Source: Sphingobacteriia bacterium
Lineage (GTDB): Bacteria > Bacteroidota > Bacteroidia > Chitinophagales > Chitinophagaceae
Assembly (NCBI GenBank): GCA_017304675.1
Contig: JAFKLS010000018.1
Coordinates: 372,001-436,000 of the forward strand
Length of the DNA: 64,000 bases
Direction: 5' to 3'
Each line of letters starts with the position of its first letter. Position 1 is the stretch's first letter. Shown one piece after another: positions 1 to 64,000 of this stretch. The notes under the pieces were generated by a model that was given only the letters and a program-made list of their open reading frames with translations, was not told the DNA's origin and ran no database searches. Made by a program: the position numbers and the translations under genes.

Positions 1-2
1 CT

Positions 3-203
3 GTTCGGAAAATTTTTTGCAAGATTATAAGTGCCATAGATATTACAGGAACAATTGATTGGAAGCAAATAATAAAAGCAGTTCTAATAGGACTAATCCC
101 AGTGCTTGGCGGTGGGATTTATGTAACAATCATCACCCCTTTTTTAATCGCATTTATTGCAAAGCTATTAAAATATGGATTAGATGCCGTTTGCCCTGTT
201 TAA
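3..203 (+). CDS. C-terminal end of a membrane protein (cut by window edge)
   Basis: An open frame runs in from the left edge and stops with TAA at 201-203, giving the last 66 residues of a protein. About 25 mostly hydrophobic residues near the end (from VLIGLIPVLGGG through PFLIAFIAKLL) look like one membrane segment or a hairpin, followed by a short tail ending in DAVCPV. The family cannot be named from this fragment. The 117-bp gap to the next gene shows no clear promoter. Confidence 0.55.
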   Translation, partial: VRKIFCKIISAIDITGTIDWKQIIKAVLIGLIPVLGGGIYVTIITPFLIAFIAKLLKYGLDAVCPV

Positions 204-320
204 ATCTTACTACTAACAAAAATTTAGTATACAGTTAGTTCTAAAATTCTGCGGATCGAAAAGTTATGCCCTCGAGAATTTACAATTACCATTCCCTTTA
301 TTTAACACAAATCAAAACTT

Positions 321-1601
321 ATGATTAGAAGGAATAAAACAACTGAGAGAATAATGATCGTAATAATATTATTTTTTTTCTCAACTATTAGAAGCTATTC
401 TCAATCTAACAGCAATCAATGCAACTTAGATTGCGGTATTGATATTAATACCCTGCTGGCAATGAGATGTCCGGATGAAGATGCCGTTGCCAGAAAGAAT
501 AATCTTACTATATCTGAGATTAGTTTTAAAAACAATGATCAAACAATAGTCCTTGGAGGTGTGCACTGTGGCGACAAAGCTGCTGCATTATTAAAAAAAT
601 ACCGAGATGAAGATAATAAAACCGCAAGGGAATTAAAAAGCCGGTATTGCTATGCATTACAAGGCTGGGAAAATATAAAAGATTGTGAACATGGTGGGCC
701 TCCACCATGTTGCCCACATCCTTTATCTGATGGTATTTGGAGAAAAGTGTCTCCTGAAGAAGCGATACAAAATTTTAAAGCTCAGCAAGCTAAACTTTAC
801 GAGCAGAGGATGAAAGAAATAGCTGATTTGGTAAAACCCTGCCAGATAGCTGCTATACAAGAAAATAATCAGCAAAGAGAAAGCTATGCTAAAACTTTTA
901 ATACTGATTGGGAGGTTGTATCAAAAAACCTAATTCAGCTTTCTAAAACAAACCCTACAGAGGCTACCAAGCTTATTAATGAAGCTAATGTTATTCATAA
1001 TGAGTTTCAGGTAGAACTAAATAAAAATATGCAGGCGAATATGCAAAACTTGAAAGACTTAACTGTAAAACTTAGAAAAATAGATGATGGAATAAATCTT
1101 GTAACAGCAAAACAAACACCGCCTAAGCAACAATTTAGTCAGGCAAATCTAAGTATACCAAATTCAAATACTAAGCAAAATATGGCTAACAATGAATTTG
1201 CCCAAAACAATCAAGCTCAAACTATTTCAACAGTTGATCTAAATAAACCATATTACGACAACGCTGCTGCGGTACAAAGAACATTAAATGCAAATGCACC
1301 CATCATGCAGTCTACAACAGATTTAATTGATAAATATTTAGTTGATAAAGCAAAGCTGGCAGAAAACCCCTTACTAGCTGCATCTTATGAATATTCAAAA
1401 AAAGCAGCATTGGCTTCTAACTATCAAGAGCAGAAAACATACAATATAACTTCTGGTGTATTAGGCTTAATGTCATTGGCTGGATCAAATAAAACAAAAA
1501 ACACATTAAGTAAAGAAGAAGCCAAAGAGAAACAAAGTATAATGATGAAACAACTAAGACCTGAAAGGGCTCATTATATATATATCAATGCATGTGATTG
1601 A
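321..1601 (+). CDS. Secreted Cys-containing coiled-coil protein of unknown function
   Basis: 426 residues beginning with a basic N-terminus and a hydrophobic core ending near SYSQ, a typical Sec signal peptide, so the product is probably periplasmic or surface-exposed. The first 120 mature residues carry at least ten Cys, including a GGPPPCCPHP stretch, which suggests disulphides or metal binding. Residues about 150-260 are charged and helix-prone, and about 270-330 is Asn/Gln-rich and low in complexity. An alternative start is the in-frame ATG at 354. Its 3' end overlaps the next gene by 14 bp in another frame, so the two are probably co-translated. I do not recognise the family. AT-rich composition and neighbouring repeats suggest an accessory region. 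Confidence 0.7.
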   Translation: MIRRNKTTERIMIVIILFFFSTIRSYSQSNSNQCNLDCGIDINTLLAMRCPDEDAVARKNNLTISEISFKNNDQTIVLGGVHCGDKAAALLKKYRDEDNKTARELKSRYCYALQGWENIKDCEHGGPPPCCPHPLSDGIWRKVSPEEAIQNFKAQQAKLYEQRMKEIADLVKPCQIAAIQENNQQRESYAKTFNTDWEVVSKNLIQLSKTNPTEATKLINEANVIHNEFQVELNKNMQANMQNLKDLTVKLRKIDDGINLVTAKQTPPKQQFSQANLSIPNSNTKQNMANNEFAQNNQAQTISTVDLNKPYYDNAAAVQRTLNANAPIMQSTTDLIDKYLVDKAKLAENPLLAASYEYSKKAALASNYQEQKTYNITSGVLGLMSLAGSNKTKNTLSKEEAKEKQSIMMKQLRPERAHYIYINACD

Positions 1602-2574
1602 TTCGATTTTAAACAGCATTCAAAATACTAATACAACAAAAGAGCTAGTGAATAAAATAGTGGTTTTAGATTTCTATTTGCAAATCTTACTTGTTTTAAA
1701 GAATATTTATGTTGAAGTTAACAGATATTCAGGATCGGTTGAAATCCCGGACTTTAAATTCTACTCCGAGAACAGAGTAGGTAGTTATGGAAATTTTACT
1801 TTGAATTATGATTCACTGAATCATAAAGATAAAAGAGAGTATTATTATTCTTATGCGTCTAATAATTTTCCTAAAGATTACTTTTCCTTTGGAAGAATGG
1901 CTAAAACAAAAATCGTACTATTAAATAAAAACAACCAACACCCATTATTAAAGTTATCTTATCCATTTAGAGGTAAAACAGAATCTTTGACTGAACTTTC
2001 TTCTTATTATGCCAATGCTGCAAATCATCTTGATTTTCAACATATAGACATTAATAACGCATATAAAGAGTTAGAGAAAATAAATAAATGTGTACTGTTA
2101 ATTGACACTTTGGATGAAAAAACATTTAAAACCCAAATGACTTTTAGCAAAATGTATAATTCTCGTGATTTTTTATACCTGATTGGTGGCGATGCGATAA
2201 AGAAATTACATGCAATGATTTTGACTGCAGATATTGAAGGAGATTCTGCTATCAGTACAAAAAATACAGTTAAGCTTTCTACTGTAATGGATAAGTATCT
2301 CACCGCATATAAATGGTTTGCAGAAAATATTAAATGTGAGCGAGCTAAAGATTTAAATCATTTTCAATATCAGGTTTTGAACGGATTGTTTGATAATTTA
2401 ACTACGGTTTTATTATTGTACATTAATGAAAGTAAAAAAGATGAACAAAGTTTACTAATGCAAAAAAAATATACAGAATCCTGCTTAAACTGTCTCCTTT
2501 CATATATACAATATTCCGCAACCTATTTTACATCAGAAAAAGATTACGATTATTCTTTAGTACAATATTATTAG
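1588..2574 (+). CDS. Hypothetical protein, overlapped with the secreted protein upstream
   Basis: 328 residues, rich in Tyr, Asn and Lys, with no signal peptide, no convincing membrane span and no catalytic motif I recognise. The start ATG lies inside the last codons of the preceding gene (14-bp overlap), so translational coupling is likely and the two products may act together. The second half is mainly helical by composition. The function is unknown, and the partner being secreted while this one appears cytosolic is notable. Confidence 0.65.
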   Translation: MHVIDSILNSIQNTNTTKELVNKIVVLDFYLQILLVLKNIYVEVNRYSGSVEIPDFKFYSENRVGSYGNFTLNYDSLNHKDKREYYYSYASNNFPKDYFSFGRMAKTKIVLLNKNNQHPLLKLSYPFRGKTESLTELSSYYANAANHLDFQHIDINNAYKELEKINKCVLLIDTLDEKTFKTQMTFSKMYNSRDFLYLIGGDAIKKLHAMILTADIEGDSAISTKNTVKLSTVMDKYLTAYKWFAENIKCERAKDLNHFQYQVLNGLFDNLTTVLLLYINESKKDEQSLLMQKKYTESCLNCLLSYIQYSATYFTSEKDYDYSLVQYY

Positions 2575-2684
2575 CAAATAAAGGGATCATTATGCATAAT
2601 TCTGTTATTTATATTTTTTACAATTAACAAACCTGTAAGCCGAAAAGGGTATTATAGAGTAGGTAAATTAAATAAAATAACGTT

Positions 2685-2885
2685 ATGTATCAAGTAAAAA
2701 CATTTACATGTAAAGGTTGCGGCGAAAGTTTTGATAGCTTAGAACAACGAGCAAATCAATGGCTGCATAGCAATAAAACAACTATAGAGAAAATAATATG
2801 TACATCGACTAATATGGCTCCAAGTACTAATCATAACGACGGTATGTTCATGGCAATTATAATAACATACAAGAAATGTGATTAA
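2685..2885 (+). CDS. Small protein with an N-terminal CxxC motif
   Basis: 66 residues starting MYQVKTFTCKGCGESFDSLE. The CKGC pair near the N-terminus could be half of a zinc ribbon, but I see only one more Cys pair candidate further on (C38 and C65), so a complete zinc site is uncertain. It stands alone between the upstream pair and a repeat that starts 2 bp after its stop codon. It may be a real small gene or a decayed fragment; codon use resembles its neighbours. Confidence 0.4.
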   Translation: MYQVKTFTCKGCGESFDSLEQRANQWLHSNKTTIEKIICTSTNMAPSTNHNDGMFMAIIITYKKCD

Positions 2886-2886
2886 T

Positions 2887-2971
2887 CCAAAACTGTTTTA
2901 AATCAAATTCTACATTCTTAAAACTCACCTCTCAACCTTTTATTCATTGTCATATTTTATTTCAATTCATG
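2887..2971. repeat. 85-bp direct repeat, copy 1
   Basis: This segment recurs at 3012-3096, exactly 125 bp downstream, with only a few mismatches (for example AAAACTC against AAAGCTC, and TTCATT against TTAGTT). Copy 1 lacks the palindromes that frame copy 2. It starts immediately after the stop codon of the small CxxC gene. Confidence 0.85.
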
Positions 2972-2993
2972 GAGCGATTCTTTTCCACGCCTT

Positions 2994-3115
2994 GGTTCGT
3001 GTCCGCACGAACCAAAACTGTTTTAAATCAAATTCTACATTCTTAAAGCTCACCTCTCAACCTTTTATTAGTTGTCATATTTTATTTCAATTCATGATTC
3101 GTGCGGACACGAACC
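2994..3115. mobile_element. MITE-like unit with palindromic terminal inverted repeats
   Basis: The left end, GGTTCGTGTCCGCACGAACC (2994-3013), is a perfect 8-bp palindrome with loop TCCG. The right end at 3096-3115 (GATTCGTGCGGACACGAACC) is its reverse complement except for one base. Between them lies the second copy (3012-3096) of the 85-bp repeat. Ends that are both self-palindromic and inverted relative to each other, with no gene inside, fit a non-autonomous miniature element or REP-like unit. No transposase is visible nearby. Confidence 0.6.
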
Positions 3116-3361
3116 ATGACGGGGTGGATGCGCTATCAGCAGAAAAATCTGATTGTACCCGCCATGCAGCTTTTAACAGCGAAAGAAAAGACCATTTTAC
3201 CATTGCTCTGTTCTTCTAAAACGTATACTGAAATCGCTTCCATATCTAATATCAGTATTAAAACAGTTGACCGGCACAGGGATGAAATTTTTAAAAAATT
3301 AAACGTACAATCCAGGCTAAATCTCGCTCTCTTCGCTATTAATAACGGTATCGTTGTGTAA
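3116..3361 (+). pseudogene. Truncated LuxR/FixJ-type response regulator: C-terminal HTH only
   Basis: The frame encodes about 80 residues, nearly all of it one LuxR-type HTH: LLTAKEKTILPLL, then YTEIASISNISIKTVDRHRD and KLNVQSRLNLALFAINNG. Family members of this kind normally carry an N-terminal receiver domain of about 120 residues, which is absent. The open frame extends upstream only into the right palindrome of the MITE-like element, with GTG at 3101; ATG 3116 is the first codon outside the element. Most likely it is a remnant whose 5' part was lost, although a stand-alone HTH protein (compare GerE) is possible. Confidence 0.55.
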
Positions 3362-3468
3362 GCGTTAATTGGCAAACAGTTGATTCAAAAAAACATACTG
3401 CTAATTACAACACAATGCACTTTTAAAGGCTGTAGTAACAATCACCCCCCTGCCCAGGTTAACATATA

Positions 3469-3500
3469 TTACAATTGCACAATAACATAATACAATTGTA
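3469..3500. promoter_or_regulatory. ACAATTG/TACAATTGTA motifs downstream of the HTH gene
   Basis: TTACAATTGC (3469-3478) and the perfect 10-bp palindrome TACAATTGTA (3491-3500) lie next to the stop codon of the HTH gene. Similar words, ACAATTGC (3900-3907), AATTGTACA (3957-3965) and ATTGTATAA (3968-3976), lie on its promoter side. Repetition on both sides suggests binding sites for the regulator itself. This is inference from sequence pattern in an AT-rich background. Confidence 0.3.
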
Positions 3501-3505
3501 TCAAT

Positions 3506-3883
3506 TCAATTTTTATTAAGCTGCAATTCCAGAAGTTTTTGATACTTTTCTAACAATTCAAAATATTTTTCTCTCCACATATTTCTTTGCTCAATTGCCT
3601 GATCTAAAGTTTTTGGCAATTGGTTATTATTATATTGTGCTGAAGATTCAGTAGCAATATTACCTACAATTTCAGGGTGTTCATGTAAAAAATCATATTT
3701 CAAAATACTACCGTATTCAATCAGAATTTCCAACGATAAATCTTTATCAGCAACATGATTGTAGAAACTGGATCGACTATAACCGACTTTTTTCGTGATA
3801 AAAGTTATAGTTAATCCACTCTCCGCCACAGCTTTTTGTAACAACTCTCCCCTATGCAAATGATGTTTTTTATTGGTTTTCAA
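3506..3883 (-). CDS. Small HTH transcriptional regulator with C-terminal coiled coil
   Basis: 125 residues. Residues about 10-60 form an HTH resembling phage-repressor folds: GELLQKAVAESGLTITFITK, then a recognition helix around GYSRSSFYNHV. Residues about 88-122 are a Leu/Gln/Glu-rich coiled coil that should dimerise the protein. Short regulators of this architecture are common in Bacteroidota accessory regions; the regulon is unknown. The gene is read away from purA. Repeated TACAAT/ATTGTA words on both sides suggest autoregulation. Confidence 0.7.
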   Translation of the reverse strand: MKTNKKHHLHRGELLQKAVAESGLTITFITKKVGYSRSSFYNHVADKDLSLEILIEYGSILKYDFLHEHPEIVGNIATESSAQYNNNQLPKTLDQAIEQRNMWREKYFELLEKYQKLLELQLNKN

Positions 3884-4109
3884 GAGGGTAAAGAAATTAA
3901 CAATTGCGTATAAAAAAATTTACTAAAAATTTTAAAATTTTCATTTTTGTTTATATAATTGTACATTATTGTATAATTTTAAATAAATCGTATCAGTATG
4001 ATTTACGAATAAGATATAACATTGAGCTAACCATATATCAATTCTCATTCTGAAATCTCGCAATTTTCAAAGCCGTGAGATGATACATGCAGAGTTCATG
4101 CTACGGGCT

Positions 4110-4165
4110 GTACCCCCTTATTGTGGCAGGGCTTTACGAGGGTCTCAGAGCAATAGGAGGGGTAC
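4110..4165. repeat. Long hairpin, GTACCCC...GGGGTAC arms
   Basis: Arms 4110-4123 and 4151-4165 pair over 14 bp with one bulged A (4158) and one G-U pair. The 27-nt loop is G-rich and contains its own small GAG/CTC stem. GC content is clearly above the surrounding sequence. This could be a structured RNA or a palindromic repeat family; no known RNA class was recognised. Confidence 0.5.
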
Positions 4166-4383
4166 CATGCTGATTTTTAAAATAAAAAATATGCGTTTAA
4201 ACAGAGTAATAAATATTGTTCGCATCAACTAAAAAACTTGATTGATACATACTATCATATGCCTTATTTCAAAAAAATAAGGGCACTAACTAAAACACCA
4301 AACAATCTTAGCGTAAAGTATTCATCATGCACAATCTGCCAAAAAGCTTAAATACCTGGTATAAATGGCCCTGCAAACCCCTA

Positions 4384-4452
4384 GTTACCTACACAGCTCG
4401 CTGCTTATTAGTTTGTTGTTTGTTCTTGTAATAGTGGCGACTGTTAGGTAAC
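4384..4452. repeat. 69-nt imperfect hairpin bounded by GTTACCTA/TAGGTAAC
   Basis: GTTACCTA pairs with TAGGTAAC. After a bulged C, ACAG pairs with CTGT, then TCGC with GCGA, and further in TATTA with TAATA. The whole folds into one stem with small bulges and an 18-nt T/G-rich loop. There is no following T-run, so it is not a standard terminator. The ends superficially recall integron core words but are in the wrong orientation. Confidence 0.5.
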
Positions 4453-4503
4453 ACATTTCCAAAATTCTTTTTCATTATTAAACATATAGCAGGTTAAAAA
4501 ATT

Positions 4504-4538
4504 TAACAACATAACGGCTACGTATGGTTATGTTGTTA
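4504..4538. repeat. 12-bp perfect inverted repeat upstream of purA
   Basis: TAACAACATAAC (4504-4515) and GTTATGTTGTTA (4527-4538) are exact reverse complements around an 11-nt loop that itself contains the palindrome TACGTA. It ends about 80 bp upstream of the purA -7 element. It may be an operator, or a hairpin ending an upstream transcript, though no U-tract follows. Confidence 0.5.
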
Positions 4539-4616
4539 TAATAACCGGCATTTTTATTTTATATCCCCATTTTGCATCAGGCCAAAAGCATTTTTCTTTT
4601 TCCCTTCACCAACACT

Positions 4617-4624
4617 TACATTTG
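4617..4624 (+). promoter_or_regulatory. Bacteroidota -7 element of purA
   Basis: TACATTTG followed by C matches the Bacteroidota -7 consensus TAnnTTTG. The purA ATG is 22 nt downstream, so the leader would be only about 15 nt. No clear -33 TTTG is seen at the usual distance. Confidence 0.5.
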
Positions 4625-4645
4625 CGGCATCAATAAATATTTTTT

Positions 4646-5908
4646 ATGGTTGACGTTATTCTTGGTTTGCAGTGGGGTGATGAAGGCAAAGGAAAAATTG
4701 TAGATTATTTTGCTCCCCACTACGATATCATTGCCCGTTTCCAGGGTGGCCCCAATGCCGGGCATACACTTTATGTAAACAATCAGAAAGTGGTGCTTCA
4801 TCAAATACCTTCGGGTATTTTTCACCAAAACACCATCAATATTATCGGCAACGGTGTGGTATTAGATCCTGTTACTTTAAAAAAAGAGTGTGAGAAAGTG
4901 GCATCTTTCGGGATTGATGTAAAAAAGAATCTCTTCATTTCTGAAAGAACCAACCTTATTGTTCCAACACACAGGGCTTTAGATAAAGCCAGCGAAATGC
5001 AAAAAGGCGAAAGCAAAATCGGTTCAACCTTAAAAGGTATTGGCCCGGCTTATATGGATAAAACTGGCCGTAATGCTTTACGTGTTGGAGACCTGCTTAA
5101 CAAAAATTTTACCACACAATACATTAAGCTTCGTTTGAAACACCAGAAGCTTCTGGATAATTTTCATTTCATAGAAGATATCACTGCCTGGGAAGAAGAG
5201 TTTTTTGAAGCCATAGAGTTTTTGCGTTCTTTCAATATTGTTAACGGAGAGTATTTTGTTAACAATAAAATAGCAGAAGGTAAAAAAGTACTGGCCGAGG
5301 GCGCCCAGGGAAGTATGCTGGATATTGATTTTGGCACTTTTCCCTTTGTTACCTCCTCCAATACTATCTCCGCAGGTGTGTGTACCGGTTTAGGTGTTTC
5401 TCCCAAACAAATTAATGATGTACTTGGTGTTACCAAAGCATATTGCACACGTGTTGGCGGGGGCCCGTTCCCTACAGAATTATTTGATGCCACAGGTGAG
5501 GAATTAAGAAAAATAGGCAACGAATTTGGAGCTACCACCGGAAGGCCGCGCCGTTGCGGATGGATTGACCTTGTGGCACTTAAATATGCCTGTATGATTA
5601 ATGGCGTTACCAAAGTGGTGATGACCAAAGCCGATGTTCTGGACTCTTTTGATACATTGAACGTTTGTACCGCTTACGGCATTAACGGAGAAAATTACAA
5701 TGAAGTTCCATACCAGATGGATAAAGTGGCTATTGAACCCGTTTATAAAGCACTTGCCGGCTGGCATACCGATTCAAGTATATTGAAGGATGCAGCATCT
5801 TTACCGGCAAACATGTCAAATTACATTGCATTTATCAATCAATTTATCGGTGCGCCGGTAAAATATGTTTCCAATGGCCCGGGCAGAGAACAAATCATCT
5901 CTTTGTAG
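4646..5908 (+). CDS. purA: Adenylosuccinate synthetase
   Basis: Cytosolic enzyme of AMP synthesis: IMP + Asp + GTP give adenylosuccinate + GDP + Pi. At 420 residues it is close to the usual length (about 430). The N-terminal GDEGKGKIVD loop supplies the catalytic Asp (D12), GGPNAGHT supplies the catalytic His (H40), and later motifs include KGIGPAY, a GAQG segment, TRVGGGPFPTEL, GRPRRCGW and the C-terminal YVSNGPGREQII. Start ATG fits the family N-terminus, with a -7 element just upstream. It stands alone with its own promoter, followed by the acidic protein gene. Confidence 0.97.
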   Translation: MVDVILGLQWGDEGKGKIVDYFAPHYDIIARFQGGPNAGHTLYVNNQKVVLHQIPSGIFHQNTINIIGNGVVLDPVTLKKECEKVASFGIDVKKNLFISERTNLIVPTHRALDKASEMQKGESKIGSTLKGIGPAYMDKTGRNALRVGDLLNKNFTTQYIKLRLKHQKLLDNFHFIEDITAWEEEFFEAIEFLRSFNIVNGEYFVNNKIAEGKKVLAEGAQGSMLDIDFGTFPFVTSSNTISAGVCTGLGVSPKQINDVLGVTKAYCTRVGGGPFPTELFDATGEELRKIGNEFGATTGRPRRCGWIDLVALKYACMINGVTKVVMTKADVLDSFDTLNVCTAYGINGENYNEVPYQMDKVAIEPVYKALAGWHTDSSILKDAASLPANMSNYIAFINQFIGAPVKYVSNGPGREQIISL

Positions 5909-5996
5909 TTTGATTTTTTCTCAAAAAAAAGTCTGAAAAAATTTTGTTACTATTTAATAACGTTGAAATTTTACGCACTAAAACCTTATTAGAACC

Positions 5997-6425
5997 ATGG
6001 CAGCTAAATCTGATAAGCCAAAAAAAACAAGCACTCCGAAAGATACCGATGAGCCGGTAAAAAAAACATCGCCTAAATCCAAAAAGGAAATAGAGAAAGA
6101 CGATGATGATGACGACATTGAAGATGATGACAATGTAAAGCCTGTAAAAAAAGGCAGTACAAAAACATCTAAAAAATCTGACGACGAGGAGGAAGATGAC
6201 GATGATTTTGATGAAGTAGATGATTGGGATAAACCGGAGGAAGATGATGACTGGGATCCCGATTTTGATGAATTTGATATTCCAAAATCAAAAGGCAAAA
6301 AAAGTAGCGGCGGCGCCAAAAAGAAAGGCGACGAAGAGGATGATGATTTTAAACTGGAGGAAGATTTTAAGGAATTCGATCTTTTTGAAGATAAAGACGA
6401 TTTTGATGATGACGATGATTTTTAA
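5997..6425 (+). CDS. Highly acidic, Lys/Asp/Glu-rich low-complexity protein
   Basis: 142 residues. The first ~40 are Lys/Thr/Ser/Pro-rich; the rest alternates runs of Asp/Glu with Lys patches, punctuated by aromatic words such as DDWDKPEEDDDWDPDFDEF and FKEFDLFE. No signal peptide, membrane span or folded domain is visible, so it is likely disordered. Similar acidic proteins are annotated as hypothetical in Bacteroidota; a role in binding basic proteins, nucleoid proteins or divalent metals is possible but unproven. pabB follows after 11 bp, so co-transcription is likely. Confidence 0.7.
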   Translation: MAAKSDKPKKTSTPKDTDEPVKKTSPKSKKEIEKDDDDDDIEDDDNVKPVKKGSTKTSKKSDDEEEDDDDFDEVDDWDKPEEDDDWDPDFDEFDIPKSKGKKSSGGAKKKGDEEDDDFKLEEDFKEFDLFEDKDDFDDDDDF

Positions 6426-6436
6426 ATTCACTCACT

Positions 6437-7723
6437 TTGAGTAAAAGAACTTCGGCAAGTTTTGCAATAAGCGATCCTAAAAAAATAAAACAACAAATGT
6501 TGAATTGGGCCAACCGATTCAACATTTGTTGTTTTTTAGATAACCACCAGTACAGCTCACCTTTTCATTCTATAGAATGCCTGTTGGCTGTAGGCGTACA
6601 TCAATCCATTCATCCTGAAAACAACGCGCATTTGCGCCTGCTATTGCAACAACAGCAGGGCAACTGGTTATTCGGCCATGTTTCTTTCAATTATAAAGAT
6701 CAGTTTTTCCCTTCTGCGGCAACCCGATTAAATCCAATAGGCTTTGCAGATATTTTTTTCTTTTGCCCGCAAACAGTATTAAGGCTGGAAACAGGTAACC
6801 TGGTTATTGAAAGCATTACTACTTCACCCGAAGCAATATTTGAATCTATTTGCAAAGAAGAAATACCAGTAAATACTGTTAACGCTAATAACCGTTTACA
6901 ACCTGGTATAAGCAAAGAGAGCTATATACATGCCATTAAAAAATTAAAACAGCATATTCTCAGGGGAGATTGTTACGAGATTAATTTTTGTATGGAATTT
7001 TTCGGAGAAGGTTTGCTTAATCCTGTAGACACTTATTTTAAACTAACCGGCTTATCCCCTGTTCCCTTTGCAGCTTTCTATAAAAACAAGAACAGTTATT
7101 TATTGTGTGCAAGCCCTGAAAGATATGTGCAAAGAAAAGGCAGCCGTATTCTTTCCCAACCTATTAAAGGTACCGTTAAAAGAAACAAGACACAGCCTGC
7201 AGAAGATGAACTGTTGAAGAAGTATTTATATAATAGCCAAAAAGAGCGCAGCGAAAATGTAATGGTTGTAGATCTTGTAAGGAACGATCTTAGCAAAATA
7301 TGTAAAGAAGGAACGGTGCATGTAGATGAACTGTTTGGTGTATATACTTTTCCGCAAGTGCATCAGCTTATTTCAACTATCAGCGGAGAGTTAAATGATG
7401 AAATGAATTTGGCAGATGTTTTAGAAGCTACATTTCCGATGGGGTCTATGACGGGTGCTCCCAAATTAAAAGTATTACAGTTAATTAACGAATACGAAAT
7501 TACCACCCGGGGATTATTCAGTGGTTGTGTTGGCTATATTGCCCCTAATGGGGATTTCGATTTTAATGTAGTAATCAGGAGTATCTTGTATAATAGTGCT
7601 CGTGCCTATATTTCCTGCCAGGCAGGAAGTGGCATTACGTATAATAGCGATCCTGAAAAAGAATATGAGGAATGCCTGTTAAAAGCTTCAGCTATGATGC
7701 AGGTATTAGGCAGTGATAAATAA
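6437..7723 (+). CDS. pabB: Aminodeoxychorismate synthase component I (chorismate-binding)
   Basis: Converts chorismate with ammonia to 4-amino-4-deoxychorismate, the first step of p-aminobenzoate and folate synthesis. 428 residues. The C-terminal chorismate-binding domain shows SQPIKGTVKR, where the Lys of PIKGT is the PabB-type nucleophile (TrpE has Ala there), ENVMVVDLVRNDLSK, FPMGSMTGAPKLKV, GLFSGCVGYI and the final QAGSGITYNSDPEKEYEE. The start is TTG at 6437, keeping a family-like N-terminus; the in-frame ATG at 6497 is an alternative. No glutaminase subunit is visible in the window. Confidence 0.88.
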   Translation: MSKRTSASFAISDPKKIKQQMLNWANRFNICCFLDNHQYSSPFHSIECLLAVGVHQSIHPENNAHLRLLLQQQQGNWLFGHVSFNYKDQFFPSAATRLNPIGFADIFFFCPQTVLRLETGNLVIESITTSPEAIFESICKEEIPVNTVNANNRLQPGISKESYIHAIKKLKQHILRGDCYEINFCMEFFGEGLLNPVDTYFKLTGLSPVPFAAFYKNKNSYLLCASPERYVQRKGSRILSQPIKGTVKRNKTQPAEDELLKKYLYNSQKERSENVMVVDLVRNDLSKICKEGTVHVDELFGVYTFPQVHQLISTISGELNDEMNLADVLEATFPMGSMTGAPKLKVLQLINEYEITTRGLFSGCVGYIAPNGDFDFNVVIRSILYNSARAYISCQAGSGITYNSDPEKEYEECLLKASAMMQVLGSDK

Positions 7724-7788
7724 GCATGCATTGCAAAAACTACTTCACAAATACAATCTACACCTTGTGTTTTACGGCCATTATTATG

Positions 7789-8796
7789 TTACCTGCTTTC
7801 TAACAATGCTTTTATACTCAGCATTAATATCTCACGCTTCCTGGATTCGAATATTTTCATTTGCGAAATAGGCAGGCGAAGCATATATCTATTCCCCTCA
7901 GCTAACTCTTTATCAAACCCAGGATTCAGTTTATTAAACTCGGCTATATTTAGTATAACATAGTTGGCGAGGATTACAGAATTGTACCGGCCGCTGATCT
8001 CAGCGGTACTCGTATTGGCAAGTATTTCCTCAGAAAGTGTAAGGTTGTTTTTCTGGCTGGCAAGATATCCATTAATCTCTTCATCTGTCATAGTAGTAAT
8101 ACCGCCGTTGCCTTCAAAAAAATAATGTGTGGCAATAAATTTTTTAACATGTGTTCTGGTTTCATCTTTTAAATAATATTGAAGATTCCAGAAATTATTG
8201 CTGCCTGATTTTTCTATAGCCTGACGAACTCTTCCTGCACCGCCGTTGTAAGCTGCAATAACCAATAACCAGTTGCCAAATTCCTCATACAATTCTTTCA
8301 TCAGTTTACAGGCAACATGAGTACTTGAATAGTAATCGGTTCGTTCATCATGCAATTTCCCTGTTCTTAATCCAAATCGTTTCGCTTCATAATCCATCAA
8401 CTGCCAAGGCCCAACAGCACCTGCCCAAGATACCAGGTTCGATTGCAAATGGCTTTCAATTACACTCAGGTACTTCATCTCTTTAGGTATGCCGTATTGT
8501 GTAAGAATAAGGTCATACATATCAAAATATGGTTTGGCCCACCCCCGCATCCTGTCCATTTCTTTTCCCTGCTTTCGGTTAAATTCCTGCACGAAAGAAA
8601 CTGCCTGCATATTGAGAGGTACTGCAGGAATATTTTTAAGAGAAGTACCCTGTTGCAGCAACCTGCTGAAACGTTCTTCTTTAGACAAAACAGAGTCGTT
8701 CAGGGTATCTATTGCCTCGGCAGCGGCTACCTGCAGCGCAATATGAACAATTGCCAGCAATAAAAAAAAGGCTTTATATTTTCTGCAAAAAAACAT
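7789..8796 (-). CDS. Lytic murein transglycosylase (SLT/MltD-like)
   Basis: 335 residues with an N-terminal hydrophobic signal segment ending near AAAEA. The SLT domain spans about 95-240: YGIPKEMKYLSVIESHL carries the catalytic Glu (E114), followed by AGAVGPWQLM, YYSSTHVACKLMKELYEEFG and AAYNGGAGRVRQAI. It cleaves peptidoglycan glycan strands in the periplasm, releasing 1,6-anhydro products. The C-terminal part (about 260-335) may be a degenerate binding module, with no clear LysM repeat. It lies 12 bp downstream of gatA on the same strand and converges with pabB. Confidence 0.85.
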   Translation of the reverse strand: MFFCRKYKAFFLLLAIVHIALQVAAAEAIDTLNDSVLSKEERFSRLLQQGTSLKNIPAVPLNMQAVSFVQEFNRKQGKEMDRMRGWAKPYFDMYDLILTQYGIPKEMKYLSVIESHLQSNLVSWAGAVGPWQLMDYEAKRFGLRTGKLHDERTDYYSSTHVACKLMKELYEEFGNWLLVIAAYNGGAGRVRQAIEKSGSNNFWNLQYYLKDETRTHVKKFIATHYFFEGNGGITTMTDEEINGYLASQKNNLTLSEEILANTSTAEISGRYNSVILANYVILNIAEFNKLNPGFDKELAEGNRYMLRLPISQMKIFESRKREILMLSIKALLESR

Positions 8797-8808
8797 GTAA
8801 AAGAAAAC

Positions 8809-10245
8809 TTACCTGCCTAATAATTTTCTACTAAAGGCAAGCAAATTTACTTCATCAAAATGAGAACTCATTACCTGTAGCCCGAAAGGCATACCATTAC
8901 TATGTTTATATAGTGGTATGGATATGCCCGGTATACCTACAAGATTGGCAAAAACCGTATAAATATCTGCAAGGAATATTTCAACGGGGTCTGTAGAATG
9001 GTTACCAATCTCAAAGGCTGTTGAAGGTACTGTAGGGCCAATAAGCACATCGAAATCTTTAAATATTTCTGTTGTTTGTGTGTGTAATATTTTTCTAACC
9101 TGCTGTGCTTTTGTAAAATAAGCGTCGTAATAGCCTGCACTTAATACAAAAGTGCCCAGCATTATTCTTCGTTTTACTTCTTTGCCAAAGCCTTCGCTCC
9201 TGGTTGCTTTGTACATTTCTGTAAGATCAGTGAAATTTTTTTTGCTTCTGTAACCATAGCGTACACCATCGAACCGGGAAAGATTGCTTGAAGCCTCGGC
9301 CGTTGTTAAAACATAATAAGCCGGAACAATATATTTCAGTAAATTGAATGTAAGGGGTGTTACAATATGTCCTTCGGCTTTAAGCTGATCAATCTGCCGG
9401 AGTATATTCAATTTAATTTCCTTATCCAATGCGTCATGCTCGAGCATTTCTTTAAAATAAGCAATCCTGAATTTTTTGTTAACTGACAGTTCACCAATTT
9501 CATTCAGGTAATCCGGAACAGGCTTATCTGAAACCGTACTATCAAAATCATCCGCACCGGCAATGGTTTCTAAAACAAGGGTAACATCTTCCACCGAGTT
9601 ACCAAAAATACCTATCTGGTCGAAAGATGAAGCATATGCGATTAATCCGTATCTCGATATTCTGCCATAACTTGGTTTAACACCTACCACACCACAAAAA
9701 TCTGCCGGTTGGCGTACCGAGCCTCCGGTATCGCTTCCCAGGCTTATCATACAGGTATTGGCTTGCACCGCAACTGCCGAACCTCCTGAAGAGCCTCCGG
9801 GAACCAGTTTTTCATTCAGTGCATTTTTTACAACACCAAAGGCAGAATGCTCGTTAGCGCTACCCATAGCGAATTCATCACAATTATTCCTGCCAATAAC
9901 AATTGCACCGGCATTCAGTAATTTTTCAACAGCAGTAGCGTTGTAAATAGAAACATAAGGTTCCAAAATTTTAGATGCAGCCGAAACTTTATGGCCTTTA
10001 AAACAAATAACATCTTTTAGCGATACCACCACTCCATGCAGTTTGCCAATAGGCTTGTTAAGATTACGTTCTTCATCTAAAGCAACAGCACGTTGCAAAG
10101 CTTCTTCTTCAAAAACTTCCAGATACGCATTCAAATGAGCCGTATCTTTTATTTTTTGCAGATAATGTTGTACGGCAAGCACACAACCGTTGGGGGTATT
10201 GGCTAAAAATGAATGATATTCTTTAATTGAGCTGAAAGAGAACAA
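8809..10245 (-). CDS. gatA: Asp-tRNA(Asn)/Glu-tRNA(Gln) amidotransferase subunit A
   Basis: Amidase-signature subunit of GatCAB, which releases ammonia from glutamine to amidate misacylated Glu-tRNA(Gln) or Asp-tRNA(Asn). 478 residues. The Ser-cisSer-Lys triad is visible: K77 in VSLKDV, S152 in PGGSSGGS, and nucleophile S176 in SDTGGSVRQPADFCG. The next motif, GVKPSYGRISRYGLIAYASS, is typical of GatA. gatB lies about 40 kb away in this window; gatC is not seen. The transglycosylase gene follows after 12 bp and tatC lies upstream on the same strand. Confidence 0.95.
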   Translation of the reverse strand: MFSFSSIKEYHSFLANTPNGCVLAVQHYLQKIKDTAHLNAYLEVFEEEALQRAVALDEERNLNKPIGKLHGVVVSLKDVICFKGHKVSAASKILEPYVSIYNATAVEKLLNAGAIVIGRNNCDEFAMGSANEHSAFGVVKNALNEKLVPGGSSGGSAVAVQANTCMISLGSDTGGSVRQPADFCGVVGVKPSYGRISRYGLIAYASSFDQIGIFGNSVEDVTLVLETIAGADDFDSTVSDKPVPDYLNEIGELSVNKKFRIAYFKEMLEHDALDKEIKLNILRQIDQLKAEGHIVTPLTFNLLKYIVPAYYVLTTAEASSNLSRFDGVRYGYRSKKNFTDLTEMYKATRSEGFGKEVKRRIMLGTFVLSAGYYDAYFTKAQQVRKILHTQTTEIFKDFDVLIGPTVPSTAFEIGNHSTDPVEIFLADIYTVFANLVGIPGISIPLYKHSNGMPFGLQVMSSHFDEVNLLAFSRKLLGR

Positions 10246-10282
10246 ATCTTATTTATTTAAAGTAGGTTAAGTTATTAATGAT

Positions 10283-11131
10283 TTAATCCCATAATTGCTC
10301 TTCTTTGGCTTGTTTCTGCTCTACCTTTCTGCAAAGAAGAATACTTATTTCATATAGGATGATGATGGGAACACTGCAAATGATCTGACTAAGCATATCA
10401 GGCGGCGTTATAAAACCGGCTACCACCACTATGGTTAAATAAGCATACCGGCGAAATTTTTTTAATAAAGAGGCGCTTACCACCCCTACTTTAGCCAGGA
10501 AATATAAAACAAGCGGTAGTTGAAATGCAAGCCCTGATCCTAATGTTAAAGGCAATACCGTATTAAAATAGCTGGTGATCGTCCAAATGTTTTTAATCTT
10601 GGAATCTAAAGTGAAATTAGCAAAGAAATTAATGGTGTAAGGAGAGATAACAAAATATCCGAACAATACACCGATAAAAAACAACAAGGATACCCAGAAA
10701 ATAACACCCCTTGTATTTCTAAGTTCATTTTTGGTTAAAGCAGGCTTAACAAATTTCCAGAACTGCAAGAACACATAAGGGAAGGCAACCACAAAGCCGC
10801 CGATAACAATAACATTCAAATAAACATCAAACTGACCAGATACGGTATTGCTCTGCATTTCAAGTTTAATCTCGTGCATGCATAAACTACTGCCCAGCTT
10901 TAAATAATTGCTGATGCGGCATAAAAAGGTATATGTAGGAAAATCTGATCTGGTAGGGCCCAGCAAAACTTTTTGAACAATAAAATTATTAAAAACAGCT
11001 ACCGCAACAGCACCAATAGTAATTGCCACCACCGATTTGAATAAATGTGCCCGCAACACATCTAAATGCTCCACAAAGGTCATTTCGGCTTTGTCTCCGG
11101 TTGCCGTTTCTTTATTCTTGTTAAACAACAT
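10283..11131 (-). CDS. tatC: Twin-arginine translocase subunit TatC
   Basis: 282 residues with about six hydrophobic membrane segments. The N-terminal MTFVEHLDVLRAHLFKS matches the cytosolic entry helix that recognises twin-arginine signals. A ~50-residue loop between the first two membrane segments, containing TYTFLCRISNYLKLG, fits the longer periplasmic loop of Bacteroidota TatC. A conserved central stretch includes FPYVFLQFWKFVKPALT, and AGFITPPDMLSQI lies near the end. tatA lies upstream on the same strand, but a strong hairpin between them suggests partial separation of transcription. Confidence 0.95.
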   Translation of the reverse strand: MLFNKNKETATGDKAEMTFVEHLDVLRAHLFKSVVAITIGAVAVAVFNNFIVQKVLLGPTRSDFPTYTFLCRISNYLKLGSSLCMHEIKLEMQSNTVSGQFDVYLNVIVIGGFVVAFPYVFLQFWKFVKPALTKNELRNTRGVIFWVSLLFFIGVLFGYFVISPYTINFFANFTLDSKIKNIWTITSYFNTVLPLTLGSGLAFQLPLVLYFLAKVGVVSASLLKKFRRYAYLTIVVVAGFITPPDMLSQIICSVPIIILYEISILLCRKVEQKQAKEEQLWD

Positions 11132-11163
11132 TAAACGTTATTTAGAAAAACTCAAACTTAAGT

Positions 11164-11205
11164 ATAAAATAAAACCTCGCACAAAATTGCGAGGTTTTAT
11201 TTTAT
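11164..11205 (-). terminator. Rho-independent terminator after tatA
   Basis: An 18-bp perfect stem (11164-11181 with 11188-11205) around a 6-nt loop, with CCTCGCA/TGCGAGG at the core and A/T-rich flanks that give a U-run on either strand. It sits 17 bp past the tatA stop and 33 bp before tatC, so it would reduce read-through from tatA into tatC. Confidence 0.8.
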
Positions 11206-11221
11206 AAAAAATCAATTATGC

Positions 11222-11455
11222 TTAAGATGTATGCGTAGTGTTGGAATCTTTGCCTGGCTGGTCGTTGATAGAATTTTCAATCTCTCTTTTCACATTATTC
11301 TTGGCATCGTTAAACTCTCTCATTCCTTTACCTAATCCTTTCATTAACTCAGGTATTTTTTTACCACCAAATAACAAAAGAACCACTAAGAAAATAAGTA
11401 TCATATGCTCAATAGAGAGCGCCAATAATACCAGCAACGAATTAAACGAAAACAT
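11222..11455 (-). CDS. tatA: Sec-independent translocase TatA/TatE-type subunit
   Basis: 77 residues: one N-terminal hydrophobic helix ([13 protein letters not shown]), the FG hinge in [18 protein letters not shown], an amphipathic helix and a charged tail. These are the hallmarks of TatA/E. The product oligomerises in the inner membrane to form the pore used with TatC. Only one TatA-type gene is visible, as in many TatAC systems lacking a distinct TatB. A strong hairpin follows its stop. Confidence 0.92.
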
Positions 11456-11530
11456 AAATCAGTATTTTAAACTAATAATAAGAAAATATCAGACCCGATT
11501 ACACCGTAAAGGTAGTTGCTTTCTTTATTA

Positions 11531-11881
11531 TTAGAATCTTTTTTCTTTAATTCTCGCACTTTTACCGCTTCTTTCTCTTAAGTAATACAACTTAGCGCGG
11601 CGTACTTTACCCGATTTGTTCAATACAATTGAGTCAATATTAGGCGAAAAGAAAGGAAATAAACGCTCTACGCCTATTCCGTCAGAAATTTTGCGTACAG
11701 TAAAACTTGCTGTATTACCGGTTCCCTGAAGTTTTACCACATCTCCGCGGAAACTTTGGATACGCTCTTTACCACCCTCAATGATTTTATAGTTAACGGT
11801 AATATTGTCTCCACTTTTGAATTTTGGAAACTCTTTTTTAGCAGTTAATTGCTCGTGAACAAATTTTACAGCCGCGTTCAT
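11531..11881 (-). CDS. rplS: 50S ribosomal protein L19
   Basis: 116 residues beginning MNAAVKFVHEQL. Family features include FKSGDNITVNYKIIEGGKER, QSFRGDVVKLQG, TFTVRKISDGIGVERLFP, and the basic end KVRRAKLYYLRERSGKSARI. L19 lies at the 30S-50S interface. The frame is open 13 codons further upstream, but those codons overlap the -7 promoter element at 11918-11925, and the family starts at the Met chosen here. A CCGAAA/TTTCGG mini-hairpin lies in the short leader. Confidence 0.95.
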   Translation of the reverse strand: MNAAVKFVHEQLTAKKEFPKFKSGDNITVNYKIIEGGKERIQSFRGDVVKLQGTGNTASFTVRKISDGIGVERLFPFFSPNIDSIVLNKSGKVRRAKLYYLRERSGKSARIKEKRF

Positions 11882-11917
11882 AACATTAAATTTTACTTCC
11901 CGAAATTTTTCGGACGG

Positions 11918-11925
11918 CAAAAGTA
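11918..11925 (-). promoter_or_regulatory. -7 promoter element of rplS
   Basis: Read on the minus strand this is TACTTTTG followed by C, matching TAnnTTTG. The rplS ATG is 37 nt downstream. It supports the shorter L19 start at 11881. Confidence 0.5.
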
Positions 11926-12245
11926 AGGGAAATTTTTAGTTTTTGAAAGGTTTTGGAATCTTTTTTTACGACCCTATACCCGGGCGGGCTTTATTCTCAG
12001 CAGGATATTATTTATACCCTCCGGTATCCCTTCCTTTTAAAAGGCTGCTAAATAAAGAATTCTTCTAATGCTCAATTTCATAACTTTATAGCATAATATT
12101 ATATTTGAAATAATAAATAAAAAAATTAGGATAATTAAAATACATACCTGTCTGTTTGTTAGTACTTTAAGCGGTAAATAAGTTTTAATATTGCCACTTC
12201 CGCTAAAATAAAGTAACAGACATAAAAATCTGAGGGTAGCTTGCA
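11926..12245. other. Intergenic region between rplS and the hybrid kinase
   Basis: Divergent intergenic region of about 320 bp. It holds the upstream part of the rplS promoter, a GC-rich patch around 11972-12030 with small inverted repeats (for example ATACC/GGTAT), and an AT-rich stretch before the kinase start. A short minus-strand open frame here (12037-12246) has no recognisable features. I see no RNA gene. Confidence 0.5.
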
Positions 12246-15200
12246 ATGAACAGTATTAAATTCAATATCGAACAATTAAACCGACTGTTCCCCTTTTACT
12301 TCTTGGTCAATAGAAATTTAGAGATCGTATCGCATGGTAATTCCCTTAGCAAAATCATTCCCCTAAAAACCAGAGAATCATTACAGAAATACATTGATTT
12401 TAAAAGCCCGCTTCTGCCCGGGTACGGTTTTGAAGATCTGTTAGGCATTGCTAACCAGCCGGTATTGTTAGAAGCTGTTCATAACCGGAGTATTACCCTT
12501 CAGGGGCAGTTAGAATACCTCACTGAAGAGAACCAGGTACTCTTCATCGGTTCCCCTAATTTTAGTAATGAGCAGCAATTTGAAAGTACAGAGTTGAATT
12601 CAGGGGATTTCGCAGCTTTTGATGTTACGCCAAGTTTATTTAAGGCCCTTCAAACAAAAGACAATCTTACACAAAGGGTAAAAACCTTTTTGGGCACTAT
12701 CAGAACCCAAAAAAATGAACTGAACAAACTATCATTGTTGGCAGAAGAAACTGTTAACGGTGTAATAATTACCGACAAGGAAGGTAGAATTGAATGGACC
12801 AATAAAGGATTTGAGAAAATAACCGGGTATACATTACAGGAAATAAAAGGGAAAAAGCCGGGCAGTTTTTTGCAAGGAGAAGAATCTGCAGCCATAACAC
12901 AAGAATATTTGCGAACACAGATAAAAATGCTGCAACCCTTCATTTGCGAAATCATTAATTACAATAAGAATGGCAGTAAGTATTGGGTAAGGATTAATGG
13001 CCAGCCTATTTATGATAACAATGGCAACCATACCGGTTTTTTTGCAGTACAGGAAGATATTACACAGGAAAGGGAGGGTAAAATAAAACTCTTACACTAT
13101 GAAGAGCGTTTTAGGATAGCCTTAGAGAAAATCGGCGATAATGTTTGGGTACACGACTATGAAACGGGGAAAACCGAGTTCTCGAAAAATAATACGGATT
13201 TTCTTGGTTACGACCTGTCAGATTCTGAAAACAATGCCGCCCTCTGGTGGAAATGTATACACGAAGATGATCGTTGGATGTTGGAACAAAATGATAAATC
13301 ATATAGGAGCGGATCAATAGACCATCACAACCTGGAATACAGGATCATTCACAAATCAGGTAAAATAAAATGGGTGTTAGACCGTGGAATTGTATTTGAA
13401 TATAAAAACAATGCCCCCACTAAAATTATCGGTACACATACAGATATTACGCAGTTAAAACAGTCAGAAGCGGCTTTTCAGGAGCAAAAGAAGTTTTACG
13501 AAACCATTCTTAACAATATACCGGCAGATATTGCGGTATTTGATACAGAACACCGCTATTTGTTTGTTAACCCGAGAGCCATTAAAAACAAGGAGGTACG
13601 CAACTGGATTATTGGAAAGAAAGACGAAGATTATATTAGTCTCCGAAACAAACCGAGGTATATACTGGCCGGAAGAAGGGCTTTATTTAATGAAGTGCAT
13701 CAAACAAAAAAGTTACGCAGCTGGGAAGAAGAACTAATGAAGCCTGATGGCACAAAAGAATATATTCTTCGCAATATGTATCCGCATTTGAATGAAGATA
13801 AAGAAGTGGAATTGATTATCGGGTACGGCGTAGATATTACACAGCGCAAACGTTTTGAAGAACGCCTGCAACTTAGTGAGGCCAGGTATAAAAACCTTAT
13901 AGATAATAGTCTTGCGTTAATTACAACCCATAATCTCGATGGTATATTAACCATGGTTAACCCCATGGTGTGCAAAGTATTTGGTTATAAGGAAAATGAA
14001 ATAGTAGGTCATTCTCTTGCAGAATTTATGCCTCCATCCGATATTTCTAATTTACAGGCATCTTATCTTGATGTAATCAGGTCAAAAAAACAAGCCAATG
14101 GTGTATTCAGGCTCCTAAACAGGGGTGGCAACATTATTTACATACTATACAATAATTTTTTACTGGAAGAACCGGGCAAAGAACCCTACGTAATCAGTTA
14201 TGCCGTTGATATTACCGACAGGATAAAAATTGAGAAAGAGCTTAAAATGGCCAAAAAAGAAACCGAAGATGCGGCCATAGCCAAAGAACGTTTCCTGGCA
14301 AATATGAGCCACGAAATAAGAACACCTATGAATGGCATTCTGGGCATAACCAGTTTTCTTGCCAAAACAGAGCTATCACTGAAACAAAGAGAATATATTA
14401 ACCTTATCAGGGAGTCTACCGGCAATTTGCTGGTGATATTGAATGATGTGTTAGACCTGGAAAAAATCATTGCAGGCAAGCTTGATTTTGAGACAACGCC
14501 ATTCAATTTGTCCGAAAAAATAAAAAGCGCCACAGAATCCTGCAGGTATAAAGCGGAGGAAAAAGAATTGCTGCTTGAGTTTAAAAGCCTGTTGCCCGAA
14601 AATCTCTTTGTAGAAGGAGACCCGCATAGGTTAAGCCAAATACTCTTAAACCTTATCAGCAACGCTGTTAAATTCACCGAAAAAGGGAGTATTACCGTTT
14701 CTGCCAAAGTAAACTGGGAAGAAAACGATAATATTGAAATTGGTTTTAGCATTACAGATACGGGTATTGGCATTGCAAAAGATAAACTGGTTCAGATATT
14801 CGATCCGTTTGTGCAGGCTAAAGCAGATATTTCCAGAAAATATGGCGGCACGGGTCTGGGACTCTCTATTTGCAAAAATCTTATAGAGATGCAAAAAGGA
14901 TCTATTGAAGTAACGAGTGAAGAAAACAAAGGGTCTATCTTCAGTTTCAGTATACCGTACAAAAAAACAACGGAAAACGTTTTAGAAGAACAAATAGAAG
15001 TTAATCATGCCATCATGCAAAACAAAAGAATTTTAGTAGCAGAAGATGTTGAAATCAATCAATATGTAATGAAAAGCACATTAGATGCCTGGGGATGCAT
15101 TACTACGATTGTGGAAAATGGCAAGCGGGCATTAGAAGAAGTAAAAAAACAAGATTTTGATATTGTATTGATGGATGTGCAAATGCCTGAAATGAATGGA

Positions 15201-15776
15201 TTTGAGGCAACCCAAGCCATTAGAGGCCTATCGGATAAGCAAAAAGCAAGCCTACCTATTATTGCAGTAACCGCCAATTCTTTAGACGGCATCAGTGAAC
15301 GCTATACCGAGTCTGGCATGAACGATTATATTCTTAAACCGTTTGAAGAGCACAGGCTGTTTGCTATTATGGAAAAATACCTGCCGGTTCAGGTAAGGCC
15401 GAGTTTTAAAAAGACTTCTTCAACAAGCAATAAATCTTTGTACGACACATCTTATTTAAATACTGTAAGTGGAGGTAACAAAGAATTTATTGTAAAAATG
15501 GCAGAAATATTTACCAGAACAGCACCGGTAACTTTTGCAGCCATGAAAAAAGCCAGAGCAATAAACGACTGGCAAGAATTATCGAGAGAAGCGCATAAAT
15601 TAAAATCATCCATTAATTCAATGGGTATAGAAGGCGGGAAAGACCTTATTAAAACAATTGAAGAAAGGTGCAAAGACGAAAAAGAATTAGAAACAATAGA
15701 TGAACTGATCGATGATTTTGAAAAAGTATTACAGGCAAGTATCGATCAATTAAAGAAAGATTATTTTAATACCTAA
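12246..15776 (+). CDS. Hybrid sensor kinase: HNOBA, PAS x4, HisKA, HATPase, receiver, HPt
   Basis: 1176 residues, no membrane span, so cytosolic. Residues about 5-150 resemble the H-NOX-associated (HNOBA) domain of guanylate cyclases and bacterial kinases: LNRLFPFYFLVNRNLEIVS, ITLQGQLEYLTEENQVLFIG, then DFAAFDVTPSLFKAL. Four PAS domains follow (about 164-275, 285-400, 408-530, 545-665). HisKA has the phospho-His in NMSHEIRTPMNGILG (about 689), the HATPase has NLISNAVKFTEKG and GGTGLGLSICKNLIEMQKG, the receiver has its Asp in IVLMDVQMPEMNG (about 976), and the C-terminal HPt has AHKLKSSINSMG (about 1115). A phosphorelay ending in the LytTR regulator 11 bp downstream is likely. Ligand unknown; NO or redox is an inference from HNOBA. 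Confidence 0.9.
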   Translation: MNSIKFNIEQLNRLFPFYFLVNRNLEIVSHGNSLSKIIPLKTRESLQKYIDFKSPLLPGYGFEDLLGIANQPVLLEAVHNRSITLQGQLEYLTEENQVLFIGSPNFSNEQQFESTELNSGDFAAFDVTPSLFKALQTKDNLTQRVKTFLGTIRTQKNELNKLSLLAEETVNGVIITDKEGRIEWTNKGFEKITGYTLQEIKGKKPGSFLQGEESAAITQEYLRTQIKMLQPFICEIINYNKNGSKYWVRINGQPIYDNNGNHTGFFAVQEDITQEREGKIKLLHYEERFRIALEKIGDNVWVHDYETGKTEFSKNNTDFLGYDLSDSENNAALWWKCIHEDDRWMLEQNDKSYRSGSIDHHNLEYRIIHKSGKIKWVLDRGIVFEYKNNAPTKIIGTHTDITQLKQSEAAFQEQKKFYETILNNIPADIAVFDTEHRYLFVNPRAIKNKEVRNWIIGKKDEDYISLRNKPRYILAGRRALFNEVHQTKKLRSWEEELMKPDGTKEYILRNMYPHLNEDKEVELIIGYGVDITQRKRFEERLQLSEARYKNLIDNSLALITTHNLDGILTMVNPMVCKVFGYKENEIVGHSLAEFMPPSDISNLQASYLDVIRSKKQANGVFRLLNRGGNIIYILYNNFLLEEPGKEPYVISYAVDITDRIKIEKELKMAKKETEDAAIAKERFLANMSHEIRTPMNGILGITSFLAKTELSLKQREYINLIRESTGNLLVILNDVLDLEKIIAGKLDFETTPFNLSEKIKSATESCRYKAEEKELLLEFKSLLPENLFVEGDPHRLSQILLNLISNAVKFTEKGSITVSAKVNWEENDNIEIGFSITDTGIGIAKDKLVQIFDPFVQAKADISRKYGGTGLGLSICKNLIEMQKGSIEVTSEENKGSIFSFSIPYKKTTENVLEEQIEVNHAIMQNKRILVAEDVEINQYVMKSTLDAWGCITTIVENGKRALEEVKKQDFDIVLMDVQMPEMNGFEATQAIRGLSDKQKASLPIIAVTANSLDGISERYTESGMNDYILKPFEEHRLFAIMEKYLPVQVRPSFKKTSSTSNKSLYDTSYLNTVSGGNKEFIVKMAEIFTRTAPVTFAAMKKARAINDWQELSREAHKLKSSINSMGIEGGKDLIKTIEERCKDEKELETIDELIDDFEKVLQASIDQLKKDYFNT

Positions 15777-15787
15777 AAGATTAGAGA

Positions 15788-16480
15788 ATGAGCTATAATG
15801 TTCTGCTGGTAGAAGACGATGATTTATCTTATGAACTGGTAAAAAGAAACCTCTCTTTTTTCCCCGAATTTGTTTTAGAGAAGAGAGCCTCTTCCGTTAG
15901 CGAAGCTGTAGATTTTGTTTGGAACAATACTGTTGATGTTGTTTTCCTTGACATAGAATTACCCGATGGGCGGGGTTTTGATGTAATACCTTATTTACCG
16001 GGCAATCCTGCCGTAATAGTGTTAACCGGTAACGAGCATTACGCTTTTACCGCTTTTGAAAACGGCGTATTGGATTTTTTAAAAAAACCTGTTACACCTG
16101 CCAGGTTTAAAGTAGCCATAGAAAAAATTCTTAACGCCCTTAAAAAGAACAACACGGGCAATGAAAACGAAAAACCTTTTCTCTTTGTAAAATCCAGCTT
16201 AAAACACATTAAGGTTAATATTCATGAACTGATGTATGCAGAAGCCGTTAATGACTATGCAAAGTTGCATTTAACCACCGGGAAAAACATACTCATCAAT
16301 ATTTCTTTGAAAGAGTTACTGCAAAAGCTTACCACACACCAGTTTATACAGGTACACCGTTCTTATATCGTTAACCTTGAACACATTGAGCTGATTGATG
16401 ATGACACCATTATTATGAAGGGCTACCAGATTCCCATTGGCAAAACTTATAAGAGTGAAGTTTCTAAGTTTTTAAAATAA
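15788..16480 (+). CDS. LytTR-family response regulator
   Basis: 230 residues. The N-terminal receiver (about 3-118) has the acidic pair in LLVEDDDLSYELV, the phospho-acceptor Asp in VDVVFLDIELPDGRGF, the Thr in VIVLTGN and Lys in FLKKPVTPARF. The C-terminal LytTR DNA-binding domain (about 130-228) has VKSSLKHIKVNIHELMYAEA, NISLKELLQKL, FIQVHRSYIVNLEHIE and IPIGKTYKSEV. It follows the hybrid kinase by 11 bp and is the obvious output partner. A strong terminator ends the operon. Confidence 0.93.
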   Translation: MSYNVLLVEDDDLSYELVKRNLSFFPEFVLEKRASSVSEAVDFVWNNTVDVVFLDIELPDGRGFDVIPYLPGNPAVIVLTGNEHYAFTAFENGVLDFLKKPVTPARFKVAIEKILNALKKNNTGNENEKPFLFVKSSLKHIKVNIHELMYAEAVNDYAKLHLTTGKNILINISLKELLQKLTTHQFIQVHRSYIVNLEHIELIDDDTIIMKGYQIPIGKTYKSEVSKFLK

Positions 16481-16509
16481 CAAATAGTAAAAATTAAACC
16501 ATACTCTAT

Positions 16510-16550
16510 CATAAAGAAAGCCCGATGTAATTCATCGGGCTTTCTTTATG
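16510..16550. terminator. Bidirectional terminator between the LytTR gene and rny
   Basis: An 18-bp perfect stem (16510-16527 with 16533-16550) with a 5-nt TAATT loop, core AAGCCCGATG/CATCGGGCTT. T-rich sequence lies on both sides, and the convergent genes stop 29 bp before and 18 bp after it, so it can serve both. Confidence 0.85.
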
Positions 16551-16568
16551 ATTCAATTTCAATACTTA

Positions 16569-18134
16569 TTATCTGGCAACATTTACAGCTCTTTTTTCTC
16601 TTATTACCGTTACTTTTATTTGACCGGGATAGGTCATTTCTGTTTGTATTTTCTGAGCAATCTCGAAGCTTAATTTATCACTATCACTGTCTCCCACCTT
16701 ATCTGCTTCAACAATCACCCTCAACTCTCTGCCCGCTTGTATGGCATAAGCTTTTTCTACCCCCTGGTAATTCATGGCCAGTGTTTCAAGATCTTTTATT
16801 CTTTGCAAATACTGTTGCATGATTTCCCTTCTTGCACCAGGCCTTGCCCCACTGATCGCATCGCAGGCCTGAATAATTGGTGCAATAACATATTGCATTT
16901 CCATTTCATCGTGGTGTGCACCAATGGCATTTACCACTGCAGGATTTTCACCATATTTTTCAGCAAGTTTTGCTCCCAACAATGCATGGCTTAATTCAGT
17001 TTCTTCATCTGGCACTTTTCCAATATCATGCAATAGTCCGGCTCTTTTTGCCAGTTTCACATTCAATCCCAACTCTGCGGCCATAATAGCGCATAAATTG
17101 GCTGTTTCGCGGCTATGCATCAATAAATTTTGGCCATAAGATGAACGGAAACGCATTTTACCAACTATTCTTACCAGTTCTTTATGCAGCCCATGAATAC
17201 CTAATTCAATTACAGTTCGTTCCCCTATTTCCATTACCTGCTCTTCTAACTGGCGGCGGGTTTTATCTACCACTTCTTCAATTCTTGCAGGGTGAATTCT
17301 TCCATCTGCAACCAAGCGCTGTAAACTTAAACGGGCAATTTCCCTTCTTAGAGGGTCGAAAGAAGAAAGCAATATTGCTTCCGGCGTATCATCTACAATT
17401 AAATCCACACCTGTTGCTGCTTCAATGGCCCTGATATTTCTGCCTTCGCGGCCTATAATCTGCCCTTTAACCTCATCACTTTCCAGGTTAAAAACAGTTA
17501 CCGTATTTTCAATAGTCTGTTCTGCTGCAGTACGTTGAATGGTTTGTATAACAATTTTACGTGCTTCTTTATTGGCTTTTTGTTTGGCATCTTCAATAAT
17601 TTCCTGTTGAAGTGCCAGCGCCTGTGTTTGTGCTTCCGCTTTTAAACTTTCTACCAATTGTGCTTTTGCCTCTTCTGCAGAAAGATTGGCAATTTTTTCT
17701 AAGCGCCTGATATGTTCTTCCTGGTGTTTTTCTAATTCTGTTCTTTTATGACTAACTACTTCTATCTGGCGATTAAGGTTTTCTTTGATGGCTTCATTTT
17801 CTTTGATCTGCTTATCTAACGAGGCTTCTTTCTGGTTAATGGAAATTTCTTTCTGTTTAATGCGGTTCTCAGCATCACTTATTCTCCTGTTTTTTTCAAG
17901 CACTTCCTTATCATGCTCGGCTTTTAACTGAACAAATTTTTCTTTGGCTTCTAACTGCTTTTCCTTTTTAAGTGTTTCAGCCCTTAGTTCAGCTTCTTTT
18001 AAAATTGTTTGTGCCTGTAATTCGGCTTCTTCAACTTGCTTTTGGGTGTTTTTGGCAAAAATAAATTTACCCGCTGCAATGCCTAAAAACAGTGCGGCAG
18101 CGCCAATAATTATGTATAGAACGGTTGGTTCCAT
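16569..18134 (-). CDS. rny: Ribonuclease Y
   Basis: 521 residues. One N-terminal membrane anchor ([20 protein letters not shown]) is followed by a long charged coiled coil (about 30-200), a KH domain ([20 protein letters not shown] and [12 protein letters not shown]) and an HD domain with the metal-binding [14 protein letters not shown] and AHHDEME. RNase Y is a membrane-bound endoribonuclease that starts mRNA decay, known in detail from Firmicutes and present in many Bacteroidota. It is the last gene of the pheT/coiled-coil/zapA/rny row, 122 bp after zapA. Confidence 0.96.
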
Positions 18135-18256
18135 GATTGTTTTTTGTTTTTAAATAATTCACAATATGCTTTTTCTGCTCACAATTCATTGATTAAGAAC
18201 AGGAGTGTTAGCTGGCGAAGATAATTAAAATATAATGCGAAAAAAGCAGGGAGCTT

Positions 18257-18547
18257 TTAAGAAAGTGCTTTATCTACAATTTGTTCCAACATATTCAGCC
18301 GCTCTTTCAGGCTATGTTGCTCTAATAAGGCCGCACCACCCGATCTGTTTTGCTCGGTAACGAACCAGAATAAAGCCATACTTACATAATCCTGCATGTC
18401 TTTGCCTGCAAAGTTGTTTCTAAACTCTACAATCTTTTCGTTGATGAGCTTGGCACTTTTTCTAACAAGCTCTTCATCTTCCGGGCTTATTTTCAGCCTG
18501 TAAGTCCGGTCTGCTATCACTACATTAACAGGTATAAGTTCTGCCAT
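18257..18547 (-). CDS. zapA: Cell division protein ZapA
   Basis: 96 residues with the ZapA signature: LIPVNVVIADRTYRLKISPE, then helices around ELVRKSAKLINEKI and AGKDMQDYVSMALFWFV, and a coiled-coil tail. ZapA crosslinks FtsZ protofilaments at mid-cell. It starts 3 bp after the coiled-coil gene, so the two are translated together. Confidence 0.88.
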   Translation of the reverse strand: MAELIPVNVVIADRTYRLKISPEDEELVRKSAKLINEKIVEFRNNFAGKDMQDYVSMALFWFVTEQNRSGGAALLEQHSLKERLNMLEQIVDKALS

Positions 18548-18550
18548 TGA

Positions 18551-18841
18551 TTATGCGGTATGCAATTGTTGTAAACAATGATCTATTTCCTTTAAATATC
18601 TGTCTATCTTTTTTTGAAAAGCTTTCCTGTCTTCCTCATTCCAGCTATTCGCTCCCACTTGTGCAGCATGCAGTTTTTGCTGTAGTTCTGCTATCTGCTG
18701 TACTTGTAGTTTCTCTTTTTCGGCTACTGATAAGAGTTCTTTTTTCAAAGCCTCATTCTCTTTTTGTAACAATTGCTGCCTTTGCAACAACTGCTGCAAC
18801 TTTTGCTGAATCGTTTCAATTTGGGCAATAATATTGGCCAT
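18551..18841 (-). CDS. Small coiled-coil protein encoded with zapA
   Basis: 96 residues, almost entirely Gln/Leu/Lys/Glu-rich helix (AQIETIQQKLQQLLQRQQLL onward) with heptad-like spacing and no catalytic motif. It lies 11 bp after pheT and 3 bp before zapA. Context and coiled-coil character suggest a ZapB-like division role by analogy, but sequence identity with ZapB is not evident. Confidence 0.75.
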   Translation of the reverse strand: MANIIAQIETIQQKLQQLLQRQQLLQKENEALKKELLSVAEKEKLQVQQIAELQQKLHAAQVGANSWNEEDRKAFQKKIDRYLKEIDHCLQQLHTA

Positions 18842-18852
18842 GAATATGAATC

Positions 18853-21273
18853 TTATTTTCTTATTTCTGCCTGAAGTTCTTTTTCAAAACCTATCATCAG
18901 TTTTTGCATCATACCGTCAATCTCTTTATCGGTAAGGGTTTTTTCTTCATCCAGGAAAATGAAATTAACAGCCATCGATTTTTTTTCTACCCCTAATTTA
19001 TCGCTTTCAAACACATCAAACAAACGGGTGTTTTGCAGTTTATTCAATTTCTGTTTTTTAATGATTGCCTGAACTTGCTCATAAGTAACGGATCTTTCTA
19101 CTACTATGGCCAAATCTCTTTCAACCGCCGGAAAACGTGGCACTTCTTTGTATACCAGTTTTTGCTTTTTCACAGTTTTTAATAAAGATTCAAATTGCAG
19201 GTCTATAAAGAAAACTGGCTGCTTAATACCAAAAACAGCAAGTGTTTTTTTACCCACCATGTGAACAGTTCCTATTTCTGTTTTGGCAGACATGATAGCA
19301 AATTTATCGGAGCCCTCCATTTGAGTAATGGCAATATCTGCCAGGCCAGACAATTGTAAAACAGATTGTGCGATTCCTTTAGCTGTATAAAAATCCTGTG
19401 CTTTACTTTTTTCATTCCAGCCTTCTTCGTGGTTGTGCCCTGTTATATAAAGGGCCAGGTGTTCTGTTTCCTGGTATTGACCAACAGCCGTGGCAGCATA
19501 GGTTTTGCCAAACTCAAAGAAGCGCAGGTTGTTATTTTTTCTGTTGATATTGTATGCAATGCTTTCCAGCCCTGTTTCTAACATAGAGGGGCGCATAACA
19601 TTCAGTTCTTCGCTCAGGTTGTTGATCATTTTTACTGTTGACTGCAACACCTCTTCGTTATAATATGCGCTATTGGTTATAGAATTCGTAAATATTTCAT
19701 TAAACCCAAGGCCTACTAAATAATTGGCGATTTTTTCTTTCAGTTTCTCTTTTAAAGAAAGCGTTTCAACAGAAGGTGTAATGGTAATGCTTGCAGGAAT
19801 ATCAATATTGTCCAACCCGTCTATACGAACAATTTCTTCCACAATATCGGCTGGTAAACCAATATCCGGTTTACTAAAGGGTACAGCTACCCATAATTCA
19901 TCTATGCCTTCTTTTACTATCTCGAATCCTAAGGCGATCAATATTTTCTTAACTGTATCGGGATGATAATTTTTGCCACTCAGTTTTTTCAGGTAATGGT
20001 ATTTAATAGCTACCTGTGTTTTTTCTTTGGGTGCAGGATAGTGGTCTATTACATCTGAAGCGATTTCACCTCCGGCCACTTCTTTAATCAACAATGCTGC
20101 CCGTTTTAATACGTTAATTGTATTGGATATATCAACCCCTTTCTCAAACCTTGCGGCAGCATCGGTTCTCAACCCGTGTTTTACAGATGTTTTGCGTATG
20201 CTTACAGAATTAAAACAGGCACTTTCCAAAAACAGGTTCACTGTAGAAGCTTTCACCCCACTGTGTAATCCGCCAAATACGCCACCTATGCACATGGGTT
20301 CTCCGGCACCGTTACAGATCATCAGGTCTTCACTGCTTAATTTTCTTTCTTTCTCATCAAGCGTAATAAAGGGTGTTCCCTCTTCCAGGTTTTTTACAAT
20401 CACTTTATTGCCCTTTACTTCTTTCAGATCAAAGGCATGTAAAGGCTGGCCTGTTTCATGTAAGATAAAATTAGTTACATCCACCACATTATTAATGCTT
20501 CGAATGCCAATAGCACCCAACTTGTCTTTTAACCATTTGGGAGATTCTTTTACGGTAATATTGGTTAAAGTAATACCGCTATACCTGGGGCAGGCCACTG
20601 TATTTTCTACCACCACTTCTACCGGTACATGATGGTTATCTGGTTTAAACTGATTAACAAAAGGCAATTTAGGCCTGGCTTCTTTTTTATTATGATGGCT
20701 TAAATAAGCGCATACATCTCTTGCCACTCCCAAATGGCTCATAGCATCCATCCTGTTGGGGGTTAGGCCTATTTCAAAAATGTAATCGCTATAAGGTTTA
20801 AAGTAAGTTGCTGCAGGCAACCCTGTTACAGCATCTTCCGGCAATACCATAATGCCGGCATGATTACTGCTTAAGCCTATTTCATCTTCCGCACAGATCA
20901 TTCCAAAACTTTCCACACCTCTAATTTTAGCCACTTTCATGGTTAAAGGCTCACCAGCAGTGGGGTAAATCGTTGTTCCAACAGTTGCCACTATTACTTT
21001 TTGCCCCTTTGCTACATTAGCTGCACCACATACTACCTGTAAAGGTTCAGGAGCACCCACATTTACCGTGGTAATTTTTAATTTATCTGCATTGGGGTGT
21101 TGCTCGCAAGTAAGTACTTCGCCAATCACCAATCCTTCCAATCCGCCCCTGATACTATCGTATTTTTCAAGGCTTTCCACTTCCAATCCTATAGAAGTTA
21201 AAATTTTGGAGAGTTTCTCGGGTTCTATGGTTTCGGGTAAATATTCACTTAACCAATTGTAACTGATCGTCAT
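18853..21273 (-). CDS. pheT: Phenylalanyl-tRNA synthetase beta subunit
   Basis: 806 residues, the usual bacterial length. Domain order: N-terminal start MTISYNWLSEYLPETIEPEK; tRNA-binding OB fold about 40-155 (GLVIGEVLTCEQHPNADKLK); B3/B4 editing core (RYSGITLTNI through RTDAAARFEKGVD); B5 domain with PDIGLPADIVEEIVRIDG; and C-terminal ferredoxin-like anticodon-binding domain (PRFPAVERDLAIVVERSVTY). It works with PheS, not present here, in Phe-tRNA charging. A TATATTTG -7 element lies just upstream. It heads the row ending in rny. Confidence 0.97.
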   Translation of the reverse strand: MTISYNWLSEYLPETIEPEKLSKILTSIGLEVESLEKYDSIRGGLEGLVIGEVLTCEQHPNADKLKITTVNVGAPEPLQVVCGAANVAKGQKVIVATVGTTIYPTAGEPLTMKVAKIRGVESFGMICAEDEIGLSSNHAGIMVLPEDAVTGLPAATYFKPYSDYIFEIGLTPNRMDAMSHLGVARDVCAYLSHHNKKEARPKLPFVNQFKPDNHHVPVEVVVENTVACPRYSGITLTNITVKESPKWLKDKLGAIGIRSINNVVDVTNFILHETGQPLHAFDLKEVKGNKVIVKNLEEGTPFITLDEKERKLSSEDLMICNGAGEPMCIGGVFGGLHSGVKASTVNLFLESACFNSVSIRKTSVKHGLRTDAAARFEKGVDISNTINVLKRAALLIKEVAGGEIASDVIDHYPAPKEKTQVAIKYHYLKKLSGKNYHPDTVKKILIALGFEIVKEGIDELWVAVPFSKPDIGLPADIVEEIVRIDGLDNIDIPASITITPSVETLSLKEKLKEKIANYLVGLGFNEIFTNSITNSAYYNEEVLQSTVKMINNLSEELNVMRPSMLETGLESIAYNINRKNNNLRFFEFGKTYAATAVGQYQETEHLALYITGHNHEEGWNEKSKAQDFYTAKGIAQSVLQLSGLADIAITQMEGSDKFAIMSAKTEIGTVHMVGKKTLAVFGIKQPVFFIDLQFESLLKTVKKQKLVYKEVPRFPAVERDLAIVVERSVTYEQVQAIIKKQKLNKLQNTRLFDVFESDKLGVEKKSMAVNFIFLDEEKTLTDKEIDGMMQKLMIGFEKELQAEIRK

Positions 21274-21295
21274 TATTTATGAGCTTATTCAACTG

Positions 21296-21303
21296 CAAAT
21301 ATA
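21296..21303 (-). promoter_or_regulatory. -7 promoter element of pheT
   Basis: On the minus strand this reads TATATTTG followed by C, an exact TAnnTTTG match, 22 nt upstream of the pheT start. The likely leader is about 15 nt. Confidence 0.5.
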
Positions 21304-21700
21304 GCTTTTGTGTGCCGATTCATATATATAAAAATTATCAATATATCATTATACCGGTTATTAAAAAACTTTTTACAGTTACGCATTTATTTTATTCGGT
21401 TCAGTAAAAGCCTTAAAAATCTTTCTGCACACGAAGTGTGTATTTTTCTGTGAACTATGGCGAATAACTTTTGTAAATTGTGTATAAACCATATAATAGT
21501 TGTGAATAGGTGGTGTTTTGTTGTTCATGAACTTGTGAATTACTGTGGAAGAATAATGAAAGAAAAAAATTTTTAAGTAAGGATTTTCTGCTCCATATTC
21601 GTTCTCCTTTCTTTTTCGGTAACAATTTCTTAATAATGAAATCTGCCAGATAAAGGAGTACTGAAACAAATTGCTGAACCTGTTAACAGAGCCCAATTCG
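21304..21700. other. pheT-dnaB intergenic region with AT-rich tract and DnaA-box-like words
   Basis: Divergent non-coding region of about 400 bp. 21320-21370 is strongly AT-rich. Five words resembling the DnaA box TGTGGATAA lie in one orientation: TGTGAACTA (21449), TGTGTATAA (21479), TGTGAATAG (21501), TGTGAATTA (21534) and TGTGGAAGA (21544). A CACAC/GTGTG hairpin sits at 21428-21440. It could be an origin-like site or a DnaA-controlled dnaB promoter. A minus-strand open frame overlapping it (21379-21756) lacks protein-like character. Confidence 0.4.
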
Positions 21701-23281
21701 ATGGAACTAACCAACCTGAATAGAGATAAGAAAAGAAGAAAAAGCAGTATAGACATTAGTACAATGGTTTATGGGAAAGTACCCCCACAGGCCAGAGAAT
21801 TAGAAGAAGCTGTTTTAGGTGCCATTATGCTGGAAAAAAGCGCATTTGATAGTGTTACGGATGTGAACCTGAAACCGGAATGTTTTTATGTAGAAGCTCA
21901 CCAGCTCATCTTTAAAGCCATGCAAGACATGCAATTGCGTGGTATACCAATTGACATTTTAACCGTAGTAGAAGAATTAAAAAAGAAAGAGCAGTTAGAC
22001 CTGGTTGGAGGCCCTTATTATGTAACCAAGCTTACCAACACCGTTGTAAGTACAGCTAATATTGATGCACACGCAAGGATTATTTTACAAAAATTTATTC
22101 AACGAGAACTGATTCGCATTAGTGGTGAGATTATTGGCGACGCGTATGAAGACAGTACCGATGTTTTTGACCTGCTGGATGACAGCGAAACCAAAATGTT
22201 CAATATCACCAACAATTACCTGAAGAAAAATTTTGAAGATATTGGTAATGTATTGGCCAAAACAGTGAACAGGATTGATGAATTAAGAACCAAAGAAGAA
22301 GATGTAAGCGGTGTACCCAGTGGTTTTACAAGTTTAGACAGGATTACTTATGGCTGGCAGCCCACCGATCTGATTATTCTTGCGGCCCGCCCCTCAGTAG
22401 GTAAAACCGCTTTTGCCCTTAACCTTGCCCGCAACGCAGCTTTAAACCCCGTTAAACCCACTGCAGTAGGCTTTTTTAGCCTGGAAATGAGTGCCAGTCA
22501 GCTTGTACAACGTATTTTAAGTGCGGAAAGCGAGATCATGCTTGAAAAAATATCCCGCGGAAAATTAGAGGAGCACGAGTACAAACAACTGCATGCAAAA
22601 GGCATTAAACGATTAGAAACAGCACCCTTATATATTGATGATACGGCAGCGCTGAACATTTTTGAGTTCAGGGCAAAAGCAAGGCGATTGGTAAATAAAC
22701 ACAACGTAGGAATCATTATTATAGATTATTTGCAGCTTATGAGTGGCAGTGGAGACAGAAACAGTAACCGTGAGCAGGAAATAAGTACCATTTCAAGAAA
22801 CCTGAAAGCGCTGGCCAAAGAATTAAATATCCCCATCATAGCACTTTCTCAGTTAAGCCGTGCCGTAGAAACACGTAAAGAAAGCAAGATGCCTCAACTG
22901 AGTGATTTGCGTGAATCAGGTGCTATTGAGCAGGATGCAGACATGGTAATGTTTATTTATCGCCCGGAATATTACGAGGTAATGAACAATGAAATGGGCG
23001 AAAGCACCAAAGGAGAAACACATATACGCATAGCCAAGCACCGTAATGGTAGTTTAGATACAATAAAATTGCGTGCTTTACTGCATATTCAAAAATTTGA
23101 AGAGTTTGATGATAACAACCCGAGCGATTTTATGGGTGGAGGAAACTGGAAGCCTATTGGCCCCACACCAGCACCCGGTGCAGGTGGCGGAGGCAATGAA
23201 GGAGGAAGGTTTTTTGTTCAGGGAAGCAAAATGAATTCAGGGAATTTTGATGAAGGCTTCGATGAGCAGGCTCCTTTCTAA
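21701..23281 (+). CDS. dnaB: Replicative DNA helicase DnaB
   Basis: Hexameric helicase that unwinds DNA at the replication fork. The N-terminal primase-interacting domain includes ARELEEAVLGAIMLEKSAFD. The RecA-like domain has Walker A in LAARPSVGKTAFALN (about 230), the FFSLEMS motif, Walker B IIIIDYLQLM, and the LSQLSRAVE and SDLRESGAIEQDADMVMFIY motifs. The C-terminus ends in a Gly-rich tail. ATG 21701 is preferred over a TTG ten codons earlier because it gives the family-like MELTNLNRDKKRRK start. No intein is present. Confidence 0.95.
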   Translation: MELTNLNRDKKRRKSSIDISTMVYGKVPPQARELEEAVLGAIMLEKSAFDSVTDVNLKPECFYVEAHQLIFKAMQDMQLRGIPIDILTVVEELKKKEQLDLVGGPYYVTKLTNTVVSTANIDAHARIILQKFIQRELIRISGEIIGDAYEDSTDVFDLLDDSETKMFNITNNYLKKNFEDIGNVLAKTVNRIDELRTKEEDVSGVPSGFTSLDRITYGWQPTDLIILAARPSVGKTAFALNLARNAALNPVKPTAVGFFSLEMSASQLVQRILSAESEIMLEKISRGKLEEHEYKQLHAKGIKRLETAPLYIDDTAALNIFEFRAKARRLVNKHNVGIIIIDYLQLMSGSGDRNSNREQEISTISRNLKALAKELNIPIIALSQLSRAVETRKESKMPQLSDLRESGAIEQDADMVMFIYRPEYYEVMNNEMGESTKGETHIRIAKHRNGSLDTIKLRALLHIQKFEEFDDNNPSDFMGGGNWKPIGPTPAPGAGGGGNEGGRFFVQGSKMNSGNFDEGFDEQAPF

Positions 23282-23292
23282 TGCAAGTATTT

Positions 23293-23991
23293 TTATTTCT
23301 TCTTCAAACTTTTCTTTAAAGAAAACATATACGCAACGGTAACACCGAATACTGAGTGCACCATATTGGTACTGCCGGAAGTGAATACTTTGCTAAAGCC
23401 CTTACTGTAAGTAGCCTGTAACTGCCAATGCTTGAAAGCAACCCCGCCAAATACATTATAACCCGCATCTATTGGTTTTACAGTGGTTTCAGTAGCCGAG
23501 CTATTGTTGGTAAATACTACCCTCTCATCAATAGGAGTTGTACTTCCGGAGGTTGATTGATAATATCCTTTTTCTGTACCCGAAAAACCTGCTGCCAGGT
23601 AAAAGCCTGCTCCAAGAAAGGGTTTTATACCATTCTTCGTTCTAAAAGAATATTTAAGATTAAGTGGTATTTGCAGGTAATTCAGTTTGGTAGTACTGGT
23701 AGTACCGCTCAATGCAAATTCGGTGGTTCCCCTAAAGCCTCCTTTACCAATATAATCGAGGCCTGATTGGAAAATAATTGATTTTGAAAGATTAGCCTCC
23801 ATTTTAGCACCTACTAAAAAATTATTGATACCAGATACACTAATATAAGGGTTATGGCTTTTATCAATCAATCCGGAGTTTACATATCCGGCTTCTATTC
23901 CCAATGCAACCTGAGCACTGGATTGAATACTTATAACAGATAAAAAAACAACAGTAGTTACTGCAACAAACAGTCTTAATAGTTTACGCAT
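23293..23991 (-). CDS. PorT-like outer membrane beta-barrel protein
   Basis: 232 residues from MRKLLRLFVAVTTVVFLS, a clear signal peptide ending near SSAQ. The mature part alternates polar and hydrophobic residues in beta strands (IIFQSGLDYIGKGGF, LNYLQIPLNLKYSF, FLGAGFYLAAGFSG, HSVFGVTVAYMFSLK), typical of the small outer-membrane beta-barrel (porin family, PorT-like) proteins of Bacteroidota. An upstream in-frame Met at 24072 is rejected because it would bury the signal peptide. Its stop is 12 bp from that of dnaB. Confidence 0.8.
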   Translation of the reverse strand: MRKLLRLFVAVTTVVFLSVISIQSSAQVALGIEAGYVNSGLIDKSHNPYISVSGINNFLVGAKMEANLSKSIIFQSGLDYIGKGGFRGTTEFALSGTTSTTKLNYLQIPLNLKYSFRTKNGIKPFLGAGFYLAAGFSGTEKGYYQSTSGSTTPIDERVVFTNNSSATETTVKPIDAGYNVFGGVAFKHWQLQATYSKGFSKVFTSGSTNMVHSVFGVTVAYMFSLKKSLKKK

Positions 23992-24134
23992 AGTTCTCTC
24001 CCTTTCTTTGATGCTTGATGAAATATTTGATATCATTGCAAAGCACATTATTTTTTGAAAAGCAGAATGCAATCGTTTAGTTAAAGAACACAGGAAAAAC
24101 TTTAAAAACGATTAAAACTTTAATTAATAACAAA

Positions 24135-24836
24135 ATGCAGCTTCCTTTTTTCTTTGAAGCAGAACTTAATACCTCGCAAGCAGTATTCACCTTAAGCGAA
24201 GAAACAAGTAAACATTGCATACAGGTATTAAGAATGTATAAGGGAGAGCAGCTATATCTTACCAATGGAAAAGGGATACTTGCAAAAGCCATGGTACAGG
24301 AGCCGCATAAAAAAAATACGGTAGTAACAATAGAAGATATTCAAACTTTTGCAGCACCGGCAAAAAAAATAAGTGTTGGTATCTCTTTACTAAAAAACAG
24401 CAGCAGGCTGGAGTGGTTTTTGGAAAAAGCAACCGAGGTTGGTGTAACAGACATTATACCGCTGGTATGTAAAAGAACAGAGAGGCAACATTTCAGATTA
24501 GAAAGAATGAACGCTATTCTGATTGCTGCCATGTTACAAAGCGAACAAACATGGCTTCCTGTATTGCACGAACCTATAAACTTCGATAAAGCCATCAACT
24601 TAAATTATCATCACACAAAACTCATTGCGCATTGCTATCCCGGCACTAAGCCAAGCATTACCGGCTTTAATCACGAACCATCTGTTCGGATTTTTATCGG
24701 CCCTGAAGGAGATTTTACAGAAGAAGAAATAGCAGAAGCGTTGGCACATCATTTTCAACCGGTACATCTTGGTAATCATCGTTTAAGAACAGAAACAGCG
24801 GGTATTACTGCTGCTATTTTATTGAATCAATTTTAA
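24135..24836 (+). CDS. rsmE: 16S rRNA (uracil-1498-N3)-methyltransferase
   Basis: 233 residues of the RsmE/SPOUT family. It methylates N3 of U1498 in 16S rRNA using S-adenosylmethionine. The N-terminal PUA-like part has EETSKHCIQVLRMYKGEQLY. The knotted SPOUT domain shows EKATEVGVTDIIPLVCKRT, IGPEGDFTEEEIAEA and the C-terminal HLGNHRLRTETAGITAA. The start ATG gives the family-like MQLPFFFE. The transpeptidase gene follows after 27 bp. Confidence 0.93.
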   Translation: MQLPFFFEAELNTSQAVFTLSEETSKHCIQVLRMYKGEQLYLTNGKGILAKAMVQEPHKKNTVVTIEDIQTFAAPAKKISVGISLLKNSSRLEWFLEKATEVGVTDIIPLVCKRTERQHFRLERMNAILIAAMLQSEQTWLPVLHEPINFDKAINLNYHHTKLIAHCYPGTKPSITGFNHEPSVRIFIGPEGDFTEEEIAEALAHHFQPVHLGNHRLRTETAGITAAILLNQF

Positions 24837-24863
24837 CGTATATTCAATAAGTAAATTAAGTGC

Positions 24864-26471
24864 ATGAAAAACAAACTCGGCCGGTTTATATTTATCATTA
24901 CCTTGTTAACCGGCTGCAATCTCATTCAACAAAAGAAACCATCAGCCGTAACAAGAGACACTACCATTACAGAAATCACTTCATTCAACACCATTTTTTT
25001 GGATAGTGCGGTTGTTGATCGTTTTATAGAAGATCATATTACTTATATTAATTTTAAAGAGCAATTCTTTGATTTTTATAAAGAAAGAAATTTTGAGTAT
25101 GCGTGGTTTGACAGTACGGGCATAACAGAACAGGCCAATCATTTTATTAACCTGCTGAATAATAGTATTCTTACTTTGCAAGACAGTAGCCTGTACAATG
25201 CACAATTAATGGCCATTTACGATTCACTCATAAAAAAAGATATTAACCGGGTAACCATTAAAGAGAGAAACAATGCGGAGCTATTATTTACAGGGCAGTT
25301 TTTTATGTACGCTTCCAAAGTATATAAAGGCAGTGATATTAATGCCGCTGAATTGGGTTGGTTTATTCCAAGGAAGAAAATAGACCTAACCGCAGTACTG
25401 GATTCTACACTTAAAAATAAAATACAGGAAGACGAATTGTATTTTCCATTGAACAGCCAGTATAAAAAATTACAGAATTATCTTTCTAAATACATTGAGA
25501 TTGATAAGAACCATAATTGGGGAGACACCATTGAGAAACCAAAAACAGTTTTGAAAAAAGGAATGGAAGATGAACGGGTTGCAATCATTAAACAAAAACT
25601 TTTTTTACTAGGTGATCTCCAGGTAACAGATTCCAGCAACATTTTTGACAGTACCCTAGTTAGTGCCGTAAAAAAATTTCAACGCAGGATGGGATTAACC
25701 ATCGATGGAAATATTGGTTCTAAGATGATGGAAGAATTAAATATTCCTATTAAAGAAAGAATCAGTCAGCTACTGATCAATATGGAAAGAGCAAGATGGA
25801 TGCCTGCCGATAAAGACACAAATTATATCCTGGTGAATATACCGGAATATAAAATGCATGTATACGATAGCGGTAAAAATGTGTTCGACATAAAAGTTAT
25901 TGTTGGCACTGCCACTAATAGCACTGTTATTTTCACCGACAAGTTGAAGTATATTGTTTTTAGCCCCTATTGGAATGTACCTTCCAGTATTGTGCAAAAA
26001 GAAATTGTTCCGGCATTGAAAAAAAATCCAAACTACCTTGCAAAGAACAATATGGAAATAACCGGTAAAAGCGGAAGCTTACCAGTGGTTAGACAAAAAC
26101 CGGGGCCGAACAATTCTTTGGGTTTAGTAAAGTTTTTATTCCCCAATTCCTTTAATATCTATTTTCACGATACACCCAATCATGATCTCTTTACTGCAAC
26201 AAACAGAAGTTTCAGCCATGGCTGTATACGGTTGAGCGAACCAAAAAAGTTGGCTCAATATTTACTGCGAAACGATTCTGCCTGGACCAGTCAAAAAATT
26301 GATAGCTGTATGCACCTGCAAAAAGAAAAATGGATAACCCTCGATAAACCGATACCTGTATTCATCGTGTATTTTACTGCCTGGGTTGATAAAGACGGGA
26401 ACCTGAATTTTAGAAAAGATATTTATGGACACGATGCAAAAATGAATGAGAAGCTGTTTGTAAAGAAATAA
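24864..26471 (+). CDS. L,D-transpeptidase family lipoprotein (YcbB-like)
   Basis: 535 residues. A lipobox near residue 18 (TLLTGCNLIQ) suggests a lipoprotein. Order: N-terminal helical region; a peptidoglycan-binding domain at about 230-295 (MEDERVAIIKQKLFLLGDL, AVKKFQRRMGLTIDGNIG); and a YkuD catalytic domain with FSPYWNVPSSIVQKEI and the active-site SHGCIRLSEPKK (Cys near 453). It would form 3-3 peptidoglycan crosslinks in the periplasm. Its TAA directly abuts the TAA of mreD on the other strand with no gap and no terminator. Confidence 0.9.
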   Translation: MKNKLGRFIFIITLLTGCNLIQQKKPSAVTRDTTITEITSFNTIFLDSAVVDRFIEDHITYINFKEQFFDFYKERNFEYAWFDSTGITEQANHFINLLNNSILTLQDSSLYNAQLMAIYDSLIKKDINRVTIKERNNAELLFTGQFFMYASKVYKGSDINAAELGWFIPRKKIDLTAVLDSTLKNKIQEDELYFPLNSQYKKLQNYLSKYIEIDKNHNWGDTIEKPKTVLKKGMEDERVAIIKQKLFLLGDLQVTDSSNIFDSTLVSAVKKFQRRMGLTIDGNIGSKMMEELNIPIKERISQLLINMERARWMPADKDTNYILVNIPEYKMHVYDSGKNVFDIKVIVGTATNSTVIFTDKLKYIVFSPYWNVPSSIVQKEIVPALKKNPNYLAKNNMEITGKSGSLPVVRQKPGPNNSLGLVKFLFPNSFNIYFHDTPNHDLFTATNRSFSHGCIRLSEPKKLAQYLLRNDSAWTSQKIDSCMHLQKEKWITLDKPIPVFIVYFTAWVDKDGNLNFRKDIYGHDAKMNEKLFVKK

Positions 26472-27005
26472 TTAGGCAGCATTGGTTCTGTATCTCGCTT
26501 TTCTAAAGAACAACATTTCCGTAATAAAGATCAGCATTAAACTAATGCCTGTTGTAGCGCCCACTTTCCCGATGAAATAAACAAAATTTCCAAACTGCAG
26601 CCATTCTATCAACACCAAATAAAAATGATGAATGAATGTTAGCAACAATACATACAAACCATAAGGGGCCCAGCCCATACTTTTTATTGAAGGCTCGATA
26701 TAGGTTTGCTCCGTAGTTTCCTGCGGAATTAAGATGTTGAGAATAAAAGGTCTTACATATGCAATAAGTACGCAACAGGCGGTATGCAAACCATACGAAC
26801 CAAGAAAATAATCTAATACCATTCCATACAAGAACCCAACAATCAGCAATAAAAATCTGTTGATAGTAAAGGGTAACCAGAGTATAAATAAAAAATATAA
26901 ATACGGTATAATAAATTGATGCAATGGCGGCACTTTGTTCAGCACAAAAAGTTGAACAGCTAAAAATAAAACAGCTCTGAATATATTTTTTACAGTACTA
27001 CTCAT
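26472..27005 (-). CDS. mreD: Rod shape-determining protein MreD
   Basis: 177 residues with about five hydrophobic segments and little else conserved, as usual for MreD. It begins 8 bp inside the end of mreC and completes the mreB-mreC-mreD order. It is an inner-membrane part of the elongasome. The assignment rests mainly on context and topology. Its stop abuts that of the L,D-transpeptidase gene; the PBP2 and RodA genes that often follow are instead near 46-49 kb. Confidence 0.8.
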   Translation of the reverse strand: MSSTVKNIFRAVLFLAVQLFVLNKVPPLHQFIIPYLYFLFILWLPFTINRFLLLIVGFLYGMVLDYFLGSYGLHTACCVLIAYVRPFILNILIPQETTEQTYIEPSIKSMGWAPYGLYVLLLTFIHHFYLVLIEWLQFGNFVYFIGKVGATTGISLMLIFITEMLFFRKARYRTNAA

Positions 27006-27852
27006 TGCCTTTTAGTTTTATCCCTTCTAATTTAGATTGTTCTGCAAATTTGGTATTCTCCACAACATCTACATACTGGATGGTAAAAAAATTGGTTGCC
27101 GTCTTTACTTTTAGCGTGTAAAAATTAGAAGATGGGTCTGAACTGATGTGATCTACCGTACCAATCATAAGATGAGAAGGAAAATTAGCCGAGTATGTAC
27201 TGGTTAATACTGTATCACCTTTCAATACTTTAGCAGCTTTAGAAATGTTTCGCATAACAAGATAATGAGGGTCTGTACCATCCCACTCAATACTCCCAAG
27301 GTTATTATCTTTTTTTAGCATGGCACTTACCCTGCTATTACGATGCAGTAAACTCATTACCCTGCAATAGTTATCGCTCACATCTATCACCACACCAACA
27401 ATACCTTGCGGGCCCGTAACAGCCATCCCCTTTTTAACTCCCTGTTTCTCGCCTCTTTCCAGTGTAAGGTAATTGTTTTGAAAAACAACCGTATTACCCA
27501 CTACCATTGCAGGCAGGTAAATATATTTTCTTGCTTTACGAACGGAATCCGTTAACAATGTATCGGTAACTATTTTCTGGGTTGAATCGGGAACAATAAA
27601 ATTTTCTGTAAGCCGGTTTCTGAGAGCTGCATTTTCTGAGGCCAGTTGTTTATTAATTTCCTGTAAAGTAAAATAAGAATGAAACCCTGCATACTGCTGG
27701 TTTACCCTTCCTACAAATTCGTTGGCTTTCTCTGCAAAAAAAGCTTCATGCGTTTTACTGCTTTTACTAAGCATGATGATACATAATATTTGCAGCAGTA
27801 AAAAGCTGAGGAACGTAAAATAACGCCGTATAAAAAGGAAAATATTCTTCAC
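26998..27852 (-). CDS. mreC: Rod shape-determining protein MreC
   Basis: 284 residues: an N-terminal membrane helix (FLSFLLLQILCIIML), a coiled-coil stretch (about 60-85), and a periplasmic beta domain with MVVGNTVVFQNNYLTLERG, GVKKGMAVTGPQGIVGVVID and SMLLHRNSRVSAMLKK. MreC links cytosolic MreB to periplasmic wall synthases. It lies between mreB (82 bp upstream) and mreD (8-bp overlap). Confidence 0.93.
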   Translation of the reverse strand: MKNIFLFIRRYFTFLSFLLLQILCIIMLSKSSKTHEAFFAEKANEFVGRVNQQYAGFHSYFTLQEINKQLASENAALRNRLTENFIVPDSTQKIVTDTLLTDSVRKARKYIYLPAMVVGNTVVFQNNYLTLERGEKQGVKKGMAVTGPQGIVGVVIDVSDNYCRVMSLLHRNSRVSAMLKKDNNLGSIEWDGTDPHYLVMRNISKAAKVLKGDTVLTSTYSANFPSHLMIGTVDHISSDPSSNFYTLKVKTATNFFTIQYVDVVENTKFAEQSKLEGIKLKGNE

Positions 27853-27858
27853 GAAACA

Positions 27859-27891
27859 AGTTTCAAGTTACAGGTTGCAAGTTTCAGGGTT
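27859..27891. repeat. Degenerate GTTTCAAGTT-type repeat between mreB and mreC
   Basis: Tandem-like words AGTTTCAAGTTAC, AGGTTGCAAGTTTC and AGGGTT fill the space between mreB and mreC. They look like short imperfect tandem repeats. No function is apparent. Confidence 0.35.
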
Positions 27892-27934
27892 AACATTATG
27901 TTCTTGTACCATCCTGACACTTGTTCTTGTTGTT

Positions 27935-28960
27935 TTATCTCATAATAAATGGAAAGCGTTGATAATTCTTTAGAGCTAAGCCCGTACCACGTACCACACT
28001 TTTCAGCGGATCATCGGCCACATGAACCGGTAATTTAATTTTTGCACTCAATCTTTTATCCAACCCTCTCAACAAAGCGCCACCGCCTGTTAAATACAAG
28101 CCTCTTCTGTAAATGTCGGCAGCTAATTCGGGTGGGGTGGTTTCCAATGCTTTTAAAATGGCTTCTTCTATTTTAAAAATACTTTTATCCAAAGCTTCCG
28201 CAATTTCCTGATAGCTTACCATGATCTGTTTTGGGATACCCGTAACCAAATCTCTACCATTTACAGGTATATCATCCGGTGGATTATCCAAATCTTTCAT
28301 AGCTGCACCAACATTAATCTTAATTTGTTCAGCAGTACGTTCACCAATTAATAAACTATGATAACGACGTAAAGCTTCCATAATATCTGCAGTAAATTCA
28401 TCCCCTGCAATACGAATGGATTGATCACAAACAATACCGGCCAAAGCAATTACCGTAATACCTGTTGTACCACCACCAATATCAATAATCATATTGCCTA
28501 CCGGTTCTTCCACATCAATACCAATACCCAAAGCCGCAGCCATTGGTTCATGAATCATATACACTTCTTTGGCACCGGCCTGTTCGGCACTATCACGTAC
28601 GGCACGTTTTTCTACTTCGGTGATGGAAGAAGGGATGCAGATAACCATTCTCCAGCTTGGCGGGAACAATGGTTTTTTAGGATAAACCAGTTTAATAAGT
28701 TCACGGATCATTAATTCAGCGGCATTAAAATCGGCTATTACACCGTCTTTTAAAGGGCGAACCGTTCTGATGCTTTCGTGTGTTTTTTCGTGCATCAGCA
28801 AAGCTTTCTTTCCTACCGCCAAAACTTCTTTAGGATTGTTCCTGTTTAAAGCAACAATGCTCGGCTCGTTCACAACAATCTCATCATCATGTATAATCAG
28901 CGTGTTAGCTGTACCCAGATCCATCGCAATTTCCTGGGTTAAAAAATTAAAAAGTGCCAT
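27935..28960 (-). CDS. mreB: Rod shape-determining protein MreB
   Basis: 341 residues of the actin-like MreB family. It has the phosphate-1 motif near DLGTANTLIIHDDEIVVNEP, the connecting EPMAAALGIGI, phosphate-2 MIIDIGGGTTGITVIAL and the adenosine motif LTGGGALLRGLDKRL. It forms filaments that guide lateral wall synthesis. It is the first gene of mreBCD. A CACCTTTG -7-like element with TTTG 20 bp further upstream precedes it. The DUF72 gene is divergent. Confidence 0.96.
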   Translation of the reverse strand: MALFNFLTQEIAMDLGTANTLIIHDDEIVVNEPSIVALNRNNPKEVLAVGKKALLMHEKTHESIRTVRPLKDGVIADFNAAELMIRELIKLVYPKKPLFPPSWRMVICIPSSITEVEKRAVRDSAEQAGAKEVYMIHEPMAAALGIGIDVEEPVGNMIIDIGGGTTGITVIALAGIVCDQSIRIAGDEFTADIMEALRRYHSLLIGERTAEQIKINVGAAMKDLDNPPDDIPVNGRDLVTGIPKQIMVSYQEIAEALDKSIFKIEEAILKALETTPPELAADIYRRGLYLTGGGALLRGLDKRLSAKIKLPVHVADDPLKSVVRGTGLALKNYQRFPFIMR

Positions 28961-28997
28961 TTATTTCCGTTCAGAATGTTTTAAAATTTAAGTTGGG

Positions 28998-29029
28998 CAA
29001 AGGTGAATGAAATTACTTAAATTTTCAAA
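28998..29029 (-). promoter_or_regulatory. Candidate mreB promoter (-33 TTTG, -7 CACCTTTG)
   Basis: On the minus strand TTTG (29026-29029) is followed after 20 nt by CACCTTTG (28998-29005), one base off TAnnTTTG. The spacing fits the Bacteroidota sigma factor, and the mreB start is 37 nt downstream. Confidence 0.45.
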
Positions 29030-29160
29030 CCTGAAGAACTAAGTTTTACAAGGATTATACCAGTTTTTAAAGATTTTTGGGAGAAAACCGCCCAAATCGG
29101 GCAAAAAGCCTTTGTTTTTACAGATTTCGCAATTCTCTAAATTGCAACAAATCTTTTAAA

Positions 29161-30078
29161 ATGGAGTTTGGCAGAGTTACTGAAAACGAACTGAACCTTA
29201 TTGATTTCGCGTTACCCCAAGATCCTGCTTTCAATAAAGCCGTTTTAACCGGCAAAAAAAACAAAAATGCCAGGGTATATATTGGCTGCGCCAAATGGGG
29301 AAGAACCGAATGGGTGGGCAAAATTTATCCTCTTAAAACAAAGGAAAAAGATTTTTTACAACACTATGTTCAACATTATAATTGTATTGAACTGAATGCA
29401 ACACATTATAAAATTTATGGCGCTGCCGGAATTTCTAAATGGGCTGCTCATGCAAAAGGAAAAGATTTTTTATTCTGTCCGAAAATGTACCAGGGTGTTA
29501 CACACAGAGGAAGTTTAAAAGGGAAAGATTTTATCACTTCAGAATTTTTAAGAGGCATCGTTGCATTTGAAGAACATCTCGGCCCTGTATTCGTTCAAGT
29601 GAGTGATAGTTTTTCTCCGAATAGAAAACAGGAGTTGTTCGATTTTTTATTATCACTTCCTAAAGACATGCAATTCTTTTTAGAAGTTCGTCACCCGAAT
29701 TGGTTTTTGAAAGATGAAATACGAGAAGAATTATTTTCTTTTTTGAAAGAAAATAATGTAGGAATCGTGATAACAGACACTGCAGGAAGAAGAGAATGTT
29801 GTCACATGCATTTAACTGTTCCCAAAACATTTATCAGGTATGTTGGCAATAGTTTGCATGCAACAGATTATACAAGAATTGATGCATGGATTGAACGAAT
29901 GAAATACTGGATGGATAAAGGTTTGAACGAATTGTATTTTTTCATGCACATGCACGATGAAGCAACATCGCCGGAGTTAACCGTTTATCTCGTTGATAAA
30001 ATGAATGCTGAATGCAAATTGAATTTGATCAAGCCAACATTCATTGACAATAATCATTCTCAAGGAAAATTATTTTAA
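29161..30078 (+). CDS. DUF72 family protein
   Basis: 305 residues. Family words include VYIGCAKWGRTEWVGKIYP, FLQHYVQHYNCIELNATHYK, FLFCPKMYQGVTHRGSLKG and FFLEVRHPNW, which fit the TIM-barrel-like DUF72 family (YecE-like). The biochemical role is unknown. ATG 29161 is chosen because an upstream TTG (29077) would add 28 residues unlike the family. Its stop overlaps the umuC stop by 4 bp (convergent). It opens the accessory block that follows mreB. Confidence 0.88.
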   Translation: MEFGRVTENELNLIDFALPQDPAFNKAVLTGKKNKNARVYIGCAKWGRTEWVGKIYPLKTKEKDFLQHYVQHYNCIELNATHYKIYGAAGISKWAAHAKGKDFLFCPKMYQGVTHRGSLKGKDFITSEFLRGIVAFEEHLGPVFVQVSDSFSPNRKQELFDFLLSLPKDMQFFLEVRHPNWFLKDEIREELFSFLKENNVGIVITDTAGRRECCHMHLTVPKTFIRYVGNSLHATDYTRIDAWIERMKYWMDKGLNELYFFMHMHDEATSPELTVYLVDKMNAECKLNLIKPTFIDNNHSQGKLF

Positions 30079-31355
30079 TGCACTTCACACAACTCTTCCC
30101 AACGACTCGTATATTTTGGGCTACGAAACTCTTGTCGCATCTTCCAATCTCTCGTTGTTCCGCTTGATGCAAATTTTAAAATATCATTACGCTGACTAAA
30201 GTTGATATTGTCAATTGCACTCATCAGTAAACGTTCTTTATTCTTGTTTTCACTCACAAATAAATTTCCCTGCACAGAACTATCTTTCACAATATTACTC
30301 AACATCACTCCTGCTTTTTTATAGGTTGCACCCTGTTCAAACAAACGCTCCGCAATAGCAACTGCAGGTTTAATTAATTCATGTGTTAAAGACGTAGCAA
30401 CAGGCAATGTTGTATAACTGCTAATGGTTGCACCGCGATGAAAAGAAGCATGATGCGATTCTTGTTTTTTAACAATGAATACCGAGATCATTTGCGCAGC
30501 ACCATTTTGTCTGCGTAATTTTTCTGCTGCTCTCGATGCATAGGTGGCAACAGCTTCTTTAATAGCCGTAATATCCTGAACAGGTTCGCCAAACATTCTG
30601 GTGGTCATGATCATTTTCTTTTCAATCAATTCGTCTTCCATCATAATTCCTTCATAGCCTTTCAATTCTCTTATCAATCGCAAACCTGTTACACCACCTA
30701 AATTTCTTCTTGCCCACTCTTCATTCTTAATACTTAAATCGTATGCCGTAAAAACATTGAACCTATTTAACTTTAAAGCATATTGATAACCTACGCCCCA
30801 TACATCTTCTATTTTTGTTTTGCGCAAAGCTTCTTCAATTTTCTTTTTTGTATCTAACACCATCACACAATTGGTGGCTGTTTTATTTTTCTTGGCCAAT
30901 CTGTTGGCAGCTTTTGCCAAAACCTTTGTTGGCGCCACACCAACAGAAACTTTAATGCCCGTCCACATTTCCACGGTTTCTTTAATGTCATCAGCTACTT
31001 GTTGCATTTTTTCTTTGGGAATGAAATCGAGATTCAGAAAAGCTTCATCAACACTGTACACTTCCACATTATTTTTCCCGAACATGATTCGTAATGTTTC
31101 CATTACACGCCAACTAAGATCACCATACAAATTATAATTGGATGAAAAAGTGGCCACATTGAATTTTTCAATGATCGGCCTTGCTTTAAAAAATGGACCG
31201 GCCATTTCAACACCTAATGATTTTGCTTCATCACTCCGCGAAATAATGCATCCATCGTTATTGCTTAATACAACAACGGGTTTATGTTCCAACTCCGGGC
31301 GAAATAATCTTTCGCAGGAACAATAAAAACTATTACAATCTACAATGGCTTTCAT
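30075..31355 (-). CDS. umuC: Y-family DNA polymerase, UmuC-like
   Basis: 426 residues, close to E. coli UmuC. The catalytic carboxylates are intact: D6 in IVDCNSFY and D103-E104 in YSVDEAFLN. Other motifs are SNNDGCIISRSDEAK, SNYNLYGDLSWRVMETL, GVAPTKVLAKAANRLAKKNK and the DNA-binding-type VWGVGYQYALKLN. The C-terminal UmuC-type little finger and DUF4113-like end are present. It would make error-prone translesion DNA synthesis when activated by a UmuD-type partner. The start ATG directly abuts the terminal repeat of the DUF559 cassette. Confidence 0.92.
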   Translation of the reverse strand: MKAIVDCNSFYCSCERLFRPELEHKPVVVLSNNDGCIISRSDEAKSLGVEMAGPFFKARPIIEKFNVATFSSNYNLYGDLSWRVMETLRIMFGKNNVEVYSVDEAFLNLDFIPKEKMQQVADDIKETVEMWTGIKVSVGVAPTKVLAKAANRLAKKNKTATNCVMVLDTKKKIEEALRKTKIEDVWGVGYQYALKLNRFNVFTAYDLSIKNEEWARRNLGGVTGLRLIRELKGYEGIMMEDELIEKKMIMTTRMFGEPVQDITAIKEAVATYASRAAEKLRRQNGAAQMISVFIVKKQESHHASFHRGATISSYTTLPVATSLTHELIKPAVAIAERLFEQGATYKKAGVMLSNIVKDSSVQGNLFVSENKNKERLLMSAIDNINFSQRNDILKFASSGTTRDWKMRQEFRSPKYTSRWEELCEVH

Positions 31356-31783
31356 ACCCCCTAACCCCCTGAAGGGGGAATTTTGTTTTGAATGAATTGA
31401 TTAGCTTCTTCTATTACTTTTTCAAAATTGTTTTGAACATCGGCATTGCAAAATCTCAGAAACAAAAATCCTTCTTTTTCAAGAAGGGATTGTCTTTCAT
31501 CATCATGTAATACAACATCTTTTCTTTCGTGAATGTTACCATCAACTTCAATGATTAATTTCAACGCATGGCAATAAAAATCTGCTATATAAATTCCAAG
31601 TGGATGTTGCCTTCTGAACTTTAACCTAAATGGTTTTGTTCTCAAATAACCCCATAGTTTCATTTCGCTGTTTGTTAAATGATTTCTCAATTGCTTTGCA
31701 TTTTGAAAAATCAGTGGCGACGCTTTTAAAAACATTTTCTTCTCCATAAAATTAATTTCCCCTTTAGGGGATTAAGGGGTTGG
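31356..31783. mobile_element. DUF559 gene cassette with GC-rich terminal inverted repeats
   Basis: The left end (31356-31385, ACCCCCTAACCCCCTGAAGG then GGGAATTTTG) and the right end (31754-31783), read in reverse complement as CCAACCCCTTAATCCCCTAA then AGGGGAAATT, are clearly related and inverted, each containing a small CCCC-NNNN-GGGG palindrome. Only the DUF559 gene lies between. The left repeat supplies the DUF559 stop (protein end IPPSGG) and the right repeat supplies the umuD stop (protein end HPTP). The arrangement looks like an insertion into an ancestral umuD-umuC operon. Mobility is inference. Confidence 0.6.
31361..31747 (-). CDS. DUF559 endonuclease-like protein (PD-(D/E)XK/Vsr-like)
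   Basis: 128 residues. LRNHLTNSEMKLWGYLR, KFRRQHPLGIYIADFYC and LKLIIEVDGNIH carry the candidate acidic residues D56, E67 and D69. ERQSLLEKEGFLFLRF follows. This is the DUF559 family, related in fold to Vsr mismatch endonucleases; activity is inferred. The last residues, IPPSGG, and the stop codon are encoded by the flanking GC-rich repeat. It separates umuD from umuC on the same strand. Confidence 0.85.
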   Translation of the reverse strand: MEKKMFLKASPLIFQNAKQLRNHLTNSEMKLWGYLRTKPFRLKFRRQHPLGIYIADFYCHALKLIIEVDGNIHERKDVVLHDDERQSLLEKEGFLFLRFCNADVQNNFEKVIEEANQFIQNKIPPSGG

Positions 31784-32206
31784 ATGAATTACATACGTTA
31801 CCACACCCCAGGCCTGGTATTGTGTAAACTCACCTAACTCAATATTGCTGTAACGTTTATTCTCTGCACATAAAAAACATTTATTAAAATCTTTCTGAAA
31901 ACGCCTCACCAACAATTCTCCATTCACAGAAGCAATGATAATCTTCCCGTTAGCAGCTTTTAAACTTCTATCCACCACCAAAATATCTTTGGCATAAATA
32001 CCAGCGCCAACCATCGCATCGCCATTCATTCTAAAGAAAAAAGTAGCTGGCTTGTTCTTAATGAGTTGCTCGTTCAGATCAATTCCTCTTTCCATAAAAT
32101 CATCTGCTGCAGCGCCAAAGCCCGTGGCATTAGCTGTTTCAATTTGTTTTTGATTGAAATCTTTGCTGCCATGATAAGCAGCTCTGTAAAATGTTTCTTT
32201 CTCCAT
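31772..32206 (-). CDS. umuD: UmuD-like S24 protein lacking the catalytic Ser-Lys dyad
   Basis: 144 residues from MEKETFYRAAYH. It aligns without gaps to E. coli UmuD from the cleavage region (TGFGAAADDFMERGIDLN against CGFPSPAADYVEQRIDLN) to WGVVTYVIHP. At the catalytic Ser60 position it has Ala (A64, FRMNGDAMVG) and at the Lys97 position Arg (R101, ELLVRRF); the cleavage Cys is Thr. Self-cleavage to UmuD' therefore should not occur. An upstream ATG at 32254 would add 16 unlike residues. It heads the umuD/DUF559/umuC operon, and its stop lies inside the inverted repeat. Confidence 0.88.
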   Translation of the reverse strand: MEKETFYRAAYHGSKDFNQKQIETANATGFGAAADDFMERGIDLNEQLIKNKPATFFFRMNGDAMVGAGIYAKDILVVDRSLKAANGKIIIASVNGELLVRRFQKDFNKCFLCAENKRYSNIELGEFTQYQAWGVVTYVIHPTP

Positions 32207-32221
32207 ATACTTTAATTTTGT

Positions 32222-32265
32222 TTTGCTAAAATAATTAGTATTTTTATACCACAAAAATTAGCAAA
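32222..32265. promoter_or_regulatory. Inverted repeat in the divergent umuD promoter region
   Basis: TTTGCTAA (32222-32229) and TTAGCAAA (32258-32265) are exact reverse complements 28 nt apart, between umuD (minus) and the hypothetical gene at 32281 (plus). The space between is AT-rich, with TATTTTTATA. Position and symmetry suggest operator half-sites; the regulator is unknown. Confidence 0.4.
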
Positions 32266-32280
32266 CAAAAAATTACACAT

Positions 32281-32628
32281 ATGCAATCAATTTTTTTAAA
32301 CTGCGGTCAACACCACCGCCAATACAGAATTATTGCCGAATGCAGCGTTCAACAGCCTTTGGCATTAGCCGGTTTTTGTGCGGAAGAGCAGACAGAGAAT
32401 TTAATATTTAAACATCTGCAAAACCTTTGCGTACAAAGCGATGGCAGCCTTAATAACACACACAATCTGTTGTACAATATGATGCAGCAATGGCAAAGCA
32501 CATTTAATATTCCGGCATTGCAAATATTACAGCACGTTACCAACACAAACGAAAAATTGAAATCCGTTTGCCTGTATAAATCTGATGCAGGAGAAGAAGA
32601 AAAACTCATCAACAGGATTTTGTTGTAA
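32281..32628 (+). CDS. Hypothetical protein
   Basis: 115 residues, no signal peptide or membrane span. It is Gln/Asn/Cys-rich, with CGQHHRQYR near the N-terminus and a helical C-terminal half. Divergent from umuD with 74 bp between starts, so it may share that regulatory region. No recognised family; codon use resembles neighbours. Confidence 0.55.
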   Translation: MQSIFLNCGQHHRQYRIIAECSVQQPLALAGFCAEEQTENLIFKHLQNLCVQSDGSLNNTHNLLYNMMQQWQSTFNIPALQILQHVTNTNEKLKSVCLYKSDAGEEEKLINRILL

Positions 32629-32651
32629 GAACTCTATTTATAGTTGAACCG

Positions 32652-32715
32652 CCGTCAAGGTAAATAACCGTTGACGGGGTAATTAATAAAACCATGACGA
32701 CGGTTGTAAACCTCG
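32652..32715. repeat. Two tandem hairpins built from a CGTCA/TGACG repeat word
   Basis: CCGTCAAGG pairs with CCGTTGACGG (32652-32677, one bulge). Directly after, GACGACGGT pairs with ACCTCGTC (about 32697-32718). The same word, roughly AACCGnCGTCA, appears four times in alternating orientation between the hypothetical gene and the 2H phosphoesterase gene. It may form consecutive stem-loops in RNA or be a decayed palindromic repeat. Confidence 0.4.
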
Positions 32716-32757
32716 TCAGCGGTTATAATGGTATTAACGGTTATAAAATTATCGTTT

Positions 32758-33339
32758 ATGCAAAACGAATACCTCCTCATCATTCAGCCTTCTGCAGATG
32801 TGCATGAAAAAATCATGCAACAGAAAAAATTGTTTGCCGAAAAATATGATTGTCCAACTGCCATACATAGCAAGCCACATATCACACTAATCAAATTCAT
32901 GCAATGGAATATGAATGAAAACAGAATTATTCATCGCTTCAATAATATCATTCAAACTGCAAAGCCTTTTATGGTGTCACTGAAAAATTTTAGCAGTTTC
33001 CCTACACATACTATTTATGTGAATGTTGAAACGAAGAATGATATTGTTTCACTGGTTAAATCTCTAAGACCAGTTCAGGCATTTTTAAAATTCGACGATG
33101 AACACAAACCACATTACATCACAGAACCGCATATTACTATCGCCAGGAAATTAGCCCCATGGCAATACGAACAAGGTTGGTTGGAATATAGTAACCGAGA
33201 GTTTTCTGCACATTTTATAGTGAACAATATTGTGCTGCTGAGAAGAAATGAATCAACAAAAAAATATGTGGTGGCCGCAACTTTTTCTTTATTGAATAAA
33301 CAAGAACAAAAGTTTGTTCAGGCAAATCTTTTCGCATGA
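32758..33339 (+). CDS. 2H phosphoesterase / 2'-5' RNA ligase-like protein
   Basis: 193 residues. Two HxT motifs, H41-I-T43 in KPHITLIKF and H125-I-T127 in EPHITIARK, about 84 residues apart, define the 2H phosphoesterase superfamily, whose members act on 2',3'-cyclic or 2'-5' phosphodiesters. ATG 32758 is preferred to ATG 32728 because the protein then starts at the conserved MQNEYLLIIQP. It overlaps the next gene by 4 bp (ATGA), so the two are translationally coupled. The substrate is unknown. Confidence 0.85.
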   Translation: MQNEYLLIIQPSADVHEKIMQQKKLFAEKYDCPTAIHSKPHITLIKFMQWNMNENRIIHRFNNIIQTAKPFMVSLKNFSSFPTHTIYVNVETKNDIVSLVKSLRPVQAFLKFDDEHKPHYITEPHITIARKLAPWQYEQGWLEYSNREFSAHFIVNNIVLLRRNESTKKYVVAATFSLLNKQEQKFVQANLFA

Positions 33340-34439
33340 AAAATATAGATGATAATCCCAATGCAAAACCTAAGCCTGCAACCAAAGAAGAAAATTATTT
33401 AAAAGGCAGAGGTGCACAGATCAATACACAAAACAGATTTTTAAAAACCACAAGAGCCAAAGAGCACATTGAGGCTATTGATGATTGGACGGAAGAAAAC
33501 GAACATACTGTTTATTTAGAAGACCATGCAAAAAGTATTGTAAACAAAGTTGATAGTCCGGATGTGGGTATGTGGTACAGCATGAATCCTTATCAGGGTT
33601 GTGAACATGGTTGCATTTATTGTTATGCCCGGAATGCGCATGAATACTGGGGTTACAGTGCCGGACTGGATTTTGAAAGAAAGATCATTGTGAAAAAAAA
33701 CGCTGCAGAATTGCTGCGTAAATTTTTAATGCATCCGAAATGGGAATGCAAACCGATTAGCTTAAGTGGTAATACAGATTGCTATCAACCGGCAGAAAAG
33801 AAATTTCGTTTAACAAGAAGCTTGCTGGAAGTGTGTAATGAATTCAACCAGCCAGTAGGAATGATCACTAAGAATGCAGGCATGTTGAGAGACAAAGATC
33901 TGTTGCAGGAAATGGCAAAGAAAAAACTCATCAGCATTTTAGTAAGCATCACTACTTTTAATGAAGATTTACGAAGAGTAATGGAACCACGAACCACAAC
34001 AGCTACACAACGCTTACGCATTATTCAAGAATTGAGTGAAGCCGGTGTGAGAATGGGTGTGATGTTAGGACCAATGATTCCGGGATTGAATGAACACGAA
34101 ATGCAAAGAATTATGAAAGAAGCCAGTGAGAATGGTGCAACATTTTCTGCTTATACTTTTATACGATTGAATGGTGCGATAAAAATCATGTTTCATGATT
34201 GGTTGTATAAAAACTTTCCCGACAGAGCCGATAAGGTTTGGCATTTGATTGAAACAGGACATGGCGGCAAAGTTAACGACAGCAGATATGGCGTTCGTAT
34301 GCGAGGTGAAGGACCAATAAGTGATCTGGTTCGCCAGCAATTCATTAAGTATAATAAACTCTACAATTTAAATGCAGAAAGATGGGAACTGGATTGCAGC
34401 CAATTCAGAAGACCTGGTGAGCAAGGGAGTTTGTTCTAA
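33336..34439 (+). CDS. PA0069-family radical SAM protein
   Basis: 367 residues. The [4Fe-4S] motif CxxxCxxC is C89, C93 and C96 in GCEHGCIYCYARNAHEYWG, with SMNPYQ before it. Further family marks are LSGNTDCYQPAEKKFRLTR, PVGMITKNAGMLRD and the C-terminal GVRMRGEGPISDLVRQQF. The family is related to spore photoproduct lyase-like proteins, but its reaction is not established. It starts 4 bp inside the 2H phosphoesterase gene, suggesting a shared nucleic-acid task. Confidence 0.9.
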   Translation: MKNIDDNPNAKPKPATKEENYLKGRGAQINTQNRFLKTTRAKEHIEAIDDWTEENEHTVYLEDHAKSIVNKVDSPDVGMWYSMNPYQGCEHGCIYCYARNAHEYWGYSAGLDFERKIIVKKNAAELLRKFLMHPKWECKPISLSGNTDCYQPAEKKFRLTRSLLEVCNEFNQPVGMITKNAGMLRDKDLLQEMAKKKLISILVSITTFNEDLRRVMEPRTTTATQRLRIIQELSEAGVRMGVMLGPMIPGLNEHEMQRIMKEASENGATFSAYTFIRLNGAIKIMFHDWLYKNFPDRADKVWHLIETGHGGKVNDSRYGVRMRGEGPISDLVRQQFIKYNKLYNLNAERWELDCSQFRRPGEQGSLF

Positions 34440-34475
34440 ATGAGTATTTTTTTATATTTTTAGATAACCCTTCAG

Positions 34476-34498
34476 TGAATGAAAATATTATTCATTCA
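34476..34498. promoter_or_regulatory. Perfect dyad upstream of tcmP
   Basis: TGAATGAA (34476-34483) and TTCATTCA (34491-34498) are exact reverse complements around AATATTA. The dyad ends 12 nt before the tcmP ATG, so a bound protein or an mRNA hairpin would affect expression of the pair. Confidence 0.5.
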
Positions 34499-34510
34499 AA
34501 CTAAACAACT

Positions 34511-35344
34511 ATGAATCAATTTGGAGGAAGTTGGACTGAAGCAAAAATGGAAATTGTCGTAAGCTATGCAAAAGCTTATTTGAAAATCATGAATAACCAA
34601 TCTTGGGCTAAAACAATTTATTTCGATGGCTTTGCTGGTTCAGGCATTATTGATTCAGAAAAATCTGATGAAATTAAAAAAGGTACTGCTTTAAGAATTT
34701 TAGATTTAGATGATCCCTTAAGATTTGACATTTATTATTTTGTTGAATTAAATGACATTTACAAAAGCTCGTTAGAACAATTAATTAATAAGTTTTATTT
34801 TGGTCGAAATGCTCATGTTGTGCAAGCTGATTGCAACGAGAAGCTTTTAAAATTATCAGAATTCTTAAAAGAAAATAAAAACTATAGAGCTTTAACATTT
34901 ATAGATCCTTATGGTATGTCAGTTGATTGGAATTCAATAAAGTCACTTGCTAATTTAGGTGTTGATTTATGGATATTAGTCCCAACAGGTATTGGCGTGG
35001 CTCGAATGTTAAAAAATAACGGAGATATTTCTGATGCTTGGTTTTCTAAACTTGAAAAATTTCTTGGCTTAACAAGAGAAGAAATAGTTAATCACTTTTA
35101 TAAGAAACAGATTGTAAATACGTTATTTGGTGAGGAGTCTGTTACTATTAAAGAAGTAAATACTGTACAAAAAGTTGGCGATTTATATAAACAGCGACTA
35201 AATACTATTTTCAAGTTTACTTCCGATTCGTTTGTGATGAGAAATAGTACAAACTCAATCATGTATCATTTTATGATGGCAACTAATAATGCAAATGCAC
35301 TTAAAATTGCAAACGACGTAATAAAACCTAATTATAAATTATAA
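34511..35344 (+). CDS. tcmP: Three-Cys-motif partner protein TcmP
   Basis: 277 residues. FDGFAGSGI near 38-46 resembles a Rossmann nucleotide or SAM-binding loop, FVELND at about 77-82 resembles the acidic motif II, and TFIDPYGMSVDW near 129-140 resembles motif IV of methyltransferases. LWILVPTGIGVARM follows. This is the TcmP pattern, a partner of the three-Cys (Gp37/Gp68) family, which follows here with a 1-bp TAATG overlap. The reaction is unknown. AT content is higher than in the flanking core genes, consistent with transfer. Confidence 0.85.
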   Translation: MNQFGGSWTEAKMEIVVSYAKAYLKIMNNQSWAKTIYFDGFAGSGIIDSEKSDEIKKGTALRILDLDDPLRFDIYYFVELNDIYKSSLEQLINKFYFGRNAHVVQADCNEKLLKLSEFLKENKNYRALTFIDPYGMSVDWNSIKSLANLGVDLWILVPTGIGVARMLKNNGDISDAWFSKLEKFLGLTREEIVNHFYKKQIVNTLFGEESVTIKEVNTVQKVGDLYKQRLNTIFKFTSDSFVMRNSTNSIMYHFMMATNNANALKIANDVIKPNYKL

Positions 35345-36054
35345 TGGCACAATCATCAATTGAGTGGACAGAAATGACCTGGAACCCAACTACTGGTTGC
35401 AATAAAATTTCTGCGGGCTGCAAAAATTGTTATGCAGAAGTGATGGCGAGGAGATTACAAGCAATGGGTATTGAAAAATACAAAGATGGCTTCGAACTTC
35501 GTATTCATGAAGATGCATTGCAAATTCCATTCACTTGGAAACATTCGAAAGTTGTTTTTGTAAATTCAATGAGTGATCTATTTCATAAGGATGTTCCATT
35601 TAAGTTCATTCAAAAAGTATTTGACGTAATGAACCAAACGCCGCAACATACTTATCAGGTTTTAACTAAACGAGCAGATAGATTATATGAATTGCACCAT
35701 AAACTTAACTGGACTAACAATATCTGGATGGGCGTTTCTGTTGAGGATGAAAGAGTAAAAGACAGAATTGATTTTTTAAGATATACAGATGCTAAAATTA
35801 AATTCCTTTCTTGTGAACCTTTGATTGGCCCACTTCAAAATCTGGATTTAACAAATATTCACTGGGCAATTGTAGGAGGTGAAAGTGGAAGAAAAGCTAG
35901 ACCCATGCAAGAATCTTGGGTCTGGGATATTAAACAACAATGTACAGAACAAGGCGTTGCTTTCTTTTTTAAGCAATGGGGTGGAATAAATAAGAAAAAG
36001 GCTGGAAGAATTTTAGGTGGAAGAACCTATGATGAAATGCCTGTGAAAATTTAA
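35344..36054 (+). CDS. Phage Gp37/Gp68 family (DUF5131) three-Cys protein
   Basis: 236 residues. The N-terminus has WNPTTGCNKISAGCKNCYA with C19, C26 and C29 (Cx6Cx2C), likely an iron-sulphur or metal site as in radical-SAM-like proteins. Downstream motifs are FVNSMSDLFHKDVP, YQVLTKRADRL, WMGVSVEDERV, FLSCEPLIGP and WAIVGGESGRKARPM, all typical of DUF5131. Members occur in phages and bacterial accessory regions. Its start overlaps the tcmP stop, so the pair is coupled. A terminator-like hairpin follows. Confidence 0.9.
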   Translation: MAQSSIEWTEMTWNPTTGCNKISAGCKNCYAEVMARRLQAMGIEKYKDGFELRIHEDALQIPFTWKHSKVVFVNSMSDLFHKDVPFKFIQKVFDVMNQTPQHTYQVLTKRADRLYELHHKLNWTNNIWMGVSVEDERVKDRIDFLRYTDAKIKFLSCEPLIGPLQNLDLTNIHWAIVGGESGRKARPMQESWVWDIKQQCTEQGVAFFFKQWGGINKKKAGRILGGRTYDEMPVKI

Positions 36055-36060
36055 TACAAT

Positions 36061-36086
36061 AAAACCCGATTGCTCGGGCTTTATTT
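36061..36086. terminator. Bidirectional terminator between DUF5131 gene and alaS
   Basis: AAAACCCGA pairs with TCGGGCTTT around TTGC with one mismatch, followed by a T-run on the plus strand and preceded by A-rich sequence serving the minus strand. It lies between convergent stops at 36054 and 36088. Confidence 0.7.
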
Positions 36087-36087
36087 T

Positions 36088-38757
36088 TTATAATAGTTCT
36101 TTCACTCTTTCAATCACTCGTTGCAAATTACTCGCATCCTGACCACCGGCAGATGCTAAAGTTTTTTGTCCGCCACCACCACCTTTAATCAATGGTGCAA
36201 TATGTTGTTTAATAATTGCTGGAGCCTCCAATTGTTTTTCTGCAACAACACTATCACTCAACATCACAGCTACATTAGGTTTGCCATTGATATTTGCAGC
36301 CAACACAACAACATAATCATTACCTAAATCATTTTTCAGATCGAAACACAATTTCTTTAAATAATCTGCATTGTTTACTTCAACAACTTTACCAATAAAG
36401 GCAACAGAAGCAATATTTTCTTTTTCCCTTAACAATTCCTGTTTTAAAGAATTCAACTGTTTTACTTCTAACCTTTCGACATATTTTTCCAGCTCTTGCT
36501 TTTCTAAAACAATTTTTTCAACTGCTTTTAAAGGATCTTTCGTTTTTAATAAGGTGGCCACTTCTTTTAAACTCATCAACTGATCGTACAAGAAATTGTA
36601 TGCTGCAGAACCTGTGAGTGCTTCAATTCTTCTAACTCCGCTGGCAACAGCACTTTCAGCATTTATTTTAAACATACCGATCATCCCTGTATGCATCACG
36701 TGTGTACCACCGCACAACTCAACAGAATAATTCGGATCGATCGTTACCACACGAACAACATCACCATATTTTTCTCCAAACAATGCCATCGCCCCTAATT
36801 TCAATGCTTCTTCTTTCGGCATAGTGCGAATCACTACCGGAATATTTTCTCTGATCTTATCGTTCACCATTTTTTCAACAGCACGAATTTCTTCTTCCGT
36901 CATTTTAGCAAAATGAGAAAAGTCGAAACGCAATTCATGTTCGTTCACTAAACTTCCTTTTTGTGCCACATGTGTGCCCAACACCTTTCTCAATGCAGCA
37001 TGCATTAAATGCGTTGCAGTATGATTGTACATGGTGTACAAACGTTTCTCCTGATCAACATTTGCAATAACAGTTCCATCAACCGTTGCAGGAAGTTTTT
37101 CTACGAAATGAATAACACTATCATTTTCTTTTTTGGTATCAACAACAGCAATTTTTTCATCACCGAATTGCAACCAGCCTCTATCACCAACCTGACCACC
37201 GCTTTCAGCATAGAAAGGCGTTTCGGATAAAACGATCTGATATTGTTCTTTGCCTTTTGCAGAAACTCTTCTGTATTTGGCAACAGTTGTTTCAATCATA
37301 AGATCGTTATAATCTTTTGGAGCAATGGGCTGAACATCATTCACTACTACCCAATCATCTGTATCGATTGCTGTGGCTACCCGTGAACGTGTTTTTTGTT
37401 GTTGAAGAGCATTATTAAAGCCAACCATATCTACAACTATTCCTTTTTCGCGAGCCATCAATTCTGTTAAGTCAATTGGAAAGCCAAAAGTATCATACAA
37501 CTCAAAAGCAAAGTTTCCATCTATTTTTATTGGAGTAGTAGCATCTATAATAATACCTTGAGAACTTCTTGTAACACCATCTCGTAATCTATCGTCCGCA
37601 TATTTTTCAAATCTTTGTATCCCACTTGCCAATGTTCTCAAAAACGCATCTTCTTCTTCCTTAATCACTTTCGTAACAAAATCTTGCTGTTTAATCAATT
37701 CAGGAAAAACATTTTCAAATTGTTTTGCAATCACCGGCAACAACTGATGCAACAACGGTTGTTTGTAATTAAGATAAGAATAATAATAACGAACCGCTCT
37801 TCTTAAAATTCTACGGATAACATAACCTGCTCCGGTATTGCTTGGCAACTGCCCATCAGCAATGGTAAAACTGATGGCACGAATATGATCTGCCAACACT
37901 CTGAATGCAATGGCTTCTTTGCTATCGCTGTAATCGTATTTTTTTGAAACGATATTTTCAATGGCTGTAATTGTTCCTGTGAAAACATCTGTATCATAAT
38001 TAGATGTTTTGTTTTGAATCACACGAACCAAACGTTCAAATCCCATTCCGGTATCAACGTGTTTGGCAGGCAACTCTTCTAAGCTTCCATCTTTTTTTCT
38101 GTTGAACTGAATGAATACGTTATTCCATATTTCAATCACTTGCGGATGGTCGTTGTTCACCAACGTTTTTCCATCCACCATTCTTCTTTCTTCATCCGTT
38201 CTGCAATCAACATGTATTTCGGTACATGGTCCACAAGGACCGGTATCACCCATTTCCCAAAAATTATCTTTTTTCTTTCCCAATAAAATCCTGTCTTCAC
38301 TAATTACTTTTTTCCATTCATTGTATGCTTCACTATCTTTCGGCAAACCTTCTTTTGCATCACCTTCAAAAATGGTAACATACAATCTGCTTTTATCTAG
38401 TTTCAACACTTCCGTTAATAATTCCCAACTCCATGCAATGGCTTCTGCTTTAAAATAATCGCCAAAGCTCCAGTTACCCAACATTTCAAACATGGTGTGG
38501 TGATACGTATCAACACCCACTTCTTCCAGATCATTGTGTTTACCACTTACACGCAAACATTTTTGTGTATCGGCCACACGTTTGTTTTCAGGATTTTTAT
38601 TCCCTAAGAAATAATCTTTGAACTGATTCATCCCCGCATTGGTAAACAATAAAGTAGGATCATTCTTTACCACTATGGGGGCAGATGGCACAATATGATG
38701 TCCTTTACTTTTAAAGAAATCTAAAAAGGTTTGTCTAATCTCAGCACTCGTCATCAT
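36088..38757 (-). CDS. alaS: Alanyl-tRNA synthetase
   Basis: 889 residues, the normal bacterial length. Class II motifs near the N-terminus (SAEIRQTFLDFFKSKGHHIV, FTNAGMNQFKDYFLG, RVSGKHNDLEEVG, THHHTMFEMLGNWSFGDY-like region) are followed by the editing domain with the zinc-type HTATHLMHAALRKVLG and ELCGGTHVMHTG, and the C-terminal domain ending with the Gly-rich KGGGGGQKTLASAGG. It charges tRNA-Ala and clears Ser/Gly errors. Two adjacent Met codons (38757, 38754) could start it. A TACCTTTG -7 element lies upstream. Confidence 0.97.
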   Translation of the reverse strand: MMTSAEIRQTFLDFFKSKGHHIVPSAPIVVKNDPTLLFTNAGMNQFKDYFLGNKNPENKRVADTQKCLRVSGKHNDLEEVGVDTYHHTMFEMLGNWSFGDYFKAEAIAWSWELLTEVLKLDKSRLYVTIFEGDAKEGLPKDSEAYNEWKKVISEDRILLGKKKDNFWEMGDTGPCGPCTEIHVDCRTDEERRMVDGKTLVNNDHPQVIEIWNNVFIQFNRKKDGSLEELPAKHVDTGMGFERLVRVIQNKTSNYDTDVFTGTITAIENIVSKKYDYSDSKEAIAFRVLADHIRAISFTIADGQLPSNTGAGYVIRRILRRAVRYYYSYLNYKQPLLHQLLPVIAKQFENVFPELIKQQDFVTKVIKEEEDAFLRTLASGIQRFEKYADDRLRDGVTRSSQGIIIDATTPIKIDGNFAFELYDTFGFPIDLTELMAREKGIVVDMVGFNNALQQQKTRSRVATAIDTDDWVVVNDVQPIAPKDYNDLMIETTVAKYRRVSAKGKEQYQIVLSETPFYAESGGQVGDRGWLQFGDEKIAVVDTKKENDSVIHFVEKLPATVDGTVIANVDQEKRLYTMYNHTATHLMHAALRKVLGTHVAQKGSLVNEHELRFDFSHFAKMTEEEIRAVEKMVNDKIRENIPVVIRTMPKEEALKLGAMALFGEKYGDVVRVVTIDPNYSVELCGGTHVMHTGMIGMFKINAESAVASGVRRIEALTGSAAYNFLYDQLMSLKEVATLLKTKDPLKAVEKIVLEKQELEKYVERLEVKQLNSLKQELLREKENIASVAFIGKVVEVNNADYLKKLCFDLKNDLGNDYVVVLAANINGKPNVAVMLSDSVVAEKQLEAPAIIKQHIAPLIKGGGGGQKTLASAGGQDASNLQRVIERVKELL

Positions 38758-38828
38758 AATTCTTAAATCAGTTTTATGCTTTTATTTGCAGCGGTAATAA
38801 TTTAGTTCAATACTTTTACAAAAGTGCC

Positions 38829-38864
38829 CAAAGGTAAGGCTGTAACTTCAAAAGTTTTACAGCC
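38829..38864 (-). promoter_or_regulatory. alaS -7 element with adjoining palindrome
   Basis: The minus strand reads TACCTTTG at 38829-38836, an exact TAnnTTTG match. Immediately upstream of it, GGCTGTAACTT and AAGTTTTACAGCC (38838-38864) form an imperfect palindrome with a 2-nt bulge, lying where a repressor would block the promoter. The alaS start is about 72 nt downstream. Confidence 0.45.
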
Positions 38865-38931
38865 CTGCTGAAAGTGGCCCCGGATGGTATAAAAGAGGTT
38901 ATGGTAGTTTAATAACCTGCCCTTAAACCAC

Positions 38932-39909
38932 ATGAACCAGAAAAGAATAAAATATTATTATAACACGCATACACTTAGGTACGAAAAGGTTGAAACGCCG
39001 CTTCGTATAAGGCTTTTGCAGGTATTTGGTTTTGTTGCCGCCTCCATTGTTACAGGAGTGATAATTGTGCTGATTGCTTTTAAATATGTAGACAGTCCCA
39101 AAGAAAAAATACTACGCCAGCAAAATGATGACCTCAGGGGAAATTATGCCCTGCTCGAAGACCGGCTTAAACAGCTGGAATTACAAATGGGTGAACTGGA
39201 AAACAGGGACAATACGGTTTACCGCTCTATTTTTGAATCGGAGCCCATACCCGACAGTGCCCGTGTAAAAGATATGGAGAAGAAAAAAGAGGTTCAACTG
39301 GTGCAAACAAAAGGGGAATCGGAACTGGTAAATGAAATAAGAGATCAGTTAAACGACCTTTCTTTACGAACGGCCTATCAAAGTGTGAGTTATAAAGAAA
39401 TTGAAGGGATGGTGAAGAATAAGGAGAAATTGTTATTGGCCATTCCTGCTATTCAGCCGGTAAGCAATAAAGATCTTAACAGGATAGCCAGCGGTTTTGG
39501 CAACCGCATAGACCCTGTTTATAAAGTAAGAAAATTTCATGCAGGGCTGGATTTTACAGCACCTATAGGCACGCCGATTTATGCTACTGCAGATGGTACG
39601 GTAAAAGAAGCGGGGTTTAACACCGGGGGATATGGCAATGAAGTGGTCATTAACCATGGCTACGGATACCAAACCTTATACGGGCACATGTATCGCGTTA
39701 AAGCCAAACAGGGGCAAACGGTAAAACGAGGAGAAGTAATAGGTTACGTGGGTAACACCGGAAAGAGCACCGGCCCCCACTGCCATTATGAAGTACACAG
39801 AAATGGCGTTCCTGTAGACCCCATTTATTATTTTTACAACGATTTAACACCTGCCCAATTTGACAGGATTTTAAAATTGGCAGCGGCGGGAAACCAAAGT
39901 CTGGACTAA
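38932..39909 (+). CDS. M23-family membrane-anchored metallopeptidase
   Basis: 325 residues. A membrane segment lies at about 28-50 (VFGFVAASIVTGVIIVLIAF), followed by a periplasmic coiled coil (about 60-130) and a C-terminal LytM/M23 domain from about 180: RIASGFGNRIDPVY, KFHAGLDFTAPIGTPIYA with metal-binding His and Asp, YGHM, and GPHCHYEVH. All zinc ligands appear intact, so endopeptidase activity on peptidoglycan is likely. It is divergent from alaS, with its own promoter region in the 174-bp gap. Confidence 0.92.
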   Translation: MNQKRIKYYYNTHTLRYEKVETPLRIRLLQVFGFVAASIVTGVIIVLIAFKYVDSPKEKILRQQNDDLRGNYALLEDRLKQLELQMGELENRDNTVYRSIFESEPIPDSARVKDMEKKKEVQLVQTKGESELVNEIRDQLNDLSLRTAYQSVSYKEIEGMVKNKEKLLLAIPAIQPVSNKDLNRIASGFGNRIDPVYKVRKFHAGLDFTAPIGTPIYATADGTVKEAGFNTGGYGNEVVINHGYGYQTLYGHMYRVKAKQGQTVKRGEVIGYVGNTGKSTGPHCHYEVHRNGVPVDPIYYFYNDLTPAQFDRILKLAAAGNQSLD

Positions 39910-39993
39910 GGATTTATATTTAGAACAAAGTATCTATACTGCTTGTTATTGTTATTACAACAGTACTTAATTATTCTTTTACAACAATTATTT

Positions 39994-40230
39994 ATGGAGC
40001 CTGCGGCAAAGGCATATTTACTAAGAATCATACATACCATTAGCCTTGGTTTATTATGGCTTGTTGTTAACTCTACAGCAGGTATTATGTATGGCTATGC
40101 TTTTCCTAAAGAAAAAATAGCTGCGGGCAATATTATTTTCTATTGCTGGTTTGCTGTTAGCTTTATTTGCTACCTATGGTTCGTTATCAGGCTTTGGAGC
40201 AAGCCTTTGGACTTTGAGGATAAACATTAA
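39994..40230 (+). CDS. Small two-helix membrane protein
   Basis: 78 residues with two hydrophobic helices (about 9-28, HTISLGLLWLVVNSTAGIMY, and about 40-62, IIFYCWFAVSFICYLWFVI) and a short acidic tail. ATG 39994 is preferred over an in-frame TTG 17 codons upstream. No family recognised. It lies after the M23 peptidase and overlaps the stop of the prohibitin-like gene by 4 bp (convergent). Confidence 0.6.
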   Translation: MEPAAKAYLLRIIHTISLGLLWLVVNSTAGIMYGYAFPKEKIAAGNIIFYCWFAVSFICYLWFVIRLWSKPLDFEDKH

Positions 40231-41162
40231 TTTTTACCATCTAAAATAACGGGGGCCCCACTCTTGCCCATAATAATGGTTTTGGCATTGGGCGAGGTTG
40301 CTATTTCTTTCATGGCTTTTATTTGTTCATACTGCAATTGCTTATCTGTAAGGCCGCTACTAATAATACGCTGGTAATCTGCAATACCTTGCGCTTCTAC
40401 ACGTTTCCGTTCGGCCTCCTGCTTTTCTTTTTGCAGCACAAATTCCATTTTCTGTGCCTCCTGTTCTGCTTTAATTTTTTCTTCTATAGATGCTTTTACG
40501 CTGGTTGGCAGGGTTATATTCCTTACCAGGAGTTGTTCCAGCACCAGGCCCCTTTGTTTAAAGTTTACTTCTATGGTTTTAAATATTCTTGCCTGAAATT
40601 CATCGCGCTTGGTAGAATACAAATCAACTGCAGTATAATACACGGCATTATCCCTGATTTTTGTTCTGGTAACCGGGCGAACGATTTTATCTTTAAAATC
40701 GAAACCTATTTCTTTGGCAATACGGGGAGCTTCTACCGGTAAAACACGATACAAGACAGTAAGGTCTATGATCACTTCCAATCCATCTGCGGTTAATGCC
40801 CTAATAGCATCATCGCCTGTTTTATCTCCTTCATCATGTACACCACTCATGGTATAATTCTGTGTTTTTACATCAATGGTTTTTACTTCTACCAGTGGGT
40901 TAATAATATTAAGCCCACTGTTTAAAACATCATCCTGCACTTTGCCAAATAAAGATTTAACACCTATTTCCCCTGCATTTATCTGTTTAATACAGGAGGT
41001 TAAAAAACCCAACGCCACAATTATAAGCCCGATAGTTCTTACAACGGAAGCATAGGCAGGCAAAGGTGCATTCATTCGTTTTAAAGAATAGCTTAACAGA
41101 ATAGCAAGTACACCAAGAATCATTAATATCATAAATATTGTTTTGAAAAAGTTTATACGCAA
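40227..41162 (-). CDS. Prohibitin-like SPFH-domain membrane protein
   Basis: 311 residues. One N-terminal membrane helix or hairpin (IFMILMILGVLAILLSY and VRTIGLIIVALGFLTSC), then an SPFH domain (about 65-225: GEIGVKSLFGKVQDDVLNSG, LTVLYRVLP, YYTAVDLYSTKRDEFQA) and a charged coiled coil (KIKAEQEAQKMEFVLQKEKQ onward). SPFH proteins form membrane-bound ring scaffolds that modulate proteases or microdomains; the partner here is unknown. It follows the NTF2-like gene by 21 bp on the same strand. Confidence 0.88.
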   Translation of the reverse strand: MRINFFKTIFMILMILGVLAILLSYSLKRMNAPLPAYASVVRTIGLIIVALGFLTSCIKQINAGEIGVKSLFGKVQDDVLNSGLNIINPLVEVKTIDVKTQNYTMSGVHDEGDKTGDDAIRALTADGLEVIIDLTVLYRVLPVEAPRIAKEIGFDFKDKIVRPVTRTKIRDNAVYYTAVDLYSTKRDEFQARIFKTIEVNFKQRGLVLEQLLVRNITLPTSVKASIEEKIKAEQEAQKMEFVLQKEKQEAERKRVEAQGIADYQRIISSGLTDKQLQYEQIKAMKEIATSPNAKTIIMGKSGAPVILDGKN

Positions 41163-41183
41163 ATAGTTTTAATATAAAAAAGG

Positions 41184-41609
41184 TCAACTGCTATGATCTA
41201 CCACAATTTTCCATTCTCCATTAATTTTTTTGAAAAGCAAAGTATATACGCCATTGGCATTGCCAATGGTTCTGGTTAGAAAATATTTGCCAATTACAAA
41301 ATAATATGTTGCCGAAAGTTTTTTTACCGAAACAATTTCGAACCTGAGTTTCCCCATCGAAGCAGTATCGGGATACCCTTTTTTATAATTGGTCAAGGCA
41401 TTATTATACCCGTAAACAGGGCCATTCTTACCCATAAAAACAAGGCTATCATTTTCCCAATATCCTATCATAAACTTTTCCAAATTACCTTTATTCCATT
41501 CACTCACCTGTTCGTTAAGAATTCTAATAATTTGCTGCTCGCCTGTTTTTTGTGCTTTGGTAAAGGAAAAGGAAACAAGTAATACCCACAAAGCAATGAG
41601 TTTTTTCAT
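41184..41609 (-). CDS. Secreted NTF2-like (DUF4440/SnoaL-type) protein
   Basis: 141 residues. A signal peptide (LIALWVLLVSFSFTKAQ) is followed by one NTF2-like domain: IIRILNEQVSEWNKGNLEKF, YWENDSLVFMG, GYNNALTNYKKGYP and the end VYTLLFKKINGEWKIVVDHS. This matches the DUF4440/SnoaL-like group, small cone-shaped ligand-binding folds. The ligand is unknown. It is upstream of and probably co-transcribed with the prohibitin-like gene. Confidence 0.8.
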   Translation of the reverse strand: MKKLIALWVLLVSFSFTKAQKTGEQQIIRILNEQVSEWNKGNLEKFMIGYWENDSLVFMGKNGPVYGYNNALTNYKKGYPDTASMGKLRFEIVSVKKLSATYYFVIGKYFLTRTIGNANGVYTLLFKKINGEWKIVVDHSS

Positions 41610-41659
41610 GCCAAAATTTTCACCTAAGCTACACTAATTTTCAACCACTTTTTTAATGT

Positions 41660-42322
41660 TTACTTGTTGGGTTTTGTTGCCCTGATAATTTCTCTTTTAC
41701 CGGGTGGGCCAGGAATTTTTTCAATGGTAAATCCGGCTGCTTTCATTGTTTTCTGTACAGTGCTTTTACTACAATAAGTTACTAAAATACCATTGGGAAC
41801 AAGCCAGGAGTATAGTTGGGAAAACACAGCTTCCGTCCACAATTCCGGTTGTGCTGCCGGGGCAAAAGCATCGTAGTAAATCAGGGTAAATGGCAAATCG
41901 GTTGAAAAACCGAGCAACGATTGATTGGTTTTATGAAAGGAAAAATACCTGTTGAATACAATATCTGTATCCCATTTACTTTCATGTAGTTGCAAAATAA
42001 TTTCTTTGCCTGCATAATTTAACAAGGTATATTCTTTTTCCTGAAGCGGAAATAATTCAATAGCGTTGTATTTTATTTTTTGTTGAAATTTATTTGCGGC
42101 TTCATAGGTAAGCATAGCATTGAGCCCTGTACCTAATCCCATCTCAAAAATATTAATGATTTCAAATTGCTTTAATTCAATCAATGGCAACAATCCTGTT
42201 TGAATAAAAATATGGCTGCTCTCCTGCACCGCCCCATGAATGCTGTGATAAGTAACATTCATCTCTGCTATTTCAATGGTTGGTGAACCATCTTTCGTTA
42301 TCAAAATTTCCCTTTTCATCAT
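41660..42322 (-). CDS. mnmD: tRNA mnm5s2U34 methyltransferase MnmD
   Basis: 220 residues. GLGTGLNAMLTYEA is the SAM-binding loop and YYDAFAPAAQPELWTEAVFS, LVPNGILVTYCSKS and IPGPPGKREIIRATK are typical of MnmD, the methyltransferase that completes 5-methylaminomethyl-2-thiouridine at the tRNA wobble position. In many bacteria MnmD is fused to MnmC oxidoreductase; here it is stand-alone, as in many Bacteroidota. Two adjacent Met codons are possible starts. Divergent from the glycosylase gene with only 23 bp between. Confidence 0.88.
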   Translation of the reverse strand: MMKREILITKDGSPTIEIAEMNVTYHSIHGAVQESSHIFIQTGLLPLIELKQFEIINIFEMGLGTGLNAMLTYEAANKFQQKIKYNAIELFPLQEKEYTLLNYAGKEIILQLHESKWDTDIVFNRYFSFHKTNQSLLGFSTDLPFTLIYYDAFAPAAQPELWTEAVFSQLYSWLVPNGILVTYCSKSTVQKTMKAAGFTIEKIPGPPGKREIIRATKPNK

Positions 42323-42345
42323 GGCAAATTACTTAACTTGTTTGC

Positions 42346-42972
42346 ATGAAACATATTGAACATTTACGGAAAGATAAAAAGCTTGCCAAAGCTTTGCACA
42401 ATGAAGTTGTAGAATTAAAGCTCAGGAAAAATATTCCGCTTCGTTTAATGTCCAGTATTATGAGCCAACAGCTAAGTACAAAAGTGGCTCAGGTAATTTA
42501 CAATCGTTTCATTCAATTGTATAATGGAAAAGAACCAAAGCCACAACAGGTTTTAGATACACAAGATGAAATTTTAAGATCCATTGGTTTATCTAATGCC
42601 AAAGTGAGTTATGTAAAAAATGTTGCAGCTTTTTGTTTAGAACACTCCATAACCGATAAAAAATTAGCTCAACTTTCTAACGAAGAAATTATTGAATTGC
42701 TTACTCAAATAAAAGGAGTTGGGCGTTGGACCGTAGAAATGTTACTCATGTTCAGCCTTGGAAGAGAGGATGTTTTTGCAACAGACGACCTTGGTATTCA
42801 AAATGCCATGATAAACTTATACAAACTCAATAGAACAGATAAAAAGCAGTTTAAAGCAACAATGGAACAGATAGCAGAAAAATGGAGACCATACAGAACT
42901 TATGCCTGCCTGTATTTATGGCAATGGAAAGACAATGCGCCTGTTACAAAAACAAAAAAGCCGACCAAATGA
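42346..42972 (+). CDS. DNA-3-methyladenine glycosylase, AlkA-like HhH-GPD
   Basis: 208 residues. SIMSQQLSTKVAQVIYNRF and the helix-hairpin-helix ITQIKGVGRWTVEMLL-like segment are followed by VFATDDLGIQNAM, with the catalytic Asp region. This places it in the AlkA branch of the HhH-GPD superfamily, which removes alkylated bases in base excision repair. It lacks the N-terminal domain of E. coli AlkA. A terminator overlaps its stop codon. Confidence 0.9.
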   Translation: MKHIEHLRKDKKLAKALHNEVVELKLRKNIPLRLMSSIMSQQLSTKVAQVIYNRFIQLYNGKEPKPQQVLDTQDEILRSIGLSNAKVSYVKNVAAFCLEHSITDKKLAQLSNEEIIELLTQIKGVGRWTVEMLLMFSLGREDVFATDDLGIQNAMINLYKLNRTDKKQFKATMEQIAEKWRPYRTYACLYLWQWKDNAPVTKTKKPTK

Positions 42973-42984
42973 TTGGCCGGCTTT
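42957..42984. terminator. Terminator at the end of the AlkA-like gene
   Basis: AAAGCCGACCAA and TTGGCCGGCTTT pair over 12 bp with one A-C mismatch; the 4-nt loop contains the TGA stop of the glycosylase gene. The following sequence is only moderately T-rich. It could also serve the convergent heptad-repeat gene. Confidence 0.65.
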
Positions 42985-43005
42985 AGCTCCTACCCTTCAA
43001 AGATT

Positions 43006-43440
43006 TTACCTGTGGTTTTTAATTTGATGTTCTGCCCTGTGTATAGGATGCTTTACACCATCTTGTTTTAAATCTTTTGCATCCTTATGAATGTCTCTCT
43101 TATCTGCATTAATATCTTTTTTATCGGCATTCAGGTCTTTCCTATCGTTCTGCATATCTTTTTTCAGCCCTTTAATTTCAGCAGAAGTAGCACTCGCTCC
43201 GGCCTTATTGCCGTTAGCAAGTTCTGCTTTTCTTTTAGCCTCCAAATCTTTTAATTGTGTTTTATCAGTGGCCAGGTCTTTTTTATCAGACTTGATATCC
43301 TTCCTGTCGGCATTTTTGTCCCTGATATCCTTACGAAGATCTTTCATGTCAGATTTCACATCACTAGATGTGGTGGTAGTTTGTGCATTTACGGCTGCAT
43401 AAGTGCTAACCGCAATAAAAAGCATAAGTAATTTTTTCAT
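43006..43440 (-). CDS. Secreted heptad-repeat protein rich in Lys/Asp
   Basis: 144 residues with a signal peptide (LLMLFIAVSTYAAVNAQ). The rest is almost entirely charged, with seven-residue repeats such as KKDMQND, RKDLNAD, KKDINAD, KRDIHKD and AKDLKQD, broken by a Gly/Ala/Ser linker near the middle. A repeated D/K-x-K-D-hydrophobic pattern predicts an extended coiled coil in the periplasm. Function unknown. It ends close to the glycosylase terminator and is separate from the sigma operon. Confidence 0.7.
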   Translation of the reverse strand: MKKLLMLFIAVSTYAAVNAQTTTTSSDVKSDMKDLRKDIRDKNADRKDIKSDKKDLATDKTQLKDLEAKRKAELANGNKAGASATSAEIKGLKKDMQNDRKDLNADKKDINADKRDIHKDAKDLKQDGVKHPIHRAEHQIKNHR

Positions 43441-43611
43441 GGCTTTGTTTTTACAATTTTTGAGAAAAATTTACAAGTATGATGTATTGTGAAAAGAAAA
43501 GTTTAAGTACTTGAGCTAGTTATTTTATTTTTAACAAACGAATAAGGTATAGCCACCCTTTAATTAAACTTTTTAACCTGAAATTTATCAGATAAAAACT
43601 AACTTACCTGC

Positions 43612-44160
43612 ATGCATACTGACGACAAAGACTTGTTGTTTGAATTTAGACAACCTGCCACCAAGGAGCAAGCTTTTACCAAGATTATAAAAAAATACCA
43701 AGAAAAACTTTACTGGCATATAAGAAGAATGGTGATTGAACATGAAGATGCAGATGATGTGCTGCAAAACGTTTTTATAAAGATGTGGAAAGGGCTTGAC
43801 AATTTTAGAGAAGACAGCAGGTTATATACCTGGCTTTACAGGATTGCCACTAACGAGTGCCTCACATTTATGGATCAGCAAAAAAGAAAAACGGCAGCTA
43901 TTAGTTTATCGGATACAGAAGAAGCCCTAAGTAACAAGATAAAGGCAGATGAAAATTTTGATGCGCAGAAACTGGAATGGAAACTGCAATTGGCCATACA
44001 ACAACTTCCGGAAAAACAAAGGATAGTATTTAATCTCAGGTATTATGATGAAATGCCTTACGAGGAAATGAGCCGGATTTTAGAAACCAGTGAAGGTGCT
44101 TTAAAAGCCAGCTATCATCATGCAGCTAAAAAAATTGAGGAATTTATAAGGAATAATTAA
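43612..44160 (+). CDS. RNA polymerase sigma factor, ECF type
   Basis: 182 residues. Region 2 is at about 18-88 (FTKIIKKYQEKLYWHIRR, EDADDVLQNVFIKMWKGLDN, RLYTWLYRIATNECL) and region 4 at about 120-178 (LPEKQRIVFNLRYYDEMPYE, then GALKASYHHAAKKIEEF). This is the extracytoplasmic-function group. It heads a three-gene row with an anti-sigma-like membrane protein and an LTXXQ-like periplasmic protein. The signal and target promoters are unknown. Confidence 0.92.
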   Translation: MHTDDKDLLFEFRQPATKEQAFTKIIKKYQEKLYWHIRRMVIEHEDADDVLQNVFIKMWKGLDNFREDSRLYTWLYRIATNECLTFMDQQKRKTAAISLSDTEEALSNKIKADENFDAQKLEWKLQLAIQQLPEKQRIVFNLRYYDEMPYEEMSRILETSEGALKASYHHAAKKIEEFIRNN

Positions 44161-44205
44161 AAAAGGATTAAACTTTGCAACCCTCTGCAAGTCCAACAAA
44201 ACGTA

Positions 44206-44898
44206 ATGAGCAACAGCAAAGAAATATTAGTTGAAATTCAAGAAGTTGCACCTGTGCTTGCAGGCCTTCAGCAAAAGACCACCTACCAGGCCCCGAAAGA
44301 TTATTTTAATACCCTTTCAGAAAAAATTTTGGAAAATATCGGAAGCGGATTACCTACAATAAAAAACCCGTTCTCTGTTCCCGACAACTATTTTCAATCC
44401 CTTAACATAAATGTTTTTCAAAAGATCAGGCAGGAAGAAGTAAAAGAAGAGTTGTTAAAGATAGCCCCGCTTCTTGCAACAATTCCTAAAACAAATGTGT
44501 TTACGGTTCCGTCACATTATTTTCAAAACCTGTTCTTTAAAAAGCCTGTTGCTGCCCCTGTATTCAACATTAAAAAAATCAGCCGTGTTATTAATTATGC
44601 AGCGGCGGCTGTTGTTGCGGGCATTTTGGTTACCGGCATTTTCATTGTTCGCCAGCCGGGTTCTTTTGACTTGAGTAAAGAAGCAAAAAAATATAGTGAT
44701 GAAGAGTTGAATCTGTACTTAAACAATTCAACCCAACAGCATTCAAGCCTTTCAGCCGATTATGGTTTGAATCTTTTAAATGAACCCGCTAACTTAAAAG
44801 AAAATTTAAAATTTTATAGCGATGAAGAATTGGAGCGGTTTCTTGAAGAAAACGGAAACATTGAAGATTCCAGTTCAAAATCAATAGGAGGTATATAG
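44206..44898 (+). CDS. Membrane protein, probable anti-sigma factor
   Basis: 230 residues with one membrane helix at about 127-147 (YAAAAVVAGILVTGIFIV). The cytosolic part has a thrice-repeated element: YQAPKDYFNTL, VPDNYFQSL and VPSHYFQNL, each followed by a helix. The C-terminal periplasmic part repeats YSDEELNLYL and YSDEELERFLEE. Its position after an ECF sigma gene and its topology suggest an anti-sigma role, but no ZAS motif is seen. Next gene starts 2 bp later. Confidence 0.7.
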   Translation: MSNSKEILVEIQEVAPVLAGLQQKTTYQAPKDYFNTLSEKILENIGSGLPTIKNPFSVPDNYFQSLNINVFQKIRQEEVKEELLKIAPLLATIPKTNVFTVPSHYFQNLFFKKPVAAPVFNIKKISRVINYAAAAVVAGILVTGIFIVRQPGSFDLSKEAKKYSDEELNLYLNNSTQQHSSLSADYGLNLLNEPANLKENLKFYSDEELERFLEENGNIEDSSSKSIGGI

Positions 44899-44900
44899 GT

Positions 44901-45305
44901 ATGAAAAAAATATTGGCAATCGTATTCAGTGTTGCTATTGTTGCAGTAACAGCAGCGCAGGCTCCACAAAACAATCCTGCAGTATTAGGCAATTTGCAAG
45001 GTTTGAAGATAGCATATATAACCAAGCACCTTAATCTTAGTTCGGATGAGGCGCAAAAATTCTGGCCTATCTATTATAACTACTCCGATGAGCTTAGAGA
45101 TGTACGAAATAAAAACAAAGACAATGCTATTGCTTTAGACGAAAGCACTTTAGAAGTGAAAAAAAGATATTATGTAGAGCTTAAAAAAGTGTTGGGTGCC
45201 GACGAAAGGGTTAATAAGGTTTTTCTCATAGAAAGAGATTTTGCTGCCGAGGTAAAAAAGGAATTGGAAAAACGGCAACAATTAAAGAAGCAACAGCCTA
45301 AATAA
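44901..45305 (+). CDS. Periplasmic Spy/LTXXQ-like helical protein
   Basis: 134 residues. A signal peptide (ILAIVFSVAIVAVTAAQA) precedes a helical region with KIAYITKHLNLSSDEAQKFW, YYVELKKVLGADERVNKVF and a basic coiled tail. The spacing of the hydrophobic/acidic helix resembles Spy/CpxP-like envelope stress proteins (LTxxQ family), though the motif is not exact. It ends the sigma operon, as a sensor or target in the periplasm. A terminator follows. Confidence 0.7.
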   Translation: MKKILAIVFSVAIVAVTAAQAPQNNPAVLGNLQGLKIAYITKHLNLSSDEAQKFWPIYYNYSDELRDVRNKNKDNAIALDESTLEVKKRYYVELKKVLGADERVNKVFLIERDFAAEVKKELEKRQQLKKQQPK

Positions 45306-45315
45306 AAAAAGATAC

Positions 45316-46059
45316 TTAGCCCCCGTAATATACGGGGGTTTTTATATCGTGATAGAACAGGAATTTCCATTTTTCTTCGTTGCCCTGCAACCACCATTGT
45401 TGCCTTAACAACATACACTTTTTACCATCGTAATCATATTTGGCAATAAACTTACTTTTCATCTGTTGCAACTGAGGAGCATCGTCTGCTCCGAAAAAAA
45501 CGATCTCATCATTTTCGCGAATCCAAAATACCTGATGAAAAGGGCTGTGTGCAGCAGTTACATGATAATGAATATATTCATCAATCACACCATCTCCGTT
45601 TAGCCAAATAACTTGCTTATTATCATGTAAAACAGATATTTCTTCGGGCATGTAAGAAGGAAACCCTTTGTCCATTGCAAATGCAAACTCCTGCTGCTGC
45701 ACATAAAATACAGCATTGGGGAATGCCAGTTTATAATTTCCCAGTCTGTCTCGCTTACTGATACCACCGGCATGATCTTTATGCAAATGGCTCATCAGCA
45801 CTTTAGAAACCTGTTCTGGCAAAATACCTGTTGCCTTAAGGTTTTGGTGAATCTGCAATTCTCCGTTAACTGAAAACCCCAAACCCGCATCTATTAATAA
45901 AATATCTTTATTTGTTATAACTACAAAAGGTTGCACTTCTACCAGCAAACTTCCAACAGGCCTTTCGTTCAAAATATCTTTTGATGTATCAAAGGGAACA
46001 AATATTTTGGTTTTATCTATTGTGAATGTTCCTTCAGATAATGGGATGATCTTCATCAT
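45316..46059 (-). CDS. Metallo-beta-lactamase-fold hydrolase
   Basis: 247 residues. The zinc motif H91-x-H93-x-D95-H96 in SHLHKDHAGG is intact, with VTAAHSPFHQVFW and FFGADDAPQL as later ligands; DAGLGF precedes. The fold is that of MBL hydrolases such as lactonases or glyoxalase II; the substrate is unknown. Two Met codons at the start are possible. The last five codons overlap a terminator hairpin used by the convergent sigma operon. rodA lies 51 bp upstream on the same strand. Confidence 0.88.
   Translation of the reverse strand: MMKIIPLSEGTFTIDKTKIFVPFDTSKDILNERPVGSLLVEVQPFVVITNKDILLIDAGLGFSVNGELQIHQNLKATGILPEQVSKVLMSHLHKDHAGGISKRDRLGNYKLAFPNAVFYVQQQEFAFAMDKGFPSYMPEEISVLHDNKQVIWLNGDGVIDEYIHYHVTAAHSPFHQVFWIRENDEIVFFGADDAPQLQQMKSKFIAKYDYDGKKCMLLRQQWWLQGNEEKWKFLFYHDIKTPVYYGG
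45320..45338. terminator. Terminator after the sigma operon, overlapping the MBL gene end
   Basis: CCCCCGTA and TACGGGGG pair perfectly around ATA, followed by TTTTTAT on the plus strand. The hairpin lies inside the last codons of the convergent MBL-fold gene (ending Y-Y-G-G-stop), so one sequence is both terminator and coding. Confidence 0.85.
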
Positions 46060-46110
46060 ACAAAATTGATAGTAAAAATGGAAGCGGGGAAACAGTTGTA
46101 AAAAAATTTC

Positions 46111-47445
46111 TTATCTCAACACCATCTGTCTGTCTGCATCCAATCTTATCAGGATAAAAATCAGAACCGTAAATGTGAGCAAAGAAGAACCACCGTAGCT
46201 AATTAATGGAAGTGGAATACCAATAATCGGGAATAAACCAATGGTCATACAAACATTCACCGTAATATGAAAGAATAAGATACTTGCAACACTATAAGCA
46301 TATACGCGGCTAAATGTACTTCTTTGCCTTTCTGCAATTTTTACAATTCTGAAAAGCAGGAAAAGATATACTGCCAAAAAGGAGACACAGCCAATAAAGC
46401 CAAAAGCTTCTCCCCAGGAAGTGAATATAAAATCGGTAGGCTGTGCAGGAACATATTTACCTCTTGTTTGGGTTCCTTTTAAAAATCCTTTACCAAGTAA
46501 CCCTCCTGATCCAATAGCTATTTTGCTTTGCCGCACATTATAATCGTCAGGCTTTTTTACAGGCTTATCGGGCCTTTTTCCTTTATGACGGTTCAATTCA
46601 CAATCATAATCCTTACCAACCATGCTATAAATACGGGTACTCTGGTAACATTGAAAAACATTATTGAAAATATAAGGAACCGCAAATCGCTGCACTCCCA
46701 CACAAACAAACCATACAGCAACAATAATAGTTAAGATAGATTTTTGCTTTTTAATCTGCTTTCGTAAAAAATAAATTGTAAGCACGGCAATAACGGTTAA
46801 AATTATGGCAAGCACATTTGGCTCTACTACCAATGTAGCCACCACGAGCACGCCAAAAGAAATACCTACAATAAGTAATCCGGGAGGCAGGCCTTCCCTG
46901 TACATTACAATAAAAAAAGAAAAATATACCAATGCCAGGCCTGTCTCATTCTGCAAGATAGAGAGTGCTGCAGGTGCCAATGCTATTATACCGCCAATTA
47001 CCTGTGATTTTACTTTAGAGAAATCTGTTTCCTGCCTCGATAAATATTTTGCCAGGGCAAGGGCCGTAAAAATTTTACACAGCTCTGCCGGTTGTAAGTT
47101 AAAGCCTCCTCCCAATGGTATCCAGCTTTTAGAGCCATTAATGTTTTTTCCTATTACAAAAGTTGCCAACATTAGCACTATGCCAAAAGCATATAATAAG
47201 TTGGCGAATGCAGTAAACAATTTACTATCTGCCAGCAAAATAAACGATGCTGCTATAAAACAAACACCCGCAAAAATCACCTGTTTGCTGTAACTGGTTT
47301 TACCGCTTAAAAAAGAGCCAAGCCAATCTATGCCTGTTTTATACTCAGCCATAAAAATGCACAACACCCCAATGGCCAGCAACAATGCATAAAGCCACAC
47401 CACAAGCCAATCTATACCTTGCGATACATTATTATTTCTACTCAT
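46111..47445 (-). CDS. rodA: Peptidoglycan polymerase RodA
   Basis: 444 residues of the SEDS family with about ten membrane segments. NGSKSWIPLGGGFNLQPAEL and the C-terminal IGIPLPLISYGGSSLLT are diagnostic, together with GSGGLLGKGFLKGTQ and PTDFIFTSWGEAFGF. RodA polymerises glycan strands during side-wall growth, with PBP2. It overlaps the mrdA stop by 4 bp, confirming co-translation. The segment between 220 and 300 is a longer periplasmic loop. Confidence 0.95.
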   Translation of the reverse strand: MSRNNNVSQGIDWLVVWLYALLLAIGVLCIFMAEYKTGIDWLGSFLSGKTSYSKQVIFAGVCFIAASFILLADSKLFTAFANLLYAFGIVLMLATFVIGKNINGSKSWIPLGGGFNLQPAELCKIFTALALAKYLSRQETDFSKVKSQVIGGIIALAPAALSILQNETGLALVYFSFFIVMYREGLPPGLLIVGISFGVLVVATLVVEPNVLAIILTVIAVLTIYFLRKQIKKQKSILTIIVAVWFVCVGVQRFAVPYIFNNVFQCYQSTRIYSMVGKDYDCELNRHKGKRPDKPVKKPDDYNVRQSKIAIGSGGLLGKGFLKGTQTRGKYVPAQPTDFIFTSWGEAFGFIGCVSFLAVYLFLLFRIVKIAERQRSTFSRVYAYSVASILFFHITVNVCMTIGLFPIIGIPLPLISYGGSSLLTFTVLIFILIRLDADRQMVLR

Positions 47446-49511
47446 AAAATATTATGCCTTGTTTTTCTTTTCTTATCGTCGTTGATTAGTACTGCCACAT
47501 GTGCAACCGGTTTCTTTTTTGTAGAATCTTTTAATGGCCTTGGCTCCTGTTCAGGTTCTTCGTCATTATTCAGTTCAGAATTATCTTCAATTTTTTTCTG
47601 AATTTGCTGCATTTCTTTTACTTGCTTCAAAGAATCTCTTCTAGCCATTTCTGCTTTCATTTGTGCAGGTATAAGGTTTGTTTTGGAAATTTCCTCTGCC
47701 TTCTTTTTTCTTTCATCGCCAGCAATGGAATCACGTAAATATTTCTCAATCATCAGACTTGCAATAGGGGCTGCAGATTGTGCACCAAAACCTGCATTCT
47801 CACACATTACGGCAATAGCTATTCTTGGGTTATTGCGAGGTGCAAAAGCACCAAAAAAAGCGTGGTCTTTTTGCTTAATACCATGGCTATAGTTTTCAAC
47901 CGTTCCGGTTTTACCGCATACTACAATACCGGGCACTTGGGCAGCAGCACCTGTACCAAATTCCATTACGCCCTGCATGCCATCGTGCACTGCTTCATAC
48001 ACACTATCAGAAATAGTTTCCAGCGCATGATGTTTTACTTTATACTGCTCTAACAATTCATATTCATCGCCACCTTCAATACTGTCTACCAAATGAGGGG
48101 TGTAGTACCAACCTTTATTGGCAATGGTTGCCATTACATTGGCCAATTGCACCAATGTTGTATTAACTTCTCCCTGGCCAATGGCATTGGATATAATGGT
48201 ACATGAATTAAACTTTCCATACCTTTTTTGATAAAACTGCGAGGTAGGTATATTTCCTTTTTTCTCTGAAGGAAGGTCTACCCCAAGGCGATCTCCCAAA
48301 CCAAAAGAATATGCATATTTATTAAAGATCCTTAGAGCGCTGTCGGCAGTGCCATACCTGTTTTGATCAAGTATTCTTTTATATACAGTTGCAAAATAAG
48401 TGTTGTCGCTATGCGCAATGGCTGTTCGTAAAGTAAAGGTTCCTTTATCTAAACATTTGGGCTTGCCATTGCCGCAGCCAGGAAAAAATCCGGCACAACT
48501 TACAGAAGTGTGGGTGGTAATTACACCTTCTGTTAGTCCAACAATACCCACTACTGTTTTAAAGGTTGAACCGGGAGAATAATAAGTACCCAGGCCTCTG
48601 TTGTTTAAAGGTGTTCTGGGATCTACAAGCAGTTCTGCAAAATGTTTTCGGCGCTGGTTTCCGGTTAAATAATTGGGATCGTAAGTAGGAGCACTCACCA
48701 TACACAATATACCACCTGTTTTAGGATCGATAGCAACAATACTACCTACTTTATTTTGCATCAGTTTTTCTCCCAGTTGTTGTAATTCTACATCTACACT
48801 GGTGTAGAGATTTTTACCTGCAATGGCGGCAGTATCGTACATACCATTCTCATACGCTCCCTGTATCCTGCTCCTGTTATCTTTTATAAACCTCTGCACG
48901 CCCCGTTGCCCCATTAAAACTTTCTCGTAACTACGTTCAAGGCCTGTCATTCCTGCATAATCTCCCATTTCGTATCCCTCTTCTCTGTGTTTTCGCAAAA
49001 ATCCGGTATCTACTTCCGCTATATAACCTAATAAATTGGCTGCTATACTGTAAGGGTATGTTCTTGCTTTTCTCTCGCTCAAAACAAAACCGGGAAATTT
49101 ATACATGTTCTCATATAGCTTGGCATATAATTCAGGGGTAAGCAAAGGCTCAAATACACTTGGCCGAACTGCCGTATTCTTAAATACAATATCACGCATC
49201 CTTTTTCTATACTCTGCCGTATCAATACCCAGCAAATTGCATAATGCCAAAGTATCGGTACCTTTTGATTCTATAGGCGTTACGACCAGGTCGAACGAAA
49301 TAGTATTTTGTAGCAGGGCTTTGCCTTTCTTATCGAAAATAATTCCCCTGTCGGGATAAACCACTTTCCTGAAAATTGCATTACTTTCTGCAGCCATTTT
49401 ATATTTTGGAGAGAACAATTGTAAATGCACTAATTGTGCGGTAATTACAACAAATACCGCTGCAAATATGATTTGAATAACCCTACTACGACTTTGGTTA
49501 AATACAGACAT
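47442..49511 (-). CDS. mrdA: Penicillin-binding protein 2
   Basis: 689 residues. An N-terminal membrane anchor (VIQIIFAAVFVVITAQLVHL) leads into a pedestal domain with PDRGIIFDKKGKALLQNT, GLERSYEKVLMGQRGVQRF and a transpeptidase domain with SxxK in YYSPGSTFKTVVG (near 311), SxN in AHSDNTYFATV and KTG in VCGKTGTVENY. It crosslinks new glycan in the elongasome with RodA. The C-terminus (about 600-689) is a charged low-complexity tail, with 4 bp of overlap into rodA. Confidence 0.95.
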   Translation of the reverse strand: MSVFNQSRSRVIQIIFAAVFVVITAQLVHLQLFSPKYKMAAESNAIFRKVVYPDRGIIFDKKGKALLQNTISFDLVVTPIESKGTDTLALCNLLGIDTAEYRKRMRDIVFKNTAVRPSVFEPLLTPELYAKLYENMYKFPGFVLSERKARTYPYSIAANLLGYIAEVDTGFLRKHREEGYEMGDYAGMTGLERSYEKVLMGQRGVQRFIKDNRSRIQGAYENGMYDTAAIAGKNLYTSVDVELQQLGEKLMQNKVGSIVAIDPKTGGILCMVSAPTYDPNYLTGNQRRKHFAELLVDPRTPLNNRGLGTYYSPGSTFKTVVGIVGLTEGVITTHTSVSCAGFFPGCGNGKPKCLDKGTFTLRTAIAHSDNTYFATVYKRILDQNRYGTADSALRIFNKYAYSFGLGDRLGVDLPSEKKGNIPTSQFYQKRYGKFNSCTIISNAIGQGEVNTTLVQLANVMATIANKGWYYTPHLVDSIEGGDEYELLEQYKVKHHALETISDSVYEAVHDGMQGVMEFGTGAAAQVPGIVVCGKTGTVENYSHGIKQKDHAFFGAFAPRNNPRIAIAVMCENAGFGAQSAAPIASLMIEKYLRDSIAGDERKKKAEEISKTNLIPAQMKAEMARRDSLKQVKEMQQIQKKIEDNSELNNDEEPEQEPRPLKDSTKKKPVAHVAVLINDDKKRKTRHNIL

Positions 49512-49657
49512 ATAATGATTGAAAACAAGTGAGTTGCAAGTAGCAGTACAAAATTGCTGATTGGAACAATACAGAGTTACTTTATGAATATATTTTTTAT
49601 AAAAGGCTAATCTTTTTTTAACAATTCCGAAATGTTTCGTAATTAAATTTTTCCCTT

Positions 49658-49665
49658 TATATTTG
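49658..49665 (+). promoter_or_regulatory. -7 promoter element of the PDZ protein gene
   Basis: TATATTTG matches TAnnTTTG, 34 nt upstream of the ATG at 49700. The word TTTCGTAATTAAA occurs on both sides (49635-49647 and 49678-49690). Confidence 0.45.
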
Positions 49666-49699
49666 ATGTACTAAATTTTTCGTAATTAAAAAACACATT

Positions 49700-50653
49700 A
49701 TGCATACCAAATTTTTAGCAGCCGCAGCCCTTTCGTTTATCATTTGCGCCAACATTAAAGCACAAGATAAAGTGCCGCCTCCTCCCCCCCCATCAACACC
49801 GGGAAATAACCTGGAAGAACAAATCATTATTAGGAAAAAGGGGAATAAAAAAGAGAAGATGGATATTCTTATTGATGGAGATAAGATTACTTTAAACGGT
49901 AAGCCAATAGATCAATTGAACGATAAAGACATAGAAATTATAAAAGGTAATGCTGATGCCATAAGGTTACACAGAAAACTAATGGCCCCTGGTAGCCCTA
50001 TGATGCCGATGATGATAAAAAGCGATAAACCATTTTTGGGTGTTTCTATGGAAAAAGCAGAGAATGGGGTAAAAGTTACGGAAGTGTCTAAGGAGAGTGC
50101 TGCAGAGAAAGCAGGTATTAAAACCGGAGATATCATTACCAAGCTTGGCAATAATAAAATTATAACAGAAACAGACCTTCAAAAAGCAATTGCCACTTAT
50201 AAGCCGGGCGACGAAGTAAATATTACTTTTTTACGAAATGGCAAGGAACAGAAAGCTACTGCCAAACTTCAGGCTAATAATAGCACGGAAACAAAAATAT
50301 TCAGGTTTAACAATGATGATTTTAATTTTGATTTCGGGCCGCATTTTGAAGAAGATTTTATGGCAATGTCCAGAAAACCGAAACTTGGCTTAACCATACA
50401 GGATGTAGAAGAAGGAAGTGGTGTTAAAGTGATTGGTATTGATGAAAATTCTGTTGCAGCCAAATCAGGTTTACAAAAAGATGATGTGGTAACTAAAATA
50501 AACGATCAAGAGGTTAAGAACGTAGATGATCTCAGAGCTGCATTAAAAGATGTAAAGGAAGGAGACAGTTTTTCAATTGAATACAATAGAAAAGGAATTG
50601 CGGGCAAAACAAATATTAAATTCCCTAAAAAACTTAAAACAGCAAATTTATAA
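49700..50653 (+). CDS. Secreted protein with two PDZ domains
   Basis: 317 residues. A signal peptide (FLAAAALSFIICANIKAQ) and a Pro-rich stretch are followed by a hydrophobic-charged region and two PDZ domains at about 113-190 (KPFLGVSMEKAENGVKVTEV, AAEKAGIKTGDIITKLGN) and about 228-310 (PKLGLTIQDVEEGSGVKVIG, AAKSGLQKDDVVTKINDQEV). No protease domain precedes them, so it is not a complete DegP or CtpA. It may bind unfolded C-termini in the periplasm. Confidence 0.88.
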   Translation: MHTKFLAAAALSFIICANIKAQDKVPPPPPPSTPGNNLEEQIIIRKKGNKKEKMDILIDGDKITLNGKPIDQLNDKDIEIIKGNADAIRLHRKLMAPGSPMMPMMIKSDKPFLGVSMEKAENGVKVTEVSKESAAEKAGIKTGDIITKLGNNKIITETDLQKAIATYKPGDEVNITFLRNGKEQKATAKLQANNSTETKIFRFNNDDFNFDFGPHFEEDFMAMSRKPKLGLTIQDVEEGSGVKVIGIDENSVAAKSGLQKDDVVTKINDQEVKNVDDLRAALKDVKEGDSFSIEYNRKGIAGKTNIKFPKKLKTANL

Positions 50654-50675
50654 GAGGCGGTTTTATGGAAAATAA

Positions 50676-50710
50676 ACAAAGGGGTTGTACTAATTGTACA
50701 GCCCCTTTGT
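50676..50710 (+). terminator. Terminator between the PDZ gene and gatB
   Basis: ACAAAGGGGTTGTAC and GTACAGCCCCTTTGT pair over 15 bp with one G-T wobble around TAATT. The end is T-rich on the plus strand (TTTGTCTTG), so termination of the upstream gene is plausible. The gatB -7 element lies 30 bp further. Confidence 0.8.
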
Positions 50711-50740
50711 CTTGAAATCCCTGTTCTCGGTTAAATAAAA

Positions 50741-50748
50741 TACATTTG
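50741..50748 (+). promoter_or_regulatory. gatB -7 element with almost no leader
   Basis: TACATTTG followed by CC matches the -7 consensus and ends 5 nt before the gatB ATG at 50754. With transcription starting 6-8 nt past the element, the mRNA would begin at or just next to the start codon. Confidence 0.5.
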
Positions 50749-50753
50749 CCTTA

Positions 50754-52199
50754 ATGAGCGAGGCAAATAAATACGAAGCAGTTATTGGCTTAGAAGTACA
50801 TGCGCAATTATTAACGGCCAGTAAATTATTTTGTGGTGATAGTATCCGGTTTGGAGCATTACCCAATACGCATGTTAGCCCCATAACTTTGGCGCATCCT
50901 GGTACACTACCCAAAACCAATAAAAAAGCTGTTGAATATGCCATAAAAACGGGTATAGCCTGCCATTGCGAAATAGAGCGACAGAATTATTTTGCACGCA
51001 AGAATTACTTTTATGCCGATCTCCCAAAAGGTTACCAGATATCTCAGCATACAACCCCTATCTGTAAAGGCGGTTATATTACCATTCAAACTGCCAGCGG
51101 CAAAAAAAATATTCAGCTCAACAGAATACATATTGAAGAAGATGCGGGTAAAAGTATTCATGATATTTATGATGATACAACTTGCATTGATCTGAACAGG
51201 GCAGGAACACCGTTGATAGAAATTGTTACCGAACCCTGTATTGCATCGGGTGAAGAAGCATATCAATACATTTCGGAATTAAGGAAACTTGTTCGGTGGA
51301 TTGAGGTATGTGATGGCAACATGGAGGAAGGCAGTTTACGCTGCGATGCTAATATTTCCATCAGGCTAAAAGGTGAAACAACATTGGGAACAAAGGTTGA
51401 AGTAAAGAACCTGAATTCAATCCGCAATGTAAAAAAAGCCATAGAATATGAAATTGAGAGAATGATTGAAATTGTTGAACGTGGCGGAAAAATTATTCAA
51501 CAAACGAGAAGCTTCGATGCAGCTACAGATACCACTTTTGCTATAAGAGATAAAGAAGAAGCAAACGATTACAGGTATTTTGCCGACCCCGATTTAGCAC
51601 CTTTCCATTTAACGGAAGCGTATATTCAATCAATCCGGTCAACCATTCCTGCACTGCCGCAAACATTGAAAGAAGAGCTTATACAAGATTACCAGTTAAG
51701 CGATTACGATGCCTCTTTACTTTGCGACGACAAATTGATTGTTCAATTTTTTTTGTCGTCAGCCAAACTCAGCAATAATTATAAGGCCATTGCCAATTGG
51801 ATACTTGGCCCTATTAAACAATGGTTGAACGAGCATGGTACCGATTTTGAAACATTCCCTTTGTACCCCGCTACATTAACAAAACTGATTATGCTGATTG
51901 ATGATGGCAAAATAAATTTCTCCGTTGCATCTTCAAAGCTTTTGCCAACATTAATTAAAACAAACCAGGACCCATTGGAATTAGCACAGTCGTTGAATAT
52001 AATTCAGTCTGCCGATTCATCGGAAATAATGCATTGGGTGAACGAAGCAATTCTAAGCATGCCCGATAAAGTAAATGAATATAAAAAAGGAAAGAAAGGA
52101 TTAATAGGTTTATTTGTTGGAGAAGTTAAAAAAATAAGTAAAGGGAAAGCAGATCCTAAACGGGTGACAGAGTTGTTACAGGAAAAATTAAAACAATAA
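50754..52199 (+). CDS. gatB: Asp-tRNA(Asn)/Glu-tRNA(Gln) amidotransferase subunit B
   Basis: 481 residues. The family start YEAVIGLEVHAQLLTASKLF is followed by FARKNYFYADLPKGYQISQH, IEEDAGKSIHD, DLNRAGTPLIEIVTEP and the YRYFADPDLAPF core. The C-terminal YqeY-like tail (about 330-481) binds tRNA. GatB presents the misacylated tRNA to GatA for amidation. gatA is about 40 kb away. It is preceded by a terminator and a -7 element. Confidence 0.96.
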   Translation: MSEANKYEAVIGLEVHAQLLTASKLFCGDSIRFGALPNTHVSPITLAHPGTLPKTNKKAVEYAIKTGIACHCEIERQNYFARKNYFYADLPKGYQISQHTTPICKGGYITIQTASGKKNIQLNRIHIEEDAGKSIHDIYDDTTCIDLNRAGTPLIEIVTEPCIASGEEAYQYISELRKLVRWIEVCDGNMEEGSLRCDANISIRLKGETTLGTKVEVKNLNSIRNVKKAIEYEIERMIEIVERGGKIIQQTRSFDAATDTTFAIRDKEEANDYRYFADPDLAPFHLTEAYIQSIRSTIPALPQTLKEELIQDYQLSDYDASLLCDDKLIVQFFLSSAKLSNNYKAIANWILGPIKQWLNEHGTDFETFPLYPATLTKLIMLIDDGKINFSVASSKLLPTLIKTNQDPLELAQSLNIIQSADSSEIMHWVNEAILSMPDKVNEYKKGKKGLIGLFVGEVKKISKGKADPKRVTELLQEKLKQ

Positions 52200-52209
52200 A
52201 TAATATTAT

Positions 52210-53337
52210 ATGAAAATGAAAAATATTTTTGCTCTCTTATTTGTTATCGTAGTAATTATATCCTGTGGTGAAAAAAAATATGGCGCTTTTACAGTTAGCG
52301 GCGTTATTGAACACCAAACAAATACTAAAATTAATTTGCAAGAACTGCCATTTAATGGAAGCCAACCCGTTGTTGTAGACTCTACTACAATTAACAAGAA
52401 TGGCGAATTTATTTTGAGAGGAATGGCTAAAACAGAGGGCCTGTATATACTGAGCATAGATAATGGCCCATCCATACTGATAGTGAATGATAGCAAGAGT
52501 ATCAGGATAAAGCTTGATGTTGACAATTATAAATCATACTCCAGTGAAGGATCACCGGCAACAAATATGTTACATCAGTTTTTAGATAATTACTCTCAGC
52601 AGTACACAACGCTTGTTCAAACATTTATGAGGATGGATTCCTTACAAAAAATAAATGCGGCAGATAGTGTTGTGAATGCATACCATAAACAAAGAGAAGA
52701 GGAATTAAAAAGTATTAATAATTATATTAACACTTTCTTAAAAAGTTGCACAAGTCCATCAGTTAGTTATTTTGTTTTAGGAAAAGCATTTAAAACCATG
52801 CAGCTGGAAGAATTGCAAAAAACTTCAGGCATTGTTGCAGAGAAATTTAAAGATAATCTTGCTTTGAATGATTTAAAGAAAAACATAGATAACCAAATAG
52901 CTAACGACCCCAAAAAAGCATGGATTAACAAACAGGCACCTGAAATTAATCTTGCTGACACGGCAGGTAAAATATTTGCTCTAAGTAATTTAAAAGGGAA
53001 GTATGTATTGGTTGATTTTTGGGCTAGCTGGTGCAAACCTTGCAGAGCAGAAAACCCAAATGTTGTAGCCGCGTATAAGAAGTATAAGAATAAGAACTTT
53101 ACTATCTTAGGTGTTTCATTAGATAACGATAAAGAAGCATGGAAAGCAGCTATTGTTCAGGATAGCTTAACATGGCAGCATATAAGCGATCTTAAACAAT
53201 GGGAAAGTTCAGTGGTAGCATCTTATAAATTGGAATCCATTCCTTTTAATGTTTTAGTAGACCCCTCAGGAAAAATCATTGCAGCAGCATTAAGAGGGAA
53301 AGAATTAGAAGAAAAATTAAATGAGGTTTTGAAATAA
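52210..53337 (+). CDS. TlpA-like thioredoxin-fold lipoprotein (DUF4369-TlpA)
   Basis: 375 residues. A lipobox at about residue 19 (VVIISCGEK) suggests anchoring in the envelope. The N-terminal region (about 25-110) matches the DUF4369-type beta domain of Bacteroidota, then a helical linker, and a TlpA/AhpC-TSA domain from about 245 with FWASWCKPC carrying the redox CxxC. It likely reduces periplasmic disulphides. The gene is 10 bp after gatB, so possibly in one transcript, and is followed by a strong terminator. Confidence 0.9.
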   Translation: MKMKNIFALLFVIVVIISCGEKKYGAFTVSGVIEHQTNTKINLQELPFNGSQPVVVDSTTINKNGEFILRGMAKTEGLYILSIDNGPSILIVNDSKSIRIKLDVDNYKSYSSEGSPATNMLHQFLDNYSQQYTTLVQTFMRMDSLQKINAADSVVNAYHKQREEELKSINNYINTFLKSCTSPSVSYFVLGKAFKTMQLEELQKTSGIVAEKFKDNLALNDLKKNIDNQIANDPKKAWINKQAPEINLADTAGKIFALSNLKGKYVLVDFWASWCKPCRAENPNVVAAYKKYKNKNFTILGVSLDNDKEAWKAAIVQDSLTWQHISDLKQWESSVVASYKLESIPFNVLVDPSGKIIAAALRGKELEEKLNEVLK

Positions 53338-53387
53338 ATCTTTCTTTTAAAAGATTTAATAGATTTTTATAACTCAACAAGTTCATA

Positions 53388-53414
53388 AAAAAAGGGGGTA
53401 TAACCCCCTTTTTT
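53388..53414. terminator. Strong terminator after the TlpA-like gene
   Basis: AAAAAAGGGGGT and ACCCCCTTTTTT pair perfectly around ATA, with U-runs on either strand. It separates the TlpA-like gene from the convergent SusCD operon. Confidence 0.88.
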
Positions 53415-53450
53415 ACTTCATTTTAATTCCTTTATCATATCCACATCCTC

Positions 53451-53960
53451 TTATGGCAAAACATATACTTTCACACATTGTGGAATAATTGTACTACCAT
53501 CATCCAAAGTTACCAGAAAGTAGAAAAATCTAGATAACAAAGCGCTGGATGCAGTAGGTAAAGGTACTGCAGCACCTGTAACTGTAGTATAATTTGCATA
53601 TGTAGTAGTAAAAACCACAGAATTACCAGAACCTGGTATTGGTGTATTACTAAATACTCCTGTTGCAGTTGATTTTTGTACAACTGATGGTGCAGCACTA
53701 CTCGTAGAAGTACCAACACGAGTTATTTCCTTTATAGTACGACCACTATTTGCAGGGATACTCAATTTTATTGTTATTGTACCTGTAGCATAAGACGATG
53801 ATACAGTTGGTGCCAAAAACAAATCATATTGATTATCCACATTTACCGGTATGGTAGGTCTGTTATCACTGAAAGGTAGGAACCCATCTTTTTTACAACC
53901 AACAAGTGACACAAAAGAACATATTATCAAGAGCAGTTGGATTTTTTTGCTTTTATTCAT
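53451..53960 (-). CDS. Lipoprotein at the end of the second SusCD operon
   Basis: 169 residues. A lipobox (IICSFVSLVGCKK) shows it is a lipoprotein. The rest is Ser/Thr/Val-rich with beta-strand character (SYATGTITIKLSIPANSG, NSVVFTTTYANYTTV) and no catalytic motif. It follows the SusD-like gene by 33 bp, so it may be an extra surface lipoprotein of this uptake system, comparable in position to SusE/F but without sequence similarity I can see. Confidence 0.75.
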   Translation of the reverse strand: MNKSKKIQLLLIICSFVSLVGCKKDGFLPFSDNRPTIPVNVDNQYDLFLAPTVSSSYATGTITIKLSIPANSGRTIKEITRVGTSTSSAAPSVVQKSTATGVFSNTPIPGSGNSVVFTTTYANYTTVTGAAVPLPTASSALLSRFFYFLVTLDDGSTIIPQCVKVYVLP

Positions 53961-53993
53961 AACAATGATTTTATTAGATAATAAATTGATTAT

Positions 53994-55448
53994 TTATTGG
54001 CCCCACCAAACTTTCACATTTGTTTTAACCCTTGGATTAGGTTGGTTAGGATTAGAATTACCTTCTGTTGCTATATAAGGAAATCTTTTAGGAACACTTG
54101 TTGGATCATCACCCGCAGCATTTAGAGGTAATGTTAATACAGGGTATCCTGTTCTACGATAATCGTTGTAGCTTTCATACCCATTACCGGTCCAAGCAAT
54201 GTATTTTTGGGTAATAATTTGTTTTAACTGATCATCTTGTGTTCCGGCTAAATTAACAACAGTTGGATTTGTAGTAAAATAATTATTAATCTCTGCATCC
54301 AACATACCAGCCAATTTCATGGATGCTTTAATTCCATTTTGATAATATGTGTTTGCATCACCAGTTGTACCTAAAACCAGTGCTGCTTCAGCTAAAATAA
54401 ATTGTGTTTGGAAATTTGTTATCAACCTTGCGGGAGCTTCGCCAGTTGTTCCAACAACATACGTATTATATACTGACCTAGAAGCAGCAGTAGGAGCGGT
54501 AGTGTTATTCCCGTTGGTGTATGCTGTGAATACATTGTTAGGTTTGGTATAAAACTTAGCTAATCTAACAGTATCATTCAGTGAGCGCATTAGAGTTAAA
54601 AACCTACTACTCAAACATTCATTATTTTTAAATGAGCCTGAAATATCACGTACATAAGCTGGATTTTGATTACTAACTGATGAAGAAAAAGGAACGTTTA
54701 AATCTAATGAATTATCATTAATATACAAGTTGCCAGCTATTACAGAGTTAATTAAGCTCTTGGCAGTAGGCTTATCAACATTTGTAAGTTGAATTGCCAA
54801 TTTCAATAACAAACTATTTGCTGCTCTTTTCCATTTTACCAAAGAACCACCGTAAACCAAATCATCAGATGATGGCGTTAAAACAGAAGCTTTATCTAAG
54901 TCAGCTAATCCTTCTTTCGTAAGGTCGATTAATCCCTGTATCCCTAATGCAGAATTCCCTTTGTAGATATCTTCTTGTTTATCAAATCTTGGTTGAGGAT
55001 AAGTAAGCCCTTGGCCAGCTTGAGAGTAAGGAACATCTCCCCACAAATCAGTAGCCATAGCCATTATGTATGCTTTTTGTATTTTTGCTATCCCACTATA
55101 TGCTGGACTAGTTGAATTAGTTTTACTAATTAATAGTACTAAATTATTTAAACAGCCATTGTAAATTTCATAGTTCCATTGGTTACCAAAACTACCATCC
55201 AAAGCGTATACGTCATAGGATTGCCATTGTGTTGGTATAGCTGCATTATATTGCATAATTAGACCGGTGGCCAGTCCTATTACATTTGCATTAGCCCAGC
55301 CAATACCCATACTCGTATTTGGCAATAATACATTAGGCGGAACATCTGTCGGTGAATTTGGATTACTATTAACATCCAAATATTTTTGGCAAGACGAAAA
55401 AAAAGTGGTCAGTACAATTGCAAAAAGACCTATTTTAATCTTATTCAT
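53994..55448 (-). CDS. SusD-like nutrient-binding lipoprotein (SusD-like_2 type)
   Basis: 484 residues. Lipobox near FFSSCQKYLDVNSNPNSPTD; the first mature residues are typical of the SusD-like_2 group, as are SQAGQGLTYPQPRFDKQEDIY, LLKLAIQLTNVDKPTAKSLI, YIAWTGNGYESYNDYRRTGY and the C-terminal PYIATEGNSNPNQPNPR. The TPR-rich protein sits over the SusC channel on the surface and binds oligosaccharides or peptides. It follows SusC by 32 bp on the same strand. The substrate is not predictable. Confidence 0.93.
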   Translation of the reverse strand: MNKIKIGLFAIVLTTFFSSCQKYLDVNSNPNSPTDVPPNVLLPNTSMGIGWANANVIGLATGLIMQYNAAIPTQWQSYDVYALDGSFGNQWNYEIYNGCLNNLVLLISKTNSTSPAYSGIAKIQKAYIMAMATDLWGDVPYSQAGQGLTYPQPRFDKQEDIYKGNSALGIQGLIDLTKEGLADLDKASVLTPSSDDLVYGGSLVKWKRAANSLLLKLAIQLTNVDKPTAKSLINSVIAGNLYINDNSLDLNVPFSSSVSNQNPAYVRDISGSFKNNECLSSRFLTLMRSLNDTVRLAKFYTKPNNVFTAYTNGNNTTAPTAASRSVYNTYVVGTTGEAPARLITNFQTQFILAEAALVLGTTGDANTYYQNGIKASMKLAGMLDAEINNYFTTNPTVVNLAGTQDDQLKQIITQKYIAWTGNGYESYNDYRRTGYPVLTLPLNAAGDDPTSVPKRFPYIATEGNSNPNQPNPRVKTNVKVWWGQ

Positions 55449-55480
55449 AATTTTTTATTTTATACGTTATTAACCCAGTA

Positions 55481-58400
55481 TTATAAAGAGATTTTTATGC
55501 TGCATCCCATATTTCTTGTATTAGGAGCACTTTGAAGTTCTAACCCTCTAATATTTCCAGCTCCCTGAGTATTAACTTCTGGGTCAATTAAACAGTTGGG
55601 GCTATAGTAGAATAGGTTTCTTCCAAATACTGTTAATTTTAGTCCTTTTATTATGTTGGTATTCTTCAATGGCAAATCATATGTAAGGCTTAACTCACGA
55701 AGTCTGAAAGTAGTAGCATCAAAAACAGCCATTTCACCACCGCCAATGCCACCTAAATTGCTCCAATATGTTTGAGCAGGTATTTGAATATAGTTAGACA
55801 CATATTTACCTCCTCCAACAGAAACAACTCCTGGTAAAATATGTGCTTTATCTCTATCTACTCCAGTTTCATCCAAAGAACCATTGCTTCTTAACGTAGC
55901 AATTGTCCATGACAGCATTTGACCACCTTGTTTGTAATCAACTAAAAAGCTTAAAGTAAGATTCTTATAACGGAAAGTGTTGCCCAAACCAGCAGACCAA
56001 TCTCTATTAGGATTAGCCACTACCTGGTTTGTAATAGATGTAGCAAAAGAACCAGTGGTTGAATCAATGAGATATTGACCATCTGGGCTTCTTGGAATTG
56101 TGCTACCTACAATTACACCATAAGGCTGTCCAACAACTACAGAAGGAGCAACCCCACCAAAATAGCTACCAGGTAAATTCATTTGTGTTACACCAGGGTA
56201 AAGCTCTTCTACTACGTTACGATTTTTTGCGAAATTCGCAGATATCGTCCATTGGAAATTTTTCGATTTTATTGGTGTACCACCAATAGTTAACTCAATA
56301 CCTTTATTAGAAATCTTACCAACATTAATTGTACGCGAATCATATCCTGTTGAGGTAGGGATTGCTACGTCAATAATTTGATTGGTACTAAGTGTTTTAT
56401 AAAATGTAACATCTAAAGTAAGTCTATCTTTCAAGAATCCTAAATTACCTCCAAATTCAATAGATGTAGAAAATTCAGGGGTTAAGTCAGGATTAGGCAA
56501 TGTACTGCTAGCCCCAAAACCGGTAACTGTTCCATATGGGAAAGAAAATGAAGCAACATTATTTCCATATGACCATTTGCTGAATGAGTTTTCGAGCTTA
56601 TAAGGCGCGGCATCGTTTCCAACTTTAGCATAAGAAGCCCTAATTTTTCCAAAATTTAAAATTTTCGAGTTAAGTTTTAAGGCTTCCGTAAAAATAAAGC
56701 TTCCACCATATGAATAGTATAAATAGCTATTATTCTTTTTAGGCAACGTAGAAGATTGATCAACTCGTAGTGTTAATTCTCCATTCAGATAATTCTTGTA
56801 ACCTAAACTTAATTGTCCGAAATAACCTACCAGTCTTCTTTTTGATGAATATTCTCCTGAAGAAGAAAAGTTCGTACCGTTACTTACATTATAAAAATTG
56901 GGAATCGTTAAAGACAAAGCAGTTACAGTAGCATTTTGATACGTTCTCTGATTTATATTTTGACCCAATAACAAATTAGCATTTAAGCCTTTAAAGAGAT
57001 TTGACTTTTTCATATTAATCAATAAATCTCCATTAAACTCTGATCTGAAAAAGATATCCTCGGTTACCCTTCCAGTGCCAGATGCCTGAGTAGAGCCAAT
57101 AGCAACAATTCTCTTTCTCCTATCATTATAAGCATCTGCTCCTAACCTATAAGAGATATTCAACCAATTTGTAACATCATAAGAAATTTTCAAATTCCCA
57201 ATAAATCTTATAAGATTACTGGTAATAGGATTTTCATAAGAAGCGAAATAAGGGTTATCTCTTCCAGAAACCCACCAATTATTAGACCCATCAAGATTTT
57301 TATAATTATCCTTATAATAAGCCAAATTAGTGCTTCTAGTAACTCCCCATAGTGCAAACATGGCACTATTACCACCATTACCTTGAGTTGTTCCTAATTG
57401 TAAAGTGTTATAAAAATTAACTCCACCTGAAATATTTAATTTATTGGTTAGCTGCGAACCAGCAGAAAATCCAACACTATTCTTTTTAAAGTTTGTATTA
57501 GGCATTATACCATTTGTAACACTAGATCCAAGATTAGCGCTAAAATAATTCTTCGTATCGCCGCCATTAATCAATAATGTATTATCAAAATTATTTCCAA
57601 CATTAAAAAAGTCAATTAGGTTGGTTGAATATGGCTTATAATCAATAGTACTTCCAGCCGCGTAATTAATTCCATTTACATTGGTAGCTGCAGAAGTAAT
57701 CAATCCGTTTGTTAATGTAGGTGTGGCACCAAATGCAGGCCCCCAAGAAGATGTGCTGGTGCTGCTGAATACACCACCGCTACCTTGTCCATATGAATTT
57801 TGAAGTTTTGGAAACCCATAAACTTTTTGTTGAGAGTAAGATGAACTGAAACTTATATCTACTCTTCCTTTCTGCCCAGACCCTTTTTTGGTAGTAATAA
57901 CAATTGCACCGTTAGATGCTCTTGAACCATATAGAACGGCTGCTGCGGGGCCAGTTAAAACATTTATAGATTCAATGGTGCTAGGATTTAAATCCATTGC
58001 TCTGTTAGCTGGCTGGTTACCATAAAGTGTTCCAGCTGTTTGATCTAAATCATTACTGATTGGAATACCATCAACTACAAATAGAGGCTGGTTACTTCCA
58101 TTTATAGATGACATACCCCTAAGAACAATATTAGTTGAAGCTCCTGCACTACCACTTGCACCCGTAATATCGGCACCAGCAACTTTTCCTTGTAATAAAT
58201 TTAAGAGGCTATTATCACCCTTATTTTCTAAAGCTTCCGCTTTTATAGTTTGTGGGCTATACCCTAAGGTTTTTCTATCCTTAGAAATACCTAATGCAGT
58301 TACAACCACCTCATCTAGATTATTACTAGAAGATTTCAACGACACAGAGATGTCATTTTTTTGGTCAATTGCAATTTCTTTTGTTGTAAAGTTAGTAGCA

Positions 58401-58618
58401 ACAACTATTAATGTTTTAGCTGTTGTTGATACCTTTAACGAAAATGTACCCTCCTTAGAAGTAAAGGTGCCTACAGTAGTACCCTTCACTAATATAGAGG
58501 CATCTGCAATAGGATTACCCTTCTCATCAATCACTTTACCTGTGATTGTTCGGGTCTGCGCTATCACATGAGTTAGTGCTATAAAAAAGCACAAGAGCAG
58601 CATTAAAATTTTTCTCAT
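55481..58618 (-). CDS. SusC/RagA TonB-linked outer membrane protein, second pair
   Basis: 1045 residues. Signal peptide (ILMLLLCFFIALTHVIAQ), carboxypeptidase-regulatory-like domain (ITGKVIDEKGNPIADASIL), then the TonB-box word LDEVVVTALG, plug (NLLQGKVAGADITGASGSAG, NQPLFVVDGIPI) and a 22-strand barrel ending in IKISL. It imports SusD-bound ligands using TonB energy. The leader carries a 9-bp hairpin at 58655-58679. It is separate from the first pair, with its own upstream region. Confidence 0.95.
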   Translation of the reverse strand: MRKILMLLLCFFIALTHVIAQTRTITGKVIDEKGNPIADASILVKGTTVGTFTSKEGTFSLKVSTTAKTLIVVATNFTTKEIAIDQKNDISVSLKSSSNNLDEVVVTALGISKDRKTLGYSPQTIKAEALENKGDNSLLNLLQGKVAGADITGASGSAGASTNIVLRGMSSINGSNQPLFVVDGIPISNDLDQTAGTLYGNQPANRAMDLNPSTIESINVLTGPAAAVLYGSRASNGAIVITTKKGSGQKGRVDISFSSSYSQQKVYGFPKLQNSYGQGSGGVFSSTSTSSWGPAFGATPTLTNGLITSAATNVNGINYAAGSTIDYKPYSTNLIDFFNVGNNFDNTLLINGGDTKNYFSANLGSSVTNGIMPNTNFKKNSVGFSAGSQLTNKLNISGGVNFYNTLQLGTTQGNGGNSAMFALWGVTRSTNLAYYKDNYKNLDGSNNWWVSGRDNPYFASYENPITSNLIRFIGNLKISYDVTNWLNISYRLGADAYNDRRKRIVAIGSTQASGTGRVTEDIFFRSEFNGDLLINMKKSNLFKGLNANLLLGQNINQRTYQNATVTALSLTIPNFYNVSNGTNFSSSGEYSSKRRLVGYFGQLSLGYKNYLNGELTLRVDQSSTLPKKNNSYLYYSYGGSFIFTEALKLNSKILNFGKIRASYAKVGNDAAPYKLENSFSKWSYGNNVASFSFPYGTVTGFGASSTLPNPDLTPEFSTSIEFGGNLGFLKDRLTLDVTFYKTLSTNQIIDVAIPTSTGYDSRTINVGKISNKGIELTIGGTPIKSKNFQWTISANFAKNRNVVEELYPGVTQMNLPGSYFGGVAPSVVVGQPYGVIVGSTIPRSPDGQYLIDSTTGSFATSITNQVVANPNRDWSAGLGNTFRYKNLTLSFLVDYKQGGQMLSWTIATLRSNGSLDETGVDRDKAHILPGVVSVGGGKYVSNYIQIPAQTYWSNLGGIGGGEMAVFDATTFRLRELSLTYDLPLKNTNIIKGLKLTVFGRNLFYYSPNCLIDPEVNTQGAGNIRGLELQSAPNTRNMGCSIKISL

Positions 58619-58654
58619 AACCTTTTTGTTTGTTTAGTTTTGAATAATAAACAT

Positions 58655-58679
58655 GTTAGCTCATTTGCTTTGAGCTAAC
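58655..58679 (-). promoter_or_regulatory. Hairpin in the leader of the second susC gene
   Basis: GTTAGCTCA and TGAGCTAAC pair perfectly over 9 bp around a 7-nt loop, 36 nt upstream of the susC start. No U-tract follows, so it is more likely an operator or a 5' UTR hairpin than a terminator. Confidence 0.45.
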
Positions 58680-58881
58680 CAATCATGGCATTTCTCTACT
58701 ATGCCAATATTTTTAATTTCTTTTTTGTGAATTCGCCCAAGGTGGGGGAGCGTTAAAATAAGGTTTAGTTTTTCTCATAAATGTTGTTTTATAGCTTGTT
58801 TAGTTTTTGGAAGCGGCAAAGTATTAAAAAAGTATTAAAAAAGTAAAAAAAATATTAAAAAATTAACTTTTGCAGGGAAGC

Positions 58882-58920
58882 AAAAATAAAAGCTAGCCGA
58901 ATTGGCTAGCTTTTATTTTT
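58882..58920 (-). terminator. Terminator of the first SusCD pair
   Basis: AAAAATAAAAGCTAGCC and GGCTAGCTTTTATTTTT pair perfectly over 17 bp around GAATT, 23 bp past the SusD stop on the minus strand, with U-runs on both sides. Confidence 0.88.
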
Positions 58921-58942
58921 AATACTAAGTATATATAATATA

Positions 58943-60376
58943 CTAATAACCAGGGTTTGGAGAAAGAATACTACCGCTATTCAGTAGTTCCTGTTGAGGA
59001 ATAGGCCACCTGCATTTATAACCACTAGTAGTAAGATTGGTTATATCAATCCCTATTAAGTCTAATCTTTGATACCTGCGTAAATCAAAAAATCTATGAC
59101 CCTCGTGGGCCAACTCCACTCTTCTTTCATTTAAAATAGCCATTAAGATGTCAGCTTGGGTTATAGCAGCAGTATTGGTTAATCCTGCCCGATTACGAAC
59201 TACGTTTAAATCAGCGGATGCCCCTATTGTATTTCCTTGCCTAGCCCGGGCTTCAGCTCTTATTAAATAAACTTCTGCAAGCCTAATTTGTGGTATATAA
59301 TCATCCCCTGTAGCAACTCGTGTATATTTTAAAGTTTTTGCTGCAGGCGCCAATGCAACATCTGCTGCGGTAGTATAATTAACTCTTTTTCTAACATCAC
59401 CTATTTCATGAGCATTGTTTAACCCGGTAGAAGCGGATATTTCATTTCTCCCACCCCTGCCAGTAGTAAAATAAAAGAAGGCAACAGAATTTTGATTTGT
59501 TGGGTCAAAAGGCAATGTCCATATGGTTTCCTGTTTTGGGCCTACATTACCATATAGTGATGCATAAGTTGGTAGAAGTGATTGCCCTGCAGTATTAATC
59601 ACTGTAGTTGCGGAAGCTTCCGCGCCGGCCCAATTACCTCTATATAAATAAACACGCGATAAAAGCGCATTAGCAACTTTTTGATCAATGCGCCAGTTAT
59701 AACTTGTATTTGCTGGATGACTTGACGGAAGATTTGCAATTACCTGTGCAGGGTCTAAGTCTGCTAATATCTGTAACCATACGCTGTCTTCTGAAGATCT
59801 TGCTATCGGAGCAGCATCATTAGGTGTTAATGTGGGTGCTGTTCTTATTGGAACACCCCATGATTTACCGCTTGCATCAGGGCCTTGGTTGTAACCTTTT
59901 TCATTTCCACCCCAATATCTTAATAAATTAAAGTAATGGTATGCCCGCAAAACTTTTGCCTCAGCAATCACCTGATTTTTATCTGTAAAAGTTGTGGCGT
60001 TATTAGCATTAGCCGCTGCAATTACAGTATTTACTCTATTAATAGCGGAGTATATTGTTGTCCACATATTTTGAACCTCAACATTTCCTGCTGATATCTG
60101 TCTATTATAAATTTCAGCGAAGCTTGGAAATGTTCCCACTTCTGTAATATTATCTGCATATAAATCTGCAAATATAAAATACCGTAAACCCATATAATTT
60201 GCACTTAACAACCCGTTATATGAGCCCAATAAGGCAGATCGTATACTGGCCGGGTCCGTTAATGAGGATGCACTGATACTATTCTGCGGCTGCTGATCTT
60301 CAACTACCTTTTTGCATCCTGTTAATGATATAATTGTAGCAGCCAATATAGTTATAATGATATATATTTTTTTCAT
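58943..60376 (-). CDS. RagB/SusD family nutrient-binding lipoprotein, first pair
   Basis: 477 residues from MKKIYIIITILAATIISLTG, with lipobox Cys in LTGCKK. It has an N-terminal SusD-like_3 region (IRSALLGSYNGLLSANYMGL, EAKVLRAYHYFNLLRYWGG) and a C-terminal RagB/SusD region (IRLAEVYLIRAEARARQG, LMAILNERRVELAHEGHRFF, DLRRY). It partners the SusC protein encoded 22 bp upstream. The start 12 codons further up is rejected because it precedes the signal peptide. Confidence 0.94.
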   Translation of the reverse strand: MKKIYIIITILAATIISLTGCKKVVEDQQPQNSISASSLTDPASIRSALLGSYNGLLSANYMGLRYFIFADLYADNITEVGTFPSFAEIYNRQISAGNVEVQNMWTTIYSAINRVNTVIAAANANNATTFTDKNQVIAEAKVLRAYHYFNLLRYWGGNEKGYNQGPDASGKSWGVPIRTAPTLTPNDAAPIARSSEDSVWLQILADLDPAQVIANLPSSHPANTSYNWRIDQKVANALLSRVYLYRGNWAGAEASATTVINTAGQSLLPTYASLYGNVGPKQETIWTLPFDPTNQNSVAFFYFTTGRGGRNEISASTGLNNAHEIGDVRKRVNYTTAADVALAPAAKTLKYTRVATGDDYIPQIRLAEVYLIRAEARARQGNTIGASADLNVVRNRAGLTNTAAITQADILMAILNERRVELAHEGHRFFDLRRYQRLDLIGIDITNLTTSGYKCRWPIPQQELLNSGSILSPNPGY

Positions 60377-60398
60377 AATTCGCATTTTGAAATTGATA

Positions 60399-63300
60399 TT
60401 ACAATGACACATTAAGACCGAAACTAATTACGCGAGGTTGTGGTACAGTTAAAAAGTCAGTTCCCGGAGCAGTTGATGTTTCTCCAAATGTGCTAATCTC
60501 CGGATCAAACCCGCTGTACTTTGTAAACGTTGCCAAATTTTGCGCTTGTATATAGAACTTCAGTGCTGAAATTTTCCATTTTGTTAATAATTTTTCTGGT
60601 ATATAATATGCCAGAGTAACATTTTTTATCCTTAAATAAGATCCGTCTTCTAAAAACCTGGTTGAAGTTCTTCTGTTATTATTAGGATCTCCATAAACAG
60701 CACGAGGATAACGTATATCGTTTGTAGGATTAGTCGGTGTCCACCTGTTTAAGGTAGTGGCAAACTGCCCAAAAACACTATTCATTCCTTCTGCAAAAGC
60801 TCTAGTATTATTATATATCATGTTACCCACCTGGCATTGTAACAATGCGCTCAATTCAAAATTTTTGAATTTGAATGAGTTTGTAAACCCACCATAATAT
60901 AAAGGCTGTGCATCGCCAATAATTGTTTGATCTGCAGATGTGATAGAAGTACCTCCTGCTAAGCTTTTGAATTTAATATCTCCGGGGCTCGTTAAGCTTG
61001 CTTGAAATGGAGCGGCAGCAATTTCAGATTGTGATTGAAATATTTTATCTGCAACATAGCCTCTAAAGCTTCCCAATGCATACCCTTCCTGTACCCAACT
61101 TGCAAAGCCAGCTGCAAAAGGCTGACCACTTAATTGTGTAACTCTATTATTATTCCAAGTAATATTTAATCCGGCATTCCAAATAAAGTTCTTCGATTTA
61201 ATAATATTAGCATCAATATTTAATTCAATTCCTTTATTTGTGATCTGCCCTACGTTTGTTGCTACAGAAGTATATCCGGAATTAAGTGGCAACGGTCGGT
61301 TGAATAACAAATTATCTGTAACATTTTTATATAACTCTACGGTTATATTGATTTTCCTGAATAGTCCAATGTCTATTCCTATATTACCTGACTTTCTTGT
61401 TTCCCAACTCAAAGCAGGATTACCTAATTGATTTGGCGCCAATCCAGGCAACTGATTGATGTTATATCCCGGGGAAACAAGTGCAAGGGAAGCAAAATCG
61501 CCAAAGTTCCTATTTCCTGTAGTACCATAACTTGCTCTTATTTTCATAGTACTAACAGTGTTGGTAAAGCGTTTAAAAAAATTTTCTTCAGACACAACCC
61601 ATCCGGTAGATACAGAATAAAAATTAGCATAACGATTACTAGATCCAAAGTTTGATGACCCATCTCTTCTAACACTAGAGCCCAATAAATAACGCCCTTT
61701 AAATGCATAATCTGCTCTTGCAAAGAGGCCCGTAAGGCCATTAGATGTAGCATTAGAACCTGCACCTGACTTTACCGCACCGGCATCTAATTGCCTGATA
61801 GTATTTCCGGGGAAATTAGTAGCAGAAGCATTAATGGTCTCGTAATTAAAAGTTTGAATTTCATAACCAGCCAACGCCGATAAACTGTGATTACCATTTT
61901 TATCTAACATCTTCTTGAAACTCAAAACATTACTCCAAAGCAATGTATAGTAATTGGTGTTTGCCTGATATGCATTACCATTAGTGCCCGCTCCTGAATT
62001 TGTAGTTGTGGGATAAAACTGACTTTCGCGAAGATTATTTCCACTAAAAGATACCGTTGATTTTAAAGAGAGCCAAGGCTTAATTTTATAATCGCCATAG
62101 AAACTGGTATTTAAGGTTGTTGTGTTGGCTTTGAATGTTGGTTCATAAGCTACCGCTAAAGGATTATCCACACTTGAGTTAGGGTCACGGCCATAAGTAC
62201 CATCGGAGTTATATGCTGGAATATGAGACCCTAATAAAATGGCTGTACTAAATACTCCATATATACTATTGTCATTTACAATTCTGTTATTTTGAGAACG
62301 AGAAGCAGCAATGGTTCCTCCAACATTAAACGCGTTACTAACCTTATTATCAATACTTGCTCTTATGTTATATCTTTCGAAATCCGATCCAATAATTGTT
62401 GCATTTTGGTTTAAATAACTACCTGATAAATAAAATTTAGTTTTATCGTTACCGCCAGAAATATTTAAATCGTAGTTCTGAACAGGTGCGTTTCTAAAAA
62501 CAAGATTTTGCCAGTTAGTACTTACTCCTTTAGCACTATCTGCAGCACCTAAACCAACTGCGCCAAGGCCATTCAATATTAAATTGTCTAACGACCCAAA
62601 TGAAGGCACCAAGGACGAATACCTGTTGTAAATCTCCTCTCTTACCAAACCAATATACTGAGGGCCCGTTAATGGTGCTACCCTCTTCCAAGTAGATTGA
62701 ATGCCGTATTGGCTATTAAGTGTAATTTTTGTTTTTTGATTAGCTCCCTTTTTAGTAGTTACAAGTACAACGCCATTATTTGCCCTAGAACCATAAAGAG
62801 AAGCTGCAGCAGCATCTTTCAAAACTTCAATAGATTCAATATCATTTGCATTCAATTCAGCAAGTAAGTTTAATCCTTGCCCCCCTGCTCCTGCAGTTTG
62901 CAAATTACCGGTAATTATAGGCACCCCATCTACAACCCATAGTGGTTGATTCCCGGCACTTAAAGATGATGCACCTCTGATTCGTATAGAAATACCACCA
63001 CCTGGTAATCCTGACTGCGATGTTACCTGTACGCCTGGTGCCTGACCTTGCAAGGCTTGATCTGGTCCCACAACAGGAATATCCTGTAAAGTTGCACCAC
63101 TAATTTTTGCCACAGAACCGGTTAGTTCTTTTTTCTTTTGCGTTCCATATGCTACAACCACTACTTCATCTAACCCAGAAGCAGCACTTGTTAACAAGAC
63201 ACTGTAACTTGTAGCATTGCCGATTGATATTTCTTTAGTTGAATAGTTTAAAGAAGAAACTACTAAAGTGTTTGATTTTGCCGGTACTGTAATAGAAAAT

Positions 63301-63473
63301 TTTCCATCGGCATCAGTTGTTGTACCAAGTGTTGTGCCCTTTATTAAAACTGAGGCATTAACAACAGGGTTACCTTTTTCATCTGTTACTTTACCGGAAA
63401 TACTCCGGTTTTGAGCGAGCAGCTGTGTAAAAAAACAGAACAGCGCTAACATCAGTGCTAGACTTTTTCTCAT
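60399..63473 (-). CDS. SusC/RagA TonB-linked outer membrane protein, first pair
   Basis: 1024 residues. Signal peptide (LALMLALFCFFTQLLAQ), carboxypeptidase-regulatory-like domain (ISGKVTDEKGNPVVNASVLI, TTTDADGKFSITVP), TonB-box word LDEVVVVAYG, plug (PGVQVTSQSGLPGGGISIRI, PLWVVDGVPI) and a beta-barrel ending VISFGLNVSL. It is related to but clearly distinct from the second pair. The 278 bp upstream are AT-rich with no gene; an unlocated promoter there should drive the pair. No degradative enzyme accompanies it. Confidence 0.95.
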   Translation of the reverse strand: MRKSLALMLALFCFFTQLLAQNRSISGKVTDEKGNPVVNASVLIKGTTLGTTTDADGKFSITVPAKSNTLVVSSLNYSTKEISIGNATSYSVLLTSAASGLDEVVVVAYGTQKKKELTGSVAKISGATLQDIPVVGPDQALQGQAPGVQVTSQSGLPGGGISIRIRGASSLSAGNQPLWVVDGVPIITGNLQTAGAGGQGLNLLAELNANDIESIEVLKDAAAASLYGSRANNGVVLVTTKKGANQKTKITLNSQYGIQSTWKRVAPLTGPQYIGLVREEIYNRYSSLVPSFGSLDNLILNGLGAVGLGAADSAKGVSTNWQNLVFRNAPVQNYDLNISGGNDKTKFYLSGSYLNQNATIIGSDFERYNIRASIDNKVSNAFNVGGTIAASRSQNNRIVNDNSIYGVFSTAILLGSHIPAYNSDGTYGRDPNSSVDNPLAVAYEPTFKANTTTLNTSFYGDYKIKPWLSLKSTVSFSGNNLRESQFYPTTTNSGAGTNGNAYQANTNYYTLLWSNVLSFKKMLDKNGNHSLSALAGYEIQTFNYETINASATNFPGNTIRQLDAGAVKSGAGSNATSNGLTGLFARADYAFKGRYLLGSSVRRDGSSNFGSSNRYANFYSVSTGWVVSEENFFKRFTNTVSTMKIRASYGTTGNRNFGDFASLALVSPGYNINQLPGLAPNQLGNPALSWETRKSGNIGIDIGLFRKINITVELYKNVTDNLLFNRPLPLNSGYTSVATNVGQITNKGIELNIDANIIKSKNFIWNAGLNITWNNNRVTQLSGQPFAAGFASWVQEGYALGSFRGYVADKIFQSQSEIAAAPFQASLTSPGDIKFKSLAGGTSITSADQTIIGDAQPLYYGGFTNSFKFKNFELSALLQCQVGNMIYNNTRAFAEGMNSVFGQFATTLNRWTPTNPTNDIRYPRAVYGDPNNNRRTSTRFLEDGSYLRIKNVTLAYYIPEKLLTKWKISALKFYIQAQNLATFTKYSGFDPEISTFGETSTAPGTDFLTVPQPRVISFGLNVSL

Positions 63474-63751
63474 GATAGTTTAGTTTTAAAAATAATTACA
63501 TCAAGAAAATGGGGATAATGTATTCTGATATGAACACATACACTGGTTTCATTTCTCTCAATGCGTTAGAATGGTTTTACTAAACTAACATGCAGTAAAT
63601 GGATGAGATTTATGTGTAGGCAGTTTTAATCTTTCTTAAATTGTTTATTAATTATTTTTTAATTTTTAAACATTTTTATTAAGTATTTTTTAATCTTTTA
63701 TACTCTTTTTCTGCACCAACCAATTATTAAATACACATGCCATATGTGTTT

Positions 63752-64000
63752 TTAAGATTTATCTTTTAACAACCATTTCATCAAAACAGGTAATAGCAAA
63801 AGGTTGGTAAGTGTTCCCATTATAAGCGTTAAAGAAGTGAGCCACCCTAAAGCATTTGTTCCACCAAAACTGCTGAAACAAAAAATAATGAAGCCGGCAA
63901 TTAATACAAGTGAAGTATAAATGATACTAATGCCGGTATGTTTTATAGTAGCCACTAAAGTATTAGCAACCCTAAAGTTATAATGAGGTAATTCTTGCTT
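63752..64000 (-). CDS. C-terminal end of an RND/MMPL-type exporter (cut by window edge)
   Basis: The frame is open to the right edge and gives the last 82 residues. Two or three hydrophobic helices (ISIIYTSLVLIAGFIIFCF, LGWLTSLTLIMGTLTNLLLL) with short loops and a basic end MKWLLKDKS match the last membrane segments of RND-superfamily exporters of the MMPL/SSD type. The upstream residues RVANTLVATIKHTG fit the cytosolic stretch before the last helices. Substrate unknown. Confidence 0.75.
   Translation of the reverse strand, partial: KQELPHYNFRVANTLVATIKHTGISIIYTSLVLIAGFIIFCFSSFGGTNALGWLTSLTLIMGTLTNLLLLPVLMKWLLKDKS

Follow-up and report, generated by a model that had tools for sequence, protein, structure and literature searches.

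A convergent pair of GCC-tagged hairpins in a Sphingobacteriia bacterium genome is very probably an orphan REP element of a RAYT-associated family

The element at positions 2989 to 3120 of the window (the whole 64,000-nucleotide stretch of DNA analyzed here) is very probably a nonautonomous, convergent pair of REP hairpins, similar to a BIME or REPIN, from a GCC-tagged family whose cognate enzyme would be a RAYT (TnpA-REP) of the HUH/Y1 type, closest to subclass 2.6. In related genomes, RAYT genes are flanked by hairpins that share this sequence and tag, mostly arranged as a convergent pair; these relatives also have hairpin pairs too short to hold the RAYT gene. Since the element has the anatomy of this family without a transposase, and since no transposase was found in the draft genome, we interpret it as an orphan, nonautonomous REP pair rather than as a MITE of a DDE transposon.

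The first-pass annotation had reported an 85-bp direct repeat, one copy of which is framed by inverted ends that are themselves palindromic. The repeat is present, far beyond chance, as copies at 2887 to 2971 and 3012 to 3096 that are identical at 82/85 positions (96%) and start 125 bp apart. The framing was likewise confirmed for copy 2 alone, by 20-mers at 2994 to 3013 (GGTTCGTG-TCCG-CACGAACC) and 3096 to 3115 (GATTCGTG-CGGA-CACGAACC) that are mutually inverted with one mismatch between them; copy 1 has no such hairpins. The palindrome pattern, with up to 3 mismatches allowed, matched the window twice, relative to a mean of 0.00 in 100 shuffles. When folded as single-stranded DNA, the two palindromes form hairpins of 10 and 11 stem pairs (z scores of -6.8 and -5.6), whose spans we set with the 10-bp stem of the hairpin family. 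The 85-bp match shares 4 nt (CCAA) with the left stem and 3 nt (ATG) with the right stem, and the element as a whole reads GCC, hairpin, 78 bp, inverted hairpin, GAC, with no transposase gene. Its features and immediate neighbors are as follows.

2887 to 2971, plus strand: 85-bp repeat, copy 1 (hairpin-free); starts with CCAA and ends with ATG, the inner stem-end bases of copy 2's hairpins
2972 to 2988, no strand: 17-bp spacer from copy 1 to the left tag
2989 to 2991, plus strand: left tag, an unpaired GCC immediately 5' of the left stem; equals the family consensus
2992 to 3015, plus strand: left hairpin (probable REP), 10-bp stem TTGGTTCGTG/CACGAACCAA, loop TCCG
3012 to 3096, plus strand: copy 2 of the 85-bp repeat; interior between the stems at 3016 to 3093, 78 bp
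3094 to 3117, minus strand: right hairpin (probable REP), inverted relative to the left one; minus-strand stem ATGGTTCGTG/CACGAATCAT with one G.T pair, loop TCCG
3118 to 3120, minus strand: degenerate right tag, GTC on the minus strand instead of the family GCC
3124 to 3366, plus strand: truncated second copy of a response-regulator gene (GerE domain), comprising its last 243 bp; abuts the element and lies outside it

The left hairpin fits the family fully, while the right one departs from it by one G.T pair and by its off-consensus tag, which counts against the REP-pair reading; the GTC tag also occurs in 3 of 155 family hairpins. The window holds two REP-like hairpins that are inverted and close together, the arrangement of a REPIN or BIME, and each hairpin has an unpaired tag on one side of its base (GCC on the left and the degenerate GTC on the right). 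This tag is neither GTAG/GTGG nor CGTC.

The tag and stem were delimited from 230 hairpin matches (overlapping loci included), which were oriented by the loop alone: loops starting with TC or TT were called forward, and those ending with GA or AA were called reverse. Thirty-eight matches that fit both or neither, such as those with the TATA loops of G006, were dropped, and removal of duplicates and of matches at locus ends left 156 oriented contexts. GCC occupies positions -5 to -3, directly 5' of the 10-bp stem, in 129 of these 156 hairpins, relative to 4 with the mirror-image GGC on the opposite side. Two stem pairs that lie outside the search pattern are Watson-Crick far more often than in shuffles (pair -1/+1 in 135/156, shuffle maximum of 84; pair -2/+2 in 108/156, shuffle maximum of 56), which indicates that the two outermost stem pairs covary. 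Loops read TCY or TCYN in 151/155 hairpins, a figure that is partly a product of the orientation rule.

The same hairpins flank RAYT genes in relatives. Five of the 12 stretches fetched around hairpins contain an open reading frame (ORF) of 184 to 224 amino acids (stop to stop) between inverted hairpins ~600 bp apart. These five and two further ORFs all match the NCBIfam model for REP-associated tyrosine transposase (7/7; E values of 2e-13 to 2e-22, each below the curated cutoff of 80 bits), and one of the seven weakly matches Pfam Y1_Tnp. Six aligned proteins from relatives all have the HUH histidines, the tyrosine, and the Y-motif NP. A profile of the RAYT-like proteins found one solved chain, 4er8 "TnpArep" (E value of 2e-4), which we take to be the Escherichia coli protein.

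A profile built from six such RAYT-like proteins, mostly from hairpin-flanked genes (profile A1), matched 262 of 394 genomes of the taxonomic family. Among 30 best-match loci that were fetched (L058 to L087), 21 have convergent hairpins no more than 200 bp from each end of the RAYT gene, hairpins are found on both sides in 23, and at least one side carries a hairpin in 26. Five of the 30 are genes used to build the profile, all of them positive; the convergent pair is found in 16 of the 25 others. The 9 loci without a convergent pair by the rule used count against the REP-pair reading. The 30 loci contain 84 hairpin matches, relative to 0 in 20 letter shuffles of each, a control that preserves composition and not relatedness. 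At the genome level, a RAYT match was found in 67 of 78 hairpin-bearing genomes of the taxonomic family, compared with 195 of 316 genomes without the hairpin (P = 3e-5, counted by hand), albeit in a weak test, since other types of RAYT are picked up by the profile as well and scoring was limited to 8 candidates per genome; the 11 hairpin-bearing genomes without a RAYT match count against the REP-pair reading. The first-pass annotation had offered "MITE or REP unit" for the window element and had proposed looking for a RAYT that shares its ends. Such RAYT genes are found in related genomes, flanked by the same hairpins, so the REP half of that description stands; the MITE half survives loosely, in the sense of a nonautonomous element.

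In G003, a genome of the same genus, a Y1-type gene (G003:C7) is flanked by hairpins with a different stem and the same layout, although layout and tag placement were judged by eye there and some stems are imperfect. Other arrangements were also observed. Loci L055 and L062 (G234:C8) hold a series of hairpins, mostly in one orientation, with two RAYT genes among them, and L050 holds three hairpins in direct orientation (G133:C1:930455, 931410, and 932171; spacings of 955 and 760 bp), each of which coincides with or closely follows the end of an ORF, an arrangement that resembles a cassette array.

Hairpin pairs without a gene likewise occur outside the window. Among 87 neighboring hairpin pairs in the fetched loci, 31 are same-direction, 22 convergent, and 9 divergent, and the excess of same-direction over convergent pairs counts against the REP-pair reading. 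Convergent pairs with 80 to 150 bp between the 20-mers are present at 6 loci besides the window, a number that gives no estimate of frequency because many loci were chosen for holding pairs. In one of these 6 loci (L057, 873 to 1010), a 138-bp hairpin pair contains an 89-bp interior stretch with 97% identity to the 3' end of a RAYT gene located at a distance of 3.3 kb. This match identifies the pair, at the level of sequence, as a deletion derivative of the nearby RAYT gene and shows that hairpin-pair units can arise by internal deletion. In locus L106, the interior is present in two tandem copies with a 122- to 123-bp period, similar to the 125 bp of the window. No relative of the 78-bp interior was detected among the fetched loci, which counts against the REP-pair reading. 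Derivation of the window interior from a RAYT gene was considered and is not supported, since copy 1 matched the loci fetched by then (window copies omitted) no better than shuffles did (10/100 were as good).

The genome that carries the window is a draft of 3.33 Mb in 23 contigs, 99.92% complete. No RAYT was detected in it, either with Y1_Tnp (0 matches) or with profile A1 (0 at 1e-8; 8 of 14 candidates scored), which counts against the REP-pair reading. The many dispersed copies expected of REPs are not found in this genome, which holds the window pair and two likely single hairpins; the latter were picked by eye, the palindrome with up to 3 mismatches giving 6 matches versus 4 for a control pattern. 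One of these single hairpins, at C18:274292, carries a GCC tag (tag and outer pairs judged by eye). The other (C13:212690; L016, 1501 to 1518) has a compensated stem, GGTTTGTG/CACAAACC, a TCCT loop, and a GCT tag, again by eye. The first-pass annotation had held that uniqueness of the unit to this locus would refute its MITE or REP reading. The 85-bp unit was indeed not found beyond its own locus in this genome, whereas the hairpins do occur outside that locus, so the uniqueness test was aimed at the wrong part of the element.

Among 39 genomes (this one included), the palindrome is present at up to 2 mismatches in 7 and absent from 32, and it is dispersed in many copies in G006 (106 copies) and G012 (13 copies). 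Loci L114, L121, L122, and L127 of G006 show a high-copy variant whose loops are TATA (symmetric) or TACA (near-symmetric), and some of these hairpins stand in even runs spaced about 70 to 145 bp apart. The exact 23-mer of the left hairpin was found in one stretch in the named genome collection, from a Chitinophagales metagenome-assembled genome, and was absent from viral contigs. BLAST with the repeat region gave matches in 87 of 394 genomes of the taxonomic family; among the matches listed, most cover the left hairpin, and those within the 85-bp unit are weak. The hairpin plus its tag, at 1 mismatch, was found in 32 of 298 genomes of the order and in 4 of 395 genomes sampled across the phylum (this genome belongs to both sets), so within these samples its occurrence is largely confined to this order.

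By analogy with the biochemistry of TnpA-REP and IS200/IS605 enzymes, a RAYT would bind the tagged hairpin in single-stranded DNA and would cut and rejoin DNA near it. The enzyme could thereby have moved or copied the window pair in trans, or have done so in an ancestor. Since the present draft genome yielded no RAYT, the window element looks like a fossil.

The gene next to the element had been called truncated, and it is: the sequence at 3124 to 3366 is identical at 230/243 bp (95%) to the 3' end of an intact gene for a 209-amino-acid response regulator on contig C14. This fragment starts 6 bp past the right stem and 8 bp past the 20-mer. Near the source gene on C14, neither the hairpin nor the repeat had a match, and there was no sign that the window element disrupted the response-regulator gene. 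We also considered a single date for the two duplications; their differences (3/85 versus 13/243) are compatible with one (P = 0.77), which proves nothing. The gene fragment gives rise to an 86-amino-acid ORF (3101 to 3361) that starts inside the right hairpin, comprises little beyond the GerE domain, and could encode a small DNA-binding protein. Farther upstream, positions 2630 to 2665 match the Rfam DUF805b RNA (35.3 bits against a gathering score of 35.6; E value of 5e-8) ahead of a 66-amino-acid ORF; a similar sequence (87%) lies at C18:371388 to 371441 of this genome, and another is found in G003. A match of the element's minus strand to an Rfam plant microRNA precursor (24 against a gathering score of 107) was taken as chance. 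No match was found when four neighboring ORFs were compared with a defense-gene library.

How copy 1 arose is a separate and weaker claim. We consider it about evenly balanced whether it descends from a tandem array, in which an ancestral tandem pair (hairpin, A, spacer, hairpin, A, inverted hairpin) would have lost hairpins by deletion, leaving copy 1 as the remaining half with CCAA and ATG at its edges. We prefer hairpin loss from a tandem unit because of these CCAA and ATG edges, the tandem interior of L106, and the tandem REP clusters described for Pseudomonas fluorescens (PMC3116915), although just 4 + 3 bases of hairpin remain, which counts against the tandem reading. It is possible, if rather doubtful, that copy 1 is instead the original host sequence and that the hairpin pair formed around its copy, the neighboring DNA having been captured by template switching at a hairpin in RAYT-mediated or replication fork events. 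Copy 1 does lack hairpins and lies beyond the tag-to-tag element, and the interior occurs at one locus in the genome and showed no relation to the fetched RAYT loci, as expected of captured DNA. However, the 4 + 3 stem-matching bases at the edges of copy 1 are expected if hairpins were once present, and L106 shows an interior duplicated in tandem together with its hairpin. Capture of host DNA concerns the origin of the repeat only; under it, the hairpins would still be REPs. In three other genomes of the genus, the repeat region and its neighbors were unmatched beyond short pieces.

It is quite improbable that the palindromes serve as operators (binding sites) or transcription terminators instead of being mobile DNA. 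They are intergenic and form stable hairpins, and a consensus scan flagged the left hairpin, with its weak tail AACTGTTTTA, as the sole terminator-like site in 2500 to 3500 (1 versus 0.5 expected by shuffles). The right hairpin, however, was flagged on neither strand, and an operator needs neither a conserved one-sided tag nor covarying outer pairs. Both roles are also at odds with the tight flanking of RAYT genes and with the presence of 106 copies in G006 and 13 in G012 alongside none in 32 of 39 relatives. The left hairpin may also act as a terminator in passing; such a role leaves the tag, the pairing with RAYT genes, and the copy numbers elsewhere unexplained. Least credible is a MITE of the classical type, derived from a DDE insertion sequence and bearing terminal inverted repeats plus a target site duplication. 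Inverted ends and a short noncoding interior speak for it, whereas each end is self-palindromic, no target site duplication was seen by eye beside 2989 and 3120, and in relatives these ends enclose a gene for a RAYT-like protein.

The window element, an orphan member of a kind already known, is very probably stranded mobile DNA, mostly ordinary and of little weight alone. A clear tag and covarying stem that extend over many genomes would render this Bacteroidetes group testable in vitro with short oligonucleotides. No description of the GCC tag or of the window palindrome was found in the main texts searched in the open-access literature.

Among known systems, REPINs and BIMEs (PMC3116915) share the unit of two inverted REPs and, in tandem clusters, repeated flanks; the window differs in its 78-bp interior and in being one orphan pair with no large population in its genome. 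REPs tagged with GTAG or CGTC, as presented in PMC3733652, are also short hairpins that carry an unpaired tag on one side and frequently form inverted pairs, but the window tag is GCC; the text of that paper describes CGTC REPs as having no dedicated transposase. RAYT systems have mainly been described with GTAG-type tags, and the text of PMC6006769 assigns GT[AG]G to other RAYT subclasses while setting a Bacteroidetes subclass aside as "atypical." TnpA-REP subclass 2.4 has part of the motifs found here and is a possible assignment, but its REPs carry GT[AG]G (PMC6006769). The closest likeness is to subclass 2.6 of Bacteroidetes, with "atypical secondary structures," whose genes have flanking hairpins that lack a GT[AG]G tag and are present in more copies elsewhere in the genome (PMC6006769). 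The motifs given for it recur in part in the six aligned RAYTs of relatives (NH[LIV]H in 6/6, WQ in 4/6, and YIH[QN]NP in 3/6); in one of the relatives' RAYTs (L048), the Y motif is two residues short. Neither a hairpin consensus nor a GCC tag was found for this subclass in the text of PMC6006769, and the window pair differs in having no transposase in its genome. We give even chances to the proposal that GCC-tagged hairpins constitute a third REP tag class beside GTAG and CGTC, one that belongs to Bacteroidota RAYTs. In this proposal, the layout of GCC, a 10-bp stem, and a 3- to 5-nt loop starting with T is kept while the stem varies (from GGTTCGTG in the window to TGTTGGTG in the hairpins at the G003 RAYT), and the GCC tag would therefore be the guide of the enzyme, read by a recognition pocket unlike that of E. 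coli TnpA-REP.
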